Shown here in pieces: positions 1 through 49,229 of a stretch of DNA of 49,229 bases (the first letter of the stretch is position 1; each line of letters begins with the position of its first letter). Source of the DNA: Candidatus Woesearchaeota archaeon (GTDB taxonomy: Archaea > Nanobdellota > Nanobdellia > Woesearchaeales > ARS49); assembly GCA_030750765.1 (NCBI GenBank), contig JASMHM010000007.1, forward strand, positions 1 through 49,229, written 5' to 3'. Made by a program: the position numbers and the translations under genes. The notes under the pieces were generated by a model. It saw only the letters and a list, made by a program, of their open reading frames with translations. It ran no database searches and was not told the origin of the DNA.

Positions 1-942
1 GAGGCGGACAAGACCAAAGCAGAAGAGCTAGAAAACGCTGAAAAGAAACTTCTCGCAGCAAGAAAAGCAGACCCTGACAAGGCCAAACTCTTCGATGACT
101 TCAACGCAGAAGCGGTACGAGGAGAAAGAGGCATTAGCGACGTGTTCTCCGCCGTACGCGAAAGAACAGGAGGAAGCGGATTCTTAGCAGGCAGAGCTTT
201 GAAGAAGTACGAAGAGTTCAAAGGACTAGGACAGCTAGGAAGCTTCTTTATTGGAGATGAAAAGATACAAGAACGAAGGGACAGACTCATAGATTCCTTC
301 TGCTTATTCGGCGGAGTCAGCACATGCTTTAGATCCGCATTATGTGATGAAAAACTACCTTCAGACAGCATAGCAGGTAAAGACATCCTCTTCAGTGTCT
401 CACCAACAGGAGAAGTAAAGTCAGTAGCCTGGATCTCTGCCAGCAAAGGACAAGCCTTCATAGACATAGGAGATGATGGTTTAGGAACCGCACTAGCGCT
501 CTACAAAGTGGAATATGGTGTCAGGAACAGCATCAACGACAGACTAGGATACAACATTGTCTTCTTCCCAAGCACTAGGGTGGCGGACCGCACCCCAAGA
601 AACTGGTACATTAAAAATCGAGAGCTAGAACCTGGACAGAACGAACAGTTCTCCGGCACCACAAGTCTCCTCAAAAACTCCAACACCGACTACGACCGAG
701 TATGCATCGCCTTCAGCACGGGCATCCGCAACCGAAAGGGAGACAAGGTCAGCAAGCAATGCACCAAGATAACCTCCTTTGAAGGACCACCACAGAAATT
801 CAAAAATCCTAACGAAACAAAGGATTCACCTGCCCAAGGACCACTAGGCGCAGGCGGAGGACTCATCCCCACCTTTAGCGGCGGAGGAAGCAGCACATCC
901 TCCTCAGGACAGCCAGCACTCAACGACGGAGGCGCCATATGA
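1..942 (+). CDS. Partial large protein, C-terminal part (probably exported), unknown function
   Basis: The frame is open from the first base, so the gene starts outside the window and at least 313 residues are seen. The first 40 residues are charged and helical (Glu, Lys, Ala rich). A middle part contains three cysteines in a short span (about residues 98-112) and beta-rich segments. The last 40 residues are rich in Gly, Ser and Pro and look like a flexible tail. The stop codon overlaps the start of the next gene (ATGA), so the two are translationally coupled and likely act together at the membrane. A GTG at 142 could start a shorter protein, but the frame upstream of it looks coding. No family is recognised. 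Confidence 0.75.
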   Translation, partial: EADKTKAEELENAEKKLLAARKADPDKAKLFDDFNAEAVRGERGISDVFSAVRERTGGSGFLAGRALKKYEEFKGLGQLGSFFIGDEKIQERRDRLIDSFCLFGGVSTCFRSALCDEKLPSDSIAGKDILFSVSPTGEVKSVAWISASKGQAFIDIGDDGLGTALALYKVEYGVRNSINDRLGYNIVFFPSTRVADRTPRNWYIKNRELEPGQNEQFSGTTSLLKNSNTDYDRVCIAFSTGIRNRKGDKVSKQCTKITSFEGPPQKFKNPNETKDSPAQGPLGAGGGLIPTFSGGGSSTSSSGQPALNDGGAI

Positions 943-1808
943 AATCCCACCTAACCAAAATAGTTAGTGCCATTCTTATAGCCATAAGTGTGTTGTTATG
1001 GACAAAAAACACACTATTATTCACTTTACTCGCGTTAGGAAGCATCTGGACATTGTTCGCCAGCCAAACACGAGCCAAAAAACTCTTAGACGGTATAGTT
1101 AAGTGGGAAGGCAAGAAAATCCTATTAACGGGCTTCTTTGACATGATCAACGTCGCACTCTTAGTTTTGGTAAGCAAAGCCATAGTATTCATCTACGACA
1201 CCATCATCCGAAAGCCCTTGTTCGGCAAGCTAGACCTCACTACTGCTGGTTTGGCCAACGCAGACCTTGCCAGCGCACAACTCCAGCTCAGCACTAATTT
1301 CATCGTCTACAGCTTTCTCACCCTCATCATAGCCTGGGCAAGCCTACTCATCGTGTACACCGGCACAAGAAGGTACACGTGGCAAGTGCTCACCAAACAA
1401 CAACCCTTCAAACAATCCGTCAAGTTCACCCTAGCATGGTTCGCCATCTTCATCCCTATATTCCTCTTAGCAGCCTTCCAGAAGGCTCCAGCAAACCAAT
1501 TCGGAGTCATATTCGTGGGGGCATTGTTCGCACACCTAGTAACCATAGGCATGGCCAGCTTCTTCACCCATGGAGGCGTAGGAAGAGCGATACGCCACGC
1601 CTTCAGCCAAGGAATAGTGGGCATAGCAAACTTCATCACGCCCTATACCTACCTCTTAGCAGCTTACTACATTATAGGCAACCTTTGGGGCATACTAGGC
1701 AGTCAATTAAACCTAGGCAGCGCAGCAAACATAGTATTTATGGTACTCTTCCTAGCATGGGCAAGAGTGTATGTGGTGAGATTCTTGCTTGATGAAAAGA
1801 GAATTTAG
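939..1808 (+). CDS. Polytopic membrane protein, unknown function
   Basis: 289 residues with about seven hydrophobic segments (roughly residues 8-22, 25-42, 64-84, 120-140, 160-178, 185-205 and 225-280). It has no recognisable catalytic motif. It starts by ATGA overlap with the preceding gene, so it is the membrane partner of that product. It ends 69 bp before the convergent Fic gene. It could be a scaffold or channel of a surface or secretion apparatus; that is inferred only from coupling to a Gly/Ser-tailed partner. Confidence 0.75.
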   Translation: MKSHLTKIVSAILIAISVLLWTKNTLLFTLLALGSIWTLFASQTRAKKLLDGIVKWEGKKILLTGFFDMINVALLVLVSKAIVFIYDTIIRKPLFGKLDLTTAGLANADLASAQLQLSTNFIVYSFLTLIIAWASLLIVYTGTRRYTWQVLTKQQPFKQSVKFTLAWFAIFIPIFLLAAFQKAPANQFGVIFVGALFAHLVTIGMASFFTHGGVGRAIRHAFSQGIVGIANFITPYTYLLAAYYIIGNLWGILGSQLNLGSAANIVFMVLFLAWARVYVVRFLLDEKRI

Positions 1809-1849
1809 GGCTTACAAATAAGAAAACGACCTTTTTTAGGGATTACGTT

Positions 1850-1881
1850 GGGTGTCTACACTCTAAAAAAATGTAGTCACC
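1850..1881. terminator. Imperfect inverted repeat between convergent genes
   Basis: The arms GGTGTCTACA (1851-1860) and TGTAGTCACC (1872-1881) pair with a single T-T mismatch around an A-rich loop that includes seven A. The repeat sits between the stop of the membrane protein and the end of the Fic gene, and covers the Fic stop codon at 1877. It is placed where a bidirectional terminator would be. The right arm also matches, inverted, a motif found twice at the Fic promoter. Confidence 0.35.
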
Positions 1882-2809
1882 TAAGATCTTTTCTCAAATG
1901 TTTGTATTCCTTCAAAAGGAGATCAATAGTGGGTCGCAGGTTGCTTTCCTTCTGGTACGCTTTCAATGACGCATAGTATTCCTTTCTATTGTGGAAGTGA
2001 ATGCTTACAGGGGGTAGTTTGTGCTTAAGCAAAACAAAATTCAACAACAGTCGCCCCACTCTTCCGTTTCCATCCTGGAACGGATGGATGTTTTCGAATT
2101 GGTTATGGACAACTGCTGCCAATAGGAGGGGATTATGTTTGCTCTTGTTTTCCTTGTACCACGTCACCAATTCTTGTAGCAAGCCTACTACGCGGTTGGA
2201 GGGAGCCCCCATGTGGATGATGCTACCCGTACCGTCACGTATGACTACTTCTGTTCCCTTAGGACGGAATCTTCCAGCGAAGGATTTAGAGTTTTTGAAT
2301 ACGATTCGATGGAGTTTTTTCATTAGCCCCACCGACAGGACTTCTTTGGTCTTCCTCACTGTTTTTAAAGCTTCAGCAACGCCATACGCTTCGGCGATGT
2401 CATATTTGGGCTTGTCTGGCCACACGTTTTTTTCGAGAATGCCTGCTACCTCTCGCTGGATGAGCGTTGACCCTTCTATTGCGTTAGTATCATAGGTGAA
2501 CAACGTGCTAAATGTAGTCCAGTCTTTCTCAGTCATGGGTATGCTTACGTCTTGTTTGCCTATGAGCTGGTCAAGAAGTGCTACCTCGTTTGCTGATATC
2601 TCTTCCTTGAGCGGATCGCGAATAATTCGATAGCTATTGAGTTGTTGTCTGATGATTTCCTCTGCCCTGATACTGAGTTTTTCCACTTCCTTGTGGGAGA
2701 GATCAATCCCTAGAAATCTACGTATCTTGTGGATCTTCTCGCCTTCTCTGAAGGAGTGAGCAAGATAGTATTTTTTTTTCTTTCCTATTTGCCTTATTTC
2801 AACATACAT
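1877..2809 (-). CDS. Fic family protein (AMP-transferase type) with N-terminal winged-helix-like part
   Basis: 310 residues. The Fic motif HPFQDGNGRVGR is complete at residues 242-253, with the catalytic His at 242 and the Asn and Arg needed for ATP phosphate binding. An inhibitory helix motif of the [S/T]xxxE[G/N] form is seen as TNAIEG at 108-113, so this is a class II, self-inhibited Fic protein. Known relatives attach AMP to Tyr, Ser or Thr of target proteins; the target here is unknown. The first 60 residues are basic and may bind DNA. It is a single-gene unit with its own TATA box (TATTTAAAC, 2831-2839). Two copies of an 11-bp motif bracket that TATA box. No separate antitoxin gene is adjacent. 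Confidence 0.9.
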   Translation of the reverse strand: MYVEIRQIGKKKKYYLAHSFREGEKIHKIRRFLGIDLSHKEVEKLSIRAEEIIRQQLNSYRIIRDPLKEEISANEVALLDQLIGKQDVSIPMTEKDWTTFSTLFTYDTNAIEGSTLIQREVAGILEKNVWPDKPKYDIAEAYGVAEALKTVRKTKEVLSVGLMKKLHRIVFKNSKSFAGRFRPKGTEVVIRDGTGSIIHMGAPSNRVVGLLQELVTWYKENKSKHNPLLLAAVVHNQFENIHPFQDGNGRVGRLLLNFVLLKHKLPPVSIHFHNRKEYYASLKAYQKESNLRPTIDLLLKEYKHLRKDLR

Positions 2810-2820
2810 GCTCCGATAAG

Positions 2821-2862
2821 GGTGACTACATATTTAAACTTTTCTTTTTTTGGTGACTACAT
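2821..2862 (-). promoter_or_regulatory. Fic promoter with two copies of an 11-bp motif around the TATA box
   Basis: GGTGACTACAT occurs at 2821-2831 and 2852-2862, in direct orientation and 31 bp apart (about three helical turns). The TATA box for the minus-strand Fic gene lies between them. One copy falls on the expected transcription start and the other just upstream of the TATA box, a geometry expected of repressor sites. A third, inverted copy lies at the end of the gene (1871-1881). Confidence 0.45.
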
Positions 2863-2908
2863 AGTTTGGCCAAAACATTTAAAAACAGGAAGACTTCCCC
2901 TACGGTAT

Positions 2909-3157
2909 GTGGACACAAGGCATCTACTCGTGGTGGCAATGGTCGGCATGGCCGTGCTCCTGCTGGCAAACGACAGCTTCACAGGAGCCACGTTCAACAT
3001 CAAACCATACGGTGCCACCACCACCCCTGACAGCCTGGCCCTCGTGGCCTGCTGTCTGGACTGTGGAGACACGAGCACGTGCTACACACGCATTGACGGA
3101 AGAAAAACAATGATACTACCACCGTGCAACACACCATTATTGAGGTGCTCCCTATGA
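2909..3157 (+). CDS. Small membrane-anchored cysteine-rich protein
   Basis: 82 residues from a GTG start placed about 30 bp after a TATA-like CATTTAAAAAC (2876-2886). The frame also extends upstream, but the GTG start gives a normal exported N-terminus: a short basic head and a hydrophobic stretch (residues 6-20). The exported part has seven cysteines, including a CCLDC cluster, and should form disulfides. The stop overlaps the next start (ATGA). No family is recognised. An ATG at 2907 in another frame gives a low-complexity Trp/Ser/Cys product and is rejected. Confidence 0.6.
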   Translation: MDTRHLLVVAMVGMAVLLLANDSFTGATFNIKPYGATTTPDSLALVACCLDCGDTSTCYTRIDGRKTMILPPCNTPLLRCSL

Positions 3158-3534
3158 AAATGGAGTTCATCTTTCTCGGCGTCACCATTCTCGCACTAGG
3201 AGGCTTGATCCTTAACTGGGTAGGCCCCTCAGGAGCAGCAGTCACAGATCTTGTTAGTGTTTGTGAAGAAACAGACAACGGCAACAACGTGCGTATGAGA
3301 GGGTATGTACAACATAACGGGTGGGTAGGAGAAGACCACTGCACCCAAGACAGAGTACCTGTACAAGGCTGCAGAGGAAGAGAGTGCAGAATCGCAGAAT
3401 ATCTCTGCAGAGGTGGAGAACCCGCCATGGTAGAGATGCCCTGCCCACGATTTGCGTTCGTTTGCCACAACGGAGAATGCGTAGAACCTGGCGAGATTGG
3501 CGAGCCCTGGCAAAGAACCATAGCTAAGGTATGA
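3154..3534 (+). CDS. Membrane-anchored cysteine-rich protein
   Basis: 126 residues from the ATG that overlaps the previous stop. Residues 5-25 form a hydrophobic anchor with few charges; the rest has eight cysteines spread between residues 36 and 107, a pattern typical of small disulfide-knotted extracellular domains. It forms a two-gene unit with the preceding anchored cysteine-rich gene, suggesting both products sit on the outer face of the membrane. The specific role is unknown. Confidence 0.7.
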   Translation: MKMEFIFLGVTILALGGLILNWVGPSGAAVTDLVSVCEETDNGNNVRMRGYVQHNGWVGEDHCTQDRVPVQGCRGRECRIAEYLCRGGEPAMVEMPCPRFAFVCHNGECVEPGEIGEPWQRTIAKV

Positions 3535-3540
3535 GCAACC

Positions 3541-3565
3541 TTTATATACTATAGATGCTCTATAG
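3541..3565 (+). promoter_or_regulatory. Toxin-antitoxin promoter with CTATAG repeats
   Basis: A TATA box (TTTATATAC, 3541-3549) is followed by two copies of the self-complementary hexamer CTATAG at 3549-3554 and 3560-3565, 11 bp apart. They cover the stretch from the TATA box to 5 bp before the antitoxin ATG. This is a likely operator for autoregulation by the antitoxin, as is usual in such modules. Confidence 0.45.
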
Positions 3566-3570
3566 GGTCT

Positions 3571-3795
3571 ATGATTACGACCATTCAAGTGCATGACACA
3601 ACCAAGAAGGCACTAGATAAGAATAAGCAATCCCCAAAAGAAAGCTATGAAGAAGTCATCATCAAGATGATGCTTAAACTAAGAAACATCCATCGTGCTG
3701 ACAAGGCTCTACTTGAGGAAGCCTACAAGGAAAGGGCTAAAGTGCATGACCAAGTGCATAAAGAATGGGAGAGCACCTCTCCAGATTGGGAATGA
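3571..3795 (+). CDS. Antitoxin of a MazEF-type module
   Basis: 74 residues. The first residues (MITTIQVHDTTKKAL) look like the short strand followed by a helix of ribbon-helix-helix style DNA-binding antitoxins, and the rest is a charged helix expected to wrap around the toxin. The stop overlaps the toxin start (ATGA), the usual order antitoxin then toxin. The family was not assigned with certainty; the call rests mainly on size, shape and the toxin behind it. Confidence 0.8.
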   Translation: MITTIQVHDTTKKALDKNKQSPKESYEEVIIKMMLKLRNIHRADKALLEEAYKERAKVHDQVHKEWESTSPDWE

Positions 3796-4130
3796 ACCTG
3801 AAAAGAGGAGACATTGTACTCGTCCACCTCGATCCAGTAGTAGGATCTGAACAAGGAAAGACCCGCCCAGCAATAGTGATACAAAACGATATTGGCAACA
3901 AATTTGCCAACACAACCATTATTGCTCCCGTAACCTCTTCACTTCCCAAAAAAGACTATCCTACAGACGTCCTAATAGCAATGATGAAGGGACTCCCGCA
4001 GGATTCTGTCGCTCTCCTCTCTCAGATTCGCGTGATTGATAAGTCTAGAATACGCAAAGTTCTCGGATCTGTAGACCTGGCCACCATGTCCCAAATTGAT
4101 GTAGCCTTGCGCGTTAGCTTGCACTTGTGA
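3792..4130 (+). CDS. mazF: MazF/PemK family toxin, predicted endoribonuclease
   Basis: 112 residues. The N-terminal block RGDIVLVHLDPVVGSEQGKT and the following RPAIVIQND are the family signature. The conserved GSEQGKTRPA loop and the later TSS segment match the substrate-binding and catalytic surface of MazF enzymes, which cut mRNA at short sequences. Start chosen at the ATG that overlaps the antitoxin stop; an in-frame upstream ATG at 3765 lies deep in the antitoxin gene. Length is normal for the family. Confidence 0.92.
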   Translation: MNLKRGDIVLVHLDPVVGSEQGKTRPAIVIQNDIGNKFANTTIIAPVTSSLPKKDYPTDVLIAMMKGLPQDSVALLSQIRVIDKSRIRKVLGSVDLATMSQIDVALRVSLHL

Positions 4131-4167
4131 GCGAAGGTATAAAAAACCCTGTTTTCTATCAAGACTC

Positions 4168-5136
4168 ATGCAAGCTTTTACCGACGTAGTAGGCCAAAAT
4201 GGGGCCAAACAGCAGCTCTCAAGCGCCCTACTAGGAGAAAGACACGTCATCATCGTAGGGCCACCAGGAGTGGGGAAAACCACCTTGGCGAAGAACGTGG
4301 CCAAACTCCTCCCCGCAGCAACCCTCATGGACTGCGAGTATCACTGCCAACCAGACAAGCCCATGTGTGCAGAATGCTTGACAAAAAAATCAAAGCCTGC
4401 AAACATACCAGGCACAGACCGCTTCGTACGCGTCCAAGGCAGCCCAGACCTTACTGTGGAGGATTTACTAGGCGATATAGATCCCTCAAAAGCACTCCAG
4501 TACGGTCCAACAAGTAAAGAAGCATTCACCCCTGGAAAAATCTTCAAAGCAAACCAAGGCGTACTATTCTTTGATGAGTTGAACCGTTGCCCAGAAAAAC
4601 TACAAAACGCACTCTTACAAGTCCTAGAAGAAGGACACGCAACATTAGGCAGTCATGACGTGAACATCCCTGCAAACTTCATCTTTATTGGTACGATGAA
4701 CCCAGAAGAGACCGCAGCTACAGAAAAGCTAAGCGATGTTTTCTTAGACAGATTTGATGTGGTGAAGCTTTCTTGGCCAGACAACCTCCAAGATGAGTTA
4801 AGCATCGTCCACAAACACGCACAAACTTTTGCTCAATTCCCAGACAAGCTCCTAGAAGCCACCATAACTTTTGTTAGAAGCTTACGAGACAATAAAGACC
4901 TGATCAAACATCCGAGTGTGAGAGCAAGCATAGGCTTGTACGAACGAGCAAGCGCACACGCCCAACTCCACAAACGAAACGTAGGAGCACAAGACGTAGC
5001 CATAGTCCTTGCTTCAGTACTCGCTCACAGAATAGAACTAAAACCTTCTGTACAGAAAACATCCGAAGATTTCTTAGAAAAAGCGTTCGAGGATTTCACC
5101 CACGCAACGCCAGACCTTAGTGGTGAGGGCCTTTAG
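4168..5136 (+). CDS. MoxR-like AAA+ ATPase (magnesium chelatase ChlI-like)
   Basis: 322 residues. Walker A GPPGVGKT is at 31-38 and Walker B LFFDEL at 133-138, with the MoxR-type helical insertions and a GTMNPEE sensor segment near 172. Four cysteines (56, 60, 67, 70) form a probable zinc knuckle inserted after the first helix, as in several archaeal ChlI/MoxR proteins. The TATA box (TATAAAAAA, 4138-4146) is 30 bp before the ATG, so the mRNA is likely leaderless. The VWA gene behind overlaps it by 17 bp. MoxR proteins work with VWA proteins as metal-insertion or folding chaperones; the client here is not known. Confidence 0.92.
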   Translation: MQAFTDVVGQNGAKQQLSSALLGERHVIIVGPPGVGKTTLAKNVAKLLPAATLMDCEYHCQPDKPMCAECLTKKSKPANIPGTDRFVRVQGSPDLTVEDLLGDIDPSKALQYGPTSKEAFTPGKIFKANQGVLFFDELNRCPEKLQNALLQVLEEGHATLGSHDVNIPANFIFIGTMNPEETAATEKLSDVFLDRFDVVKLSWPDNLQDELSIVHKHAQTFAQFPDKLLEATITFVRSLRDNKDLIKHPSVRASIGLYERASAHAQLHKRNVGAQDVAIVLASVLAHRIELKPSVQKTSEDFLEKAFEDFTHATPDLSGEGL

Positions 5137-6196
5137 CGACCCTGAACGAGACGAACCAGAATACGGGGAAGGAAGCGGAAAACTCGCGCTAGAAAGCCTA
5201 AACCAAAACATCGGACAGTTTGTCCCTGACATGTTGTTCGAACAGCTCGTCAAAAACTTTGCCAACGCACGAAGAATTCTCGGACCAAGAATGATCCATA
5301 TGCTTACAGGGTATCAAGTAGACACCCTAGAAAGGAATGTGCGGTATCCAGAATTCACAGAAGAGTTAAAGAAAAAACTAGAACAACGCGTACAAGGGCT
5401 CAAAGATAACGATTTTATCGACGAGGAAGGCGTCCTAACAGAAGCAGGCATCCAAGAAGCAAGCCTAGAACTCCTCAAAAGTTTGGAGCAAAAAGCAAAA
5501 GGGGAAAGTGCCAAACGCAAAGGAAGAGAAGGGGATGTCAAGACAACAAGACAATACAAGAAAGGGGATAGTTACAAAGATATCGACATCAAAGCAAGCC
5601 TTCGCAAAGCCATACGCCGACAACAGCCCATCAGCGTAGAACACCTGCATGTGGTTCAAAGGGAAGCAAAGAAAGGTGCCACCATAATATTTGCCCTGGA
5701 TGCAAGCATCAGCATGAAAGGAGAAAAGATAGGCACGAGCAAAAAAGCAGGAGTTGCCCTTGCGCATGAGGCCATGCGCAACAAAGACAAGGTAGGCGCA
5801 ATCATTTTTGGAACAAACATCAAAAAAAGCATTCCACCTTCGCTACATTTCGATGGGGTCTTACAAGGACTAGCAGAAGCACGACCTTCTGAACAAACAG
5901 ACATTACCAAAGTGATCAAGCAAGCAGTAGAGATCTTCCCTTCCTCAGCCAAGAAAAAACATTTAGTGTTGTTAACAGACGCACTCCCTACTATTGGTAA
6001 TCCTGATGAAGTCATCGAAGAGGTGGTCAAGGCTGCAAGACACGGCATCACCCTAACTGTTGTAGGTATAGATCTTGACGATGCAGGAAGACAACTAGCA
6101 GAAAAGGTCGCCCACCTCGGTCAAGGAAGACTGTATGCGGTAGAAAACATTCAAGACATTCCTACATTAGTGTTGCAGGATTATGAGGTACTTTAG
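5120..6196 (+). CDS. VWA domain protein, partner of the MoxR ATPase
   Basis: 358 residues. The C-terminal half (about 185-350) is a von Willebrand A domain with a complete MIDAS: DASIS at 194-198, a Thr in the EQTDIT loop near 254 and LLTDALP near 286. The N-terminal half is helical and charged. The pair resembles ChlI/ChlD of chelatases without the other chelatase subunits nearby. Starts at tandem GTG codons (5120 or 5123), inside the end of the ATPase gene. Its stop overlaps the stop of the convergent methyltransferase-like gene (TTAG). Confidence 0.9.
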   Translation: MVRAFSDPERDEPEYGEGSGKLALESLNQNIGQFVPDMLFEQLVKNFANARRILGPRMIHMLTGYQVDTLERNVRYPEFTEELKKKLEQRVQGLKDNDFIDEEGVLTEAGIQEASLELLKSLEQKAKGESAKRKGREGDVKTTRQYKKGDSYKDIDIKASLRKAIRRQQPISVEHLHVVQREAKKGATIIFALDASISMKGEKIGTSKKAGVALAHEAMRNKDKVGAIIFGTNIKKSIPPSLHFDGVLQGLAEARPSEQTDITKVIKQAVEIFPSSAKKKHLVLLTDALPTIGNPDEVIEEVVKAARHGITLTVVGIDLDDAGRQLAEKVAHLGQGRLYAVENIQDIPTLVLQDYEVL

Positions 6197-7266
6197 TCCG
6201 TAACCATGTGCTCGAAACGCGAGCTTGGGGCCACACGACAGATGCTCACTTGGTCGTTTTCCTTGTAAAACGCCGTGAGGTAGAAAGCACCATTGTCTGG
6301 CACCGTAGGATCCCACACGGGTGCGATGATAACGCCAGGATCTGCCAGCTTGTCGGACTGCGCCATCAACTCAAGATGTTGGGGGTTATCTGGAGCAAAG
6401 GAAAATGAGATCACGGGCCACGGTGCACCGCCCTGCCAAATTGCTGAGGTATCAGGATTTTGGTAATCTCCAAGATCGGTATCCATGCGTGCGTTCAGCG
6501 CGTCATCCTGATACCCGGCTCTGGCCAGGCGAAACAACGCCCGCATGATCTCATTACGGTCAGCACCCACCACTTGGGCGTTAGGATGTGCACGGGCGAA
6601 GTTGGCCATTTGGAATCCTCTTCCAGATCCCCACTCAAAGATCCTTTCCACCTTACCTGGCAGGTGAGACAGAGCAGTGGTCGCTGCTGTGAGGTACGCA
6701 GGATAGCAGCAATGCCAAGGATCTATCAGGGCGTTGTCTCTCAGGTAGGGTTGCTCTCTATACTCGTCCTCTTTTTGCTCCATCAAACCCGCGTCTATGA
6801 GGCGAGCAAACTCTTCATCCGTGTACTTGTACGATTCAAAAAATTCCTTCTCCATCCATGTGACGTGATGGGCTCTGTCAGTCTTGTGAATTGCAGAATG
6901 TAGAGAGCCTCCCTCAATCCACATTTTCTCGTCGCTCAGAAGCCTAAAAACCCGGCTAGGGAGACCATAATCAAGCGTTGAGCGATCTACGTGCTTACCT
7001 ATGACTTCTGTCCAGAAGAACCTGCTCGTTTCTGTCAACGACTCAGCTGCATCTTCCTTGCTATTAAGGGGTACGTTGAAAACTGACGCATCTGGATCCT
7101 CCTCAAAACGAGCCTTCATTTTCTCATCACGGATAGGTAAGAGAGCGTGATCGTAAAGCTCGTGAGTGGGTATGCCTACAACCAGATCATACCATGAAAA
7201 CATGCATCCCACAAGATCCCCTTCGCTAAACGTGCCACCCATGTCTCTGCCACGAGCACACCACAC
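6193..7266 (-). CDS. Class I SAM-dependent methyltransferase-like protein
   Basis: 357 residues. A glycine-rich SAM motif FEWGSGRG is at 210-217, followed 19 residues later by the acidic end of strand 2 (GADRN, 234-238). The N-terminal 200 residues are unusual for the class, with many aromatic and acidic residues and no known domain. GTG at 7266 fits a leaderless start 34 bp from the shared TATA box; an ATG at 7242 is an alternative. Substrate unknown. A protein or small-molecule methyltransferase is possible. Confidence 0.65.
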   Translation of the reverse strand: MWCARGRDMGGTFSEGDLVGCMFSWYDLVVGIPTHELYDHALLPIRDEKMKARFEEDPDASVFNVPLNSKEDAAESLTETSRFFWTEVIGKHVDRSTLDYGLPSRVFRLLSDEKMWIEGGSLHSAIHKTDRAHHVTWMEKEFFESYKYTDEEFARLIDAGLMEQKEDEYREQPYLRDNALIDPWHCCYPAYLTAATTALSHLPGKVERIFEWGSGRGFQMANFARAHPNAQVVGADRNEIMRALFRLARAGYQDDALNARMDTDLGDYQNPDTSAIWQGGAPWPVISFSFAPDNPQHLELMAQSDKLADPGVIIAPVWDPTVPDNGAFYLTAFYKENDQVSICRVAPSSRFEHMVTD

Positions 7267-7292
7267 TTAAATCTTATGTATCCCAACCTCAC

Positions 7293-7300
7293 ACTTTATA
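7293..7300. promoter_or_regulatory. TATA box shared by two divergent genes
   Basis: TTTATATA reads as a good TATA box in both directions. The plus-strand ATG (7325) is 32 bp from its start and the minus-strand GTG (7266) is 34 bp from its other end. Both genes can therefore be leaderless transcripts from one box. Confidence 0.55.
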
Positions 7301-7324
7301 TACTCCTTTCTTACTTGTTCCACA

Positions 7325-7909
7325 ATGAAGTTTGTTGCCTTTGTAGATATCCATGCTAGCCCTACGATGTTCAAAAAGCTACAATCCACCGTAAAAAAAG
7401 AAAAGCCAGACTTCATCATTTGTGCAGGGGATTTCACCATCTTTGAGCAAAACATGGAAGAGATGATGAAGAAGATAGCAAAATTGGGAGATGTGTTAAT
7501 CATCCATGGCAACCATGAAGATGAGCACGTCACAGAAATGCTCTGCAAAAAGTACAAGATGACCTTCCTCCACGGAAAAAGCGTAACCAAGAAGGGCGTC
7601 ACCTTCCTGGGCTGGGGCGGCGGAGGCTTTGAGGAAAAAGACTCAGACTTTGAAGCGTACGCAAAGAAAGCAAAAACACAAGGAAAGATAGTATTAGTAA
7701 CCCACGCACCGGTATATGGAACAAAGACGGACCTTATCTGGAATGAGCACCGAGGCAACAAAAGCTTTGCAGAGTACGCAAAAAAGAAAGGTGTACGACT
7801 AATAATCTGTGGGCACTTCCACGAAAACGCAGGCCAACACGACAAGCTAGGAAAAACATTAGTGTTGAACCCAGGACCTGCAGGAGCCGTAGTCGAAATT
7901 GAAGACTGA
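7325..7909 (+). CDS. Calcineurin-like metallophosphoesterase (YfcE/MJ0936-like)
   Basis: 194 residues with the full metal-binding set: D8 and H10 (VDIH), D36 (AGD), N63-H64 (GNHE), H127 (THAP) and H164/H166 (GHFH). These bind two divalent metals in phosphodiesterases of this class. Length is typical of the single-domain family. The substrate is unknown; relatives hydrolyse small phosphodiesters or cyclic nucleotides. It overlaps the next gene by 11 bp, starting a three-gene unit. Confidence 0.92.
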   Translation: MKFVAFVDIHASPTMFKKLQSTVKKEKPDFIICAGDFTIFEQNMEEMMKKIAKLGDVLIIHGNHEDEHVTEMLCKKYKMTFLHGKSVTKKGVTFLGWGGGGFEEKDSDFEAYAKKAKTQGKIVLVTHAPVYGTKTDLIWNEHRGNKSFAEYAKKKGVRLIICGHFHENAGQHDKLGKTLVLNPGPAGAVVEIED

Positions 7910-9185
7910 CCAACTCCTCATTCGTGTTTCTAGCTCCTGGACAGCCTACGAGGCACTAACAAGTTTCTATCTTATCGCTTTCGCACTCCAATATGGGGCA
8001 AGCAACACCATGGTGGGATTGCTAGGGGCATTACCCTTCTTAGCCATGATGGTGGCAGAGTTCCCAGGAGTACGTTTAGTGGAAGCACGCTCGAGAAGGA
8101 TGGTTGCATCCTTAACCAGCATGCTACCAAGATTTTTATGGGTGCTGATCGCCGTCCTACCCTTCTTAGTCAAGAATCCTGTCATGGCCATCGCCATCAT
8201 CTACTTCGTCCTACGCATCATAGAGTATTTGGGAGACCCTGCATGGACCTCCATTGTGGGAGACTTAGTCAAAGAAAAAAGCAGAGGACGTTTCTTTGGC
8301 AAACGATTCCACGCCATGACCTTCTGGAACACCATCGCAATAGTGCTAGCAGGTTTGTATCTCAACTACGTCCACCAAAACTATACTGTGTTGTTCATCG
8401 TAGGAGCCATCGTAGGTATCGCTAGCGGCTGGCTCAAAGGAAAAGTGAAAGAACCCGAACAACGAGACCACACTCACCACACGATCAAAGAATTCATCCA
8501 TGTCAAAGGAGAGTTCCTACACTTCTGTCTAGCAAACGTTGTCTTCCGGTTTGGTGTCATGTTGGCAGCTCCACTCATTACTGTCTACATTCTCAAGAAT
8601 CTCAACCTCAGTGTAGGCTTCTATGCTCTCTTAATGGCCACCATCACGATAGCAAAGTTCGTCGTCTACCCGTTGGTGGGAAAACTTTCTGACAAGGTTG
8701 GAGACAAATCTTTGGCAGTAGCAGGAATGGCTGGCGCAAGCTTTGTTCCGATCTTTTACTTTTTCATCCAACCCGGAATGGAGATATGGTTGTTTGCCAT
8801 CAGCGCCTTCGCAGGTGTTGTGTGGGCTTTCGTGGACATCTCCCACCTCAATCTCTTGATGGGGTTGACAACTCCCGAAAGCAGACCGTTGATGGTTGCA
8901 GAGTTCAACACTCTCTCCAGCATTCCTAACGCTCTAGGGCCTATCGTGGGCGGACTATTAGCAGACAAGGCCTCATTCATCATGACAGGAATTCCCTCGG
9001 TCTTCATATTATCTGGCGTTTTGCGAGCGGCAAGTTTATTGCCACTCTTACATGTCTCCGAACCAAGAGTGAAGACCCAAGTGCACATGCATGATGTCTT
9101 CCAAGAGGTGCAAGCGTGGCATCCCACAAGAGAGATCACGCACGAACTAAAGGTGGTGTTTAAGAATGTTAAAAGAAACCGTTGA
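7899..9185 (+). CDS. Major facilitator superfamily transporter
   Basis: 428 residues with about twelve hydrophobic segments and a basic central loop near 180-200 (GWLKGKVKEPEQR) between the two six-helix halves. An MFS-type motif A (GKLSDKVGDKS) lies after the eighth segment, near 263-273. Starts at TTG 7899 inside the phosphoesterase gene; the first hydrophobic segment needs this early start. The substrate is not evident. It overlaps the following small gene by 20 bp. Confidence 0.88.
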   Translation: MKTDQLLIRVSSSWTAYEALTSFYLIAFALQYGASNTMVGLLGALPFLAMMVAEFPGVRLVEARSRRMVASLTSMLPRFLWVLIAVLPFLVKNPVMAIAIIYFVLRIIEYLGDPAWTSIVGDLVKEKSRGRFFGKRFHAMTFWNTIAIVLAGLYLNYVHQNYTVLFIVGAIVGIASGWLKGKVKEPEQRDHTHHTIKEFIHVKGEFLHFCLANVVFRFGVMLAAPLITVYILKNLNLSVGFYALLMATITIAKFVVYPLVGKLSDKVGDKSLAVAGMAGASFVPIFYFFIQPGMEIWLFAISAFAGVVWAFVDISHLNLLMGLTTPESRPLMVAEFNTLSSIPNALGPIVGGLLADKASFIMTGIPSVFILSGVLRAASLLPLLHVSEPRVKTQVHMHDVFQEVQAWHPTREITHELKVVFKNVKRNR

Positions 9186-9609
9186 CAAAGTCAAAAAATT
9201 AAACCCTCAAGGTTTCCTAGCTCACATCTTCATCATGGGGGACGACGTCAGGGTAGGCTACTATGTGGACGGCAAGGTAGCAACCTACATTGTCACAGAC
9301 AAGATAGAGACCATGCCTCTTGATGAGATACTAGACAAGAAGCAAGAGGTCAAAGAATTGGATCTTAGTAAGGTCAAACTGGAGCCTGATGAGGCTCTGA
9401 AGAAGGGCAAGGAAGCTGCAAGCGAGCACTATCCTCTAGAGATGTCTTCAAAATGGATCGTCATCCTTGCCAACAGCGGAAACCCCTCCTACACCATTAC
9501 TGGGGTGACTATGAGCCTCAAAAGTATCGTCATCACCATAGATGCGGGTACAGGAAAAGTGATCAATCATTCCTGCGAAGTGCTCGCCGCATTCGACCCC
9601 CACAGCTAG
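9166..9609 (+). CDS. Small soluble protein, possibly PepSY-like, unknown function
   Basis: 147 residues, no signal peptide. The C-terminal part ends with a strand-turn-strand of the type TIDAGTGKVI, as seen in PepSY-like folds, and the central part has alternating helices and strands. It is translationally linked to the MFS gene (20-bp overlap), so a role around that transporter is likely. The PepSY suggestion is weak. Confidence 0.7.
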   Translation: MLKETVDKVKKLNPQGFLAHIFIMGDDVRVGYYVDGKVATYIVTDKIETMPLDEILDKKQEVKELDLSKVKLEPDEALKKGKEAASEHYPLEMSSKWIVILANSGNPSYTITGVTMSLKSIVITIDAGTGKVINHSCEVLAAFDPHS

Positions 9610-9764
9610 TGTCTCTCATTTTTGGGGTTGCGTTGTTTTTGGAAGTGACATCGGAAACACGATATGTTATCCCTGCTTCAGACGGTAAGAGCATTCCTCT
9701 CGGCTAAGGACGACATTTTTTCACTGGACTATATTCCAGAGTTTCTATATTGCCTCGCAACATT

Positions 9765-9773
9765 GTTTAAATA
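9765..9773 (+). promoter_or_regulatory. TATA box before a very small ORF
   Basis: GTTTAAATA lies 33 bp before the ATG at 9798. The 188 bp between the end of the preceding gene and this ORF hold a short inverted repeat (CTGGA/TCCAG around CTATAT, 9725-9740) and nothing else that can be named. Confidence 0.4.
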
Positions 9774-9797
9774 CTAGTGGGGGTGCTATAAAATCAG

Positions 9798-9875
9798 ATG
9801 ACACCGCAGCCAGTCAAGTGGAAGAGTGTTCGCGAGAACAAAGCTCTAAGCTCCTTTTTTGAAGAAGAAGAATAA
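9798..9875 (+). CDS. Candidate 25-residue microprotein
   Basis: A short frame coding MTPQPVKWKSVRENKALSSF followed by Phe, four Glu and a stop. It has a well-placed TATA box and a Shine-Dalgarno-like GGGGGTG 12 bp before the ATG. The product would be basic at the front and acidic at the end. It could instead be part of a non-coding transcript. It fills most of the otherwise empty 9610-9937 interval. Confidence 0.35.
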   Translation: MTPQPVKWKSVRENKALSSFFEEEE

Positions 9876-9937
9876 GACTGTGGTGTAACCATTACAGGAT
9901 AACAAAACTTTTATACTCTGTTGCAGGGCTACATACC

Positions 9938-10930
9938 ATGATTATAGGGTTGGTAGGTACAATCGGGGCTGGAAAACAGACCATTCTGGATTATTTGCAA
10001 GAAAAGTACGGCTACAACTCAGTATCCTGCAGTGATGTCCTTCGAGACATGCTCAAAGAGCAGGGAAAAGAGCTCACCCGAGATAATCTAAGAGAGTTGG
10101 GTAACGTCACGAGAAAGGAAGGTGGCAACGGAGCCATAGCTAAGATACTCCTAGAAAAGTTACGCAACAACTGGAAGGCAAATTATGTTGTTGACAGCAT
10201 CCGCCACCCAGACGAGGTAGCGGTCTTACGCACCTCGCCCTTATTCCATCTCGTAGCAGTAGACGCAGACCTTCGCTTAAGGTTTGATCGCGTCAAAGCA
10301 AGAAAACGAGAACAAGATCCCGTCACTCTCCCTGCGTTTGTGGAACGCGACCAACGAGAGATGTTTGGTACAGGGAATGAACAACGCATCCGGGAAACCA
10401 TGGAATTAGCAGATGAGTTAGTGCTCAACAACGGAAGCGTAGAAGAACTCAAACAACGAGTTGATGACCTCAACCTAGTAAGCGACGAACGCCTACGACC
10501 AAGCTGGGATGACTATTTCATGCGTCTAGCAAGACTCGCTGCACAAAGAAGCAACTGCATGTCCAGAAAGGTAGGTTCGGTCTTAACCAACAACAATCGT
10601 GTTATCGCCACCGGTTACAATGGAACACCAAAAGGGGTCAAGAACTGCAACGAAGGAGGATGTGAGAGATGCAACTCTGCTGTTGCTAAAGGAACCTCCC
10701 TATCTGAATGTCTCTGTTTGCATGGTGAAGAGAATGCCATCATCGAAGCAGGAAGAACACGCGCAGAAGGATCAACCATCTACACCAGTTTTTTGCCCTG
10801 TCTGTGGTGCACGAAAATGATCATCCAAGCAGGCATTAAGGAAGTGGTGTTCTCTGAAATATACGACCTGCACGAAGCAAGCATAAAACTTTTTGAAACT
10901 GCAGGCGTTTTGATACGCAGGTTGAAATAA
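9938..10930 (+). CDS. Fusion of a P-loop nucleotide kinase domain and dCMP deaminase
   Basis: 330 residues. Residues 1-180 are a P-loop kinase domain with GTIGAGKQT at 7-15, of the GKxT type found in NMP kinases and dephospho-CoA kinases, and an Arg-rich lid near 115-125. Residues 187-330 are a dCMP/cytidine deaminase domain: catalytic HGE at 262-264, and PCLWC with zinc ligands C288 and C291. Three extra cysteines (237, 242, 245) may bind a structural zinc, as in phage dCMP deaminases. dCMP deamination gives dUMP for dTTP synthesis. A similar order is known in yeast Dcd1. Leaderless promoter (TATA 9908-9916). Coupled to NucS by TAATG. Confidence 0.88.
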   Translation: MIIGLVGTIGAGKQTILDYLQEKYGYNSVSCSDVLRDMLKEQGKELTRDNLRELGNVTRKEGGNGAIAKILLEKLRNNWKANYVVDSIRHPDEVAVLRTSPLFHLVAVDADLRLRFDRVKARKREQDPVTLPAFVERDQREMFGTGNEQRIRETMELADELVLNNGSVEELKQRVDDLNLVSDERLRPSWDDYFMRLARLAAQRSNCMSRKVGSVLTNNNRVIATGYNGTPKGVKNCNEGGCERCNSAVAKGTSLSECLCLHGEENAIIEAGRTRAEGSTIYTSFLPCLWCTKMIIQAGIKEVVFSEIYDLHEASIKLFETAGVLIRRLK

Positions 10931-11670
10931 TGTGGGAAAAGAAGGACATCCAAGGACTCGTTAAAGACGCACTAGCAAGAAAAGAAACGCTCGTGCTTGG
11001 TGTGAGTTGTGAGATAAACTATTCTGGAAGAGCAGAAAGCCAATTAGCTAGGGGTGATAGAATCATCATAATCAAAACTGATGGGGCCCTACTCGTCCAC
11101 CAGCCCCTAGGGAACGCACCGGTCAACTACATGAAGCCAGGCACTGCCCACACCGTTCATGTAGAAAAAGATCAATTAGTGTTGAAAAGCGAAAACTTAC
11201 AACAAAAAGAATTCTTAGACGTTTTTGTCCACAAAGTACACTTCTTCAACTCCCACAAGCTAGAGGACGGACAAAAAATAATATTACAAGGAAATGAAGC
11301 AGACATGGCAGACATGCTCTACAAACAACCCGACCTCATAGAAAAAGGATTCAAAGCCGTCTCCCAAGAAGAACAAACCAAATATGGGTATGTGGATGTA
11401 TTAGGTGTTGACAAGGATGAAGTTCTTACCGTGGTTGAGTGCAAAAGATACTGTGCAGATCTTGCGGCTGTCACCCAACTGAGAAGATACGTGGAACGTT
11501 TGATGGCAAGCAAAGGACTCAAAAAGGTGAGAGGCATTCTTGCAGCACCCAAAATCACGGCTAACGCACAAAAAATGTTAGAAGACTGGGGATACGCTTT
11601 CGTGAGCGTAGAACCTCCAAAGTATCTAGAAAGATACAATAAGTCACAGAAAGGTTTGGGCGAGTTCTAA
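10930..11670 (+). CDS. nucS: NucS/EndoMS mismatch-specific endonuclease
   Basis: 246 residues. The N-terminal DNA-binding domain carries SGRAESQLARGDR (32-44) and the conserved QPLGNAPVNYMKP region (58-70). The C-terminal RecB-like nuclease domain has D156, E170 and K172 (YVD, then ECK), the catalytic set of the family. The last residues QKGLGEF (240-246) fit a PCNA-binding motif (Q-x2-L-x2-F). NucS cuts both strands at mismatches and replaces MutS/MutL in many archaea. It starts inside the stop of the dCMP deaminase fusion (TAATG), tying mismatch repair to nucleotide pool control. Its stop overlaps that of the convergent TFS gene (CTAA). Confidence 0.95.
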   Translation: MWEKKDIQGLVKDALARKETLVLGVSCEINYSGRAESQLARGDRIIIIKTDGALLVHQPLGNAPVNYMKPGTAHTVHVEKDQLVLKSENLQQKEFLDVFVHKVHFFNSHKLEDGQKIILQGNEADMADMLYKQPDLIEKGFKAVSQEEQTKYGYVDVLGVDKDEVLTVVECKRYCADLAAVTQLRRYVERLMASKGLKKVRGILAAPKITANAQKMLEDWGYAFVSVEPPKYLERYNKSQKGLGEF

Positions 11671-11972
11671 CTATACTCTCGCCAGGTGTGTTTGCACATC
11701 TCGCATCTAAAGAATCTTGTTTCTGGTTCGTCACCAGCTCGCGTTTGCTTACTCCAATGGTAGGCTTTTTGGTGCTTGCATTTAGCACATTCTGCGTCTG
11801 TGAGAGGAAGGTTTTCTTGCTCTTTGAGCGCGCCTTCCACGCGTTCGTCTTTTGCAGCACTTCCGCCAGACATTACAGCACTGTCGCTGGTGTAGCCGCA
11901 GCTACATCCTAGAGTCTTCTTTCCTGAGACCACTTTGGGCAGGAGCATTCCTTTGCATTTTGGACAAAACAT
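11667..11972 (-). CDS. tfs: Transcription factor S (TFIIS-like RNA cleavage factor)
   Basis: 101 residues. N-terminal zinc ribbon C3, C6, C23, C25 and C-terminal ribbon C62, C65, C90, C93. The acidic tip DE (81-82) within QTRAGDEPETRFF is the catalytic pair that lets stalled RNA polymerase cut its own transcript. Start is the ATG at 11972 directly before the FCPKC motif, which overlaps the stop of the signal peptidase gene (TAATG). The N-terminal ribbon shows C-x-C rather than the common C-x2-C for its second pair. Confidence 0.95.
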   Translation of the reverse strand: MFCPKCKGMLLPKVVSGKKTLGCSCGYTSDSAVMSGGSAAKDERVEGALKEQENLPLTDAECAKCKHQKAYHWSKQTRAGDEPETRFFRCEMCKHTWREYS

Positions 11973-12580
11973 TAACAGGTTTGTGCAGCGCACACCTCCT
12001 CTGGTCCACCCACCAAACACCATCCCTTTATTAAGCCCACCTTGAGCCAGCCGGCAAAGGGTATTCTTAGAAGGGTCTTTCCTAGTAATTGGTTGTCATA
12101 GGCACGGTCTAGCTTTGCATCTGATGCGCGGTTCGCATCCCCCTTAGTGATGAAGACGCCGTCTTCTCGTTCCACCACTCTATGTATGATGGGCTCTCTA
12201 CTATACTGGCTGAAGAACACTATAACATTACCTTGTTGGACGTTCTTGGCTCCGGTTAACACCATTAAGTCTCCTTTTTTGAAGCCATTCTTTAGCGAAA
12301 ACTGCCTAAATCCTTCTTTGGTGATGCCGTACTTGGAATAAAACTCTGCTTGGGTGCCTTCAACGCTAGGGCTGGACCACCAGTCGTCAAAACTTCCCCT
12401 ATGGTCCATGCTGCAAGACACCACTGCTACTATGGGGAAGCTTGTGCCTAACATCCATCCTAGGATAGGGTAGACTAAGAATTTGATGACGATGAACGCC
12501 AAACATAGGTGGATGATCCAGCCGAGCATGGAGTCATCTTCAAAGACTAACTTCCACAGCCAGTGATGCTTGATGTTCAT
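11972..12580 (-). CDS. Signal peptidase I, archaeal/ER type (S26B)
   Basis: 202 residues. One membrane anchor at about 24-52. The catalytic Ser is S57 in SCSM, and the general base position is His 133 in IIHRV, the Ser-His form of ER and archaeal enzymes rather than the bacterial Ser-Lys. TKGDANRASD (about 145-154) is the third conserved box. An insertion around 62-95 separates the first two boxes. It cleaves signal peptides on the outer face of the membrane, in line with the many exported proteins here. A Shine-Dalgarno-like AAGGAG is 7 bp before the ATG. Co-transcribed with TFS. Confidence 0.93.
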   Translation of the reverse strand: MNIKHHWLWKLVFEDDSMLGWIIHLCLAFIVIKFLVYPILGWMLGTSFPIVAVVSCSMDHRGSFDDWWSSPSVEGTQAEFYSKYGITKEGFRQFSLKNGFKKGDLMVLTGAKNVQQGNVIVFFSQYSREPIIHRVVEREDGVFITKGDANRASDAKLDRAYDNQLLGKTLLRIPFAGWLKVGLIKGWCLVGGPEEVCAAQTC

Positions 12581-12604
12581 ACGGTTCTCCTTAGCTACTT
12601 GCTT

Positions 12605-13360
12605 TTAAGCCTTTGCCCTCTTCCACATGCTTTGAAAGAAGGTTTTGTACTGGTCTGCGATGGCTTTGGATTGGATGACGAAGCCTATGGTTTGGGGGAT
12701 GGCCGTAGCAATCAGTACCTTGTCTTGGTAGATCATCGTCCATGAGTTGGGAAGGGGTTCTTGGAAAAACCGCACTTTGTAGTTTTTCAATCCTTTTCCA
12801 ACCTCGCGCGCAACACTCTTGAGTTGAGCGTCTAATATCATCTTGACAATGATGCCTAATTTTTCTCTCTTTATGTGTATGCTGCGAAAGAAGAGCTTCC
12901 ATGAGGTGAATTCCTCGAACGTTCCTGAATAGAACACATAGTATTCATCTCCTCTCTTGAGTTCGTTGAACATACTGTAAAATATCGTTCGTATTCCTTC
13001 CTGGCCTTCATACACTTGGGCCTCTGCAGGCACTTCCCGCATGGTTTGCTTGAGCAGGAATTGTGGGATGAGCTTTTCCACCTCTTCCTTTTGTTGCTCC
13101 AAGTCCTTCTCTTTGGTGGAGAGAAAGTCAATGAGGTTGCGGGGGTTGGTTGCAGAGTAGAATTTCTTGTTACTCTTGAGGATGTAGCTCACTAATCCCT
13201 TCTGGATGAGTCTGTCCAGCGCAGGGTACACTTTTGAGCTAGGGATTACTGCCCGTTTTACCAAGGGCGTGGTGGTGGTTTCTCCTAGGTCTATAAGAGC
13301 AAGATACACTTTGACCTCGTTTTTGGTCAATCCTATGTTTTCCAGCACTCCGGTGTCCAT
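12605..13360 (-). CDS. TrmB family transcriptional regulator
   Basis: 251 residues. Residues 1-75 are a winged helix (LENIGLTKNEVKVYLALIDL start, typical TrmB), then a coiled linker (about 80-105) and a C-terminal effector-like domain with the YEGQEGIR box at about 118-125. It lies divergent to a hypothetical gene and an ABC import operon. A TATA box between them serves both directions, so it probably regulates that operon and itself. The TrmB ATG is about 28 bp from the TATA box (leaderless). Confidence 0.9.
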   Translation of the reverse strand: MDTGVLENIGLTKNEVKVYLALIDLGETTTTPLVKRAVIPSSKVYPALDRLIQKGLVSYILKSNKKFYSATNPRNLIDFLSTKEKDLEQQKEEVEKLIPQFLLKQTMREVPAEAQVYEGQEGIRTIFYSMFNELKRGDEYYVFYSGTFEEFTSWKLFFRSIHIKREKLGIIVKMILDAQLKSVAREVGKGLKNYKVRFFQEPLPNSWTMIYQDKVLIATAIPQTIGFVIQSKAIADQYKTFFQSMWKRAKA

Positions 13361-13380
13361 AGGTATTCTAGACGTAAGAA

Positions 13381-13419
13381 GTATATAAATCTCTCTATTT
13401 CACCCCTCAAGGGGGTGAA
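13381..13419 (+). promoter_or_regulatory. Divergent promoter with perfect inverted repeat, candidate TrmB operator
   Basis: The TATA box GTATATAAAT (13381-13390) faces both ways. Just downstream on the plus strand, TTCACCCC (13399-13406) and GGGGTGAA (13412-13419) form a perfect 8-bp inverted repeat around TCAAG. The expected plus-strand transcription start (about 13408) lies in its centre, where a bound regulator would block initiation. As RNA it would also make a hairpin at the very 5' end. Confidence 0.5.
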
Positions 13420-13471
13420 TATGTTAATAAGGCCGGAGTGCCACAATACTTCTACAGGTGAGGAGTTAATC

Positions 13472-14044
13472 ATGAACCAAGAACTATTTGAACTACATGT
13501 AGAACTGGAGCCGAAGGAGCCCATCCATGTCTTTCCAGAACATTCGATTACTCTTGATTGTAATTTAGGAGACCTTGCCCAGCGAACACAAGTCCCTGAG
13601 AATGGACAGGGATGGCACAAGGTACACAACCTTAGCGATTTTCAACACCTGCAATCCCAGTATCTTGCCCCTGCGTTCAAAGAAACGTCACTGCCTGCGC
13701 TAGTGGACTTGTTTGAAAGTGTGGCACTGCTCTCTATGGTCCCTGGAAGTTCTCCATCAATTGTTTTACCTTCTTTGAGAGCCTGGGGAGCACACGTCAT
13801 GCATGGGGAGATGGGGGATAGGCTCGCCGCTGCTGCTATCGTGTTGTATGAAAGATCACTCTTTCCTAAAGTCAGCTTTGCCGGTAGAGGATACGTCTGT
13901 GACGACCTCAAACTGTGCGAGAATAGCGCCCAGGCATGCAAGAACAATTTGGTGCAAGTCATGGGGCGTATTAACATTTTGTACAATCTTTACCATCTAT
14001 GCAATCCTGCGCCGGAAGGAGAAAAGGTGAGGCGCAATGTATAG
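13472..14044 (+). CDS. Unknown protein, first gene of the ABC import operon
   Basis: 190 residues from the ATG behind GGTGAGGAG, a good ribosome-binding site. In-frame earlier starts (GTG 13415, ATG 13421) lie in the operator hairpin and give a non-conserved-looking extension. No signal peptide or membrane segment. Five cysteines cluster near 147-181 (including the CDDLKLC spacing), so metal binding is possible. The middle is helical. I do not recognise the family. By position it could process or sense the imported compound. Confidence 0.7.
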   Translation: MNQELFELHVELEPKEPIHVFPEHSITLDCNLGDLAQRTQVPENGQGWHKVHNLSDFQHLQSQYLAPAFKETSLPALVDLFESVALLSMVPGSSPSIVLPSLRAWGAHVMHGEMGDRLAAAAIVLYERSLFPKVSFAGRGYVCDDLKLCENSAQACKNNLVQVMGRINILYNLYHLCNPAPEGEKVRRNV

Positions 14045-14066
14045 AGATATTTGTGGGGGACCAATC

Positions 14067-15035
14067 ATGAAACGTATAATTATTACCTTTGCATTGCTAG
14101 CAATGCTAGGATGTGGAGCAACACCTGACGGTTTAACAGAACTCAACATAAGAATGCCCATTCCGGTTATAGAAAGCCATGCAGCACCGTTCATCGCTGC
14201 ACAAAAAATGGGATTCTACGAGGAAGAAGGACTCAAAGTGAACATCAACCCGTCAAGCGCACAGCTCAATCCGGTAACTGCGGTGCTATCTGGCGCTGAC
14301 GAAATCGCATGGCTAGGCGGACCAGACACCATGCTGGTAGCCCAAGGTAAAGGCGCAGACCTCATAGCCATAGCAAACGTATACCAAGAAAGCAACTTTG
14401 TAGGCATCATGACCTTGAAAGACTCAGGGATCAAGACAGTAAAAGACTTAGAAGGCAAACGACTAGGCATGTTCTTCGGACACATCTCCACAGATATCAT
14501 TCGAGCATGGCTAAAGCAAGAAGGCGTAACTGTAGAAGAGGTCAACGTGGTTTTTGATTTCCAACAACTCATTCGAGGAGACATAGACGCGATGTTCGAC
14601 TTCCGAACGTATGGTCCTTTAATCATGGAGCACAAGCTCAACCATAGCGTTCACAGGATGGAACCTAAAGATTACGGCATCAGAAGCTGGGGCTACACCC
14701 TCTTCGCCAAAAGAAGCTTCACACAAGAACATCCCGAAGTGGTAGAAGGCTACATCAGAGCCACCATGAAAGGCCTGAAGTGGTCACGAGAGAACACGGA
14801 AGAAGCCATAACCATGATCATAGGGGTCAATCCTGGCCTGAACGCAGACTTCGAACGCATCGTTCGTGGCATGCTTGCAGACATCTACGATGAACAGTAC
14901 GGCGATGGCCGCCCTCTAGGATGGCTAGACCCTCATGCCTTTAAGGAAACCTACGAACGCTTGGACAGGCAAGGACTCATAGAAGAACCCTTTGACTACA
15001 CCAAGAGTTACACGAACGCTTTCGTGGAGGCATAA
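14067..15035 (+). CDS. ABC transporter substrate-binding lipoprotein, NMT1/ThiY/SsuA-like
   Basis: 322 residues. Lipobox LLAMLGC with lipidated Cys at 16. The body has the NMT1/ThiY-like pattern: an early AAPFIAAQKMGFYEEEGL segment, a GGPDTMLVAQGKGADLIAI segment, and KDLEGKRLGMFFG. Family members bind the HMP moiety of thiamine, riboflavin, sulfonates, taurine or nitrate; the ligand cannot be read from the sequence. GGGGGACC is a ribosome-binding site 5 bp before the ATG; an earlier in-frame ATG (14037) would put the signal peptide too far inside. The ATPase gene follows with no gap. Confidence 0.9.
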   Translation: MKRIIITFALLAMLGCGATPDGLTELNIRMPIPVIESHAAPFIAAQKMGFYEEEGLKVNINPSSAQLNPVTAVLSGADEIAWLGGPDTMLVAQGKGADLIAIANVYQESNFVGIMTLKDSGIKTVKDLEGKRLGMFFGHISTDIIRAWLKQEGVTVEEVNVVFDFQQLIRGDIDAMFDFRTYGPLIMEHKLNHSVHRMEPKDYGIRSWGYTLFAKRSFTQEHPEVVEGYIRATMKGLKWSRENTEEAITMIIGVNPGLNADFERIVRGMLADIYDEQYGDGRPLGWLDPHAFKETYERLDRQGLIEEPFDYTKSYTNAFVEA

Positions 15036-15737
15036 ATGGTCATACACGCAAAGCAGGCCACCAAAGCTTTTGGTACCTCTCCTGTGTTTGACAACTTGTC
15101 CTTCAGGATAAAAAAAGGAGAGTTCGTCTCTATCATAGGTCCAAGTGGATGCGGGAAGACCTCCCTCCTCCGCATGATTGGAGGGTTATTACCGCCTACT
15201 TCCGGGAAGATTGATGTAGGTCATCACACTTGTGGATTCGTCTTTCAACAGCCTGTGTTGCTTCCTTGGAGGACAATCCAGGATAACATCCGACTGCCAA
15301 AAGAATTGGGTAAAGACATCCAAGCAGTAGAGGACATGTTGTCTTTAGTGCAGTTAGATCATGTTAAGGATAGACTACCTCACCAACTCTCTGGAGGCAT
15401 GCAGCAAAGAGTGAACCTGGCAAGAGCCTTGATCACGAAACCAAGCATACTACTAATGGACGAACCTTTCAGTTCGCTAGACGAAATAACTCGGGAGAAC
15501 ATGCAGGATGAGCTTATTCGCATATGGCAGGCCTCCAAGAACACTGTGGCCTTTGTGACGCACTCCATCCCTGAAGCAGTCTACCTTTCCGATCGAGTAT
15601 TCGTGCTCACAGCAGAGGGTATGACTGAGATAGGGGTGCCCCTGGCCCGGCCAAGAACGAGAAAGATGAAGCAGAGCAAATCCTTCCACCATACTGTAAA
15701 CAGATTACAAAGGGCCTTGGGAGGTCACCATGCGTAA
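15036..15737 (+). CDS. ABC transporter ATPase (SsuB/TauB/ThiZ-like)
   Basis: 233 residues. Walker A GPSGCGKTS near 36-44, Q-loop FVFQQPVLLPWR near 69-80, signature LSGGMQQRV near 119-127, Walker B ILLMDEPFSSLD near 140-151, and switch His in VTHSIPEA. The LLPW Q-loop is typical of the nitrate/sulfonate/taurine/HMP importer branch. It starts immediately after the binding-protein stop, with GGAGG upstream, and overlaps the permease gene by 8 bp. Confidence 0.95.
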   Translation: MVIHAKQATKAFGTSPVFDNLSFRIKKGEFVSIIGPSGCGKTSLLRMIGGLLPPTSGKIDVGHHTCGFVFQQPVLLPWRTIQDNIRLPKELGKDIQAVEDMLSLVQLDHVKDRLPHQLSGGMQQRVNLARALITKPSILLMDEPFSSLDEITRENMQDELIRIWQASKNTVAFVTHSIPEAVYLSDRVFVLTAEGMTEIGVPLARPRTRKMKQSKSFHHTVNRLQRALGGHHA

Positions 15738-16476
15738 GCACCTGCCGCCGGCGATACTCATCCTTCTCATGGTAGGGGTGTGGGAGTTGTTCGTGCGCAT
15801 ACTTGGGGTGCCGGTCTACCTTTTCCCTCCTCCTTCGTTGGTGGCACAAGCGCTATGGGAGAATGCTGCAAGACTAGCAGGGCATTTTGGTACTACCATG
15901 TTAGAAAGTGTGCTTGGCTTCGGCTTAGGAAGCGGGTTAGGTCTGGTTCTTGCTACTCTATTCTTCCACGTTCGTGCTGTCAAAGAAAGTACCTACCCTA
16001 TAGCGATTGGCATCCAGAGCACGCCCACGATTGCGGTCGCGCCTCTATTGATCTTGTGGTTTGGCAATGGTATCATGACCAAGGTGGTTGCTGCAGCCCT
16101 TCTCAGCTTCTTCCCGGTGCTTGTAAACTGCATGAAAGGATTCAACGCAGTCCCCCCAGAAGCAGTGGACTTGTTCAAGAGCTTGGGAAGTGGGAAGACA
16201 CAATTGTTCCTCAAACTTCGCTTTCCGCACGCCCTTCCTTATCTGTTCTCTGGCTTAAAGGTAGGAGCGTCGCTGGCAGTCGTGGGAGCCATTGTAGGTG
16301 AATTTACCGGAGGAGATAAAGGATTGGGAGGAATTATTGTAACCTCAGGATTCTTACTAGAGACGCCGACAATGTTCGCAGCAATACTCTTGGCAAGCCT
16401 CGGAGGAATATCTTTGCTAGGAGTCGTAGCATTACTTGAGAAAAGAGTTCTGCACTGGCATCACGCCAGGGATTAG
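15730..16476 (+). CDS. ABC transporter permease (SsuC/ThiX/RibX-like)
   Basis: 248 residues with about six membrane segments. The EAA-type loop that docks on the ATPase is seen as KGFNAVPPEAVDLFKSLGSG followed by KTQLF, near 136-160. Together with the two genes before it, it makes a complete importer of the type with one lipoprotein, one ATPase and one homodimeric permease. The stop codon overlaps that of the convergent phosphatase (TTAG). Confidence 0.93.
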   Translation: MRKHLPPAILILLMVGVWELFVRILGVPVYLFPPPSLVAQALWENAARLAGHFGTTMLESVLGFGLGSGLGLVLATLFFHVRAVKESTYPIAIGIQSTPTIAVAPLLILWFGNGIMTKVVAAALLSFFPVLVNCMKGFNAVPPEAVDLFKSLGSGKTQLFLKLRFPHALPYLFSGLKVGASLAVVGAIVGEFTGGDKGLGGIIVTSGFLLETPTMFAAILLASLGGISLLGVVALLEKRVLHWHHARD

Positions 16477-16931
16477 AACTGTTTGGCAACGCCTTTCAAC
16501 AGTTTTGGCATGCTTTTGTGGATGTGATGGACCATGTTCCGGCAATACCTTTCTATTTGCTTTTCTTTAGGATCTTTCATGGCTTCCTCCACATCAAGAA
16601 CAGGCTTGTGACCCTGACCGCAGAGTTCGTGGAACAAGTGACTTTGTATTCCCATCTTTTTGAGCCTCTTTTGATGGTCGGTACTCATGGCTATGATAAG
16701 ATCATAACTTTTGCATAGCTTCTTCGTACACTTCCTTCGATGATGCTGGTCTTTGATCCCTAGCTTGTGCAGTTCTGTGTACACGCCTTTGCGTACGCCT
16801 ACGTGATCTGAAAATGCTAGTAGTCCTGCACTGCCCACGCGATACTTTCCTTTGCACACTTTCTTGAAACAGTGGTGAGCGGTCATGCTACGGAACGTGT
16901 TACCGTTGCATACAAATAATACTGAGTGCAT
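16473..16931 (-). CDS. Low-molecular-weight protein tyrosine phosphatase
   Basis: 152 residues. The P-loop C-x5-R-S is CNGNTFRS at 8-15, with C8 the nucleophile and R14 binding phosphate. The general acid is likely D120 in the DP motif (MKDPKE). A shift in the P-loop from the usual GN[IT]CRS to GNTFRS removes the second P-loop cysteine. Arsenate reductase activity is an alternative for this fold. Leaderless promoter (TTATATATA, 16953-16962 on the minus strand). Confidence 0.88.
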   Translation of the reverse strand: MHSVLFVCNGNTFRSMTAHHCFKKVCKGKYRVGSAGLLAFSDHVGVRKGVYTELHKLGIKDQHHRRKCTKKLCKSYDLIIAMSTDHQKRLKKMGIQSHLFHELCGQGHKPVLDVEEAMKDPKEKQIERYCRNMVHHIHKSMPKLLKGVAKQF

Positions 16932-16963
16932 GCTAGGATAGGAAAATTACGGGTATATATAAT

Positions 16964-17233
16964 CTACGAACAAAACCAGGTCAGGTATGCTCCTGTAAGT
17001 GTTAGGCTTCCTTTAATCGCCGCTGACATGTAGCGTTTTTCTTTCACTGCATCTGCAGTAGATATGAGAAAAATTCCGGTGACAAAGCCAAATGCTCCTG
17101 CAAATGAGTGCCTGTCCTCTCTTCTCATCGGTGAGGCCTGTGCACAGGGAAGATACGCGAATGTTAGACCTGCGGAGACCTTAAGTTTTGTGTTAACCTT
17201 GTCCACCACGTCACTCACCACTGCTAATCTCAT
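16964..17233 (-). CDS. Small membrane protein, unknown
   Basis: 89 residues with two hydrophobic stretches (about 44-62 and 70-87) and a basic loop between. The TATA box CCTTAAATAG (rc of 17254-17263) lies 25-30 bp before the ATG. No family recognised. It may be topology-paired with nothing nearby and appears to be a single-gene unit. Confidence 0.6.
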   Translation of the reverse strand: MRLAVVSDVVDKVNTKLKVSAGLTFAYLPCAQASPMRREDRHSFAGAFGFVTGIFLISTADAVKEKRYMSAAIKGSLTLTGAYLTWFCS

Positions 17234-17257
17234 AGGGGGTGAACAAGAACGCCCTAT

Positions 17258-17398
17258 TTAAGGGTTTTCAGGTGTCTTCCAGTGAAGCCATGCCTTCCTA
17301 AGAGACATCTTCCATGCGGCATACTCTTGCTCGCTCATTTTCCATGATCTCGCTAAGTCACTCAAACCTTTCATGCAACTGATGTTTGCAACGTTCAT
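17258..17398 (-). CDS. Candidate 46-residue small protein
   Basis: A frame starting MNVANISCMKGLSDLARSWK and ending in KTPENP, rich in Trp, Lys and Met, fits an amphipathic helical peptide. It ends 24 bp before the next minus-strand ATG and its stop lies in that gene's TATA box. The upstream stretch CCTTTTATGCT could act as a weak TATA box. There is no homologue I recognise, so this is only plausible. Confidence 0.4.
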   Translation of the reverse strand: MNVANISCMKGLSDLARSWKMSEQEYAAWKMSLRKAWLHWKTPENP

Positions 17399-17455
17399 TA
17401 ACTATTTTTCTCTTTTGTGAGTAAAGCATAAAAGGGGGCTGCCAATCTAAGTCTT

Positions 17456-17887
17456 ATGGTTAAGGACATGCCACATCAGATGTATTTCGAGGGTGTGCTA
17501 CAGCTACGTGGCACGCCAAAGAGTGTCCTTACTGAGATCAGAAACAAGAATGAGCGAGACCAAAAGAACACTATTTGCCGGATAAAGCACTTCAAGTTTG
17601 GCACTGACGTCTGGTTTTCTGACAGAAAGTACCTAGCCGGCATTGGGAAGTGGCTGAAGAAGCACCATAAAGGTTTGTTAAGATCCAGTGCCAAACTCCA
17701 CAAGCACAAGAAAGGAAAACCTTTGTATCGGTTAACAGTAGCCTTCCGATACCTTCCCTACAAGGTCGGACAAGGTATAACTATGGGTGGGGAGAAGTAC
17801 AAGGTGATCAGGATTGACAGAGAGATCACGTTGCAAGAAGCAGGCGGCAAGCAGTTCAAGGTAAAGATGGAAAAGTTATGCGCGTGA
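17456..17887 (+). CDS. Stand-alone NMD3-like domain protein
   Basis: 143 residues. The stretches YFEGVLQLRG (about 9-18) and GTDVWFSDRKYLAGIGKWL (about 49-67), then a basic SAKLHKHKKGKPLYRLTV segment, match the NMD3 family (COG1499), which binds the large ribosomal subunit. The N-terminal zinc ribbons of full NMD3 are absent. The C-terminal 40 residues look like the following small beta domain (YLPYKVGQGITM). TATA box CATAAAAG at 17429-17436 makes it leaderless. Its end overlaps the convergent DUF460 gene by 12 bp. Confidence 0.7.
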   Translation: MVKDMPHQMYFEGVLQLRGTPKSVLTEIRNKNERDQKNTICRIKHFKFGTDVWFSDRKYLAGIGKWLKKHHKGLLRSSAKLHKHKKGKPLYRLTVAFRYLPYKVGQGITMGGEKYKVIRIDREITLQEAGGKQFKVKMEKLCA

Positions 17888-18910
17888 TTCTTTGTATTCA
17901 GTAATTATCCTTTCTAGCACGGTATTTCCTTCGAGCGCCTTCCGTAATGAATTCTTGTCAACAAACGCTAACGCATCTATAACCTGCATTCTCACTTTCT
18001 TAGCATGAACCATGGTTAGGTTTGCCTTCCTCCATCCTTTTTGTACGATGATGAGCTTGTCTTGCACCAAGCGCAACCCTTGTTCGCTGTGCTGGGAGGG
18101 TTCTTGTACGATAATGATGTCTTTATCCACCACTTTCTGAACTTCATGCGTTCCCAAATTCTTGATGATGGGCACCACGAGCTTGTTTTGCTGCGCTAAT
18201 TTGGCAAGCAACTCATTTTTTTGCTTGAGTTTGGTGACTTCCTTCCGCAACTTCTGGCTGGCAGGAAGCTTCATGATGACACGTTGTGCTGGCTTGGACT
18301 TTCGTTGTGCTTCTTGCAGTTCATGGACTGCCTCTTCTAGCTCGTACGACAGTCGTGTTTTCTGTTGTTTGGCGATGGCTAGCTTTCCTAACAATTTGAC
18401 ATAGTCTTGCTTGGTGGGTGCTCTATCCATGACCGGAGCGGCTAGCGTTCTATCCTGCACCGCTTCCAAGGCAGCCGTCCTGCTCACGCCTTGCTTGATA
18501 ACTAATTCTAGTATCGCTCCTAAACGATCTTGGACGTGTTGGTCTTGGGCAAAACGAATGATTCTTTGCAACAACGGTCCCATGTTGTTGTACGCCACTT
18601 TGGCAGCTGCCACGGCGTCAGAAGAATGACTTTTTGCTCCAACCATGGCTCTTTTCTTCACCAAACTCAGATCTTCATGAGGGCGGACCACTTTGGCTCC
18701 TGTTTTGGCTGCTATCTGCTGGATAAAGCCAGGAATCTTTGCCTTGTCCGTGCCAATAATCAAGGGTTTGCCAAACATGCGAATCTTTGCCACCAAAGCG
18801 TCCACGTCAAGATGTCTTGTCTCCCCTTGGAAAAGAAGTTTCCCCTGTATGTCTAGTACGGCATACCCTACCGTGGTGCCTGGATCAACACCCCATATCA
18901 CGTGCTTCAT
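17876..18910 (-). CDS. DUF460 protein, RuvC/RNase H-like fold (COG2433)
   Basis: 344 residues. The N-terminal half starts with WGVDPGTTVGYAVLD, the Asp-bearing first strand of RuvC/YqgF-like domains, followed by a second acidic strand (GTDKAKIP) and a third conserved SHSSDAVAAA. Residues 170-240 form a coiled coil, and the C-terminal part is a compact domain ending near the stop. Archaeal relatives are often close to 600 residues, so this is a shortened form. Function unproven; nuclease or DNA-processing activity is inferred from fold. It starts with ATGA overlap behind the membrane winged-helix gene. Confidence 0.85.
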   Translation of the reverse strand: MKHVIWGVDPGTTVGYAVLDIQGKLLFQGETRHLDVDALVAKIRMFGKPLIIGTDKAKIPGFIQQIAAKTGAKVVRPHEDLSLVKKRAMVGAKSHSSDAVAAAKVAYNNMGPLLQRIIRFAQDQHVQDRLGAILELVIKQGVSRTAALEAVQDRTLAAPVMDRAPTKQDYVKLLGKLAIAKQQKTRLSYELEEAVHELQEAQRKSKPAQRVIMKLPASQKLRKEVTKLKQKNELLAKLAQQNKLVVPIIKNLGTHEVQKVVDKDIIIVQEPSQHSEQGLRLVQDKLIIVQKGWRKANLTMVHAKKVRMQVIDALAFVDKNSLRKALEGNTVLERIITEYKESRA

Positions 18911-19506
18911 TGCAGAATGATAACGTTGCCTCTGCCTTTCTTAATCTTTTTGATCTTTCCCAAGCTCTCCAGCTCGGTAAGCATCAGACTGATCTTGGCT
19001 TCGGACTGTGGAAAATGTTTTACGATGTTGGCTTGGACAATTCGTCCATCGTGCTCTCTGATGAATTGTATCAAGGGTTCTAGGTCTTCGCTTGAACGCT
19101 TAGGCAACGTCTTAACTCCGATCAGGAAGAGAACTATCGCAGACAGCAAGAACCACAACCAAGTGTAGGATGTTGCGACTACTACTGGAGGTTCTTCTGG
19201 ATTGTCAATGGGGATATCTTCTTCTTCAAAGTCCGGACCTAACAAGAGATCTAGCACGTACTCTCCTGCGCCAGCCACCTCTATCTCTTCCTTTGCTATG
19301 CTGTCAGAGTAGGTTGCGGTGATGACGTAGTTGCCAGGAGGTACAGAAAATCGGTAGGTGCCGTTTTTTGCTACTAACGTTTGTGGTGGCTTGGTGTCAA
19401 TCCTTACTATGGCGTCTGCTTGGATGCTTAAGTCTAAATCGTAGATTCCACCATACAGACTAGCACCCATAAGCAAGGGCAGCAGGAACAACAAGAGCCG
19501 TCTCAT
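18907..19506 (-). CDS. Membrane-bound protein with exterior beta domain and cytoplasmic winged helix
   Basis: 199 residues: signal peptide (1-18), an outer beta-rich domain (about 25-92) of carboxypeptidase-regulatory type (GTYRFSVPPGNYVITATYSD), an acidic Pro-rich linker, one membrane helix (about 113-130) and a C-terminal winged helix (about 138-199). Such one-component membrane regulators are known in archaea, but the target is unknown. Coupling by ATGA to DUF460 suggests joint function. TATA box CTTATAAAG is about 24 bp before the ATG. Confidence 0.8.
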   Translation of the reverse strand: MRRLLLFLLPLLMGASLYGGIYDLDLSIQADAIVRIDTKPPQTLVAKNGTYRFSVPPGNYVITATYSDSIAKEEIEVAGAGEYVLDLLLGPDFEEEDIPIDNPEEPPVVVATSYTWLWFLLSAIVLFLIGVKTLPKRSSEDLEPLIQFIREHDGRIVQANIVKHFPQSEAKISLMLTELESLGKIKKIKKGRGNVIILQ

Positions 19507-19556
19507 TATTTTGTACCTCTCCCTCGCTTTATAAGGTTTCGCCGTCGGGGAAAGAA

Positions 19557-19589
19557 CCCTTTACGACTCTTTACGACTCTTTACACGAC
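19557..19589 (+). repeat. Three tandem copies of CTTTACGACT
   Basis: CTTTACGACT is repeated directly at 19559-19568 and 19569-19578, and a third copy with a 2-bp insertion (CTTTACACGACT) follows to 19590. The repeats sit just upstream of the TATA box of the triple-Kazal gene and have the 10-bp spacing of one helical turn, so they may be regulator sites. Confidence 0.5.
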
Positions 19590-19647
19590 TGAGCGAGAAA
19601 GAATGCTTATAAGAGAAGGCCTCGTGCAAATGCTTGGAGGAAACACA

Positions 19648-20973
19648 ATGAAAAAACTAACAAGTATTGTATTAATGTGTCTTATGTGTTTGGCTGTCGC
19701 AAGTATGGCGCTAGCACAAACAGATAACGTACGCAAGTCAAGATTTACCAGGGGCGGTCAAGCAGACCTTGTCTGTCCAGATGTTGACCAAGAAGTGTGC
19801 GGTCGAGATAGAAAAACCTACGCCAACGCGTGCGAAGCGAGAAAAGCTGGAATGCGATTTGGACCGGGTAGCTGTGACAGAGGCAGAGGAATAACCTGTC
19901 CTGCCATCTTCAAGCCCGTGTGTGGTGTGAAGGATGGAGAGAAGCGAACCTTCCCTAACTCTTGCCGCGCAAACGCGCAAGGAGTCCAACGCTTTGAAGA
20001 GGGACCGTGCGAAGGAACTCCTCAGCGAACCCCTGCAGAGATACAAGAAACCATCTGCCCCAACTTGGTCAAACCTGTATGTGGCAGTGATGGTATAACG
20101 TATGAAAACCGGTGCAAGGCCGAGCAGTCTGACGTGGACTACAAACCTGGCGTTTGCAGAGGCAGCGTTAGAGACTTTGCTCGAGGCAAAGAAAGTCGCA
20201 AGGTAGGTTTACCTGAACGAGCTGACAAAAAAAGACGTGAAGAGAGCTCTGGACAAGTTCGCGAACGCTTAGACAAGTTCGGTCTTGGCCAGAGTAAGGA
20301 ACACGTCCGAAAGTCTAAGGAAGAGTTGACAGATCAACGATCTAAGGCTCGAGGTTGCAAGCAACAAAGAACATCTGAGTGCAAAGAAGCAAGAAAGAAC
20401 TTGCGTGGTGGACTATTCAAGGTGTACCATGATGTTGCGCACAAGCGAACTCTACGCCTAGACCAGGCTGAGACACGTATAACCAACGCAGGTCTCTCTC
20501 CCGAAGAAAGAGACGCATTCTTGGAACGCCTAGAAGCTCAGAGAGCTAAACTAGAAGAACTTCGAGAGAAGGCCGAATCGTTTGACGACGACACGACTAA
20601 GGAAGAGCTTAAGGCATACGTCGCGGAGCTTAGAGAAGCTCAAGAGAATTCCAGACGAAGTGTCAACGTTGGGCGAGCTCATGGTGTGACGAACAAGCTG
20701 CGAAACGCAAAAAACGCGTTGAACAAGCAGTTGGAACGAGTCCGCACCGTGACCACCGACAGAGAATTGGACTTTGCCGCAGGCATCGACACCGTACAAG
20801 CTGATATAGACAAGATCGACGAGTTTTCAAACAAACTCTTAGAATTGATCAGCGATGGTGACATCGAAGACGCCAAAGAGGTTATGAAAGAAGCCAGAAA
20901 CCATGTGCGAGACACGCACAAGGCTTTGAAGGACCTCATCAGCGAAGTTCGAACAGCTCTGCAAGCAGAGTAA
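19648..20973 (+). CDS. Secreted protein with three Kazal domains and a coiled-coil tail
   Basis: 441 residues from the ATG behind TTGGAGG; an upstream frame extension (19603) is not needed. A signal peptide (about 1-24, ending ASMALA) is followed by three Kazal-type inhibitor domains between about 42 and 170. Each has the core VCG-x-D/K...-Y/F-x-N-x-C-x-A: VCGRDRKTYANACEA, then VCGVKDGEKRTFPNSCRA, then VCGSDGITYENRCKA. The rest (about 180-441) is charged and helical with heptad-like stretches, ending in an ALQAE terminus. Kazal domains inhibit serine proteases in animals and bacteria; here the product is exported and could guard the cell surface. TATA box CTTATAAG at 19605-19612. Confidence 0.9.
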   Translation: MKKLTSIVLMCLMCLAVASMALAQTDNVRKSRFTRGGQADLVCPDVDQEVCGRDRKTYANACEARKAGMRFGPGSCDRGRGITCPAIFKPVCGVKDGEKRTFPNSCRANAQGVQRFEEGPCEGTPQRTPAEIQETICPNLVKPVCGSDGITYENRCKAEQSDVDYKPGVCRGSVRDFARGKESRKVGLPERADKKRREESSGQVRERLDKFGLGQSKEHVRKSKEELTDQRSKARGCKQQRTSECKEARKNLRGGLFKVYHDVAHKRTLRLDQAETRITNAGLSPEERDAFLERLEAQRAKLEELREKAESFDDDTTKEELKAYVAELREAQENSRRSVNVGRAHGVTNKLRNAKNALNKQLERVRTVTTDRELDFAAGIDTVQADIDKIDEFSNKLLELISDGDIEDAKEVMKEARNHVRDTHKALKDLISEVRTALQAE

Positions 20974-21000
20974 CTTTCTTTATTTTTTTTCTTTTTTCCG
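20974..21000 (+). terminator. T-rich terminator after the Kazal gene
   Basis: A pyrimidine stretch with runs of eight and six T (TTTATTTTTTTTCTTTTTT) starts 5 bp after the stop codon. Archaeal RNA polymerase stops at such U-tracts without a hairpin. Confidence 0.55.
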
Positions 21001-21035
21001 ATTGGTTTAAATAGTGTGCTATCTGCAGTAAATGT

Positions 21036-21242
21036 ATGAACCTACAAAAAGTTGTAATCGCTCTGAGTTTGTTTGTGTTAGTGGCCTGCGGACAGCCTGC
21101 AACGGTCGCGCCTGAGCAACCTCCGGCGCCTGCTGAGTTGCCAGACGGACAATTAGCTGAGCTGGACGAATTACTGGACGAAGAACTCGATTTTGATCTA
21201 GAGGACGACCTAGTCCTTGGAGATATCGATCTTTTAGAATAA
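21036..21242 (+). CDS. Small acidic lipoprotein
   Basis: 68 residues. Lipobox LVACG with lipidated Cys at 18, then a Pro-rich spacer and a very acidic C-terminus (about 18 Asp/Glu in the last 30). TATA box GGTTTAAATAG is about 25-30 bp before the ATG. The acidic tail could bind cations or a basic partner; no family is recognised. Ends 6 bp before the convergent coiled-coil gene, with a T-run between. Confidence 0.7.
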   Translation: MNLQKVVIALSLFVLVACGQPATVAPEQPPAPAELPDGQLAELDELLDEELDFDLEDDLVLGDIDLLE

Positions 21243-21248
21243 TTTTTT

Positions 21249-22724
21249 TTAGAGCATTCCCAAGCGAATGCTCGTTTGTAACTCTCGTAAACTGTACTCT
21301 AAGGGACGTCTTGCGTCTGCATCGCCAATTCCGTCCACTGCAATCTGGGCTTGAGCAGAGAGTTCCTTGGCTTGTTCTAGATGTCCATCTAAGAAGGCGC
21401 GCTGGGCGCGTTCGATAGCGTGATGTGCCTCTGCGTCAGACGATTTGGTCGCTCGCTTGGCTAGTGGCCGCAAACCTTTTGGCAGCTTTACTTCCACTTT
21501 TGTAGCTTCTTTCTTGGCAGCTCTCCTACCTGCTACGCTTACTGTTTTTTGTAGTTGCATCTTCCTTTTTTCGAGTTGCTTGACCTCTGCGTCGGTCACC
21601 CTCGCTTTTTGGATCTTGTTCCTTTCTCTCTCGATGGCGGCCTTTTCGGCGTTGATCTGCTGTGATTTTTTTTGTATCTCTTGTTGTGTGCGTGCGGTGT
21701 GTTTTTCTTTTGCCTTAATGAGTGCCTGCATGTTGCGAAGATTCTTTTGTTCTCGTTCTAAGTGTTGTATTTTCTCTAGTATTCCGTCTTCGTCGGTTTC
21801 TAAGCGTTTTCGATCTTGTTGGAGTTCTGAGCTTGCTTTGGTGTAGGCGTCTTGTCTCGTGGAGAGGTCTTGCAGCTCTTCCTCGATGACTTCTTGGATG
21901 TGCTCGCTTTCTACCTCAATTTTGCCGAGCATGTCCTGGACGGTTCTGGCTTTGTTGTCAAAGTTCTTCTCATACTCGGGTAGTTGGTCAAGCAAGCCTT
22001 TGAAGTTAGCTTCAACTTGGCTTTTGGTCTCTGCCAAGTCTCTTTTTGCTAGATCGCATGCTCTTTCTAGCACGCGTAGGGATAGTTCTCGTTCTTCTAT
22101 GTCTTTTTCTTTCCTGCCTATCTCTTGTTCTTTTTCTTCCACTTGTTGGCTGTGGAGACTGGTTCTTTTTGCTAGCTCTTCTATGGCTTCTGCCTTTCTG
22201 TGGAGGTCTTCTCGTGAGCTTTCTAGTTGTAATTGTTCCATTTCTACTTGGCGGAGCTTGTCTGCCGCTCTTGTCACGTCATCCTTGACTGTCTTGCTTT
22301 TTTCGATGATTCTTTCTGCATCTGGCTTTTCGCGCATCATGCGCTTGTACTCATCTGTGTTCCTTGCGATGGTCTTTTTTTGTTCTTCTACTTGCTTGCG
22401 TATGGAGTTGAGATCTTTTTCCTTACGCAGGAGTGCTTCTTCTCGATTTTTCATCTCTCCTAGTTTGTTTTCTACGTGTCTGTGCTGGTTTTCGAGTTTT
22501 TTTGTAGCACTTTCTGCGTTTTTTACGCTGTGCTTGTTCTCAAAGGCTCCAACCATTCTTGAGAGGATGCCGCTATTGCTGGGCTCTCGATTCTTGTTGA
22601 GTTGTGCAGTCTTAGAAATATCTTGCAGATAGGCTTCTTTCTGCTTGGCAGCCATCTTTTTCTGCTCTATATGTAGAGAATTCGTTGCTGGTTCTGTTGG
22701 TGGTTTCAGCTTGATTATGGCCAT
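21249..22724 (-). CDS. Long coiled-coil protein
   Basis: 491 residues, about 60-400 almost fully heptad-like and rich in Glu, Lys and Gln, with no transmembrane part. The ends are non-helical: an N-terminal Lys/Pro/Ala-rich lead and a C-terminal helix-rich segment with AEAHHAIERAQRAFLDGHLE. It could be a structural or SMC-like rod, but no ATPase motif is present. Convergent with the acidic lipoprotein. Confidence 0.75.
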   Translation of the reverse strand: MAIIKLKPPTEPATNSLHIEQKKMAAKQKEAYLQDISKTAQLNKNREPSNSGILSRMVGAFENKHSVKNAESATKKLENQHRHVENKLGEMKNREEALLRKEKDLNSIRKQVEEQKKTIARNTDEYKRMMREKPDAERIIEKSKTVKDDVTRAADKLRQVEMEQLQLESSREDLHRKAEAIEELAKRTSLHSQQVEEKEQEIGRKEKDIEERELSLRVLERACDLAKRDLAETKSQVEANFKGLLDQLPEYEKNFDNKARTVQDMLGKIEVESEHIQEVIEEELQDLSTRQDAYTKASSELQQDRKRLETDEDGILEKIQHLEREQKNLRNMQALIKAKEKHTARTQQEIQKKSQQINAEKAAIERERNKIQKARVTDAEVKQLEKRKMQLQKTVSVAGRRAAKKEATKVEVKLPKGLRPLAKRATKSSDAEAHHAIERAQRAFLDGHLEQAKELSAQAQIAVDGIGDADARRPLEYSLRELQTSIRLGML

Positions 22725-22763
22725 TGATGCCCCCGGGCAGTCATTCCATCGTCTTTAGGCTTT

Positions 22764-23450
22764 TTAAGTGTTTCGCTTATCGTACCCTGCTGAGTATTGA
22801 TGCGTGTGGCGAAAGCATTTAGGATCGTACCGTTCCACTAGTGGCTCCAGTACGTTAAGACTTTCCGAGCACACGTTCGCGTTCATAAGGTGACTGGAGG
22901 TATAGATCGTGATGTCAGTGCCGCCTAGGGATTCCACGAGTTCACTGTTATGGTCATTTCGTTCAAGCGTGATCATGACGTGATGCATATCCGTGGATGC
23001 TGCTTGCATCCTTAATTGGATTGTGTAACCTACCATGTTTGCGTAGCAAGGTTTGACGCCTGTTTGGATCAGGTAGTCTTCTTCCAGCCAGTCTACTGGC
23101 CAGTCATCGATGCGCCGACCCAGCATTGCTTCTGCTATAGTGATGCGGTCTCTAATCTGATCTTCGGTTGAGTCTGGTTCAACAAGTTCATGCGTGAGTA
23201 ACGGCAACACTGCTTCTAAGGATTTACGTTCGGCGCTAACAGCGAGTCGAATATTTCCTTGTAGGCTTGTCACCAATCCAGGCATGGGAGGATGTCCCTT
23301 ACATGTGAAGGAGGGGAGTTCTTCTACTGTTTCTACATCATGATACTCACACAGCATTCTACCAAAGCTAGTTATGGCATCGATAAGGAAGTCTGCATAT
23401 TCTGCAGGAAAGCAATCCTCAAGCATGTATCTCTTGCTTTCTATCCACAT
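22764..23450 (-). CDS. Hypothetical protein, unknown
   Basis: 228 residues from the ATG 25 bp behind TATA box GGTTTAAATAG; the frame extends two codons further upstream to a GTG. Mixed alpha/beta, no signal peptide or membrane segment, His and Cys scattered near both ends. The central part (about 65-200) has alternating strands and helices. I recognise no family. Confidence 0.65.
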   Translation of the reverse strand: MWIESKRYMLEDCFPAEYADFLIDAITSFGRMLCEYHDVETVEELPSFTCKGHPPMPGLVTSLQGNIRLAVSAERKSLEAVLPLLTHELVEPDSTEDQIRDRITIAEAMLGRRIDDWPVDWLEEDYLIQTGVKPCYANMVGYTIQLRMQAASTDMHHVMITLERNDHNSELVESLGGTDITIYTSSHLMNANVCSESLNVLEPLVERYDPKCFRHTHQYSAGYDKRNT

Positions 23451-23531
23451 GAGCACGCTACCTATCGCTTCTATTTAAACCTGGGCGGTGTCAGTAACAA
23501 GCTTTTTAAAGGACCTGCTTTCTGTAAGAGT

Positions 23532-23699
23532 ATGGAACGTAAGTGTTTAACCTGCAAGCAGAGCTTGATGAACGATACGGGTGGTGTAGAGTTCAAATGT
23601 CCGCAATGTAACGATTTTGACATCATCCGTTGTGCACACTGCCGTAAGACAGCAACGAGATATACCTGTCCTAAATGCAATTTTGAGGGTCCTAACTGA
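23532..23699 (+). CDS. Zinc-ribbon RNA-binding protein (COG2888, HVO_2753-like)
   Basis: 55 residues with four CxxC pairs: C5/C8, C23/C26, C34/C37, C46/C49, making two zinc sites. This small family is widespread in archaea and is commonly next to the EF-1beta gene, as here (TGATG overlap). The longer frame reading upstream from 23292 crosses the neighbour's promoter and is rejected. A likely role is RNA binding during translation. Confidence 0.9.
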   Translation: MERKCLTCKQSLMNDTGGVEFKCPQCNDFDIIRCAHCRKTATRYTCPKCNFEGPN

Positions 23700-23977
23700 T
23701 GCCTGCTGATGTTCTATGCACCTTAACCGTGCGTCCGGAAAGTCCAGAAACAGACATTGATGCTGTACAGAAGGGTATTGATGAGTTGGTCCAGAAGGAA
23801 GGCGGCAAGGTGGGCAAGGTAGAAGTCAACGAGCTTGCTTTTGGGCTAAAAGAAATGTTAGTGCACTTTTACTGGCCTGAAGAGAAAGGCAGCCCTGATG
23901 ACATCGAAACTAAAGCTGCAGCAGTTGAGGGCGTGCAGTCTGCTAACATTACTAACGTGACAAGAGCTTTGGGATAG
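23699..23977 (+). CDS. ef1b: Translation elongation factor aEF-1 beta
   Basis: 92 residues, the full archaeal length. It exchanges GDP for GTP on EF-1alpha. Hallmarks are the N-terminal strand VLCTLTVRPESPETDID, the central LAFGLKEM, and the ending VEGVQSANITNVTRALG of the family. Overlaps the preceding zinc-ribbon gene by one base. Ends directly beside the stop codon of the convergent YunG-like gene. Confidence 0.95.
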   Translation: MPADVLCTLTVRPESPETDIDAVQKGIDELVQKEGGKVGKVEVNELAFGLKEMLVHFYWPEEKGSPDDIETKAAAVEGVQSANITNVTRALG

Positions 23978-24367
23978 TTACTTTCGCGCTTTTTCTAATT
24001 CGTGTTCTACTCTTTCTTTGAGAAGTAGGCACCTTCTTTCGGTGTCCTCGTTGGACAGTAAGTAAGCTCTTGTTGTTGCAAAGTTTCCTTTGCAATTTTC
24101 CCCTTTTCCGATTTGGTACCCCTTCGGAAGCTGTGATGGAGAAAAGTCAAGTTCTGCACCTCGGACCCTGTTGAAGTAGTGCCATATCAGGACTCCGTCA
24201 GCTCGCGCCCAACATCCAACGATGGCGCCCTTCACGTAATCTTGTACTACAAGTGAGGTTGCGGAACACTGAAGAAATGCCGGATTCTTTCTTCTCCACA
24301 ATCCTGGTTTGGCGCAAGTTCTCTTGCACCAGCTCTTTTCTAATGCTTTAGCAAGTTCCTCAATCAT
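23978..24367 (-). CDS. YunG-like protein
   Basis: 129 residues. It carries the YunG family pattern: EKSWCKRTC at 10-18, then NPAFLQCSATSLVVQDY around 28-44, a WHYFNRV segment and a closing TTRAYLLSNEDTERR near 98-112. The family's function is not known. It begins by ATGA overlap with the end of the Trm1 gene and forms one operon with Trm1 and the helicase. Confidence 0.75.
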   Translation of the reverse strand: MIEELAKALEKSWCKRTCAKPGLWRRKNPAFLQCSATSLVVQDYVKGAIVGCWARADGVLIWHYFNRVRGAELDFSPSQLPKGYQIGKGENCKGNFATTRAYLLSNEDTERRCLLLKERVEHELEKARK

Positions 24368-25347
24368 TTCATCGACTTCTTCACGGCTTTTTCATCAGCA
24401 TCTGTTCTTAAGCCGTAACCGGAGAAGTGTGTTCTAGTGGCTTTGTGGCCTTTCTTGCGTAAAGTTTTCAGTATTGCATCCATCTTTGGAAGTGCGACCT
24501 TGAGTTGCTTGGCTAGTACGTGAGTGTCATAAAAGCCTACTGCGTTGAGCTTTGCTTCGTCTGCGATGGTGTTAGTCATGGTGGTGTCTAGTACTTTTGC
24601 TATTTTCTTAGCTAACGTTGCATCCCAGAGCTTACCCAACCATAAAGGGCCGGCTTCGCCGAGCATGCCGTGTTGTTTCAAGACTTTGTCCACTTTTTCT
24701 TTACCTCTTTCACATCTGAAGTAGATTCTGAAATAATGGTCACTGCTGTGTGCGTAGATGGGTGTCATGGCCTTGTCAAACTGCGCTGCCACCAACTGTA
24801 CTTTTCTTGTGAGGATGCGTATGCCGGTTTCGTGCATCTGCCAGTTTTTTACCGGAGTTGCCCAATACTTTCGCTGGCACGTCTTGGGGTAGGTTCCGGA
24901 TAAGGGGGCAGTATCTGTTGCAGTTATGGCGAGTATCCCTTTGTTCTTTGTGCTTCTTACTGCAGCATCTAAGAAGGGATTTGGACTTCCAAACGGATCG
25001 ATGTCTACATAGTCGAAGCCTTGGCGTAAGAACTCGTTGGCTTCTTCGTTGCTGGCTTTGATCTTTACCTTGTTTGCCTTAGCATTTTTCTTTATCTCTA
25101 AGAATGATTTCTTGTCGCGGTCGTTGATATACACATCTACGTTCTTCACTTCTTTTGCTATCCTTAATCCTCTTATGCCGGATGCGGCCAGCACATCCGC
25201 TATCTTGCCTCCTTTGGTTTGTTGTAACAACGCTACACTGATGTCTCTATTAGTTTGCATCACGGGATTGAAGAACACTCCCATGTCTTTCGTGACCACT
25301 TTTGGGGTGGTGGTGCTTATGGTGACGCTTCCTTCGGTGTGTTTCAT
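24364..25347 (-). CDS. trm1: tRNA (guanine-26 N2)-dimethyltransferase Trm1
   Basis: 327 residues from the ATG at 25347, which overlaps the helicase stop (ATGA); the frame extends 29 codons more but into the helicase gene. SAM motif DVLAASGIRGLR at 51-62 and the catalytic DPFG at 117-120 followed by SPNPFLDAA. It adds two methyl groups to G26 of tRNA. Length is short for archaeal Trm1, and the C-terminal domain is reduced but present. Confidence 0.95.
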   Translation of the reverse strand: MKHTEGSVTISTTTPKVVTKDMGVFFNPVMQTNRDISVALLQQTKGGKIADVLAASGIRGLRIAKEVKNVDVYINDRDKKSFLEIKKNAKANKVKIKASNEEANEFLRQGFDYVDIDPFGSPNPFLDAAVRSTKNKGILAITATDTAPLSGTYPKTCQRKYWATPVKNWQMHETGIRILTRKVQLVAAQFDKAMTPIYAHSSDHYFRIYFRCERGKEKVDKVLKQHGMLGEAGPLWLGKLWDATLAKKIAKVLDTTMTNTIADEAKLNAVGFYDTHVLAKQLKVALPKMDAILKTLRKKGHKATRTHFSGYGLRTDADEKAVKKSMK

Positions 25348-27125
25348 CCAAAAAACTCCTTGATGATGGGTTCGTAGTCTGTTGTTATCTCTATATTCCA
25401 GTCTTTGGGTAGACTTTGCTTGTATGTTGGCCATCCAAACCTTTCTTCTAATAAAACTATCACTCCTTTGTCGGTCTCTGAGCGTATGCAGCGGCCGGCG
25501 TTCTGTGTCACCTTACTCATGGCGGGTAGCGTATACCCGTATTCCCATCCTTTGCCGAACTTGCTTTGATACAGATCTATGAGTCCTTGTGTCTCCAGGT
25601 CCGGTCGCGTAAGGGGTAGACCTGCGATAATGACTCCTTTCAACACTCCTGGCATGTCTACGCCTTCTCCAAAGCTTCCTGCGCTCACGCCGAACAACAC
25701 GCCATCTTTTGAGTTTGCTAGTTGGTCTAGCATGCCTTGCTTTTCGTTGGTGGACATGCCACTTTGTTCGATCATTATTTTTCGTGCAGATAACTTGGAA
25801 AAGTATCCTAGTACGGCATTACGTATGGCGTAGCTAGGAAAGAAGACTGCGGTGGGGCCTGGAATGTTCTGGATGATGGAATCACAATGGCTTGCTATGC
25901 TGGAGTACATGTCGTTGCTTCTTTTGTTGTATTTGGTTGTTGTTAATGGTACGAGTAGTACTTTCCTGTTTTCTTTTGGAAAAGGACTGGGGTAGATTGC
26001 TGTCTTGGCTTGGATGCCTAGTATGTCTTTGAACATTTCTGGAGGATTTAGAGTCCCGCTCATGAGTACGCTGGCGTAGCACTGGTCAAACACGTCCTTT
26101 GCCATAAGGCCGGGATCGAGGCACACTAATCGTAACAGTGCTCCTGACTCTTCTTGTTTGCTTATTCTTGTAAAACCATTTTCTCTCTCTTGCCACGCGT
26201 CTAAGAAGCGCGCAACACCGCTGATGCTGCTTCGCTGTTGGTCCTCTCGCACGAGTTCTGCTGCTGCTGAGAGTTGGGTGGCTGCCTCGCCTAGTGATAT
26301 GGCTAGTTCTCTTTCAAAGGTTGCCTTGTCTACGTTTTTTTCTTCTTGTGAGGTTACGGCCATCAATGCGTCTTGGACGTAGGACAGGGTTGCTATGGGT
26401 TGGCTGAGCTCGAACTTTTTGGCTTCCTTCACCGCGTACATCAGCATTTTGGTGCTTAGTTGCGCAGAATACACGCTTCTTAACCGGTTTGGGAGGTTGT
26501 GTGCCTCATCAACAATAACGATGCTCTTGTCTAGCTCTTTCTTGCTCTTGCTGAGGAAGGGGTCTCTGATGGTGTCGGAAAACAAGTAGTAGTAGTCGGC
26601 CACGATGACCTTGGCGTTCTGGGTGGCGCTCATGCTTATCTCGTACGGGCACAAGCCAGAATTGGCTGCTTCAGTAACGATCTCGTTGGCGGGTTTGCCA
26701 TCCAATTGCTGTTTTAGCAATTCTATGCGTACATCTCCTTTCATGTAGTTTTCGTAGTAATGGCATTCACCATGGTCTCGCAAATGCTTGCAGTAATCGT
26801 GGAATTCTACGGGTGGCGCACCATCTTGTGCGCACATGTGCTTTTTCCCTATCAAGCTGGTGCAAGGAAATTGTATGTTGTGCTTGTTTTTGATCGCTCT
26901 TGCTGTTTCTAGGACAATATTGTGCTGGGTGTGGCGGCTGGTAAGGAAGAACACGGTGAGATCGTTGTCTATGGCGGTTTTGATAGCTGGTGCGAGTACT
27001 GCTGCGGTTTTGCCCAAACCAGTCGGTGCGTGCACCACGACGTGAGAATGCGTTTGTAAACTGTTGGTTACTAAGTCCATGAGCTCCTTTTGTGAGTCTC
27101 TAATCTTTTCGTGGGGAAAGAGCAT
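25344..27125 (-). CDS. XPD/Rad3-like Fe-S helicase
   Basis: 593 residues from the ATG at 27125, which lies 32 bp from its own TATA box (CCTTTATAAC, rc of 27148-27157). A 12-codon longer frame to 27161 would start inside the promoter. Walker A APTGLGKT at 33-40, four cysteines of the iron-sulfur cluster at 98, 112, 121 and 159, DEAH at 206-209, and a C-terminal QNAGRCIRSE arginine-finger motif. XPD helicases unwind 5' to 3' at damage or during repair; a DinG-like role is possible. First gene of the Trm1-YunG operon. Confidence 0.93.
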   Translation of the reverse strand: MLFPHEKIRDSQKELMDLVTNSLQTHSHVVVHAPTGLGKTAAVLAPAIKTAIDNDLTVFFLTSRHTQHNIVLETARAIKNKHNIQFPCTSLIGKKHMCAQDGAPPVEFHDYCKHLRDHGECHYYENYMKGDVRIELLKQQLDGKPANEIVTEAANSGLCPYEISMSATQNAKVIVADYYYLFSDTIRDPFLSKSKKELDKSIVIVDEAHNLPNRLRSVYSAQLSTKMLMYAVKEAKKFELSQPIATLSYVQDALMAVTSQEEKNVDKATFERELAISLGEAATQLSAAAELVREDQQRSSISGVARFLDAWQERENGFTRISKQEESGALLRLVCLDPGLMAKDVFDQCYASVLMSGTLNPPEMFKDILGIQAKTAIYPSPFPKENRKVLLVPLTTTKYNKRSNDMYSSIASHCDSIIQNIPGPTAVFFPSYAIRNAVLGYFSKLSARKIMIEQSGMSTNEKQGMLDQLANSKDGVLFGVSAGSFGEGVDMPGVLKGVIIAGLPLTRPDLETQGLIDLYQSKFGKGWEYGYTLPAMSKVTQNAGRCIRSETDKGVIVLLEERFGWPTYKQSLPKDWNIEITTDYEPIIKEFFG

Positions 27126-27147
27126 GCTTTGTGCATGATGTGTGGAG

Positions 27148-27168
27148 TTATAAAGGTTCATTTTATAT
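27148..27168. promoter_or_regulatory. Two adjacent TATA boxes for divergent genes
   Basis: GTTATAAAGG (27148-27157) fits the minus-strand helicase start at 27125, and TTTTATAT (27161-27168) fits the plus-strand Kazal gene start at 27192. Each box is about 31-32 bp from its ATG. Confidence 0.5.
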
Positions 27169-27191
27169 AGAAGTAATTCTGGTTATGGTGT

Positions 27192-27470
27192 ATGAGTCAA
27201 GAACATCACCCGCACATTTTTTTGTTCTTGTTGGTCGCTGTTGCAGGTATGGGTGTGTTGCTATTAGGAATGCCTTCTTCAAAGACTAGTTTGATCGTTA
27301 CAGGGGATGCGTTCAAGGGTATTGAGGAGAGTTCGGTCGTTCCAGGGTGTCCTAATGATAAGGCACCAGTATGTGGCGAGGATAATATTTCGTACAGGAA
27401 TGCTTGCTATGCCCACCATGCCGGTGTTGAATACTTCATTGATGGCATGTGCTTTGATGAGCTTCGCTAA
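27192..27470 (+). CDS. Membrane-anchored single-Kazal-domain protein
   Basis: 92 residues. An N-terminal anchor (about 9-27, with VAGMGVLLL) and an exported Kazal domain (about 50-88): CPNDKAPVCGEDNISYRNAC, then CxHHAGVEYF and a final CFDE. This is the second Kazal protein in the window. Its anchor resembles that of the cysteine-rich protein at 2909 (GMxVLLL). The last 35 bp overlap the end of the convergent Cys4 gene. Confidence 0.8.
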   Translation: MSQEHHPHIFLFLLVAVAGMGVLLLGMPSSKTSLIVTGDAFKGIEESSVVPGCPNDKAPVCGEDNISYRNACYAHHAGVEYFIDGMCFDELR

Positions 27471-27924
27471 CTATTTTTTGTAGTCTATCTGGCATTGGAA
27501 TGACAATTTCTAAAGTGTGTTCGAGTGGTAGTTCGTCTGCCTTCTGGATGGCGTACAAACGTTTGCTCTTGGCGAGTTCAACAAGTTTTTCTTCTGCATT
27601 CTGCGTGATGGTGTGGCCCCAATCTTCTTGTGGGACTTGGATGCCTAGGTGGACTCCCTCATCGCGAAAGGCAAAGACGTACGCGGTTCTTTGTTGTTCT
27701 ACTTTTTGCTTGAAGGCTATTAAGTATCCTACTGATCGTGACGTGGGCGTTCTTTTAAGCAGGTCACATCTTGTTGGCTTTTCTACTTGGACGAGTGTCT
27801 TGAACAGCACGCCCCAGCCGCAGTAGCTTGTCTCATCGATCTCTACGCGGTACTGACATGCTGTGCACTCTTTTCTCCACCCTTTAGGATCTCCTTCCCA
27901 CGGTCTTTGGGTGGGTGGCTTCAT
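27436..27924 (-). CDS. Cys4 protein, second of two tandem paralogues
   Basis: 162 residues. Cysteines at 20, 23, 35 and 53 (spacing 2, 11, 17) form a probable zinc site; the neighbour has 19, 22, 33 and 51 (2, 10, 17). Both continue with a beta domain (YVFAFRDEGVHLGIQ here, IMYARQAYEFGIQ there) and end with a PMP motif (IPMPDRL here, CPMPVEL there). The family is unknown to me. ATGA overlap with its paralogue upstream. Confidence 0.75.
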   Translation of the reverse strand: MKPPTQRPWEGDPKGWRKECTACQYRVEIDETSYCGWGVLFKTLVQVEKPTRCDLLKRTPTSRSVGYLIAFKQKVEQQRTAYVFAFRDEGVHLGIQVPQEDWGHTITQNAEEKLVELAKSKRLYAIQKADELPLEHTLEIVIPMPDRLQKIVSEAHQSTCHQ

Positions 27925-28445
27925 ACTCCAAACAAATCTCCCAGTTCTGCGTTCTGGATGAGTTCTACTGGCATCGGGCAGAGTCTGTAGCCGGGAGTGT
28001 CTTTGCCTAAGGTCACGATGTCTTCTGCCCAGTCCAACGTGAATCCTACGTCCATATATTGCTGCAATTGGCTCTTGCTGGTGACAGGAAAGTCATGCGG
28101 GAAGTCTTCCTGTTTTGCAAAGGCTCGAAGTTCTACAGGCGCTTTTTCCTTCTCAGGACCCTGTATGCCGAACTCATACGCTTGCCTTGCGTACATGATG
28201 ACGCGTTTGTTGGGCAATACATCAGTTTTCATTTGTGCTATGGTGTCCACAAACACTGTGCAAGGTTTTGTCGCTTTGTTTGCGATGATCTCACAGGGCT
28301 CTTGTTTGGCTCCGTACGAGAGCTGGCGCCATTCTGGACCGTACGTGCAGATGATCGTGCCATGATTCCGTCTGTGCTCGCACTCGTCACATTCTGGAGT
28401 TATGCTTCTTACTTGGCCATCATCATACCCTTCACGTAAGATCAT
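27921..28445 (-). CDS. Cys4 protein, first of two tandem paralogues
   Basis: 174 residues. The cysteine set C19, C22, C33, C51 and the later beta part match the downstream gene in spacing and order. Extra length is in the middle (about 100-135). TATA-like TTTTTATTG lies about 25-30 bp before the ATG. The twin arrangement suggests duplication followed by functional separation or a heterodimer. Confidence 0.75.
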   Translation of the reverse strand: MILREGYDDGQVRSITPECDECEHRRNHGTIICTYGPEWRQLSYGAKQEPCEIIANKATKPCTVFVDTIAQMKTDVLPNKRVIMYARQAYEFGIQGPEKEKAPVELRAFAKQEDFPHDFPVTSKSQLQQYMDVGFTLDWAEDIVTLGKDTPGYRLCPMPVELIQNAELGDLFGV

Positions 28446-28474
28446 GGGTGGAGAAAACTAGCGTACAATAAAAA

Positions 28475-28744
28475 CTAAAGCATGTTTCGGATGTTGTCAA
28501 TATGTACTGCCACGTCGTGGCCTTTCTTTGTTAGATTGAGTAACTTTAGTCGTCCTTGTTTATCAAACACGACTAGGCCTTCTTTTTGCATTTCTTGGAG
28601 AATTTTGACAACATGAGAATAGGTACAGTCGATTTGTTTGGCCAGGTTGGAAGCATAGATCTCGCCCTTGGTGTTTCGTAATTCCACGAGCATCATGGCT
28701 GGCTTTTCCCTGAAGAGTACGTTAAATATTTCTTTGTTCTTCAT
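28475..28744 (-). CDS. Winged-helix DNA-binding protein
   Basis: 89 residues from the ATG behind GGGGGTTTGC. Helix-turn-helix is seen in YASNLAKQIDCTYSHVVKIL and the wing in GLVVFDKQGRLKLLNLTKKG, so it is a MarR/ArsR-like single-domain regulator. A nine-codon longer TTG start is possible but the shorter start is better placed. TATA box CTTTATATAC is the rc of 28789-28798. Targets unknown. Confidence 0.8.
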   Translation of the reverse strand: MKNKEIFNVLFREKPAMMLVELRNTKGEIYASNLAKQIDCTYSHVVKILQEMQKEGLVVFDKQGRLKLLNLTKKGHDVAVHIDNIRNML

Positions 28745-28802
28745 ATGCAAACCCCCATATCTATACTCCAAAGGTTATTCTAGAGTTGTATATAAAGGTT
28801 TC

Positions 28803-29255
28803 CTATACTAGAAGTTGTGACTTTTCCGTGTCGTACTTCCAGGATTCTGCAACAGATCCCTTTTTCTTGTAGTACTTGGATAGTCTGGCAATCTTGCTTC
28901 GTGTTAGTTGCAATCCTCTCTTGGTTGCCTGGTCTTGTCTGTTGTGCTCGAGATGTTTTTCGATGATTGCTGCCTTTTTAATAAGTGCAGTAAGATCTTC
29001 TGGTAGTTCTGGTGTGAGTTTCTTGTCGGCTAACACCTTACTGATGCGTTTCTTGAGTAATGCTTGGGTGGCTGGTACGCCATACTGGTCTCGTAGGATG
29101 AGTCCGATCTCGCTTGGACCCTTGTCTTCTTTGGCAAGCTTTGCGATGACCATCTCTATCTCTTTTGCAGAATAGCTTAGCCAGGTTGCTTTGCGTGGCT
29201 CGAGAGGGTGTTTGCTACCGCTCTTGCCTCTGTCGCGAGAATGCATTCTTGCCAT
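28803..29255 (-). CDS. rps15: 30S ribosomal protein S15 (uS15)
   Basis: 150 residues, archaeal/eukaryotic length with the N-terminal extension (MARMHSRDRGKSGSKHP). The core motifs LRDQYGVPATQALL, HLEHNRQDQATKRGL and SKIARLSKYYKKKG are S15 hallmarks. It binds 16S rRNA helices 20-22. Leaderless promoter: CCTTTATAAAC is the rc of 29277-29287. Confidence 0.97.
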   Translation of the reverse strand: MARMHSRDRGKSGSKHPLEPRKATWLSYSAKEIEMVIAKLAKEDKGPSEIGLILRDQYGVPATQALLKKRISKVLADKKLTPELPEDLTALIKKAAIIEKHLEHNRQDQATKRGLQLTRSKIARLSKYYKKKGSVAESWKYDTEKSQLLV

Positions 29256-29293
29256 TATACGTTTTCTCAGAGGGCAGTTTATAAAGGTATTGT

Positions 29294-30049
29294 TTAGTCT
29301 GCCTTGCAGGTTCCGCCAAAGATTTCGCCACCGTTGTTGGTGAAGGTTATACCTGCTTTGTGAACGCTTTCATTCACGCGAACCTCAGTTACGTTGAAAT
29401 CTTCTTCCAAACTGTGTAGGTTTAGGTCTGCCACGCCTCCTTGCTTGAGGCTGGCAATGTACAAGTCATATGCTTTGCCGCCAAAGCTGTATTGGTTACG
29501 GTCTCCGAACACTGCTTTCTTGCAGTGCTGGCCACCCTCGAACTTCAAGCAAAGGTCTATCCTGAATTTTGTTTCGGTGCAGAATCGGTCAAACCCTCCT
29601 AGAGGATTGCAGTCTGCGATGTCGCAACAACTTTTTACATCGATGCATCTTTGTTGGTCAAAGCAGAAGGTGGTGCCGAGCTCACACTCGCACTTCTTCT
29701 CTTCTTCGTTGTACACTTCTTGGAACGCGCAGAAATCTGTTTGTGTGCAGCTGCCTTCAATGCAGCTTTCTTGCACTCCACACTCGTCAGTCTTGCAGCA
29801 ATGATTGGAAGGGATGCAGGTATCTCCACATTGTTTGAACTCGCCAGTACAGAAGCAGGTTCCTTCTCTGCACTCTTCGTTTTTCCCACAATTCACATCT
29901 TTGCAAGGATCTACAGTGACGGTTTCTGTAACATTCACCACGGTAGGTTGTACGGTTGCGGGTGGTGGAACTTCTGGTTCTGGAGGCTTGCCGCACGCTA
30001 CAAGTGTTATTATTGCTAAAACAGCAAATACAAGCAAAACCTTTTTCAT
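29294..30049 (-). CDS. Cysteine-rich lipoprotein with EGF-like spacing
   Basis: 251 residues from the second in-frame ATG, about 23 bp behind TATA box GATTTATATAC (rc of 30069-30079). Lipobox LVACG, Cys 19, followed by a Pro/Val/Thr-rich spacer. The central part holds about 20 cysteines in a repeated C-x-x-x-x-C-x(3-5)-C pattern like EGF or disulfide-rich modules (CKDVNCGKNEECREGTCFC). The C-terminal 80 residues are cysteine-poor and beta-rich. It is exposed on the outer surface; role unknown. Confidence 0.8.
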   Translation of the reverse strand: MKKVLLVFAVLAIITLVACGKPPEPEVPPPATVQPTVVNVTETVTVDPCKDVNCGKNEECREGTCFCTGEFKQCGDTCIPSNHCCKTDECGVQESCIEGSCTQTDFCAFQEVYNEEEKKCECELGTTFCFDQQRCIDVKSCCDIADCNPLGGFDRFCTETKFRIDLCLKFEGGQHCKKAVFGDRNQYSFGGKAYDLYIASLKQGGVADLNLHSLEEDFNVTEVRVNESVHKAGITFTNNGGEIFGGTCKAD

Positions 30050-30081
30050 ACGCTTATGAAAAAAATGCAGTATATAAATCT

Positions 30082-30859
30082 TCACAAGCCGTTCACTTCA
30101 TACTTGATCTTTCTGCCAGGGTAGGCGCGCCGCACTATGGTGCCCATCATCCTTTTTGCCACTCGTAGCTGCGTAGGGGTGTGATGTACTGGTTTTAACT
30201 CGTGGCTAGACCTGCCGATGCTTACGTCGACGTCTTCGTCTGTCGTGCTTACCAGGGTTCCCACCATTTCTGGCTGGTGTGATCTCCATTGCCCCCTGTA
30301 GTCTTTTCTAAGTTGCGTTTCAGCACCTTCTTTATGTCCTTCTTCTGTGTCTAGCCAGTAGAATTTTTCTTGCGCGATGTCAACCAGCAATCTGGCTACC
30401 CCATCCCCCTTCAATTCCTCATCTTGAAGCAGGTGCACAAAGGTCAGGAAGAGGTACTTGTTAATAAGCGTTGTGCTATTCTTCGTGCAATACTTTGGCT
30501 TCTATTTTTGCCTCAGCAGCGCTCAGCAACACTTGAAGTTGGGCTCGTTGCTCAGGTTCTGCTTCTCCTAAGGCTATGAAGTCCTTCCTGCTTCCACCAA
30601 GAAGCGTTTGGAGTGTGGTGAAATGTAGCCATTAGCGCCCCTGGGCGTTGGAGCTCGCCTCTCCGTCTTTCACTTGTGCATACACGAAGATCTCAAAAGG
30701 TCCCTCTTGGCTGGACAGTCTTAGATGGGAGTATTTTTTAGGATTGGGACGGGCTACGTAGAGCAGATCTGCCAATTTTGTTTTGCACTCCCACGTAGTC
30801 AGTGGCTGTTCGGTACCTTCCGGCCCACAAGTTACTTCTTCTTTTGTCCAATCAGGCAT
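30082..30859 (-). pseudogene. Broken gene: one in-frame stop plus one frameshift
   Basis: Three pieces read as one protein. Piece 1 (30632-30859) is 75 residues and ends with QGR then TAA. In the same frame, with no start codon, piece 2 (30476-30631) continues as WLHFTTLQTLLGGSRKDFIA and ends HEE then TAG. Skipping one base at that TAG joins piece 3 (about 30082-30474, with TTLINKYLFLTFVHLLQDEE and ending KIKYEVNGL). The fused length is about 258 residues. A TATA box (30881-30890) is still in place. Decay, sequence error or recoding are all possible. No family is recognised. Confidence 0.6.
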
Positions 30860-30880
30860 CTACCCTAGGGGAAGGCAACG

Positions 30881-30890
30881 CTTATAAATC
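30881..30890. promoter_or_regulatory. TATA box shared by two divergent genes
   Basis: CTTATAAATC is 29 bp from the ATG at 30910 on the plus strand and 31 bp from the ATG at 30859 on the minus strand. It serves the glycosyltransferase and the broken gene. Confidence 0.5.
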
Positions 30891-30909
30891 TAGCCTAGAT
30901 TGTCCGCTC

Positions 30910-31524
30910 ATGGAAGAAAAACTCCAGGTGATGGTGGGTGTTGTCGTACCGAAAGGCAAAGAGTTTGCTCTAGACGCGTTCAAAGAGGCAACCAAAGACT
31001 TTCTTGGAGAGACCTTCACGCCCAAAGGGACAGGGTTAGAAGCGCACGAACAACGCAAAAAAATCATTGAGGAAGCCAAAAAGCGAAAGGTGGCAGGCGT
31101 GCTGTTCTTTGATTGTGATGTGATACCTCCAGATAATGTTCTTGGCTTAATCAACGTCAAAGGAGACATTGTTGGTGGTGCATACCTAGGATGGCAAGAC
31201 ATGGGCCAACCGAAAGTAGCACCATGCTCTTACGCCCATGATGAGAAGGGGATAGCATTCATTCCTGTGGATGTTTTTATGGGAGACCAGGCAATCGCTG
31301 TTTCTGCCACCCAGTTCGGGTGCGCGTACGTCAAGAAAGAAGTCTATGACAAGATCAAATGGCCAGAAGATGTGAATGATGACATCGCATTATGCTTGGA
31401 AGCAAGAAAGCAAGGCTTCAACGTTGTCGTCCATACAGGTGTGAAGTGTGTGAGAAAGACACCACAAAAGGACCTTGCCTGGCCCACCGCAAGAGTGGGA
31501 TATGAGTTCAAGAGTGACCAATAG
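30910..31524 (+). CDS. Glycosyltransferase-like protein, GT-A fold
   Basis: 204 residues. A DxD metal/nucleotide-sugar motif is at FFDCDVIPP (D68, D70). A later GGAYLGW segment (about 87-93) and a closing DDIALCLEARKQG region (about 157-169) fit GT-A enzymes. No membrane segment. The acceptor is unknown; cell-surface sugar attachment is a reasonable guess. The start is the ATG 29 bp from the TATA box. Confidence 0.72.
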   Translation: MEEKLQVMVGVVVPKGKEFALDAFKEATKDFLGETFTPKGTGLEAHEQRKKIIEEAKKRKVAGVLFFDCDVIPPDNVLGLINVKGDIVGGAYLGWQDMGQPKVAPCSYAHDEKGIAFIPVDVFMGDQAIAVSATQFGCAYVKKEVYDKIKWPEDVNDDIALCLEARKQGFNVVVHTGVKCVRKTPQKDLAWPTARVGYEFKSDQ

Positions 31525-31555
31525 CTTTATAAAGCACCTCTGAAGATTTTGAGTA

Positions 31556-31993
31556 ATGGGTAGAAAAGCCAAAGGTATCAATGCCGCCAAAAGTCTGATA
31601 CGTAGACGACACCATGGACGATGGTTAAACGCTGCCTTTGTGACAAGATTACTAAAACTTAAAGCAAAGGCAGACCCATTAGAAGGAAGCTCCCAAGCAA
31701 AGGGCATTGTTCTAGAAAAAAGACAGTTAGAAGCAAAGCAACCCAGTTCCGGCATGCGAAAGTGCTGCAGAGTACAACTAATCAAAAACGGCAAGCAAGT
31801 CACCGCCTTCTTCCCCAGAGATGGGGCGATGAAGATGGTGGATGAGCATGATGAAGTCATCATAGAATGCATCGGCGGAAACAAAGGAAGAAGCAAGGGA
31901 GACATTCCTGGTGTGAGATGGCAAGTTATCAAAGTAAATGACCAATCCTTAGAAGCACTGCTTAACGGCAGAGTGGAGAAAGCAAGAAAGTGA
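31556..31993 (+). CDS. rps12: 30S ribosomal protein S12 (uS12)
   Basis: 145 residues, archaeal length. The loop near the decoding centre is seen as [20 protein letters not shown], and the later [13 protein letters not shown] is typical. The usual QPNSAIRKC reads QPSSGMRKC here, so the streptomycin-loop region is somewhat changed. Leaderless promoter CTTTATAAAG at 31524-31533. The S7 gene starts within its stop codon (GTGA). Confidence 0.97.
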
Positions 31994-32580
31994 AAGCATT
32001 CAACCTTTGGAGCATGGATGGCATCGAGGTTAAAGATCTTGGATTGCAACGCTATGTTTCCTTAGCACCAAGAATCGTTCCACGAAGCGGCGGAAGATAC
32101 GCCTCTGATCGTTTCCACAAAAGCAAAGCATTCATTGTAGAAAGATTGATCAACAAGCTGATGAACGCTGGCCACAAAGGAAAGAAGCACTGGCGCACGA
32201 GTAGCCACCAAACAGGAAAAGGATTGGCTGCTTACCGAATTGTTAAAGACACGTTAAAACTTATCGAAGAAAAGACTAAAGAAAATCCTATCAAAGTGTT
32301 TGTCCAAGCGTTAGAGAACGCTGCACCAAGAGAAGAGATCGTTACCATAGAGTATGGTGGCGCTCGCTATCCAAAAGCTGTTGATTGTGCGCCACAAAGA
32401 CGAATTGATGTGGCACTACGCCTATTCACCCAAGGAGCATTCCAAAGGTGCTTCAACACCAAAGTGGCTGTAGCAGACGCACTAACTGATGAAATCTTAT
32501 CTGCCTACAAGTTCGACCAAAAAAGCAATGCTATTGCTAAAAAGCTAGAACTCGAACGACAGGCGGATGCCTCACGTTGA
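31990..32580 (+). CDS. rps7: 30S ribosomal protein S7 (uS7)
   Basis: 196 residues, archaeal length. Conserved [19 protein letters not shown] (about 51-69), [16 protein letters not shown], the [20 protein letters not shown] loop and the closing [15 protein letters not shown] are hallmarks. It starts on GTG overlapping the S12 stop. EF-2 and EF-1alpha, which often follow S12-S7 in archaea, are not here; a small unknown gene follows instead. Confidence 0.97.
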
Positions 32581-32984
32581 TGCACATCCGTCTTGATGAT
32601 TGTTCTCTTCGCTTTTCTTATTCACTCTATAGCGAAGCCTCTGCTGCTGTGATGGTTCCCCGTATGAGAACCATGACCGCGCAGCTAATGAACGCATACG
32701 ATGAGTTAGTTAAGCAAAGGCCAAGGGAGGTAGGTTCGCAACTGTTCCTCAATGCATATCGAGAACATCCGAACTCTCTGGCTAACTGCTACCGGTTTGA
32801 GATTGGTATGGTCGGTCCTGAAGAGACAGTTGTAGAACTAGCAAGAGATCTCATAGGAAACGTCGATGTATCTCCCGAGTTCGATATTACTTGCCAGATG
32901 TTAAAGGGTAAGGAAGCTTCTGATGTTGCGGAAATGTTTGGGTTAGAAAAGGCAGAAGCTGGCGCAGCTGAGATTACTGTATAA
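32580..32984 (+). CDS. Unknown small protein after S7
   Basis: 134 residues from the ATG that overlaps the S7 stop (TGATG). No signal peptide or membrane segment. The middle has two helices (about 25-60) and a beta-alpha segment with RFEIGMVGPEETVVELARDL. It is co-transcribed with S12 and S7, so a ribosome- or translation-linked role is likely. No family recognised. Confidence 0.65.
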   Translation: MHIRLDDCSLRFSYSLYSEASAAVMVPRMRTMTAQLMNAYDELVKQRPREVGSQLFLNAYREHPNSLANCYRFEIGMVGPEETVVELARDLIGNVDVSPEFDITCQMLKGKEASDVAEMFGLEKAEAGAAEITV

Positions 32985-33188
32985 TTATCGAGTAGGCGTG
33001 TCTGTTTCGTTCTCTGGTTCTTGGTTGACGTATTCTCGTTGCGCGAACTCATCCGCACAATACAAAGTCCTCGGAGAATCCCTGAAGACTGTAGATAGTC
33101 GAGGAACGTATCCTACGCTCGCAGGATCAACACTCCCAACGCCTCCTGGTGCTGGGGCTTCGGCTGGTTCATCAGTGGGTTTTGGCAT
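32985..33188 (-). CDS. Small acidic Pro-rich protein
   Basis: 67 residues with a Pro/Ala/Gly-rich front (PTDEPAEAPAPGGVG) and an acidic Thr-rich end. No membrane part. CTTTATAAG (rc of 33210-33218) lies about 25-30 bp before the ATG, so this strand is preferred; the plus-strand overlapping frame is Ser/Gly/Thr-rich and lacks a promoter. It ends against the convergent gene after S7. Confidence 0.5.
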   Translation of the reverse strand: MPKPTDEPAEAPAPGGVGSVDPASVGYVPRLSTVFRDSPRTLYCADEFAQREYVNQEPENETDTPTR

Positions 33189-33220
33189 AGATCTCTAATG
33201 TGTGAGGCTCTTATAAAGGT

Positions 33221-34687
33221 TTACCCAACCGTGATCGATGCTTTAGCTTGTTGTGCGGTGGCGAAGATTTCCACTTTTGAGGGCTGTCGGTTTCTGTTGA
33301 TAAGTATGGTGGAGCCAGCATTCATCATGCCAACGTCATACCCTGCACGGTCCCTAAACGTGGCCAGGTTTGTATCTACTGTGACGCGTCTTCCATTTGT
33401 AGAGAAGGTAAACGTGATGCTTTCTGTGACACGATTTTCTGAGAATTTGGGTGGCGCAGTGTACGTCATCGTGGCGGTGGCTCCAGCAGTACCAAGATCT
33501 AGCTTTGTCCCACCTTGGATAACTATGGGCATGGTTGCACTGCCGATAACACCGTCTCTATTCAGATCCATCTGGATGTTGTCTCCAGATACGGTAAACG
33601 TGAACTCTTGACCATACGCTCTGAGGAATCCTTGATTGTTAGAGATCGGCGCGATCTTTTGGCCGCCTGCCATGTCTTGGAAGGTGACGCTGGTCCCTCT
33701 CTTGCTTCGGTATTGGAAGATTTTGGTGATGCCTGACGTGGTGTCAGAGCTTGTCAGTACGATATAGTCTCCTGGCGCTATGGTGCCGCCTTCAGACGCA
33801 TGCAATGTTCTTGTACCTTTGCCGTACTTTAGCGTGCCTCCATCGTTGTATATGAGCGGTATGCGGTACCTTCTGCCTTGTTGGTTGGTAAACTCAAGGT
33901 TGTACCCTCTGCTTACCGGAGAGAACACGATAGGAGGGTCTTTGGCCACCCCTACGCCTTTGTAGCGCAGGTCAAGATCAGGGACTAAGAAGACTGCAGG
34001 ATTGCGTATGTATTCTTGTACTGATTGTCCTGCAGGTACGATGACGTCTGTGCCTTGTGCAGGTCTTGCTTCGATAAGGTACTCTATGGATTGGATGGTT
34101 ACGTCATCATCTGTGATGATGGCGCGCATTCGTACTAAGGCGTCTGCGCTATACCCATCTAAGCGTACGCCTCTGCTGAAACTGTCATCCACGACATCGG
34201 TCCAGTCAATATGCTGGGGTCCTTGTAGCTGTATGCGTAGTTCGTTGCTTCCGCTGCGGTAGGTTGCGTTGCTGATGTTGAACTCCCAACCCAAAATATT
34301 CAAGGGTTTGTACCATAATCTTCGCAGGTTCCTTCCTTCGCGTCTGCTGAACAAGCCTTCCTCAAAGTCTAGCGTGTACAAGAGTATGTCATCAGAAAAA
34401 ACCATAGCATCTTGGACGTTGCCTAGATCATCTTGGACAAACTCTACTTTTCCGCCATCAAACAGGTCTTGTCTGGAGAAAACAATGCTTTGGGAGTAAC
34501 TGGTGCGTCTGCTTCCGGTGATATCTTGGCTTGGACCAGAAATGCTGGGCAACTTTTCCCCTAACGTTTGGCCAATACCTACTAACGGTGCTGCAAGGTT
34601 GCCTGATCCTGGCATGACTAGGAGTGCGAATAAAGAAACGATGCCAACGATCGCCACAAGACTTATGAGTGTGTTATCCTTGTGCAT
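33221..34687 (-). CDS. Surface protein with N-terminal anchor, S-layer-like candidate
   Basis: 488 residues. An N-terminal anchor (about 7-26), then an all-beta exterior rich in Thr, Ser, Gly and Asp, as in S-layer or adhesin proteins. A calcium-loop-like DLNRDGVIG occurs near residue 385. Two similar beta halves may exist (about 60-230 and 240-480), which is uncertain. TATA box rc of ACTATATATGG at 34705-34715, about 25 bp before the ATG. No enzymatic motif seen. Confidence 0.7.
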   Translation of the reverse strand: MHKDNTLISLVAIVGIVSLFALLVMPGSGNLAAPLVGIGQTLGEKLPSISGPSQDITGSRRTSYSQSIVFSRQDLFDGGKVEFVQDDLGNVQDAMVFSDDILLYTLDFEEGLFSRREGRNLRRLWYKPLNILGWEFNISNATYRSGSNELRIQLQGPQHIDWTDVVDDSFSRGVRLDGYSADALVRMRAIITDDDVTIQSIEYLIEARPAQGTDVIVPAGQSVQEYIRNPAVFLVPDLDLRYKGVGVAKDPPIVFSPVSRGYNLEFTNQQGRRYRIPLIYNDGGTLKYGKGTRTLHASEGGTIAPGDYIVLTSSDTTSGITKIFQYRSKRGTSVTFQDMAGGQKIAPISNNQGFLRAYGQEFTFTVSGDNIQMDLNRDGVIGSATMPIVIQGGTKLDLGTAGATATMTYTAPPKFSENRVTESITFTFSTNGRRVTVDTNLATFRDRAGYDVGMMNAGSTILINRNRQPSKVEIFATAQQAKASITVG

Positions 34688-34723
34688 GCTGCTTGTTTAG
34701 ACTAGAACTATATATGGTTTGTG

Positions 34724-34915
34724 TCACCACTCTGGTTGAACATCGTATTCTCGCTCAGGGAATGGCTCCCACCATTCTGTTTTGGCGCCGTATGCTTGCA
34801 CTGCATGTGCTGTCGCGCCTACAGGTTTTATCTGGCTCCAGTTCCACATTGTTAGTAAGGAGAATATTGCTACTATGGCTACCGCAATCAGTATGAACGT
34901 GAAGAGCTTCTGCAT
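34724..34915 (-). CDS. Small membrane-anchored protein
   Basis: 63 residues from the ATG about 25 bp behind TATA box GTTTAAATAG; the frame also extends four codons upstream. A hydrophobic anchor (about 5-25) is followed by an acidic Trp/Pro/Glu-rich exposed tail. It precedes the S-layer-like gene on the same strand and has its own promoter. Confidence 0.65.
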   Translation of the reverse strand: MQKLFTFILIAVAIVAIFSLLTMWNWSQIKPVGATAHAVQAYGAKTEWWEPFPEREYDVQPEW

Positions 34916-34967
34916 GTGGTCTGGCAAGATCTAAGCTATTTAAACGTTTGGGTGCTTCCGCCTATGG

Positions 34968-35861
34968 TTACTGATGCGACTTTACTTCGGTGCTTTGTAA
35001 GGAGCGGTTGTCGATGAGTTTGGATGTGATGAAATCCTCTACTCGATCATCCACCCACGTATAGTCTAGGCCTTTTGGTTGAAGCATGACATAGCTCAAT
35101 CCTGCCTTTTTGCACTTTTGGGCAATACCCATGGGGTGTCCGTTTCCTGGCAGCACGTACACAGGCTCGCCCCTTGCTATGTAGGGTGCGGCAGCATCCA
35201 CGTATGCTTGTTCCTGTCCGTCGAGCACGCGGTTAATGTATGTTTGGCCTTCCTTGCTGGCGAGCAAGCCTCGAATGCGACTGTTGGCGCTATTGATTGC
35301 TTTGGATATTTCGGCGGTTTGTTCTTCGGTCGTGCCATCCAGGGGTAGAGCTCGTATTTCAGCCACGCAAGAGTCGTACAGGGTCTTCAACTGTTCACGC
35401 ATGTCACTTGTTTCCAACCTTGCGCCTACAAGATCCCACTTTCTTCTGGTGAGCACATTCTCATAACACGTGATGAAAGTTTTTGTGCTTTTGACATCCG
35501 GTCCTTCAGCGCCCATGGTTCCTCTTCTTCGTTCGATGAGTTCTGCGCCCTTCGCATTCAATCTTTCAGGAATCATGATTCTAAGGCCGTGGACGTCGTA
35601 CAGTTGGTCGGCAATAGGTCCTAGACGCTCCAGGATAGGGATAGGTAATTGGGTGATTCTATGGCTTGAGGAGTGTACAAACGCACCAATAACGACAAAA
35701 GGATCCTGGCCCCAAGCATGCACTATGCTGCCGTGTTCGCTTTTGAAGGACGTAACTGAGGGGTAAGAAGGTCGAACGATGGCGGGTTTAGACTTGTGGT
35801 GCCAATACCCAAGGCCCCCTACAGCCATGGTAAGGCACAAAGCAGGTATCTGCCATCTCAT
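34968..35861 (-). CDS. Membrane-anchored protein, unknown (possible TraB/GumN-like)
   Basis: 297 residues. A short N-terminal signal or anchor (about 4-20), then an exported domain. HAWGQDPFVVIGAFVHSSSH (about 48-67) and VYVLPGNGHPMGIAQKCKKA (about 234-253) vaguely recall GxxH motifs of TraB/GumN-type proteins, but the match is weak. Two cysteines (about 132 and 164) may form a disulfide. TATA box rc of CTTTTATAAAG (35881-35891), about 25 bp before the ATG. Confidence 0.6.
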   Translation of the reverse strand: MRWQIPALCLTMAVGGLGYWHHKSKPAIVRPSYPSVTSFKSEHGSIVHAWGQDPFVVIGAFVHSSSHRITQLPIPILERLGPIADQLYDVHGLRIMIPERLNAKGAELIERRRGTMGAEGPDVKSTKTFITCYENVLTRRKWDLVGARLETSDMREQLKTLYDSCVAEIRALPLDGTTEEQTAEISKAINSANSRIRGLLASKEGQTYINRVLDGQEQAYVDAAAPYIARGEPVYVLPGNGHPMGIAQKCKKAGLSYVMLQPKGLDYTWVDDRVEDFITSKLIDNRSLQSTEVKSHQ

Positions 35862-35960
35862 CGGTGCTTAAGTGTTAGCTCTTTTATAAAGGTAGACAGC
35901 CCTCATTTTTAAATAAAACACTCGAATTGCTACCTCCCAGTAACATTGAAACCGATACCT

Positions 35961-36072
35961 TTATATACTAGTTGCCACAATATAGTATTGGATAGCCGAC
36001 TACTAGAGTGAGGAGTCGGACATTACCAGGGGGTGCTATCAGACTCTTATAGAGTTCTGTGGCCAACACACA
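35961..36072 (+). promoter_or_regulatory. TFB promoter and about 85-base structured leader
   Basis: TATA box TTATATAC at 35961-35968 sets a start near 35988, leaving about 85 bases before the TFB ATG, longer than elsewhere in the window. The leader holds a hairpin (CCGACT 35996-36001 with AGTCGG 36014-36019) and two tiny overlapping frames: TTG at 35988 (seven codons, stop TGA) and GTG overlapping that stop (14 codons, stop TAG near 36052). Confidence 0.45.
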
Positions 36073-36969
36073 ATGCTAGCACAAGAAGCATGTCCAGATT
36101 GTGGACATAAAAACTTCTTCCTTAACCGGGAGAAGGGAGAGGCTATTTGTCGTAACTGCAGTTGCGTTGTTGAAGACAGCATTGTAGACTTAGGAAGAGA
36201 TTCTGTAGCCTTTGACGAAGATACCTTAGAAAGTAATACTAGAACAGGAGCTCCTTTTGATCCAAGAATTGCCAACAACTTGAGCACAACCATTGGCAGC
36301 CAAGACGATATACGAAAATTAAGCGGTAAGAGCAAAGCAATGGTTTCTCGCCTACGAAAAAAGCATTCTTGGGCTAACACAAGCTTTGAACACTCACTAA
36401 ATCACGCAATGGACCATCTAAGAATGCTCAGTGGAAAGTTAGACTTGCCACGAGCAGTAGAAAAAGAAGCAGCCATGATCTATCGAAGAGCTGCAGAAAA
36501 AGGATTAACACTCAAAAGAAGCAAAGAAGACATCATGGTAGGCGCAGTGTTTGTAGCATGCAAACTCCACAGCATACCTAGAAGCATGAAAGAGATAGCC
36601 AGAGAAGGCAAAGCAGATCTCAAAATCCTAGGAAAAACATACAAGCTATTGTTAAGAGAGTTAGACATCAGAATCATGCCAACCTCTCCACACGATTACA
36701 TTAGCAAGTTCGCAAACCAGCTAAAATTAAGTCCAAAAACGCAAACAGCAAGCGTAAAGATGGTAGAGAAAATGCAAAAGCAAGGCTTACTCTCAGGATT
36801 AAGTCCATTAAGCATAGCAGCTTCAGCTCTTTACATTAGTTGCATCACAGAGAAAGAACGAAGAACACAAAAAGAAGTAGCTAGTGCAACAGGCATCACC
36901 GAAGCAACCCTACGCGCACGATGCAGACGGATTGCAAAACAACTACACTTAAAATACAAAATACGGTGA
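36073..36969 (+). CDS. tfb: Transcription initiation factor TFB (TFIIB)
   Basis: 298 residues. N-terminal zinc ribbon C7, C10, C26, C29, B-finger region near 40-60 with RTGAPFDPR, and two cyclin repeats (about 100-190 and 200-298). The C-terminal helix-turn-helix TQKEVASATGITEATLRARC recognises the BRE element. It loads RNA polymerase with TBP at the TATA boxes seen throughout. It is the only TFB in the window and is followed after 5 bp by a small zinc-finger gene. Confidence 0.97.
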   Translation: MLAQEACPDCGHKNFFLNREKGEAICRNCSCVVEDSIVDLGRDSVAFDEDTLESNTRTGAPFDPRIANNLSTTIGSQDDIRKLSGKSKAMVSRLRKKHSWANTSFEHSLNHAMDHLRMLSGKLDLPRAVEKEAAMIYRRAAEKGLTLKRSKEDIMVGAVFVACKLHSIPRSMKEIAREGKADLKILGKTYKLLLRELDIRIMPTSPHDYISKFANQLKLSPKTQTASVKMVEKMQKQGLLSGLSPLSIAASALYISCITEKERRTQKEVASATGITEATLRARCRRIAKQLHLKYKIR

Positions 36970-36974
36970 ACATC

Positions 36975-37244
36975 ATGTATAAATGTCCAACTAATTCTGA
37001 AATCAACGATGACATTTTAAGTATGTTCACCATCATAAAAACTCAACCTACTCTACTCTCTGTGCCCGACGTTGTTGACGAATGTGGCATGGATGAGGAG
37101 CAATATTTCGAAATCAAAAAGCATGTTACTGCATGTGCTAGCTGCAAAAACGTGCTGAAAGAGTACCAACAGATGCAGTTAGTTCTTGAACAAGTAAAGA
37201 ACGGAAAATTGGAAGCCTTCCAAGCTAAGAAAGCTACCGCATAA
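36975..37244 (+). CDS. Small zf-HC2-like (HxxxCxxC) protein next to TFB
   Basis: 89 residues. H50, C54 and C57 (HVTACASC) form the HxxxCxxC zinc motif of zf-HC2/ZAS proteins, the same pattern as in bacterial anti-sigma factors. An amphipathic helix follows (about 58-75). No membrane segment. Alternatively it starts at GTG 36966, overlapping the TFB stop (GTGA). The position invites an anti-TFB or redox-sensing role; that is inference. Confidence 0.65.
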   Translation: MYKCPTNSEINDDILSMFTIIKTQPTLLSVPDVVDECGMDEEQYFEIKKHVTACASCKNVLKEYQQMQLVLEQVKNGKLEAFQAKKATA

Positions 37245-37282
37245 CCGAATCATTTTTGTAGTCTAACCTTTCACAAGCAGCC

Positions 37283-37786
37283 ATGGCTCTTGAAATGCTA
37301 GGCTTGATCGTGTTCATCCTCATAGCAGCAATTGCTGTGTTTATCGCGCTGCTAGGATTACCTGGAGCCTTTGTAATCGTTGTTGGAGCGTTGTTATACA
37401 ATCTGATAACGTGGAGTTTGGCCATATCTTGGAAGTTGTTAGCAATTCTTGCTGCACTAGCGATACTTGCTGAAGTCCTAGAAGCGTTCGTCATGGTGTA
37501 TGGTGCCAAACTAGGAGGGGTGAGCAAGTACGGAACCTTTGGCACGGTGGCAGGAGCCATAGTTGGTGGCTTGTTGCTAAGCGCAGTCATGCCCATCGTA
37601 GGCACAATCATTGGTGTTTTCTTAGGCGCAATACTTGGGGCGTTCTTAGCAGAATACGCCCACACCCATCACGCAGGAAAGGCATGGAAAGCAGCAGTAA
37701 CCGCGCTTATTGGTAGAGGATTAGTCAGTGTGGTGAAGCTCGTAATTGTTGTAGTACAGATAGGTCTCGTTCTGACTGCGATCTAG
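37283..37786 (+). CDS. DUF456 membrane protein
   Basis: 167 residues with about four membrane stretches and the glycine-rich signature of DUF456 (LLGLPGAFVIVVGALLYNL and GTVAGAIVGGLL). The function of this family is not known; some members are linked to glycan or stress. Ends 45 bp before the tRNA gene. Confidence 0.88.
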   Translation: MALEMLGLIVFILIAAIAVFIALLGLPGAFVIVVGALLYNLITWSLAISWKLLAILAALAILAEVLEAFVMVYGAKLGGVSKYGTFGTVAGAIVGGLLLSAVMPIVGTIIGVFLGAILGAFLAEYAHTHHAGKAWKAAVTALIGRGLVSVVKLVIVVVQIGLVLTAI

Positions 37787-37831
37787 CTCGTAAACTTTAA
37801 AAAGGGTCCAGCTTCTTTATTAGTATTCTTT

Positions 37832-37906
37832 GCCCCTGTAGTGTAGTCCGGCCAAGCATGCTGCCCTTTCGAGGCAGCGACTCGGGTTCAAATCCCGGCG
37901 GGGGCA
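37832..37906 (+). tRNA. tRNA-Glu (UUC)
   Basis: 75 bases. The acceptor GCCCCTG pairs with CGGGGGC, plus discriminator A at 37906. Anticodon stem CTGCC/GGCAG holds the loop CTTTCGA with anticodon TTC. The T arm is TCGGG TTCAAAT CCCGG. No intron and no CCA encoded. Its last 20 bases recur, with one mismatch, at 38451-38470. Confidence 0.97.
37887..37906 (+). repeat. Direct repeat copy 1, at the tRNA-Glu 3' end (att-like)
   Basis: TTCAAATCCCGGCGGGG followed by GCA. It is the T-loop and acceptor half of the tRNA. A copy with one mismatch at position 18 lies 564 bp downstream in the same orientation. Direct repeats of a tRNA end are the normal trace of site-specific integration. Confidence 0.75.
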
Positions 37907-37907
37907 T

Positions 37908-38174
37908 CTATTCCTTAAAATCGTAGATGTTGTCGTGATGGTCGTAGTATCGGAAAATTATCTTACTCTCTTCATGCCGGAATAAAAGAACAAAACTAGA
38001 CTTGACATGGACTCTCTTGTAGTGTTGTAATGGTCGTTTAAGATTCTTGTAGTGTGAAGGATCAGATTTGATTACTTCTTCGATTTTTTTCAGCAAGATC
38101 TCAAACTGTTTCGGGTCCTTCTTGGATAATTTAGCTAGCGTCTTATCTAGGTCTGGATGAATCTCGTACTGCAT
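37908..38174 (-). CDS. RelE/YafQ-like toxin
   Basis: 88 residues. The MQYEIHPDLDKTLAKLSKKD start, the basic HYKRVHVKSSFVLLFRHEE strands and the RYYDHHDNIYDF end are those of the RelE/ParE/YafQ superfamily of ribosome-dependent mRNA interferases. The His pair (154-155 of the fold, here near 79-80) and Arg/Lys residues on the last strands are candidate catalytic groups. It ends two bases from the tRNA gene. The stop is adjacent to the antitoxin's end. Confidence 0.85.
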   Translation of the reverse strand: MQYEIHPDLDKTLAKLSKKDPKQFEILLKKIEEVIKSDPSHYKNLKRPLQHYKRVHVKSSFVLLFRHEESKIIFRYYDHHDNIYDFKE

Positions 38175-38408
38175 TCAGGAATGCCTCTTGCGAAGTTCAT
38201 CCACATTCTTGAACTTGATGCCTTTCTTTTTTTCTCCCTTTCTTATTTTTTCTACAAAATCCGGCCTGAGCTCAGGCTCCATATGATCCTTCTCATACGC
38301 CTTCACAACCAAAGAAATTGCTTCTGCTTTGTTTCTTAGATCGTTTTGTATCTTGACTATATGCAACGTCTGGTTCACGTCCTTAGGTATGTCTATCAAA
38401 GCCTTCAT
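38175..38408 (-). CDS. Antitoxin, DUF2683-like
   Basis: 77 residues. The opening MKALIDIPKDVNQTLHIVKI and closing EKKKGIKFKNVDELRK match the DUF2683 family of archaeal antitoxins that pair with RelE-type toxins. It is the upstream gene of the module with no gap to the toxin. Promoter: TATA at 38435-38442 and three GTTAA repeats 10 bp apart. Confidence 0.82.
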   Translation of the reverse strand: MKALIDIPKDVNQTLHIVKIQNDLRNKAEAISLVVKAYEKDHMEPELRPDFVEKIRKGEKKKGIKFKNVDELRKRHS

Positions 38409-38443
38409 GTTAATAGTTGTTAATACTTGTTAACATTTAAAGC
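38409..38443 (-). promoter_or_regulatory. Antitoxin promoter with three 10-bp-spaced repeats
   Basis: GTTAA occurs at 38409-38413, 38419-38423 and 38429-38433, exactly 10 bp apart, so the sites face the same side of the helix. The unit repeats roughly as GTTAATAGTT, GTTAATACTT, GTTAACATTT. The TATA box ATTTAAAG (38435-38442) follows. This is a strong candidate for cooperative autoregulation. Confidence 0.6.
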
Positions 38444-38450
38444 TTTCGTT

Positions 38451-38470
38451 TTCAAATCCCGGCGGGGACA
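38451..38470 (+). repeat. Direct repeat copy 2 (tRNA-end duplicate)
   Basis: TTCAAATCCCGGCGGGG followed by ACA. It matches the last 20 bases of tRNA-Glu with one mismatch (19/20). There is no tRNA here. It marks the far edge of the toxin-antitoxin insert, just upstream of the antitoxin promoter. Confidence 0.75.
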
Positions 38471-38502
38471 CCCTTATAAAGGGGTAGTCATTTGACAGTA
38501 AC

Positions 38503-38901
38503 ATGGTCAGATTTGAACGTTCAAGAGAGGGCAAACGAAGAGATTCTAGAGACGCCTCTCCAAGAAAGGAAGCAAGATTCAAGGACTTTGTAGAACGACC
38601 TAGAGGAAGACCAAGATTTGAGGAACGACCTAGAGGTCGCGACCGTGGTTTTTCAGGTGGTAGAGACCGAGATAGTCGCAGAGGACCGTTAGAACTCACT
38701 AAGGTAGTTTGCGGCCAATGTGGCATCAACACTGAAGTTCCTTTCAAGCCAACATCAAACAAGCCCGTACTATGTCGAGATTGCTTTACCAAAGCACCAC
38801 GAAGCGGACCACGCGGTGCACCAAGCGCTCCACCAAGCAGAGAGTTAGAACTGATTAACATGAAGCTAGACAAGATCATGAAAGCTCTAGATCTTGAATA
38901 A
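38503..38901 (+). CDS. Basic protein with CxxC-x17-CxxC zinc domain
   Basis: 132 residues. Residues 1-60 are Arg-rich, with repeats RPRGR and RDRGF-like RG elements typical of nucleic-acid binders. C70, C73, C91, C94 have exactly 17 residues between the pairs, matching the CxxC-x17-CxxC family. A short helix ends the protein (ELINMKLDKIMKAL). TATA box CTTATAAAG at 38473-38481. RNA or DNA binding is likely. Confidence 0.8.
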   Translation: MVRFERSREGKRRDSRDASPRKEARFKDFVERPRGRPRFEERPRGRDRGFSGGRDRDSRRGPLELTKVVCGQCGINTEVPFKPTSNKPVLCRDCFTKAPRSGPRGAPSAPPSRELELINMKLDKIMKALDLE

Positions 38902-38939
38902 GCCCTAAACCTTCTATATTCTGTAATGATAATACCTTC

Positions 38940-39518
38940 GTGCATGACTCAGATCCTTTGGAAGATCGAATCCGTACTCTACAAGAGGAATTACGTGATC
39001 TAAAATCTCAACGACCTAGTTGGGCTACCAAAGTAAAACAAGTGGTTGCTCCTAGATGGGATGCTTTCAGCAAGAAAGTGACGGATACCGGTCGTAAAGT
39101 TTGGGAAGGAAGAGACATGGTCGTCATTTACGGTTTTTTGTGGGGGGTGTGTGGGTTAGTTGCGCCTCCTGTAATGGCGTATGACGCGGTGAGAAAGCAT
39201 GTCGTTCCACGCATTCCTCTTGTTAACAAAAAAACCCGTGGAAGCATAGTGGCAGAACAGATTTCTCAGGTGCATTTCAATTCTTTTTGCTATTCTGGGG
39301 GAGAGTACCGACCTCCAAATGCGGAACATATCGCGCTTTGTGCAGACGTCCAACGCCAGTACTTGCGTGAAGCCAAACAGGTCGTTCGCTTGTGCGATCG
39401 CTCGCTAAAACTTCTGAGAACTACGGACTATCGATGGACTGCGGGAATTGAGAGCAGGAGAGACGACGCTCATCGTTTCATTACTGAATACGGTCCGGTT
39501 ATAGAAAAGGTAGCTTAG
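38940..39518 (+). CDS. Membrane protein with N-terminal coiled coil, unknown
   Basis: 192 residues, GTG start about 25 bp after TCTATATT. An N-terminal charged helix (about 5-25), one membrane segment (about 61-82, VVIYGFLWGVCGLVAPPVMA) and a long helical tail with HFNSFCYSGGEYRPP. Its stop overlaps that of the convergent remnant (TTAG). No family recognised. Confidence 0.6.
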   Translation: MHDSDPLEDRIRTLQEELRDLKSQRPSWATKVKQVVAPRWDAFSKKVTDTGRKVWEGRDMVVIYGFLWGVCGLVAPPVMAYDAVRKHVVPRIPLVNKKTRGSIVAEQISQVHFNSFCYSGGEYRPPNAEHIALCADVQRQYLREAKQVVRLCDRSLKLLRTTDYRWTAGIESRRDDAHRFITEYGPVIEKVA

Positions 39519-39712
39519 TTCAAAGCCACATACTCGCCGTTCTTGACCGTTTTCAGAACAACCGGTTTTATCGTGTCGCCATTCACATCAAACTTGATCT
39601 TGCCGGATGTTCCTTGGAAGTCTACGTTGGATAATTCATTCTTCACACATTCCTGCCTTTTCGATGTCGAAAGCCGGGTTATCTGCCACGGAGTTTGTTC
39701 CAGCCCAGACTG
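39515..39712 (-). pseudogene. Remnant of a LivJ-type substrate-binding protein (3' end)
   Basis: The last 40 codons read VKNELSNVDFQGTSGKIKFD, then VNGDTIKPVV and an end in GEYVALN, typical of the C-terminus of branched-chain-amino-acid-type binding proteins (DFQG...G.I.FD..GD). Upstream, a shifted frame gives WAGTNSVADNPAFDIEKAGM, the expected preceding helix, so one frameshift lies near 39650. The upstream 300 residues are gone. Overlaps the 3' end of the minus-strand membrane gene by about 34 bp. Confidence 0.6.
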
Positions 39713-40206
39713 CATGTACTTCCTACAGATTTGCAGCCGCTGTATGCAAGATATACTCCCAGGGCTAATTGCCAAGGGTTCAAAGGTATGTACCCAAACC
39801 ATCTTGGCGCGGATGCCTCGTTGGGCTTTCCAGAAATGCCTAAGATTAACAAGTCCATAAACAAGCCCATTCCTTCTACCATTGCTACGTAGCCTAGGGC
39901 TGCTGCTGTTGTTCTTTTCAACCGCGATTTCATGAGTGTTTTCGCAATCTCAGAACGTTTGGGGTCTTGGGAGGAAAACTGTTCTCCCTTAGTGAGTATG
40001 ATTTCTAAATCGCCTCCGGAATATCCCATTGCCATCGCGTTTTCATTCAGATTGCTGTATTTCTTATCGTGGGCCTCTTTTTTTATCTGCATACGTTTTG
40101 CATAGGTCAAAGTCAAGTCAGGATCTGTTCTTTCTTCAATAGAATCAGTCGCGTCAGGCGTGGTTTCTGGAATGGGTGCATCCTCAGGATTATAGTCGTT
40201 ACTCAT
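39679..40206 (-). CDS. Membrane protein, unknown
   Basis: 175 residues. Acidic N-terminus (PEDAPIPETTPDATDSIEER), cytoplasmic helix part, and two hydrophobic stretches (about 105-125 and 140-160). TATA box CCTATATAC about 34 bp upstream of the ATG, with AGGGG between. The C-terminus runs into the older binding-protein remnant, so it may have been recently extended. Confidence 0.6.
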   Translation of the reverse strand: MSNDYNPEDAPIPETTPDATDSIEERTDPDLTLTYAKRMQIKKEAHDKKYSNLNENAMAMGYSGGDLEIILTKGEQFSSQDPKRSEIAKTLMKSRLKRTTAAALGYVAMVEGMGLFMDLLILGISGKPNEASAPRWFGYIPLNPWQLALGVYLAYSGCKSVGSTCSLGWNKLRGR

Positions 40207-40285
40207 ATGTTTCCCCTAAGGATAATGGGGTTTTTGAGTATATAGGCCTTTCGGTCTGTCACTACTAATTAGGCACTATTTTGGC

Positions 40286-40627
40286 TCAGTCGAAATACCG
40301 AGGATCGTCCGCCTTCACGGTCTCTTGTTTGGGTTTGGTCTCCGAGCTGGGCTCTTCCTTCTTAGGCTCCTTCACTTCTGGAATAGGATTAAGTTCTAAG
40401 GCGCGCTTAAAATTCACCGCTCCACACTTGATGCATCGACAATAAGGTCCCCACTTGCCCTCAACAATGTCCAAATAAGCACCACAAACGCACTTCCAGT
40501 TGTCAATCAGTTTATCCTTGTGTTTGACACAAACTGGCACTTTTTGCTTGTTCTTGGTGATGCATTGCTTCCCACAAAATGGACAGGCAAGAATTTGTGA
40601 CTGGCCGTATCGCTTAGGAATGCGCAT
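40286..40627 (-). CDS. Multi-cysteine zinc-binding protein
   Basis: 113 residues. Nine cysteines in three groups: C15, C18, C22; C33 with H36; C46, C48 with C63, C65, C68. They suggest two or three zinc ribbons, resembling topoisomerase C-terminal zinc domains. The acidic Lys/Pro/Glu tail (about 85-113) is disordered-looking. Start at the ATG 46 codons into the frame; the longer frame crosses the divergent promoter. Confidence 0.7.
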   Translation of the reverse strand: MRIPKRYGQSQILACPFCGKQCITKNKQKVPVCVKHKDKLIDNWKCVCGAYLDIVEGKWGPYCRCIKCGAVNFKRALELNPIPEVKEPKKEEPSSETKPKQETVKADDPRYFD

Positions 40628-40664
40628 GGTGTACTCGCGCCCCCACTCCTTAAAAAACTGTAGT

Positions 40665-40673
40665 TTTTTATAC
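40665..40673. promoter_or_regulatory. TATA box between divergent zinc protein and Tag glycosylase
   Basis: TTTTTATAC (40665-40673) is 29 bp before the Tag ATG (40694) and about 46 bp from the minus-strand ATG (40627). It can serve both directions, the minus-strand gene then having a short leader. Confidence 0.45.
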
Positions 40674-40693
40674 TCCAAAAACATAAAAAAACG

Positions 40694-41236
40694 ATGAGAT
40701 GTGAGTGGGCTGACAGTGAAGACATGCGAGACTACCACGATAAAGAGTGGGGGAAGGAAGTGCATGACGACCGATTACTGTTTGAATTTCTCATCCTAGA
40801 AGGTGCACAAGCAGGATTGAGCTGGAGCACGATCCTAAAAAAACGAGAAGGCTACCGAAAACTCTTCCACAACTTTGACGTTAAGAAGGTAGCAAAGATA
40901 ACCTCAAAGCAAGTAGAAAAGCTACTCCTTGACCCGAGCATCGTCAGAAACCGCTTGAAAGTTGAAAGTACTATTACAAACGCACAATTCTTCATGGACG
41001 TACAAAAAGAATTTGGAAGCTTTGATGCTTACATCTGGCAGTTTGTGGGTGGCAAACCTAAACTAAACACGTTCAAGAGTATGAAAGACATCCCTGCAAC
41101 AACAAAAGAATCAGACTCTATGAGTAAGGACCTTAAGGATCGAGGCTTTAGATTCGTAGGAAGTACTATTTGTTACGCGTTCATGCAAGCAACAGGCATG
41201 GTGAATGATCATATGGTAGACTGCGAGTTTCGTTAG
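40694..41236 (+). CDS. tag: DNA-3-methyladenine glycosylase I (Tag)
   Basis: 180 residues. The family zinc snap is complete: C3 and H15 near the start, H173 and C177 near the end. Conserved CEWADSEDMRDYHDKEWG opening and the LEGAQAGLSWSTILKKRE segment carry the base-flipping and catalytic residues (E39 region). It removes 3-methyladenine from alkylated DNA. Stop overlaps the convergent helical gene (TTAG). Confidence 0.95.
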   Translation: MRCEWADSEDMRDYHDKEWGKEVHDDRLLFEFLILEGAQAGLSWSTILKKREGYRKLFHNFDVKKVAKITSKQVEKLLLDPSIVRNRLKVESTITNAQFFMDVQKEFGSFDAYIWQFVGGKPKLNTFKSMKDIPATTKESDSMSKDLKDRGFRFVGSTICYAFMQATGMVNDHMVDCEFR

Positions 41237-41700
41237 AACAAGTTGCCTCTAAATCCTTCCCACTGTTTCTGGGTGCTCTCTTCTCCTTTGGACGCGACAG
41301 CAGCATCAACTTTTGCCACCTGAGCTTCAAGCAAGCTTTTTACGGCATAGCTCACCAGTCCGAGCTCCATCGTCTGCCCGCCTATTCTTCCCTCCTTCGT
41401 ACGGAATATCTTTCCAGACTTGACCAACGCTTCAAACTCTTTGGTGGCATTGCTCAATTTTTGTAGGTGACCCTTCAAATTGATGAAGACGTTTGGATCA
41501 TTCAAGTTTGCAGTGACGTATTCGGAGTCCAGCTCTGTTTTTTTCAAAATTTGGGCAGCCTTAAGCACTTGATCCGCAGCGTTAGCATGTGCTTGGGCCC
41601 ACTCAACAATTTTTTGCTCTGTAGCATCAGGTCTTCCCGCGGAGAATGTGGAAACATAATCGAGCATGCGTTTCTTGAGGTCCTTCAACGTGGTTATCAT
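41233..41700 (-). CDS. All-helical hypothetical protein
   Basis: 155 residues, rich in Ala, Lys and Glu with about five predicted helices, no cysteine and no membrane part. It looks like a four-helix bundle. No family recognised; role unknown. Ends by TTAG overlap against Tag. Confidence 0.65.
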   Translation of the reverse strand: MITTLKDLKKRMLDYVSTFSAGRPDATEQKIVEWAQAHANAADQVLKAAQILKKTELDSEYVTANLNDPNVFINLKGHLQKLSNATKEFEALVKSGKIFRTKEGRIGGQTMELGLVSYAVKSLLEAQVAKVDAAVASKGEESTQKQWEGFRGNLF

Positions 41701-41736
41701 GTCGTTAAGACTTTGTTTCTCAAAGAACCCTTCCTT

Positions 41737-41904
41737 TTATACCTCGTTAACTCTTGCTTTGAGAAAAGCATACTGTGTTTGGTAGTCGACGATGGTCTGG
41801 GCATCTTTAGCTTTGATCCCTTGAGCGATCGCTGCAGGCATCTGAAAGGCACTTACCACGGTGACCATTGCCGCACACACTTGTATTGCGAGTTTGGATG
41901 CCAT
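41737..41904 (-). CDS. Small secreted peptide
   Basis: 55 residues from the ATG about 25 bp after AATATAAAG (rc of 41928-41936). A signal peptide (about 1-28, ending AAIAQG) leaves a 27-residue basic/amphipathic mature end. The frame reads much further upstream, but that region is the structured candidate RNA and holds no good start. Function unknown. Confidence 0.5.
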   Translation of the reverse strand: MASKLAIQVCAAMVTVVSAFQMPAAIAQGIKAKDAQTIVDYQTQYAFLKARVNEV

Positions 41905-41944
41905 ACTATGACTTTCTTCGATCGACTTTATATTGATTCTATTC

Positions 41945-42207
41945 TTGAGTACGTACGAAGTTATTAAATAAAATCCTGATACCTCATATTTGTTCCGCAA
42001 ATTGCGGCTAACGAAAAGGTGGCTGTGCGTTTCGGCGCACGGCGCATCTAGAATTTTCCTACGCTTCTTCGGAAGCTCCTCTTCCAAAGTACGTACTCAA
42101 ATATCTTATATCTCATCTCTTCTTGTTGTTACTATCTTCGCGTACTAAGTACGAGAAAAGGAGGTATCTTAGTCAAGCGGACCACGGTTCGCTTGCTTTT
42201 TTTTCCA
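41945..42207 (+). ncRNA. Candidate structured RNA with 12-bp closing inverted repeat and terminator hairpin
   Basis: The 338-bp interval between genes (41905-42242) carries: a perfect 12-bp inverted repeat TTGAGTACGTAC (41945-41956) / GTACGTACTCAA (42089-42100); CCGCAA-A-TTGCGG (41994-42006); GTGCG/CGCAC; GCTTC-TTCG-GAAGC (UUCG tetraloop); CGTAC-TAA-GTACG (42141-42153); and a 9-bp hairpin CAAGCGGAC/GTTCGCTTG followed by eight T at 42198-42205. TATTAAATA (41962-41970) could start a transcript near 41992. RNase P and SRP RNA signatures are absent. Strand is inferred from the T-run. Confidence 0.4.
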
Positions 42208-42210
42208 AAA

Positions 42211-42228
42211 CGTTCTTATACTAGAACG
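42211..42228 (+). promoter_or_regulatory. Promoter inside a perfect 6-bp inverted repeat
   Basis: CGTTCT-TATACT-AGAACG is centred on the TATA box of the next gene (26 bp before its ATG). A dimeric regulator bound here would cover the TATA box directly. Confidence 0.5.
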
Positions 42229-42242
42229 ATTGCCTATTGGGT

Positions 42243-42716
42243 ATGGATAAGCCCAACCTGGCGTTGATTCTGGTGGTCATAGTGGCATTACTTGCTTTGG
42301 CCCAAGTGATAAGTGTCCAGAAGACTGGCCAAGGCATCAGTCATGTAATATTATCCAGCAGCTACGCTTCCTACAATGAACGAAACGCTCGTTTGCAAGA
42401 GCGACAAGAGCTGTACCAACAACAACTTGCCGACCGTGGTGCAAAGATTTACCGTGGTTCAGTCATACGAAATCCTGATGCGGGTCGTGTCACGCGCTAC
42501 CATTACGTTAGTCCTCAGGCGTCCGCCGACACGTTATCCAATCAAGCGCGCTACCGCGATGATTTTGATCGTAGAGACCTCGTGCTCCAGCAGTGGAGGG
42601 AGTCTGCAAGGCAGAGTGAGGCAGCACAAGACCGACTCAAAGACAAGAGTGTTACGTTGCGTAATCAGTATCGTGGTCAACAAGACTGGTCAAGCAGTCT
42701 GTACAGACGCACCTAG
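42243..42716 (+). CDS. Membrane-anchored helical protein
   Basis: 157 residues from the ATG 26 bp behind the TATA box. N-terminal anchor (about 5-24) and a long, basic, glutamine-rich helical exterior with many Tyr and Arg. No cysteine. The anchor resembles others in the window. Function unknown. Confidence 0.65.
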   Translation: MDKPNLALILVVIVALLALAQVISVQKTGQGISHVILSSSYASYNERNARLQERQELYQQQLADRGAKIYRGSVIRNPDAGRVTRYHYVSPQASADTLSNQARYRDDFDRRDLVLQQWRESARQSEAAQDRLKDKSVTLRNQYRGQQDWSSSLYRRT

Positions 42717-43525
42717 ATCGCTCTGAGAAAGCTAACAAAATATCCGCCTGTCTTATCATCCTCATCTTCTGTTTGATGGTAGACGTCCAAAATTACCTTG
42801 CTTGTTTTGTATATGCTTTCTTCAAAAGAAAACAACTGTTCTGCTTTGACGCCGTCTACAGGCAATGCGAGACATCCTTCTTCAAAGTCTGTGCGCAGCT
42901 GACCTAATTTGGACAGATCCGCTCTTTTTGCGTTGCTGTACGTAACGCGTACGCACATCCCACCATCCTTGCATAATTGTCGAAGATTGCGAGAGATCAC
43001 CTTGTCTGTGAGAATGTCATCGTACAACTCTTCTGGGTCGTCCGTCTCTTCCTCTTCAGGATCTTTAGCTTCAGAAAGATATTTGGCCACTTTCGCATCA
43101 TCAGGATGCTGGTAGCCGTGTTCGTTGTAAAAGTCTTCACAGTCCTCTCCTGGTGCTATGTTGGGAAAGCAAAAGATGACAAGATCTGCTTTTTCTTTGA
43201 GTTTAAAATCTGGAAGGTAGGTTTCGATGAATGTCGCTTGAGGCAGGCGTTCTTTTGCTTTTTCGAGCATCTTGTGCGAGCCATCAACGCCGATAAACTT
43301 GCTCTTGGGGAAGAGTTTGGCCACCTCTGCAAGTAGTTGTCCTCCTCCGCACGCAAAATCTAAGATCGTTTCTGGTTCGTGCTTGCAAAAAAGCCTGATC
43401 TCTTGGGCTATCTTCTTGTAGGCAATCTTGTGCGAGCGATCATCTGCTTGGGAAAGCCACCACTTTCCTACAACTTGGTTGTAGCTTTCTTGACCCTTGT
43501 CTAGCTCGTCATCAAAATTGATCAT
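42713..43525 (-). CDS. SAM-dependent methyltransferase
   Basis: 270 residues from the ATG at 43525; longer frames (to 43591) would start within or before the expected transcription start. SAM motif I DFACGGGQ (about 56-63), acidic strand-2 end GVDGSHKM (D81), and a FCFPNIAPGE segment at motif II. A long acidic insertion (about 150-172, PEEEETDDPEE) is unusual. Likely a small-molecule or protein methyltransferase; substrate unknown. Confidence 0.85.
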   Translation of the reverse strand: MINFDDELDKGQESYNQVVGKWWLSQADDRSHKIAYKKIAQEIRLFCKHEPETILDFACGGGQLLAEVAKLFPKSKFIGVDGSHKMLEKAKERLPQATFIETYLPDFKLKEKADLVIFCFPNIAPGEDCEDFYNEHGYQHPDDAKVAKYLSEAKDPEEEETDDPEELYDDILTDKVISRNLRQLCKDGGMCVRVTYSNAKRADLSKLGQLRTDFEEGCLALPVDGVKAEQLFSFEESIYKTSKVILDVYHQTEDEDDKTGGYFVSFLRAI

Positions 43526-43576
43526 CCTATTCTGCCATGCTGGTTGCTTAAAAGCTTTCCCCCGCAAATGCATAAT

Positions 43577-43587
43577 TCTTAAATATT
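43577..43587. promoter_or_regulatory. TATA box between divergent methyltransferase and membrane protein
   Basis: TCTTAAATATT is about 29 bp from the plus-strand ATG at 43607 and reads as AATATTTAAG for the minus-strand gene, whose expected start then falls near 43557. Confidence 0.5.
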
Positions 43588-43606
43588 CCAAGACTTAACC
43601 CTGGGC

Positions 43607-44128
43607 ATGCCGCACCTGTCAACTGCTGACGCCACACCGACGGAGAGCAGTTTTGAACGGCTACAAAAAGCTTGCGAAGATTCTGGCTACGCGTCTGTTG
43701 AGGGCCATCCTGCGCTATACACAAGAGATAAAGAGGATAGTACGGAGTTTGTCTGGATTGGGGGTCCGATAAAATACGTGGAAACTGCGCAACCAGAGAT
43801 CGTCCGAGAAAACTTTTTGCAACGGACTAGATTCTGGTGGCAGGCAGGAATAGTGGCCGCGCCTCCTCTGGTATTATACTGTTTGGCAGCGTACAAATTC
43901 GCTGACACGATCATCAACAAATTCCCTGACCATGTGGTTGGGAGCTTTATGTATGGCATGGGGGCTTTCGCGCTTGGTCTTTCTGCTGTGGCAGTGGTGC
44001 ATGAGGGTCTTATGGCGTATTGGCGAAGAAAAGCCAATAATGACTTGAACTCAACATGTTCAAACATTCTTGTTGGGGAAGAGGCGATCCAACCGCTAGG
44101 GGATAGGGCAGGTCAAATCTTTGGTTAA
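43607..44128 (+). CDS. Two-helix membrane protein, unknown
   Basis: 173 residues. A soluble front (about 1-70), then hydrophobic segments (about 83-104 and 113-138) and a cytoplasmic tail. Leaderless promoter shared with the methyltransferase. Followed by a strong hairpin terminator. No family recognised. Confidence 0.65.
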   Translation: MPHLSTADATPTESSFERLQKACEDSGYASVEGHPALYTRDKEDSTEFVWIGGPIKYVETAQPEIVRENFLQRTRFWWQAGIVAAPPLVLYCLAAYKFADTIINKFPDHVVGSFMYGMGAFALGLSAVAVVHEGLMAYWRRKANNDLNSTCSNILVGEEAIQPLGDRAGQIFG

Positions 44129-44138
44129 AGAAAAAAGT

Positions 44139-44161
44139 ATCCCGCTACTCTTGAGCGGGAT
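44139..44161. terminator. Bidirectional hairpin terminator
   Basis: ATCCCGCT (44139-44146) and AGCGGGAT (44154-44161) form a perfect 8-bp stem around ACTCTTG. T-rich DNA lies on both outer sides (TTTTCCTC after, and AAAAAA read as U-rich on the minus strand). It lies between convergent genes. Confidence 0.7.
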
Positions 44162-44177
44162 TTTCCTCATGCTCAGT

Positions 44178-44573
44178 TCACTGCTGTCGTGGAAAAATTT
44201 CGGCAAGAGGGTCTGATTCGTCGGAAAGGTTCTCTCCTGCTGCTCGCGTAAGTTCTCCTAGCGCTTCTGCGTAGGATTTTCGCCTGTGCACCGCGTGTTT
44301 TTTCCGTAACGCTGTTGTTGCCTTCCTTATGGCGTTCTTCACCATGTGGCGTTCTCCAAATCCTTGTGCGTGCACTTGGATGTTGTCCCTGCCGCTATTC
44401 ATGTACAAACTGCACTCTAATCCTTGCAGTTTTCTTGTTTTAGCATTCGCTTTGGTTACTACCGCGCGTATGCTACCGTCTATGTCTTGTTTCCTCAGAA
44501 ATACTTCCAACTGTTCACGAATGAGCCCTGTGTTGAGTGGTGCAACCTTCGAGCTCACGTCAATGGTTGTCAT
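44178..44573 (-). CDS. Possible ribosome-hibernation (HPF/RaiA)-like protein
   Basis: 131 residues from the ATG behind GGAGGTAGGTTC. The stretch LECSLYMNSGRDNIQVHAQG (about 72-91), then a helix ERHMVKNAIRKATTALRKKH (about 94-113), recalls the beta-beta-alpha part of HPF proteins, with a basic helix surface. The identity is low and uncertain. TATA box rc of TATAAATAC (44609-44617). It starts 36 bp before the TrmB stop downstream on the same strand. Confidence 0.55.
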   Translation of the reverse strand: MTTIDVSSKVAPLNTGLIREQLEVFLRKQDIDGSIRAVVTKANAKTRKLQGLECSLYMNSGRDNIQVHAQGFGERHMVKNAIRKATTALRKKHAVHRRKSYAEALGELTRAAGENLSDESDPLAEIFPRQQ

Positions 44574-44634
44574 GAACCTACCTCCAATCAAGGGGGTAGG
44601 CATAGCAAGTATAAATACTTTGTGAATCTTTACA

Positions 44635-45393
44635 CTATTTGTAATGCTTAATTCTTTGACTCCAAACTTGCTCGTAAACTTGGCGGAATGTATCTGCAAT
44701 TACTTTGTCTTTTATCAAGAAGGCCTTTGGAATTTTTTGGGTATAATATTGCATATACACCATGTCATCCACGACGCCCCATTCTGTTTCATTGTTCAAT
44801 TCTGCGAACCCTGTTTCAGTATTTTTGTTTTTTCTTTTCTTTTCTAATGGTTTGTCTTCCATAGGGAAGAGTATTTTACCCCGAACCTTCAACTTATTTC
44901 TCAATGCATGGTGTTCATCATAAAACGCAACTAAACGCTGGTACGCATGTTTCTTAGCTCCATATACGCGTTCAGTGGACTTTGGGGTCAGCTTGCCATT
45001 TATCTCGTACCACATGGACTTAATCCCGGTAAAGCCTTCATAATACTTATACTCTGATTGTGGGTGCCCTAATTTTTTCTTCTTAAAGCGAATCAGCTCA
45101 TCTTGCACTGTCTTCCTCTGCTTTTCAAGAGTTTGTTGTTTTTCTCTAAACAGCTCGTTCAACGATTCGGAGGGTGCGGGCATAAAGATTTTTGTGTTGT
45201 TCCGAAAACGAAAACTTACCAGACCTTTTGAAACAAGCTTTTCAAGAATCTTGTAAATGTTGGAGCTAGCTATGCCGCTTTGACTACATATTTGCCCTGT
45301 TTGCGCTTCGCCTAAGGTAAGAAGAGCCATATATGTTCTTGATTCTTGCGAGGTTATGCCTATGTTCTTAAGCATAAGTTCGATTTTTTTCAT
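44635..45393 (-). CDS. TrmB family transcriptional regulator
   Basis: 252 residues. Winged helix at 1-70 (LKNIGITSQESRTYMALLTL), coiled linker about 80-110, then the C-terminal domain with YYEGFTGIK box. It is divergent to a binding lipoprotein and its ATG sits just after a perfect 6-bp inverted repeat that also lies before that lipoprotein. Regulation of the lipoprotein and itself is likely. Confidence 0.9.
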   Translation of the reverse strand: MKKIELMLKNIGITSQESRTYMALLTLGEAQTGQICSQSGIASSNIYKILEKLVSKGLVSFRFRNNTKIFMPAPSESLNELFREKQQTLEKQRKTVQDELIRFKKKKLGHPQSEYKYYEGFTGIKSMWYEINGKLTPKSTERVYGAKKHAYQRLVAFYDEHHALRNKLKVRGKILFPMEDKPLEKKRKNKNTETGFAELNNETEWGVVDDMVYMQYYTQKIPKAFLIKDKVIADTFRQVYEQVWSQRIKHYK

Positions 45394-45394
45394 T

Positions 45395-45430
45395 CTACTA
45401 TACTCAAATAGTAGCTACATTTTAAATCTT
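45395..45430. promoter_or_regulatory. Divergent promoter and candidate TrmB operator
   Basis: CTACTATACTCAAATAGTAG (45395-45414) has perfect 6-bp arms. A TATA-like ACATTTTAAATC (45417-45428) serves the plus-strand ATG at 45450 and, read the other way, the TrmB gene, whose expected start lies in the repeat. A bound regulator would stop both. Confidence 0.5.
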
Positions 45431-45449
45431 TTGGTACATTCTAGAACTC

Positions 45450-46433
45450 ATGAAAAAACTACTCATACTGCTACTCGTGCTATCAGCATGCATGCCCCAG
45501 AACGACACCTTTGACATCGGAGTAATCGTGCCTCTCACAGGACCTGCTAGCTATTACTCTCAGAATTACATCAAAGGGATGGAATTAGCGCTTGAAGAAA
45601 CTCCAGGAATTCAGGTCCATGTAAGAGATGGAAAATTGGATAGCACTGAAAGCATAAAGGAGGCAAACAGCCTTGAACACTTGGTGGATCCTGAGGCGTA
45701 TGTCGTCGTTTTTGGAGTGCCCACACACGCAGTAGCGCCTTTACTCCAAGAAACGGGAAAACCTCTTCTCTATGAAGCATACACGCGAGACATAGCAGAA
45801 CTCTACCCTAATGCCTACAAGTCCAACTTTGATGCACAATCAAGCTGCAAAGAACTCACCAAACGCATTGCTGATGAAAAAATAGGGGTGTTGTTTGCCG
45901 ATATCATGTACACCGAAGAATGCTTAAAGGGAATACGCCAAATAACCGAAGTAAACGAGTATAGATATTCCTATGGAGACCTCGACTTCAGAACCTTGCT
46001 TCTCAAAGCAGAGAAAGACGGCATAGAGAGGTTATTCATCATGGGGCTAAGCCATGAAATGCTTAACATGTTTCAGCAACTTACCGAACTGGGTTCTGAT
46101 ATGAAGGTTGCTTGTGCAGCCACTTCAGAATGTATCATTCCTCTAGTTGAGCAGAGCATCCCTAAAGATCGATTAAAAGGAACACTATCTGTAGATTACA
46201 TACCCGAAAATATTGTTGACTCAGAATTTGGCAAAAAATACTTGCAACAACATCCTGGAGCACAAAAAACAGAGATAATGAATGCTGCAGCAGGGTTCGA
46301 AGCAATCAAAATACTTGCGTCAAGGTTTGGAAACTACAAAAGCGTAATCGGCACCAAAGGATTCCAAGACCGAATCATGCAAACCGAACACTACGTTTAT
46401 GAGTATGACAAAGGATGGGAGATCGTAAAGTGA
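45450..46433 (+). CDS. LivJ/Peripla_BP_6-like substrate-binding lipoprotein
   Basis: 327 residues. Lipobox VLSAC, lipidated Cys 14. The body starts IGVIVPLTGPASYYSQNYIKG (about 23-43), the standard opening of branched-chain-amino-acid-type binding proteins, with two alternating alpha/beta lobes. No permease or ATPase gene is near, so it either serves distant transporter parts or is a sensor for the TrmB regulator. The C-terminus lacks the FDxNGD loop found in the decayed remnant at 39515. Confidence 0.88.
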   Translation: MKKLLILLLVLSACMPQNDTFDIGVIVPLTGPASYYSQNYIKGMELALEETPGIQVHVRDGKLDSTESIKEANSLEHLVDPEAYVVVFGVPTHAVAPLLQETGKPLLYEAYTRDIAELYPNAYKSNFDAQSSCKELTKRIADEKIGVLFADIMYTEECLKGIRQITEVNEYRYSYGDLDFRTLLLKAEKDGIERLFIMGLSHEMLNMFQQLTELGSDMKVACAATSECIIPLVEQSIPKDRLKGTLSVDYIPENIVDSEFGKKYLQQHPGAQKTEIMNAAAGFEAIKILASRFGNYKSVIGTKGFQDRIMQTEHYVYEYDKGWEIVK

Positions 46434-46446
46434 GCTTCCTTGGAGA

Positions 46447-47883
46447 TTATGGGGTGTGTTTACTTCTTAGGTGAGCGATCAATGCTGCAGGGTTGGGTTT
46501 GTCTCCGGTTGCTTTCTTGATCAATTCGTCTGGTGCGTATCTTCTACCGTGTTGGTGGATGTTGGTTTTTAGCCAGTCTGTGAGTTTGGTGAACTTTCCT
46601 TGGCTGAAGTCGCTTTCAAATTTCAGCTTCTTGTTCGCTTTCTCCCATAGTTGTGCTGCAATCATGGTTCCTATGCTGTAGGTGGGGAAGTACCCAAATC
46701 CGCTGGTCCAGTGGATGTCTTGTAAGCAACCTTGACTGTTGTTGGGCACTTTCAATCCTAGGTATTCTTGCATTCTAGAGTTCCATTCGTCCGGCACGTC
46801 CTTTACCTTGATACTTCCATCAAACAATCCTCGTTCTATCTCAAATCGCATGATGACATGCATGTGGTAGCTTACTTCGTCTGCGTCCACGCGAATAAAG
46901 CCTGGCACCATGGCGTTTACATGACCATAACATTGTTCTGAGGAAAGATTCCATCCTTCTTTTTGCATTAAGGGGGAGAGCCACTGCCAGAACTCTTTTC
47001 CCCTGCTAAGATGGTTCTCCCATATTCTTGATTGCGATTCGTGAGTGCTTAGGCTTGCCGCTTCTCCTTGTGCAGTGCCGTAATGCTCAAAGGGCAATCC
47101 TTGATCGTACAGTGCATGCCCTGTTTCGTGGACTGCTGCCAACACGCTCTGGAAGGGTTCTTTTGGGTCGTATCGGGTGGTTATCCTGGTGTCTACCGTG
47201 TTTCCTGTGGTGAAGGGATGGGTGCTTACATCCATTCTTCCGCGATCCCAGTCAAAGCCCATCTTGGTGGCGACCTCTCTGCAGAGCTTTTCTTGCTTTG
47301 CCACGTCATACGTTCCTTTGAGTTCGGGTTTCACGTGTTTGTGTTTTAGCAATTGCAGTATTGCTTTTTTTATCTTCTTGAAGTGCACGTCTACCTTCTT
47401 GCAGGTGAGACTTTCGTCGTTGTCTTCTAGGTGTACGTCTAGTGCAAACTTTCTCGGATTGATGTATTTGGCTGTTTTTTGTTCTATGTCTAGTATTTTT
47501 TGTAGGTGTGGTGCGAATTTCTTAAAATCCCCTTTTGCTCGTGCTTCCCTCCACACTTCGGTGGCGTGGGTCTTGACTTTGCTGGACATTGCCACGTGTT
47601 CTGTGGGAATTTTTGTGGATTTTCTGTAGTCCTTTTCTAGCTCTTTGAGGTTTACTTGCTGTGCTTCGTTCAATTTTTCTTTTTTTGTCTCGCGGATTAG
47701 TTTCCCTATTTGTTTGCTGGTGAACATGTCGTGCACCACAGAACTTAGCGCTGCGAATTGGTGAGCGCGCATCTCTACACCCTTCTTAGGCATCATGACC
47801 TCTTGATCCCAGCCAAGAATGCCGCCTGCACTTCCTAGATAGCACACGTTCTTGACTTTGTCAAAGAGTTCTTTGTAAGGCAT
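46447..47883 (-). CDS. M32 family carboxypeptidase (Taq-like)
   Basis: 478 residues, normal length. Zinc motif HETGH at 252-256 and third ligand E282 (HESQSR). Conserved STHPF (220-224) and DTRITTRY (231-238) support the family. It removes C-terminal residues from peptides. The start codon is near CAT at 47881-47883. No promoter sequence is clear. Confidence 0.95.
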   Translation of the reverse strand: MPYKELFDKVKNVCYLGSAGGILGWDQEVMMPKKGVEMRAHQFAALSSVVHDMFTSKQIGKLIRETKKEKLNEAQQVNLKELEKDYRKSTKIPTEHVAMSSKVKTHATEVWREARAKGDFKKFAPHLQKILDIEQKTAKYINPRKFALDVHLEDNDESLTCKKVDVHFKKIKKAILQLLKHKHVKPELKGTYDVAKQEKLCREVATKMGFDWDRGRMDVSTHPFTTGNTVDTRITTRYDPKEPFQSVLAAVHETGHALYDQGLPFEHYGTAQGEAASLSTHESQSRIWENHLSRGKEFWQWLSPLMQKEGWNLSSEQCYGHVNAMVPGFIRVDADEVSYHMHVIMRFEIERGLFDGSIKVKDVPDEWNSRMQEYLGLKVPNNSQGCLQDIHWTSGFGYFPTYSIGTMIAAQLWEKANKKLKFESDFSQGKFTKLTDWLKTNIHQHGRRYAPDELIKKATGDKPNPAALIAHLRSKHTP

Positions 47884-47918
47884 GCATAGATGACGGGGCG
47901 GGTTCTATAAAAAGTTAC

Positions 47919-48188
47919 CTAAATGCCAAATGCCACGGTAAGATCTTTCAACTCTTTGTATCGTTGCAAGAATTGGTATCCTTTGTCTGATAGGTGGAAT
48001 TGTTTTTTACCATCTTTTTCGTTGGTGCTCTCTTCCATCAGGCCTTTTTCTTGTAATTCTTTCACATAACTTTGCAAGCGCTTGTAAGAAAGATTGCTTT
48101 TGTAGAGTAAGTGTGTGGGTATGATCTTTTCTCGTTCTGCTATGATTCCAAGAATATCAAAAATGATATCCATCCTTTCACGCTTCAC
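47919..48188 (-). CDS. Winged-helix protein
   Basis: 89 residues from the GTG overlapping the stop of the membrane protein (GTGA), giving MKRERMDIIFDILGI, the usual opening of this archaeal family. Helix-turn-helix about 22-50 and wing about 55-70 (KQFHLSDKGYQFL). A longer frame would start inside the membrane gene. It is coupled to the membrane protein upstream, suggesting a signalling pair. Confidence 0.75.
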   Translation of the reverse strand: MKRERMDIIFDILGIIAEREKIIPTHLLYKSNLSYKRLQSYVKELQEKGLMEESTNEKDGKKQFHLSDKGYQFLQRYKELKDLTVAFGI

Positions 48189-48799
48189 TTGCCTACCTTC
48201 CTCATCTGCACGAACAAGGTGCCGAAGCCGATGAATTGTAGGACGTGCCCTACCTCTGTTAACGGATAAAATAGGCTTACTAGGAAGAGTAGTTGTGCTA
48301 AGCTTATACACAAGAACGCGATGAAGGCGTATCTTGCGATGCCGCCTCTTTTTTGCGTGTTGTCAAAGAAGTCCCACGCAATAACTGCTGTAAATAGGAA
48401 GGTTGCTAGGTAAAAGCTCTTGTAGTAGAGGTTGGAAAAGTACAGCAACATGATGGTTAACAAGTACATCAATCCCACTGTTCTGGCTCTATCTCCTTTC
48501 AAGTATAACACTAACGCATAGGCTCCGATAGTGGCAAGTATGAAGCTTGCATAGCCTAGCTTGAAGATGAGCGGATCAAAGCTGTAGGAAACAAGAATGT
48601 TTGTTATGATTCGTACGATACCGCCTGCAGCTAGTAAGAAAAATGCCAAACTCCAGGTCATGTACTTCTTTTCTTGGCTAAAATGGTAGGCGCGATAGCT
48701 CATCACGCACACGCTTAGGGCGAATAATGCGCTGATGAAACCTAACACGCTGTCCGCTGGGAAGAACCATTCCGGACTTAGTCCTAAGACTTGTACCAT
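48185..48799 (-). CDS. Polytopic membrane protein (seven segments)
   Basis: 204 residues with about seven hydrophobic segments and little outside them; archaeal sensor proteins of this shape are often linked to winged-helix genes. Coupled downstream to the winged-helix gene. TATA-like CTTTAAAAAG (rc of 48819-48828) about 25 bp before the ATG. Confidence 0.75.
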   Translation of the reverse strand: MVQVLGLSPEWFFPADSVLGFISALFALSVCVMSYRAYHFSQEKKYMTWSLAFFLLAAGGIVRIITNILVSYSFDPLIFKLGYASFILATIGAYALVLYLKGDRARTVGLMYLLTIMLLYFSNLYYKSFYLATFLFTAVIAWDFFDNTQKRGGIARYAFIAFLCISLAQLLFLVSLFYPLTEVGHVLQFIGFGTLFVQMRKVGK

Positions 48800-48883
48800 G
48801 ACTATCTTCCTTTACGCTCCCTTTTTAAAGCTTGTGAAAGTGTTGCATTGTTAAGTAAGCGGGAGCTATTTTAGCTAAAAAAA

Positions 48884-49039
48884 TTATTTCTTCTTGATTT
48901 TTCTCACTCTGGGTTTATTCCAATATGGACTTTTACACTTTGGACAAACAGCAGGTTCTTCGTCGCTTCCACGAGGAACCCATTTATGTTCGCATCGTTC
49001 ACATTGGAATCCTTCAACTTCTATTTTTACTCTTGCCAT
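48884..49039 (-). CDS. Small zinc-ribbon protein
   Basis: 51 residues. C13, C16, C32, C35 form one zinc site (FQCERCEHKW and VCPKC), with a basic Lys-rich end (RVRKIKKK). Likely binds nucleic acid. GTTTATATAC (rc of 49063-49072) is about 25-30 bp before the ATG. Too short for many gene finders. Confidence 0.75.
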   Translation of the reverse strand: MARVKIEVEGFQCERCEHKWVPRGSDEEPAVCPKCKSPYWNKPRVRKIKKK

Positions 49040-49059
49040 TAATAGATATATTATTAACT

Positions 49060-49166
49060 AGTATATAAACATTTAGTATATTCTCTACTATAGAAATGTT
49101 TAAATAGTTAATATACTTAACTAATATATTATTAGTAAATAATATTAAGGGACTCCGAAGAGTCCC
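49060..49166. promoter_or_regulatory. AT-rich divergent control region with inverted repeats and hairpin
   Basis: The zinc-ribbon TATA (49063-49072) is followed by TAGTTAA-TATAC-TTAACTA (about 49107-49125, a perfect 7-bp inverted repeat) and related TAATAT elements. GGGACTC-CGAA-GAGTCCC (49149-49166) makes a 7-bp hairpin just before the last gene. Repressor sites and a leader hairpin are likely. Confidence 0.4.
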
Positions 49167-49183
49167 AGATTCCACTCGCTAAA

Positions 49184-49229
49184 ATGAAATCTAAAGAAAG
49201 AACCCAACAGAAGTATAAAAAAGTATCTT
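49184..49229 (+). CDS. Start of a gene cut by the window edge
   Basis: ATG at 49184 opens a frame MKSKERTQQKYKKVS that runs off the window. The basic start suggests a nucleic-acid-binding or transposase-like protein, but too little is visible for a call. Confidence 0.4.
   Translation, partial: MKSKERTQQKYKKVS

Follow-up and report, generated by a model that had tools for sequence, protein, structure and literature searches.

What brought a single toxin-antitoxin pair to the 3′ end of a tRNA-Glu gene, when the pair lies between two copies of that end and no recombinase accompanies it? The locus is in the window, a 49,229-bp stretch of DNA that is the entire contig C14 of its source genome (G000; 1.14 Mb, 16 contigs, 98.7% complete), from a tiny, symbiont-like DPANN archaeon. 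Both this genome and that of a congener (G001), with which it is compared below, are draft assemblies, and contigs C2-C7 of the source genome read as N in the sequence stretches used. An earlier interpretation made from the letters alone (the sequence-only reading) had proposed site-specific integration at tRNA-Glu, either of a minimal satellite using the integrase of another element or of a larger element reduced to its addiction module. The features of the locus are listed in Table 1.

Table 1. Features at the tRNA-Glu locus (positions in the window)
Feature	Position	Strand	Basis
tRNA-Glu(TTC), intact target gene	37832..37906 (ARAGORN: 37831-37908)	+	ARAGORN
tRNA-side copy of att-like core, TTCAAATCCCGGCGGGGGCA	37887..37906	+	repeat search
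Distal core copy (displaced tRNA 3′ end), one mismatch (GGGGACA)	38451..38470	+	repeat search
88-aa ORF, predicted YafQ/RelE-family toxin	37908..38174	-	ORF list, profiles and fold
77-aa ORF, predicted DUF2683 antitoxin	38175..38408	-	PF10884, E=7.5e-8, above cut-off
Three tandem 10-bp repeats, TTAATAGTTG/TTAATACTTG/TTAACATTTA	38410..38439	.	sequence inspection

The two copies of the tRNA-Glu end share an exact block of 17 bp, extending to 20 bp with one mismatch. With up to three mismatches allowed, this 20-mer matched the window twice; no match was expected in 100 shuffles, and the analytic chance expectation for the repeat was about 5e-6. A search of the whole source genome (up to two mismatches) returned only the two window copies and the copy of tRNA-Glu with which contig C1 starts. 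The claimed duplication was therefore confirmed by both searches, and the 20-mer, far from occurring at many unrelated places, is confined to the tRNA-Glu locus and its C1 copy. Chance was ruled out as the origin of the repeat by the shuffles, by the genome-wide search and by the strand- and side-specific placement statistics described below. The tRNA gene is identical to that of the congener at 76 of 77 bases, and to the start of C1 at all 77.

Open reading frames and profiles also bore out the claim that the 564-bp unit between the repeats carries a toxin and an antitoxin gene only, with no recombinase encoded among its ORFs. The antitoxin gene lies directly upstream of the toxin gene in one operon, both genes being antisense to tRNA-Glu, and the toxin stop codon (TAG) begins 2 nt beyond the core. 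The three 10-bp repeats immediately upstream of the antitoxin start are likely to be a promoter/operator, judging by their position. Alignment with the congener resumes at window position 38469, so that the distal repeat adjoins the old chromosomal flank.

The toxin matched the YafQ profile TIGR00053 with E=2.5e-15 and 56.8 bits, below the curated cut-off of 87.25, and a RelE-like PHROG at 1.6e-4. Its AlphaFold (AF2) model had a pLDDT of 89, and the best Foldseek matches of the model were solved YafQ, RelJK and YoeB toxins, which places it in the RelE-like fold at a sequence identity of about 17-18% to the solved E. coli YafQ structures. Fourteen residues were invariant across 18 relatives. 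Profiles and model together identify the pair as a predicted type II toxin-antitoxin operon, consisting of a toxin of the YafQ/RelE superfamily and a DUF2683 antitoxin. It resembles YafQ-DinJ and RelBE in toxin fold, family profile and operon organization, whereas the antitoxin of those systems is DinJ/RelB rather than DUF2683. Homologues of the toxin occur in 174 of the 288 genomes of the order, and none was found in viral_contigs. In the source genome, all three YafQ/DUF2683 pairs are found downstream of a tRNA gene, at a distance of no more than 1.75 kb. A general tie between this toxin family and tRNAs was rejected, as only one of 29 homologue loci in other genomes was near tRNAs, without repeats.

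The sequence-only reading had suggested a search for a recombinase directed at tRNA-Glu, and one was found on contig C1, directly after an identical tRNA-Glu. The identity between this contig (4253 bp) and the window covers just the first 77 bases of the contig (window 37832-37908); about 20 bp after the tRNA, a 444-aa ORF begins. Because the ends of contigs C10 and C13 likewise overlap by exactly 77 bp, 77 is most likely the k-mer length of the assembler, and the beginning of C1 most likely marks a branch point of the assembly graph. The ORF matched a PHROG integrase (4e-6), Pfam Phage_integrase (weakly) and the archaeal XerA model (5e-7; 29.5 bits against a cut-off of 220), and it contains the motif set R213, H317-x-x-R, H344 and Y at about residue 353 (R-HxxR-H-Y), which identifies it as a predicted tyrosine recombinase/integrase. 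An integrase-bearing alternative at tRNA-Glu is thus present in the same assembly. Most simply, an integrase element would take the place of the toxin-antitoxin unit after tRNA-Glu in part of the sampled population; alternatively, C1 could come from a co-occurring relative with the same tRNA 77-mer. Its composition is ordinary, though at the low edge.

A PF00589 search of the source genome yielded only the C1 integrase and a XerA-like gene on C16, with no IntI-type integrase. Among named genomes, relatives of the C1 integrase were found in the congener only. Viral carriers of the unit were rejected: neither the C1 integrase nor the toxin had relatives in viral_contigs, which also contained no match to the tRNA-Gln core described below and whose matches to the tRNA-Glu 20-mer lay in unrelated tRNA-like genes. 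Positions 2890-3260 of C1 (locus L009) contain several perfect palindromes with a GGTCAAATGACC core, compensating changes in their flanks and related GGATGGTCTTCCTAC spacers; their arrangement would be compatible with replication-origin iterons or a hairpin array of the integrase element.

The congener is collinear with the window (about 82% nucleotide identity) up to the end of tRNA-Glu and again from position 38469, with about 11 kb between. This insert begins with a 91.5%-identical copy of the C1 integrase, which is truncated at its 3′ end and lacks the catalytic tyrosine region. It contains three further tRNA-Glu 3′-end copies in the same orientation, together with a ParE/RelE-type toxin gene and a pair with a small wHTH gene. 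The contig may be chimeric, because 4.2 kb of the insert (L026:10126-14291) are 99.93% identical to a distant part of the source genome (C8:175182-179347); this segment, around tRNA-Ala, is either a contig chimera or a very recent transfer between genomes that are otherwise about 82% identical. A tRNA-Glu site without an insert was not found in any of 26 family genomes, and the congener site is occupied within the same outer borders.

In two further genomes, contigs break exactly at the 3′ end of tRNA-Glu (the end of G020:C104 and the start of G017:C7), as expected if several neighbours compete for this position in the sampled populations. At L073:6826 (contig C3 of the congener), where no tRNA is close by, a RadB-like ORF starts at a perfect 15-bp tRNA-Glu core.

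These neighbours of tRNA-Glu raise the possibility that a larger, integrase-bearing element decayed there to its addiction module and outer repeats. Both C1 and the congener have integrase elements that use tRNA-Glu; decay does happen, since the integrase copy of the congener has lost its catalytic-tyrosine part; and the distal core of our unit carries a mutation. The other tRNA genes of the two genomes bear directly on this possibility.

A genome-wide scan of the source genome for tRNA genes with recurring 3′ ends found a second unit at tRNA-Trp on contig C15, where a second copy of the end CAAATCCCTGCGCCCCCATTA, with one mismatch, lies 655 bp further downstream. Between these 21-bp repeats lies a toxin-antitoxin pair different from that at tRNA-Glu, made up of an AbrB/MqsA-like zinc-finger antitoxin and an 80-aa partner with no Pfam match. 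In the congener, tRNA-Trp runs directly into the same downstream gene with a single 21-mer, i.e., a clean empty site. The comparison of empty and occupied sites that the sequence-only reading had called for at tRNA-Glu thus gave an empty site at a sister locus, tRNA-Trp of the same genome. With the 20-mer confined to its locus and the same architecture beside a natural empty site, its claim of site-specific insertion at tRNA-Glu, by a unit without a recombinase of its own, is well supported. A homologue of the Trp pair in G002 is not located at a tRNA, and in G015 a PIN-domain toxin pair abuts tRNA-Trp.

At tRNA-Gln, the source genome carries a tandem array of a cysteine-rich unit, a ParE/RelE-type pair (542 bp) and a HicBA pair (490 bp); a copy of the tRNA-Gln 3′ end closes each of the three. 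The array of the congener has the same first unit, followed by a Doc-type pair, a HAD gene and a RelE/AbrB pair, its units lying between cores with 0-1 mismatches. The two genomes diverge at the core after the first unit, which is 92-97% identical between them (flanks, 75-85%). The cysteine-rich ORF of that unit (C8:240888-242232 in the source genome) has internal repeats.

At tRNA-Arg, a methyltransferase gene and a YafQ/DUF2683 pair are present in the source genome. The congener shares this YafQ pair (80% identical), preceded by a SET-domain gene and followed by a MazF-type pair and then a second YafQ pair; tRNA-Arg 3′-end copies separate the last three units. Of these YafQ, MazF-type and YafQ cassettes, the source genome has the first only, and the borders fall at the cores or within a few bases of them. 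The third YafQ/DUF2683 pair of the source genome, at tRNA-Leu, ends at a core copy in a unit that contains a class II tRNA synthetase-like gene as well. The cassettes of the congener at the same tRNAs thus differ (MazF-type, Doc, RelE, YafQ) and are swapped at the repeats. Units containing only a toxin-antitoxin pair, about 0.49-0.9 kb long, are found repeatedly, at several tRNA genes as well as in tandem. About half of all units carry other genes (methyltransferase, SET, HAD, cysteine-rich), and at some borders (unit 1 at tRNA-Arg of the congener; tRNA-Pro) a second core is not clear.

Copies of the last 16 nt of each tRNA gene (up to two mismatches) were counted downstream on the same strand and in three controls. 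Within 3 kb of 95 tRNA genes there were 24 such copies, against 0, 0 and 0 in the controls. The source genome alone gave 7 within 10 kb (controls 0, 0 and 0), the congener 6 against 1, and further loci from the order 10 against 0; these four sets cannot be summed because they partly overlap, with, for instance, the tRNAs of the source genome and one G004 locus counted twice. The junctions are copies of 15-21 bp of the tRNA 3′ end, with a sequence that differs for each tRNA. In nine of ten cassette genes checked, a stop codon lay inside the core or no more than 3 nt from it, a figure that describes anatomy and is not a blind test, because the ten genes were picked as neighbours of cores.

Read from the two assemblies, the insertion boundaries, the empty and occupied states at tRNA-Trp, the tandem arrays at tRNA-Gln, -Arg and -Leu and the exchange at internal cores between two species are all apparent. 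We conclude that the unit at 37887-38470 is probably an integrase-less cassette, consisting of one toxin-antitoxin operon and one tRNA-Glu 3′-end copy, inserted site-specifically at tRNA-Glu as one of a recurrent tRNA-anchored set in this lineage, with tRNA-specific integrases probably acting in trans. Of the two origins offered by the sequence-only reading, the minimal satellite is the better fit, with the C1 integrase a candidate mover, because units holding only a toxin-antitoxin pair recur at several tRNAs and in tandem. Decay of a larger element now appears unlikely. There are several independent one-pair units whose borders are intact and that keep no trace of an integrase (Glu, Trp, two at Gln and one at Arg in the source genome; three at Arg and two at Gln in the congener), with internal cores between units and genes ending at the core, a regularity that decay would not yield.

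We rate as less probable still a transposon-like insertion with long target-site duplications, by a casposon-like or unknown transposase, in which the repeats would be duplicated target. Duplications of 16-21 bp at the tRNA 3′ end, with single copies at empty sites, would fit this too, but exchange at internal core copies in the arrays is better explained by recombination between cores; the units lack a transposase, and inspection by eye revealed no inverted terminal repeats. Least probable is ordinary homologous recombination, with strains swapping cassettes through flanking sequence and the cores being old scars: the shared first Gln unit and the Arg YafQ unit could have spread or persisted in this way, but the breakpoints coincide with cores, or miss them by a few bases at most, and the clean empty site at tRNA-Trp has one core.

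If the integrase-less cassette reading is correct, a tRNA-specific tyrosine integrase supplied in trans would recombine the short cores, so that cassettes could enter or leave both at the tRNA and at internal cores, and the pairs would persist because their loss is costly to the cell. A single integrase is unlikely to serve all sites, because the att core differs for each tRNA (Glu, Trp, Gln, Leu, Arg). Our integrase search in the family retrieved 16 loci, eight of which hold a tRNA gene, the integrases often lying beside diverse tRNAs; such enzymes would supply several specificities. A limit on supply in trans is that the source genome yields only the Glu-directed C1 integrase and the XerA-like gene.

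The closest known kind is the additive flexible genomic island at tRNA genes. In Alteromonas fGI1 (PMC4119200) and Ca. Methylopumilus fGI-2 (PMC10872708), a conserved tRNA is the target for strain-variable gene cassettes, and in Methylopumilus the last 20 bp of tRNA-Lys recur as repeats in islands of 330 bp to 42 kb (PMC10872708). Similarly, in our genomes cassettes are gained or lost between relatives at tRNA-Arg and tRNA-Gln with recurring tRNA-end repeats, and the Glu site also differs between the congeners. Unlike those islands, the present ones are in a DPANN archaeon, occupy several tRNAs of one genome, are near-minimal, mostly one-pair units, and have stop codons at the core. Islander-type islands (PMC4383910) and archaeal tyrosine recombinases (PMC8371274) also leave a displaced tRNA 3′ end at the far border; C1 looks to be of this type, whereas the window unit has no integrase and spans only about 0.56 kb. 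Tycheposons, as far as they are described in PMC10872708, are tRNA-anchored cargo elements related to tyrosine recombinases; the anchoring is shared, but at 4-200 kb with a recombinase they differ from cassettes that are mostly about 0.5-0.9 kb without one. We found no report of cassettes containing only a toxin-antitoxin pair at tRNA ends in open-licence PMC text. What is new here is how small and pure these units are, that they occur at several tRNAs of a single small archaeal genome, and that stop codons sit at the core.

Integrons are the textbook route for stockpiling single-gene and toxin-antitoxin cassettes. Like integrons, including archaeal ones (PMC9668308), the present arrays are tandem single-gene or toxin-antitoxin cassettes separated by probable recombination sites, and toxin-antitoxin enrichment is known in bacterial integron arrays, these genes making up 12% of those in Alteromonas integrons (PMC4119200). 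The differences are that the junctions here are tRNA-specific 3′-end copies, in the place that attC has in integrons, that intI was not found in the source genome, and that most genes checked are antisense to the tRNA. Nevertheless, this small-genome archaeon appears to stockpile cassettes in an integron-like manner at several tRNAs, using a 15-21 bp tRNA junction and cassettes without an integrase. More tentatively, DPANN archaea may possess a capture system without intI or attC, in which tRNA 3′ ends and their copies would be the universal cassette junctions, toxin-antitoxin pairs the commonest cargo, and visiting tRNA-specific integrases the agents that shuffle them in trans; we regard this broader proposal as possible rather than probable. 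Should the integron-like stockpiling at several tRNAs be real, toxin-antitoxin pairs would count among the smallest site-specifically integrating units known and would help to explain gene gain and exchange in reduced DPANN genomes. The idea is directly testable, since the two congeners offer sites that are naturally empty or occupied.

Two minor observations concern other sequences downstream of tRNAs. At nine loci of the family just downstream of tRNA-Glu, -Trp or -Ser (L033, L036, L040, L041, L042, L045, L067, L196 and L197), non-coding units of about 90-180 bp lie between tRNA 3′-end copies. Rfam returned only tRNAs at the loci searched. Most of these units contain an inverted T-arm (GGGATTTGAAC or close to it) that could pair with the AATCCC of the copy. 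A wHTH gene also recurs in tRNA-downstream arrays (L026:16388-17049, and C16:5362-6010 and C8:41725-42030 of the source genome). At the first two of these positions it has a second small gene beside it, and the two together are a candidate for a new two-gene module.
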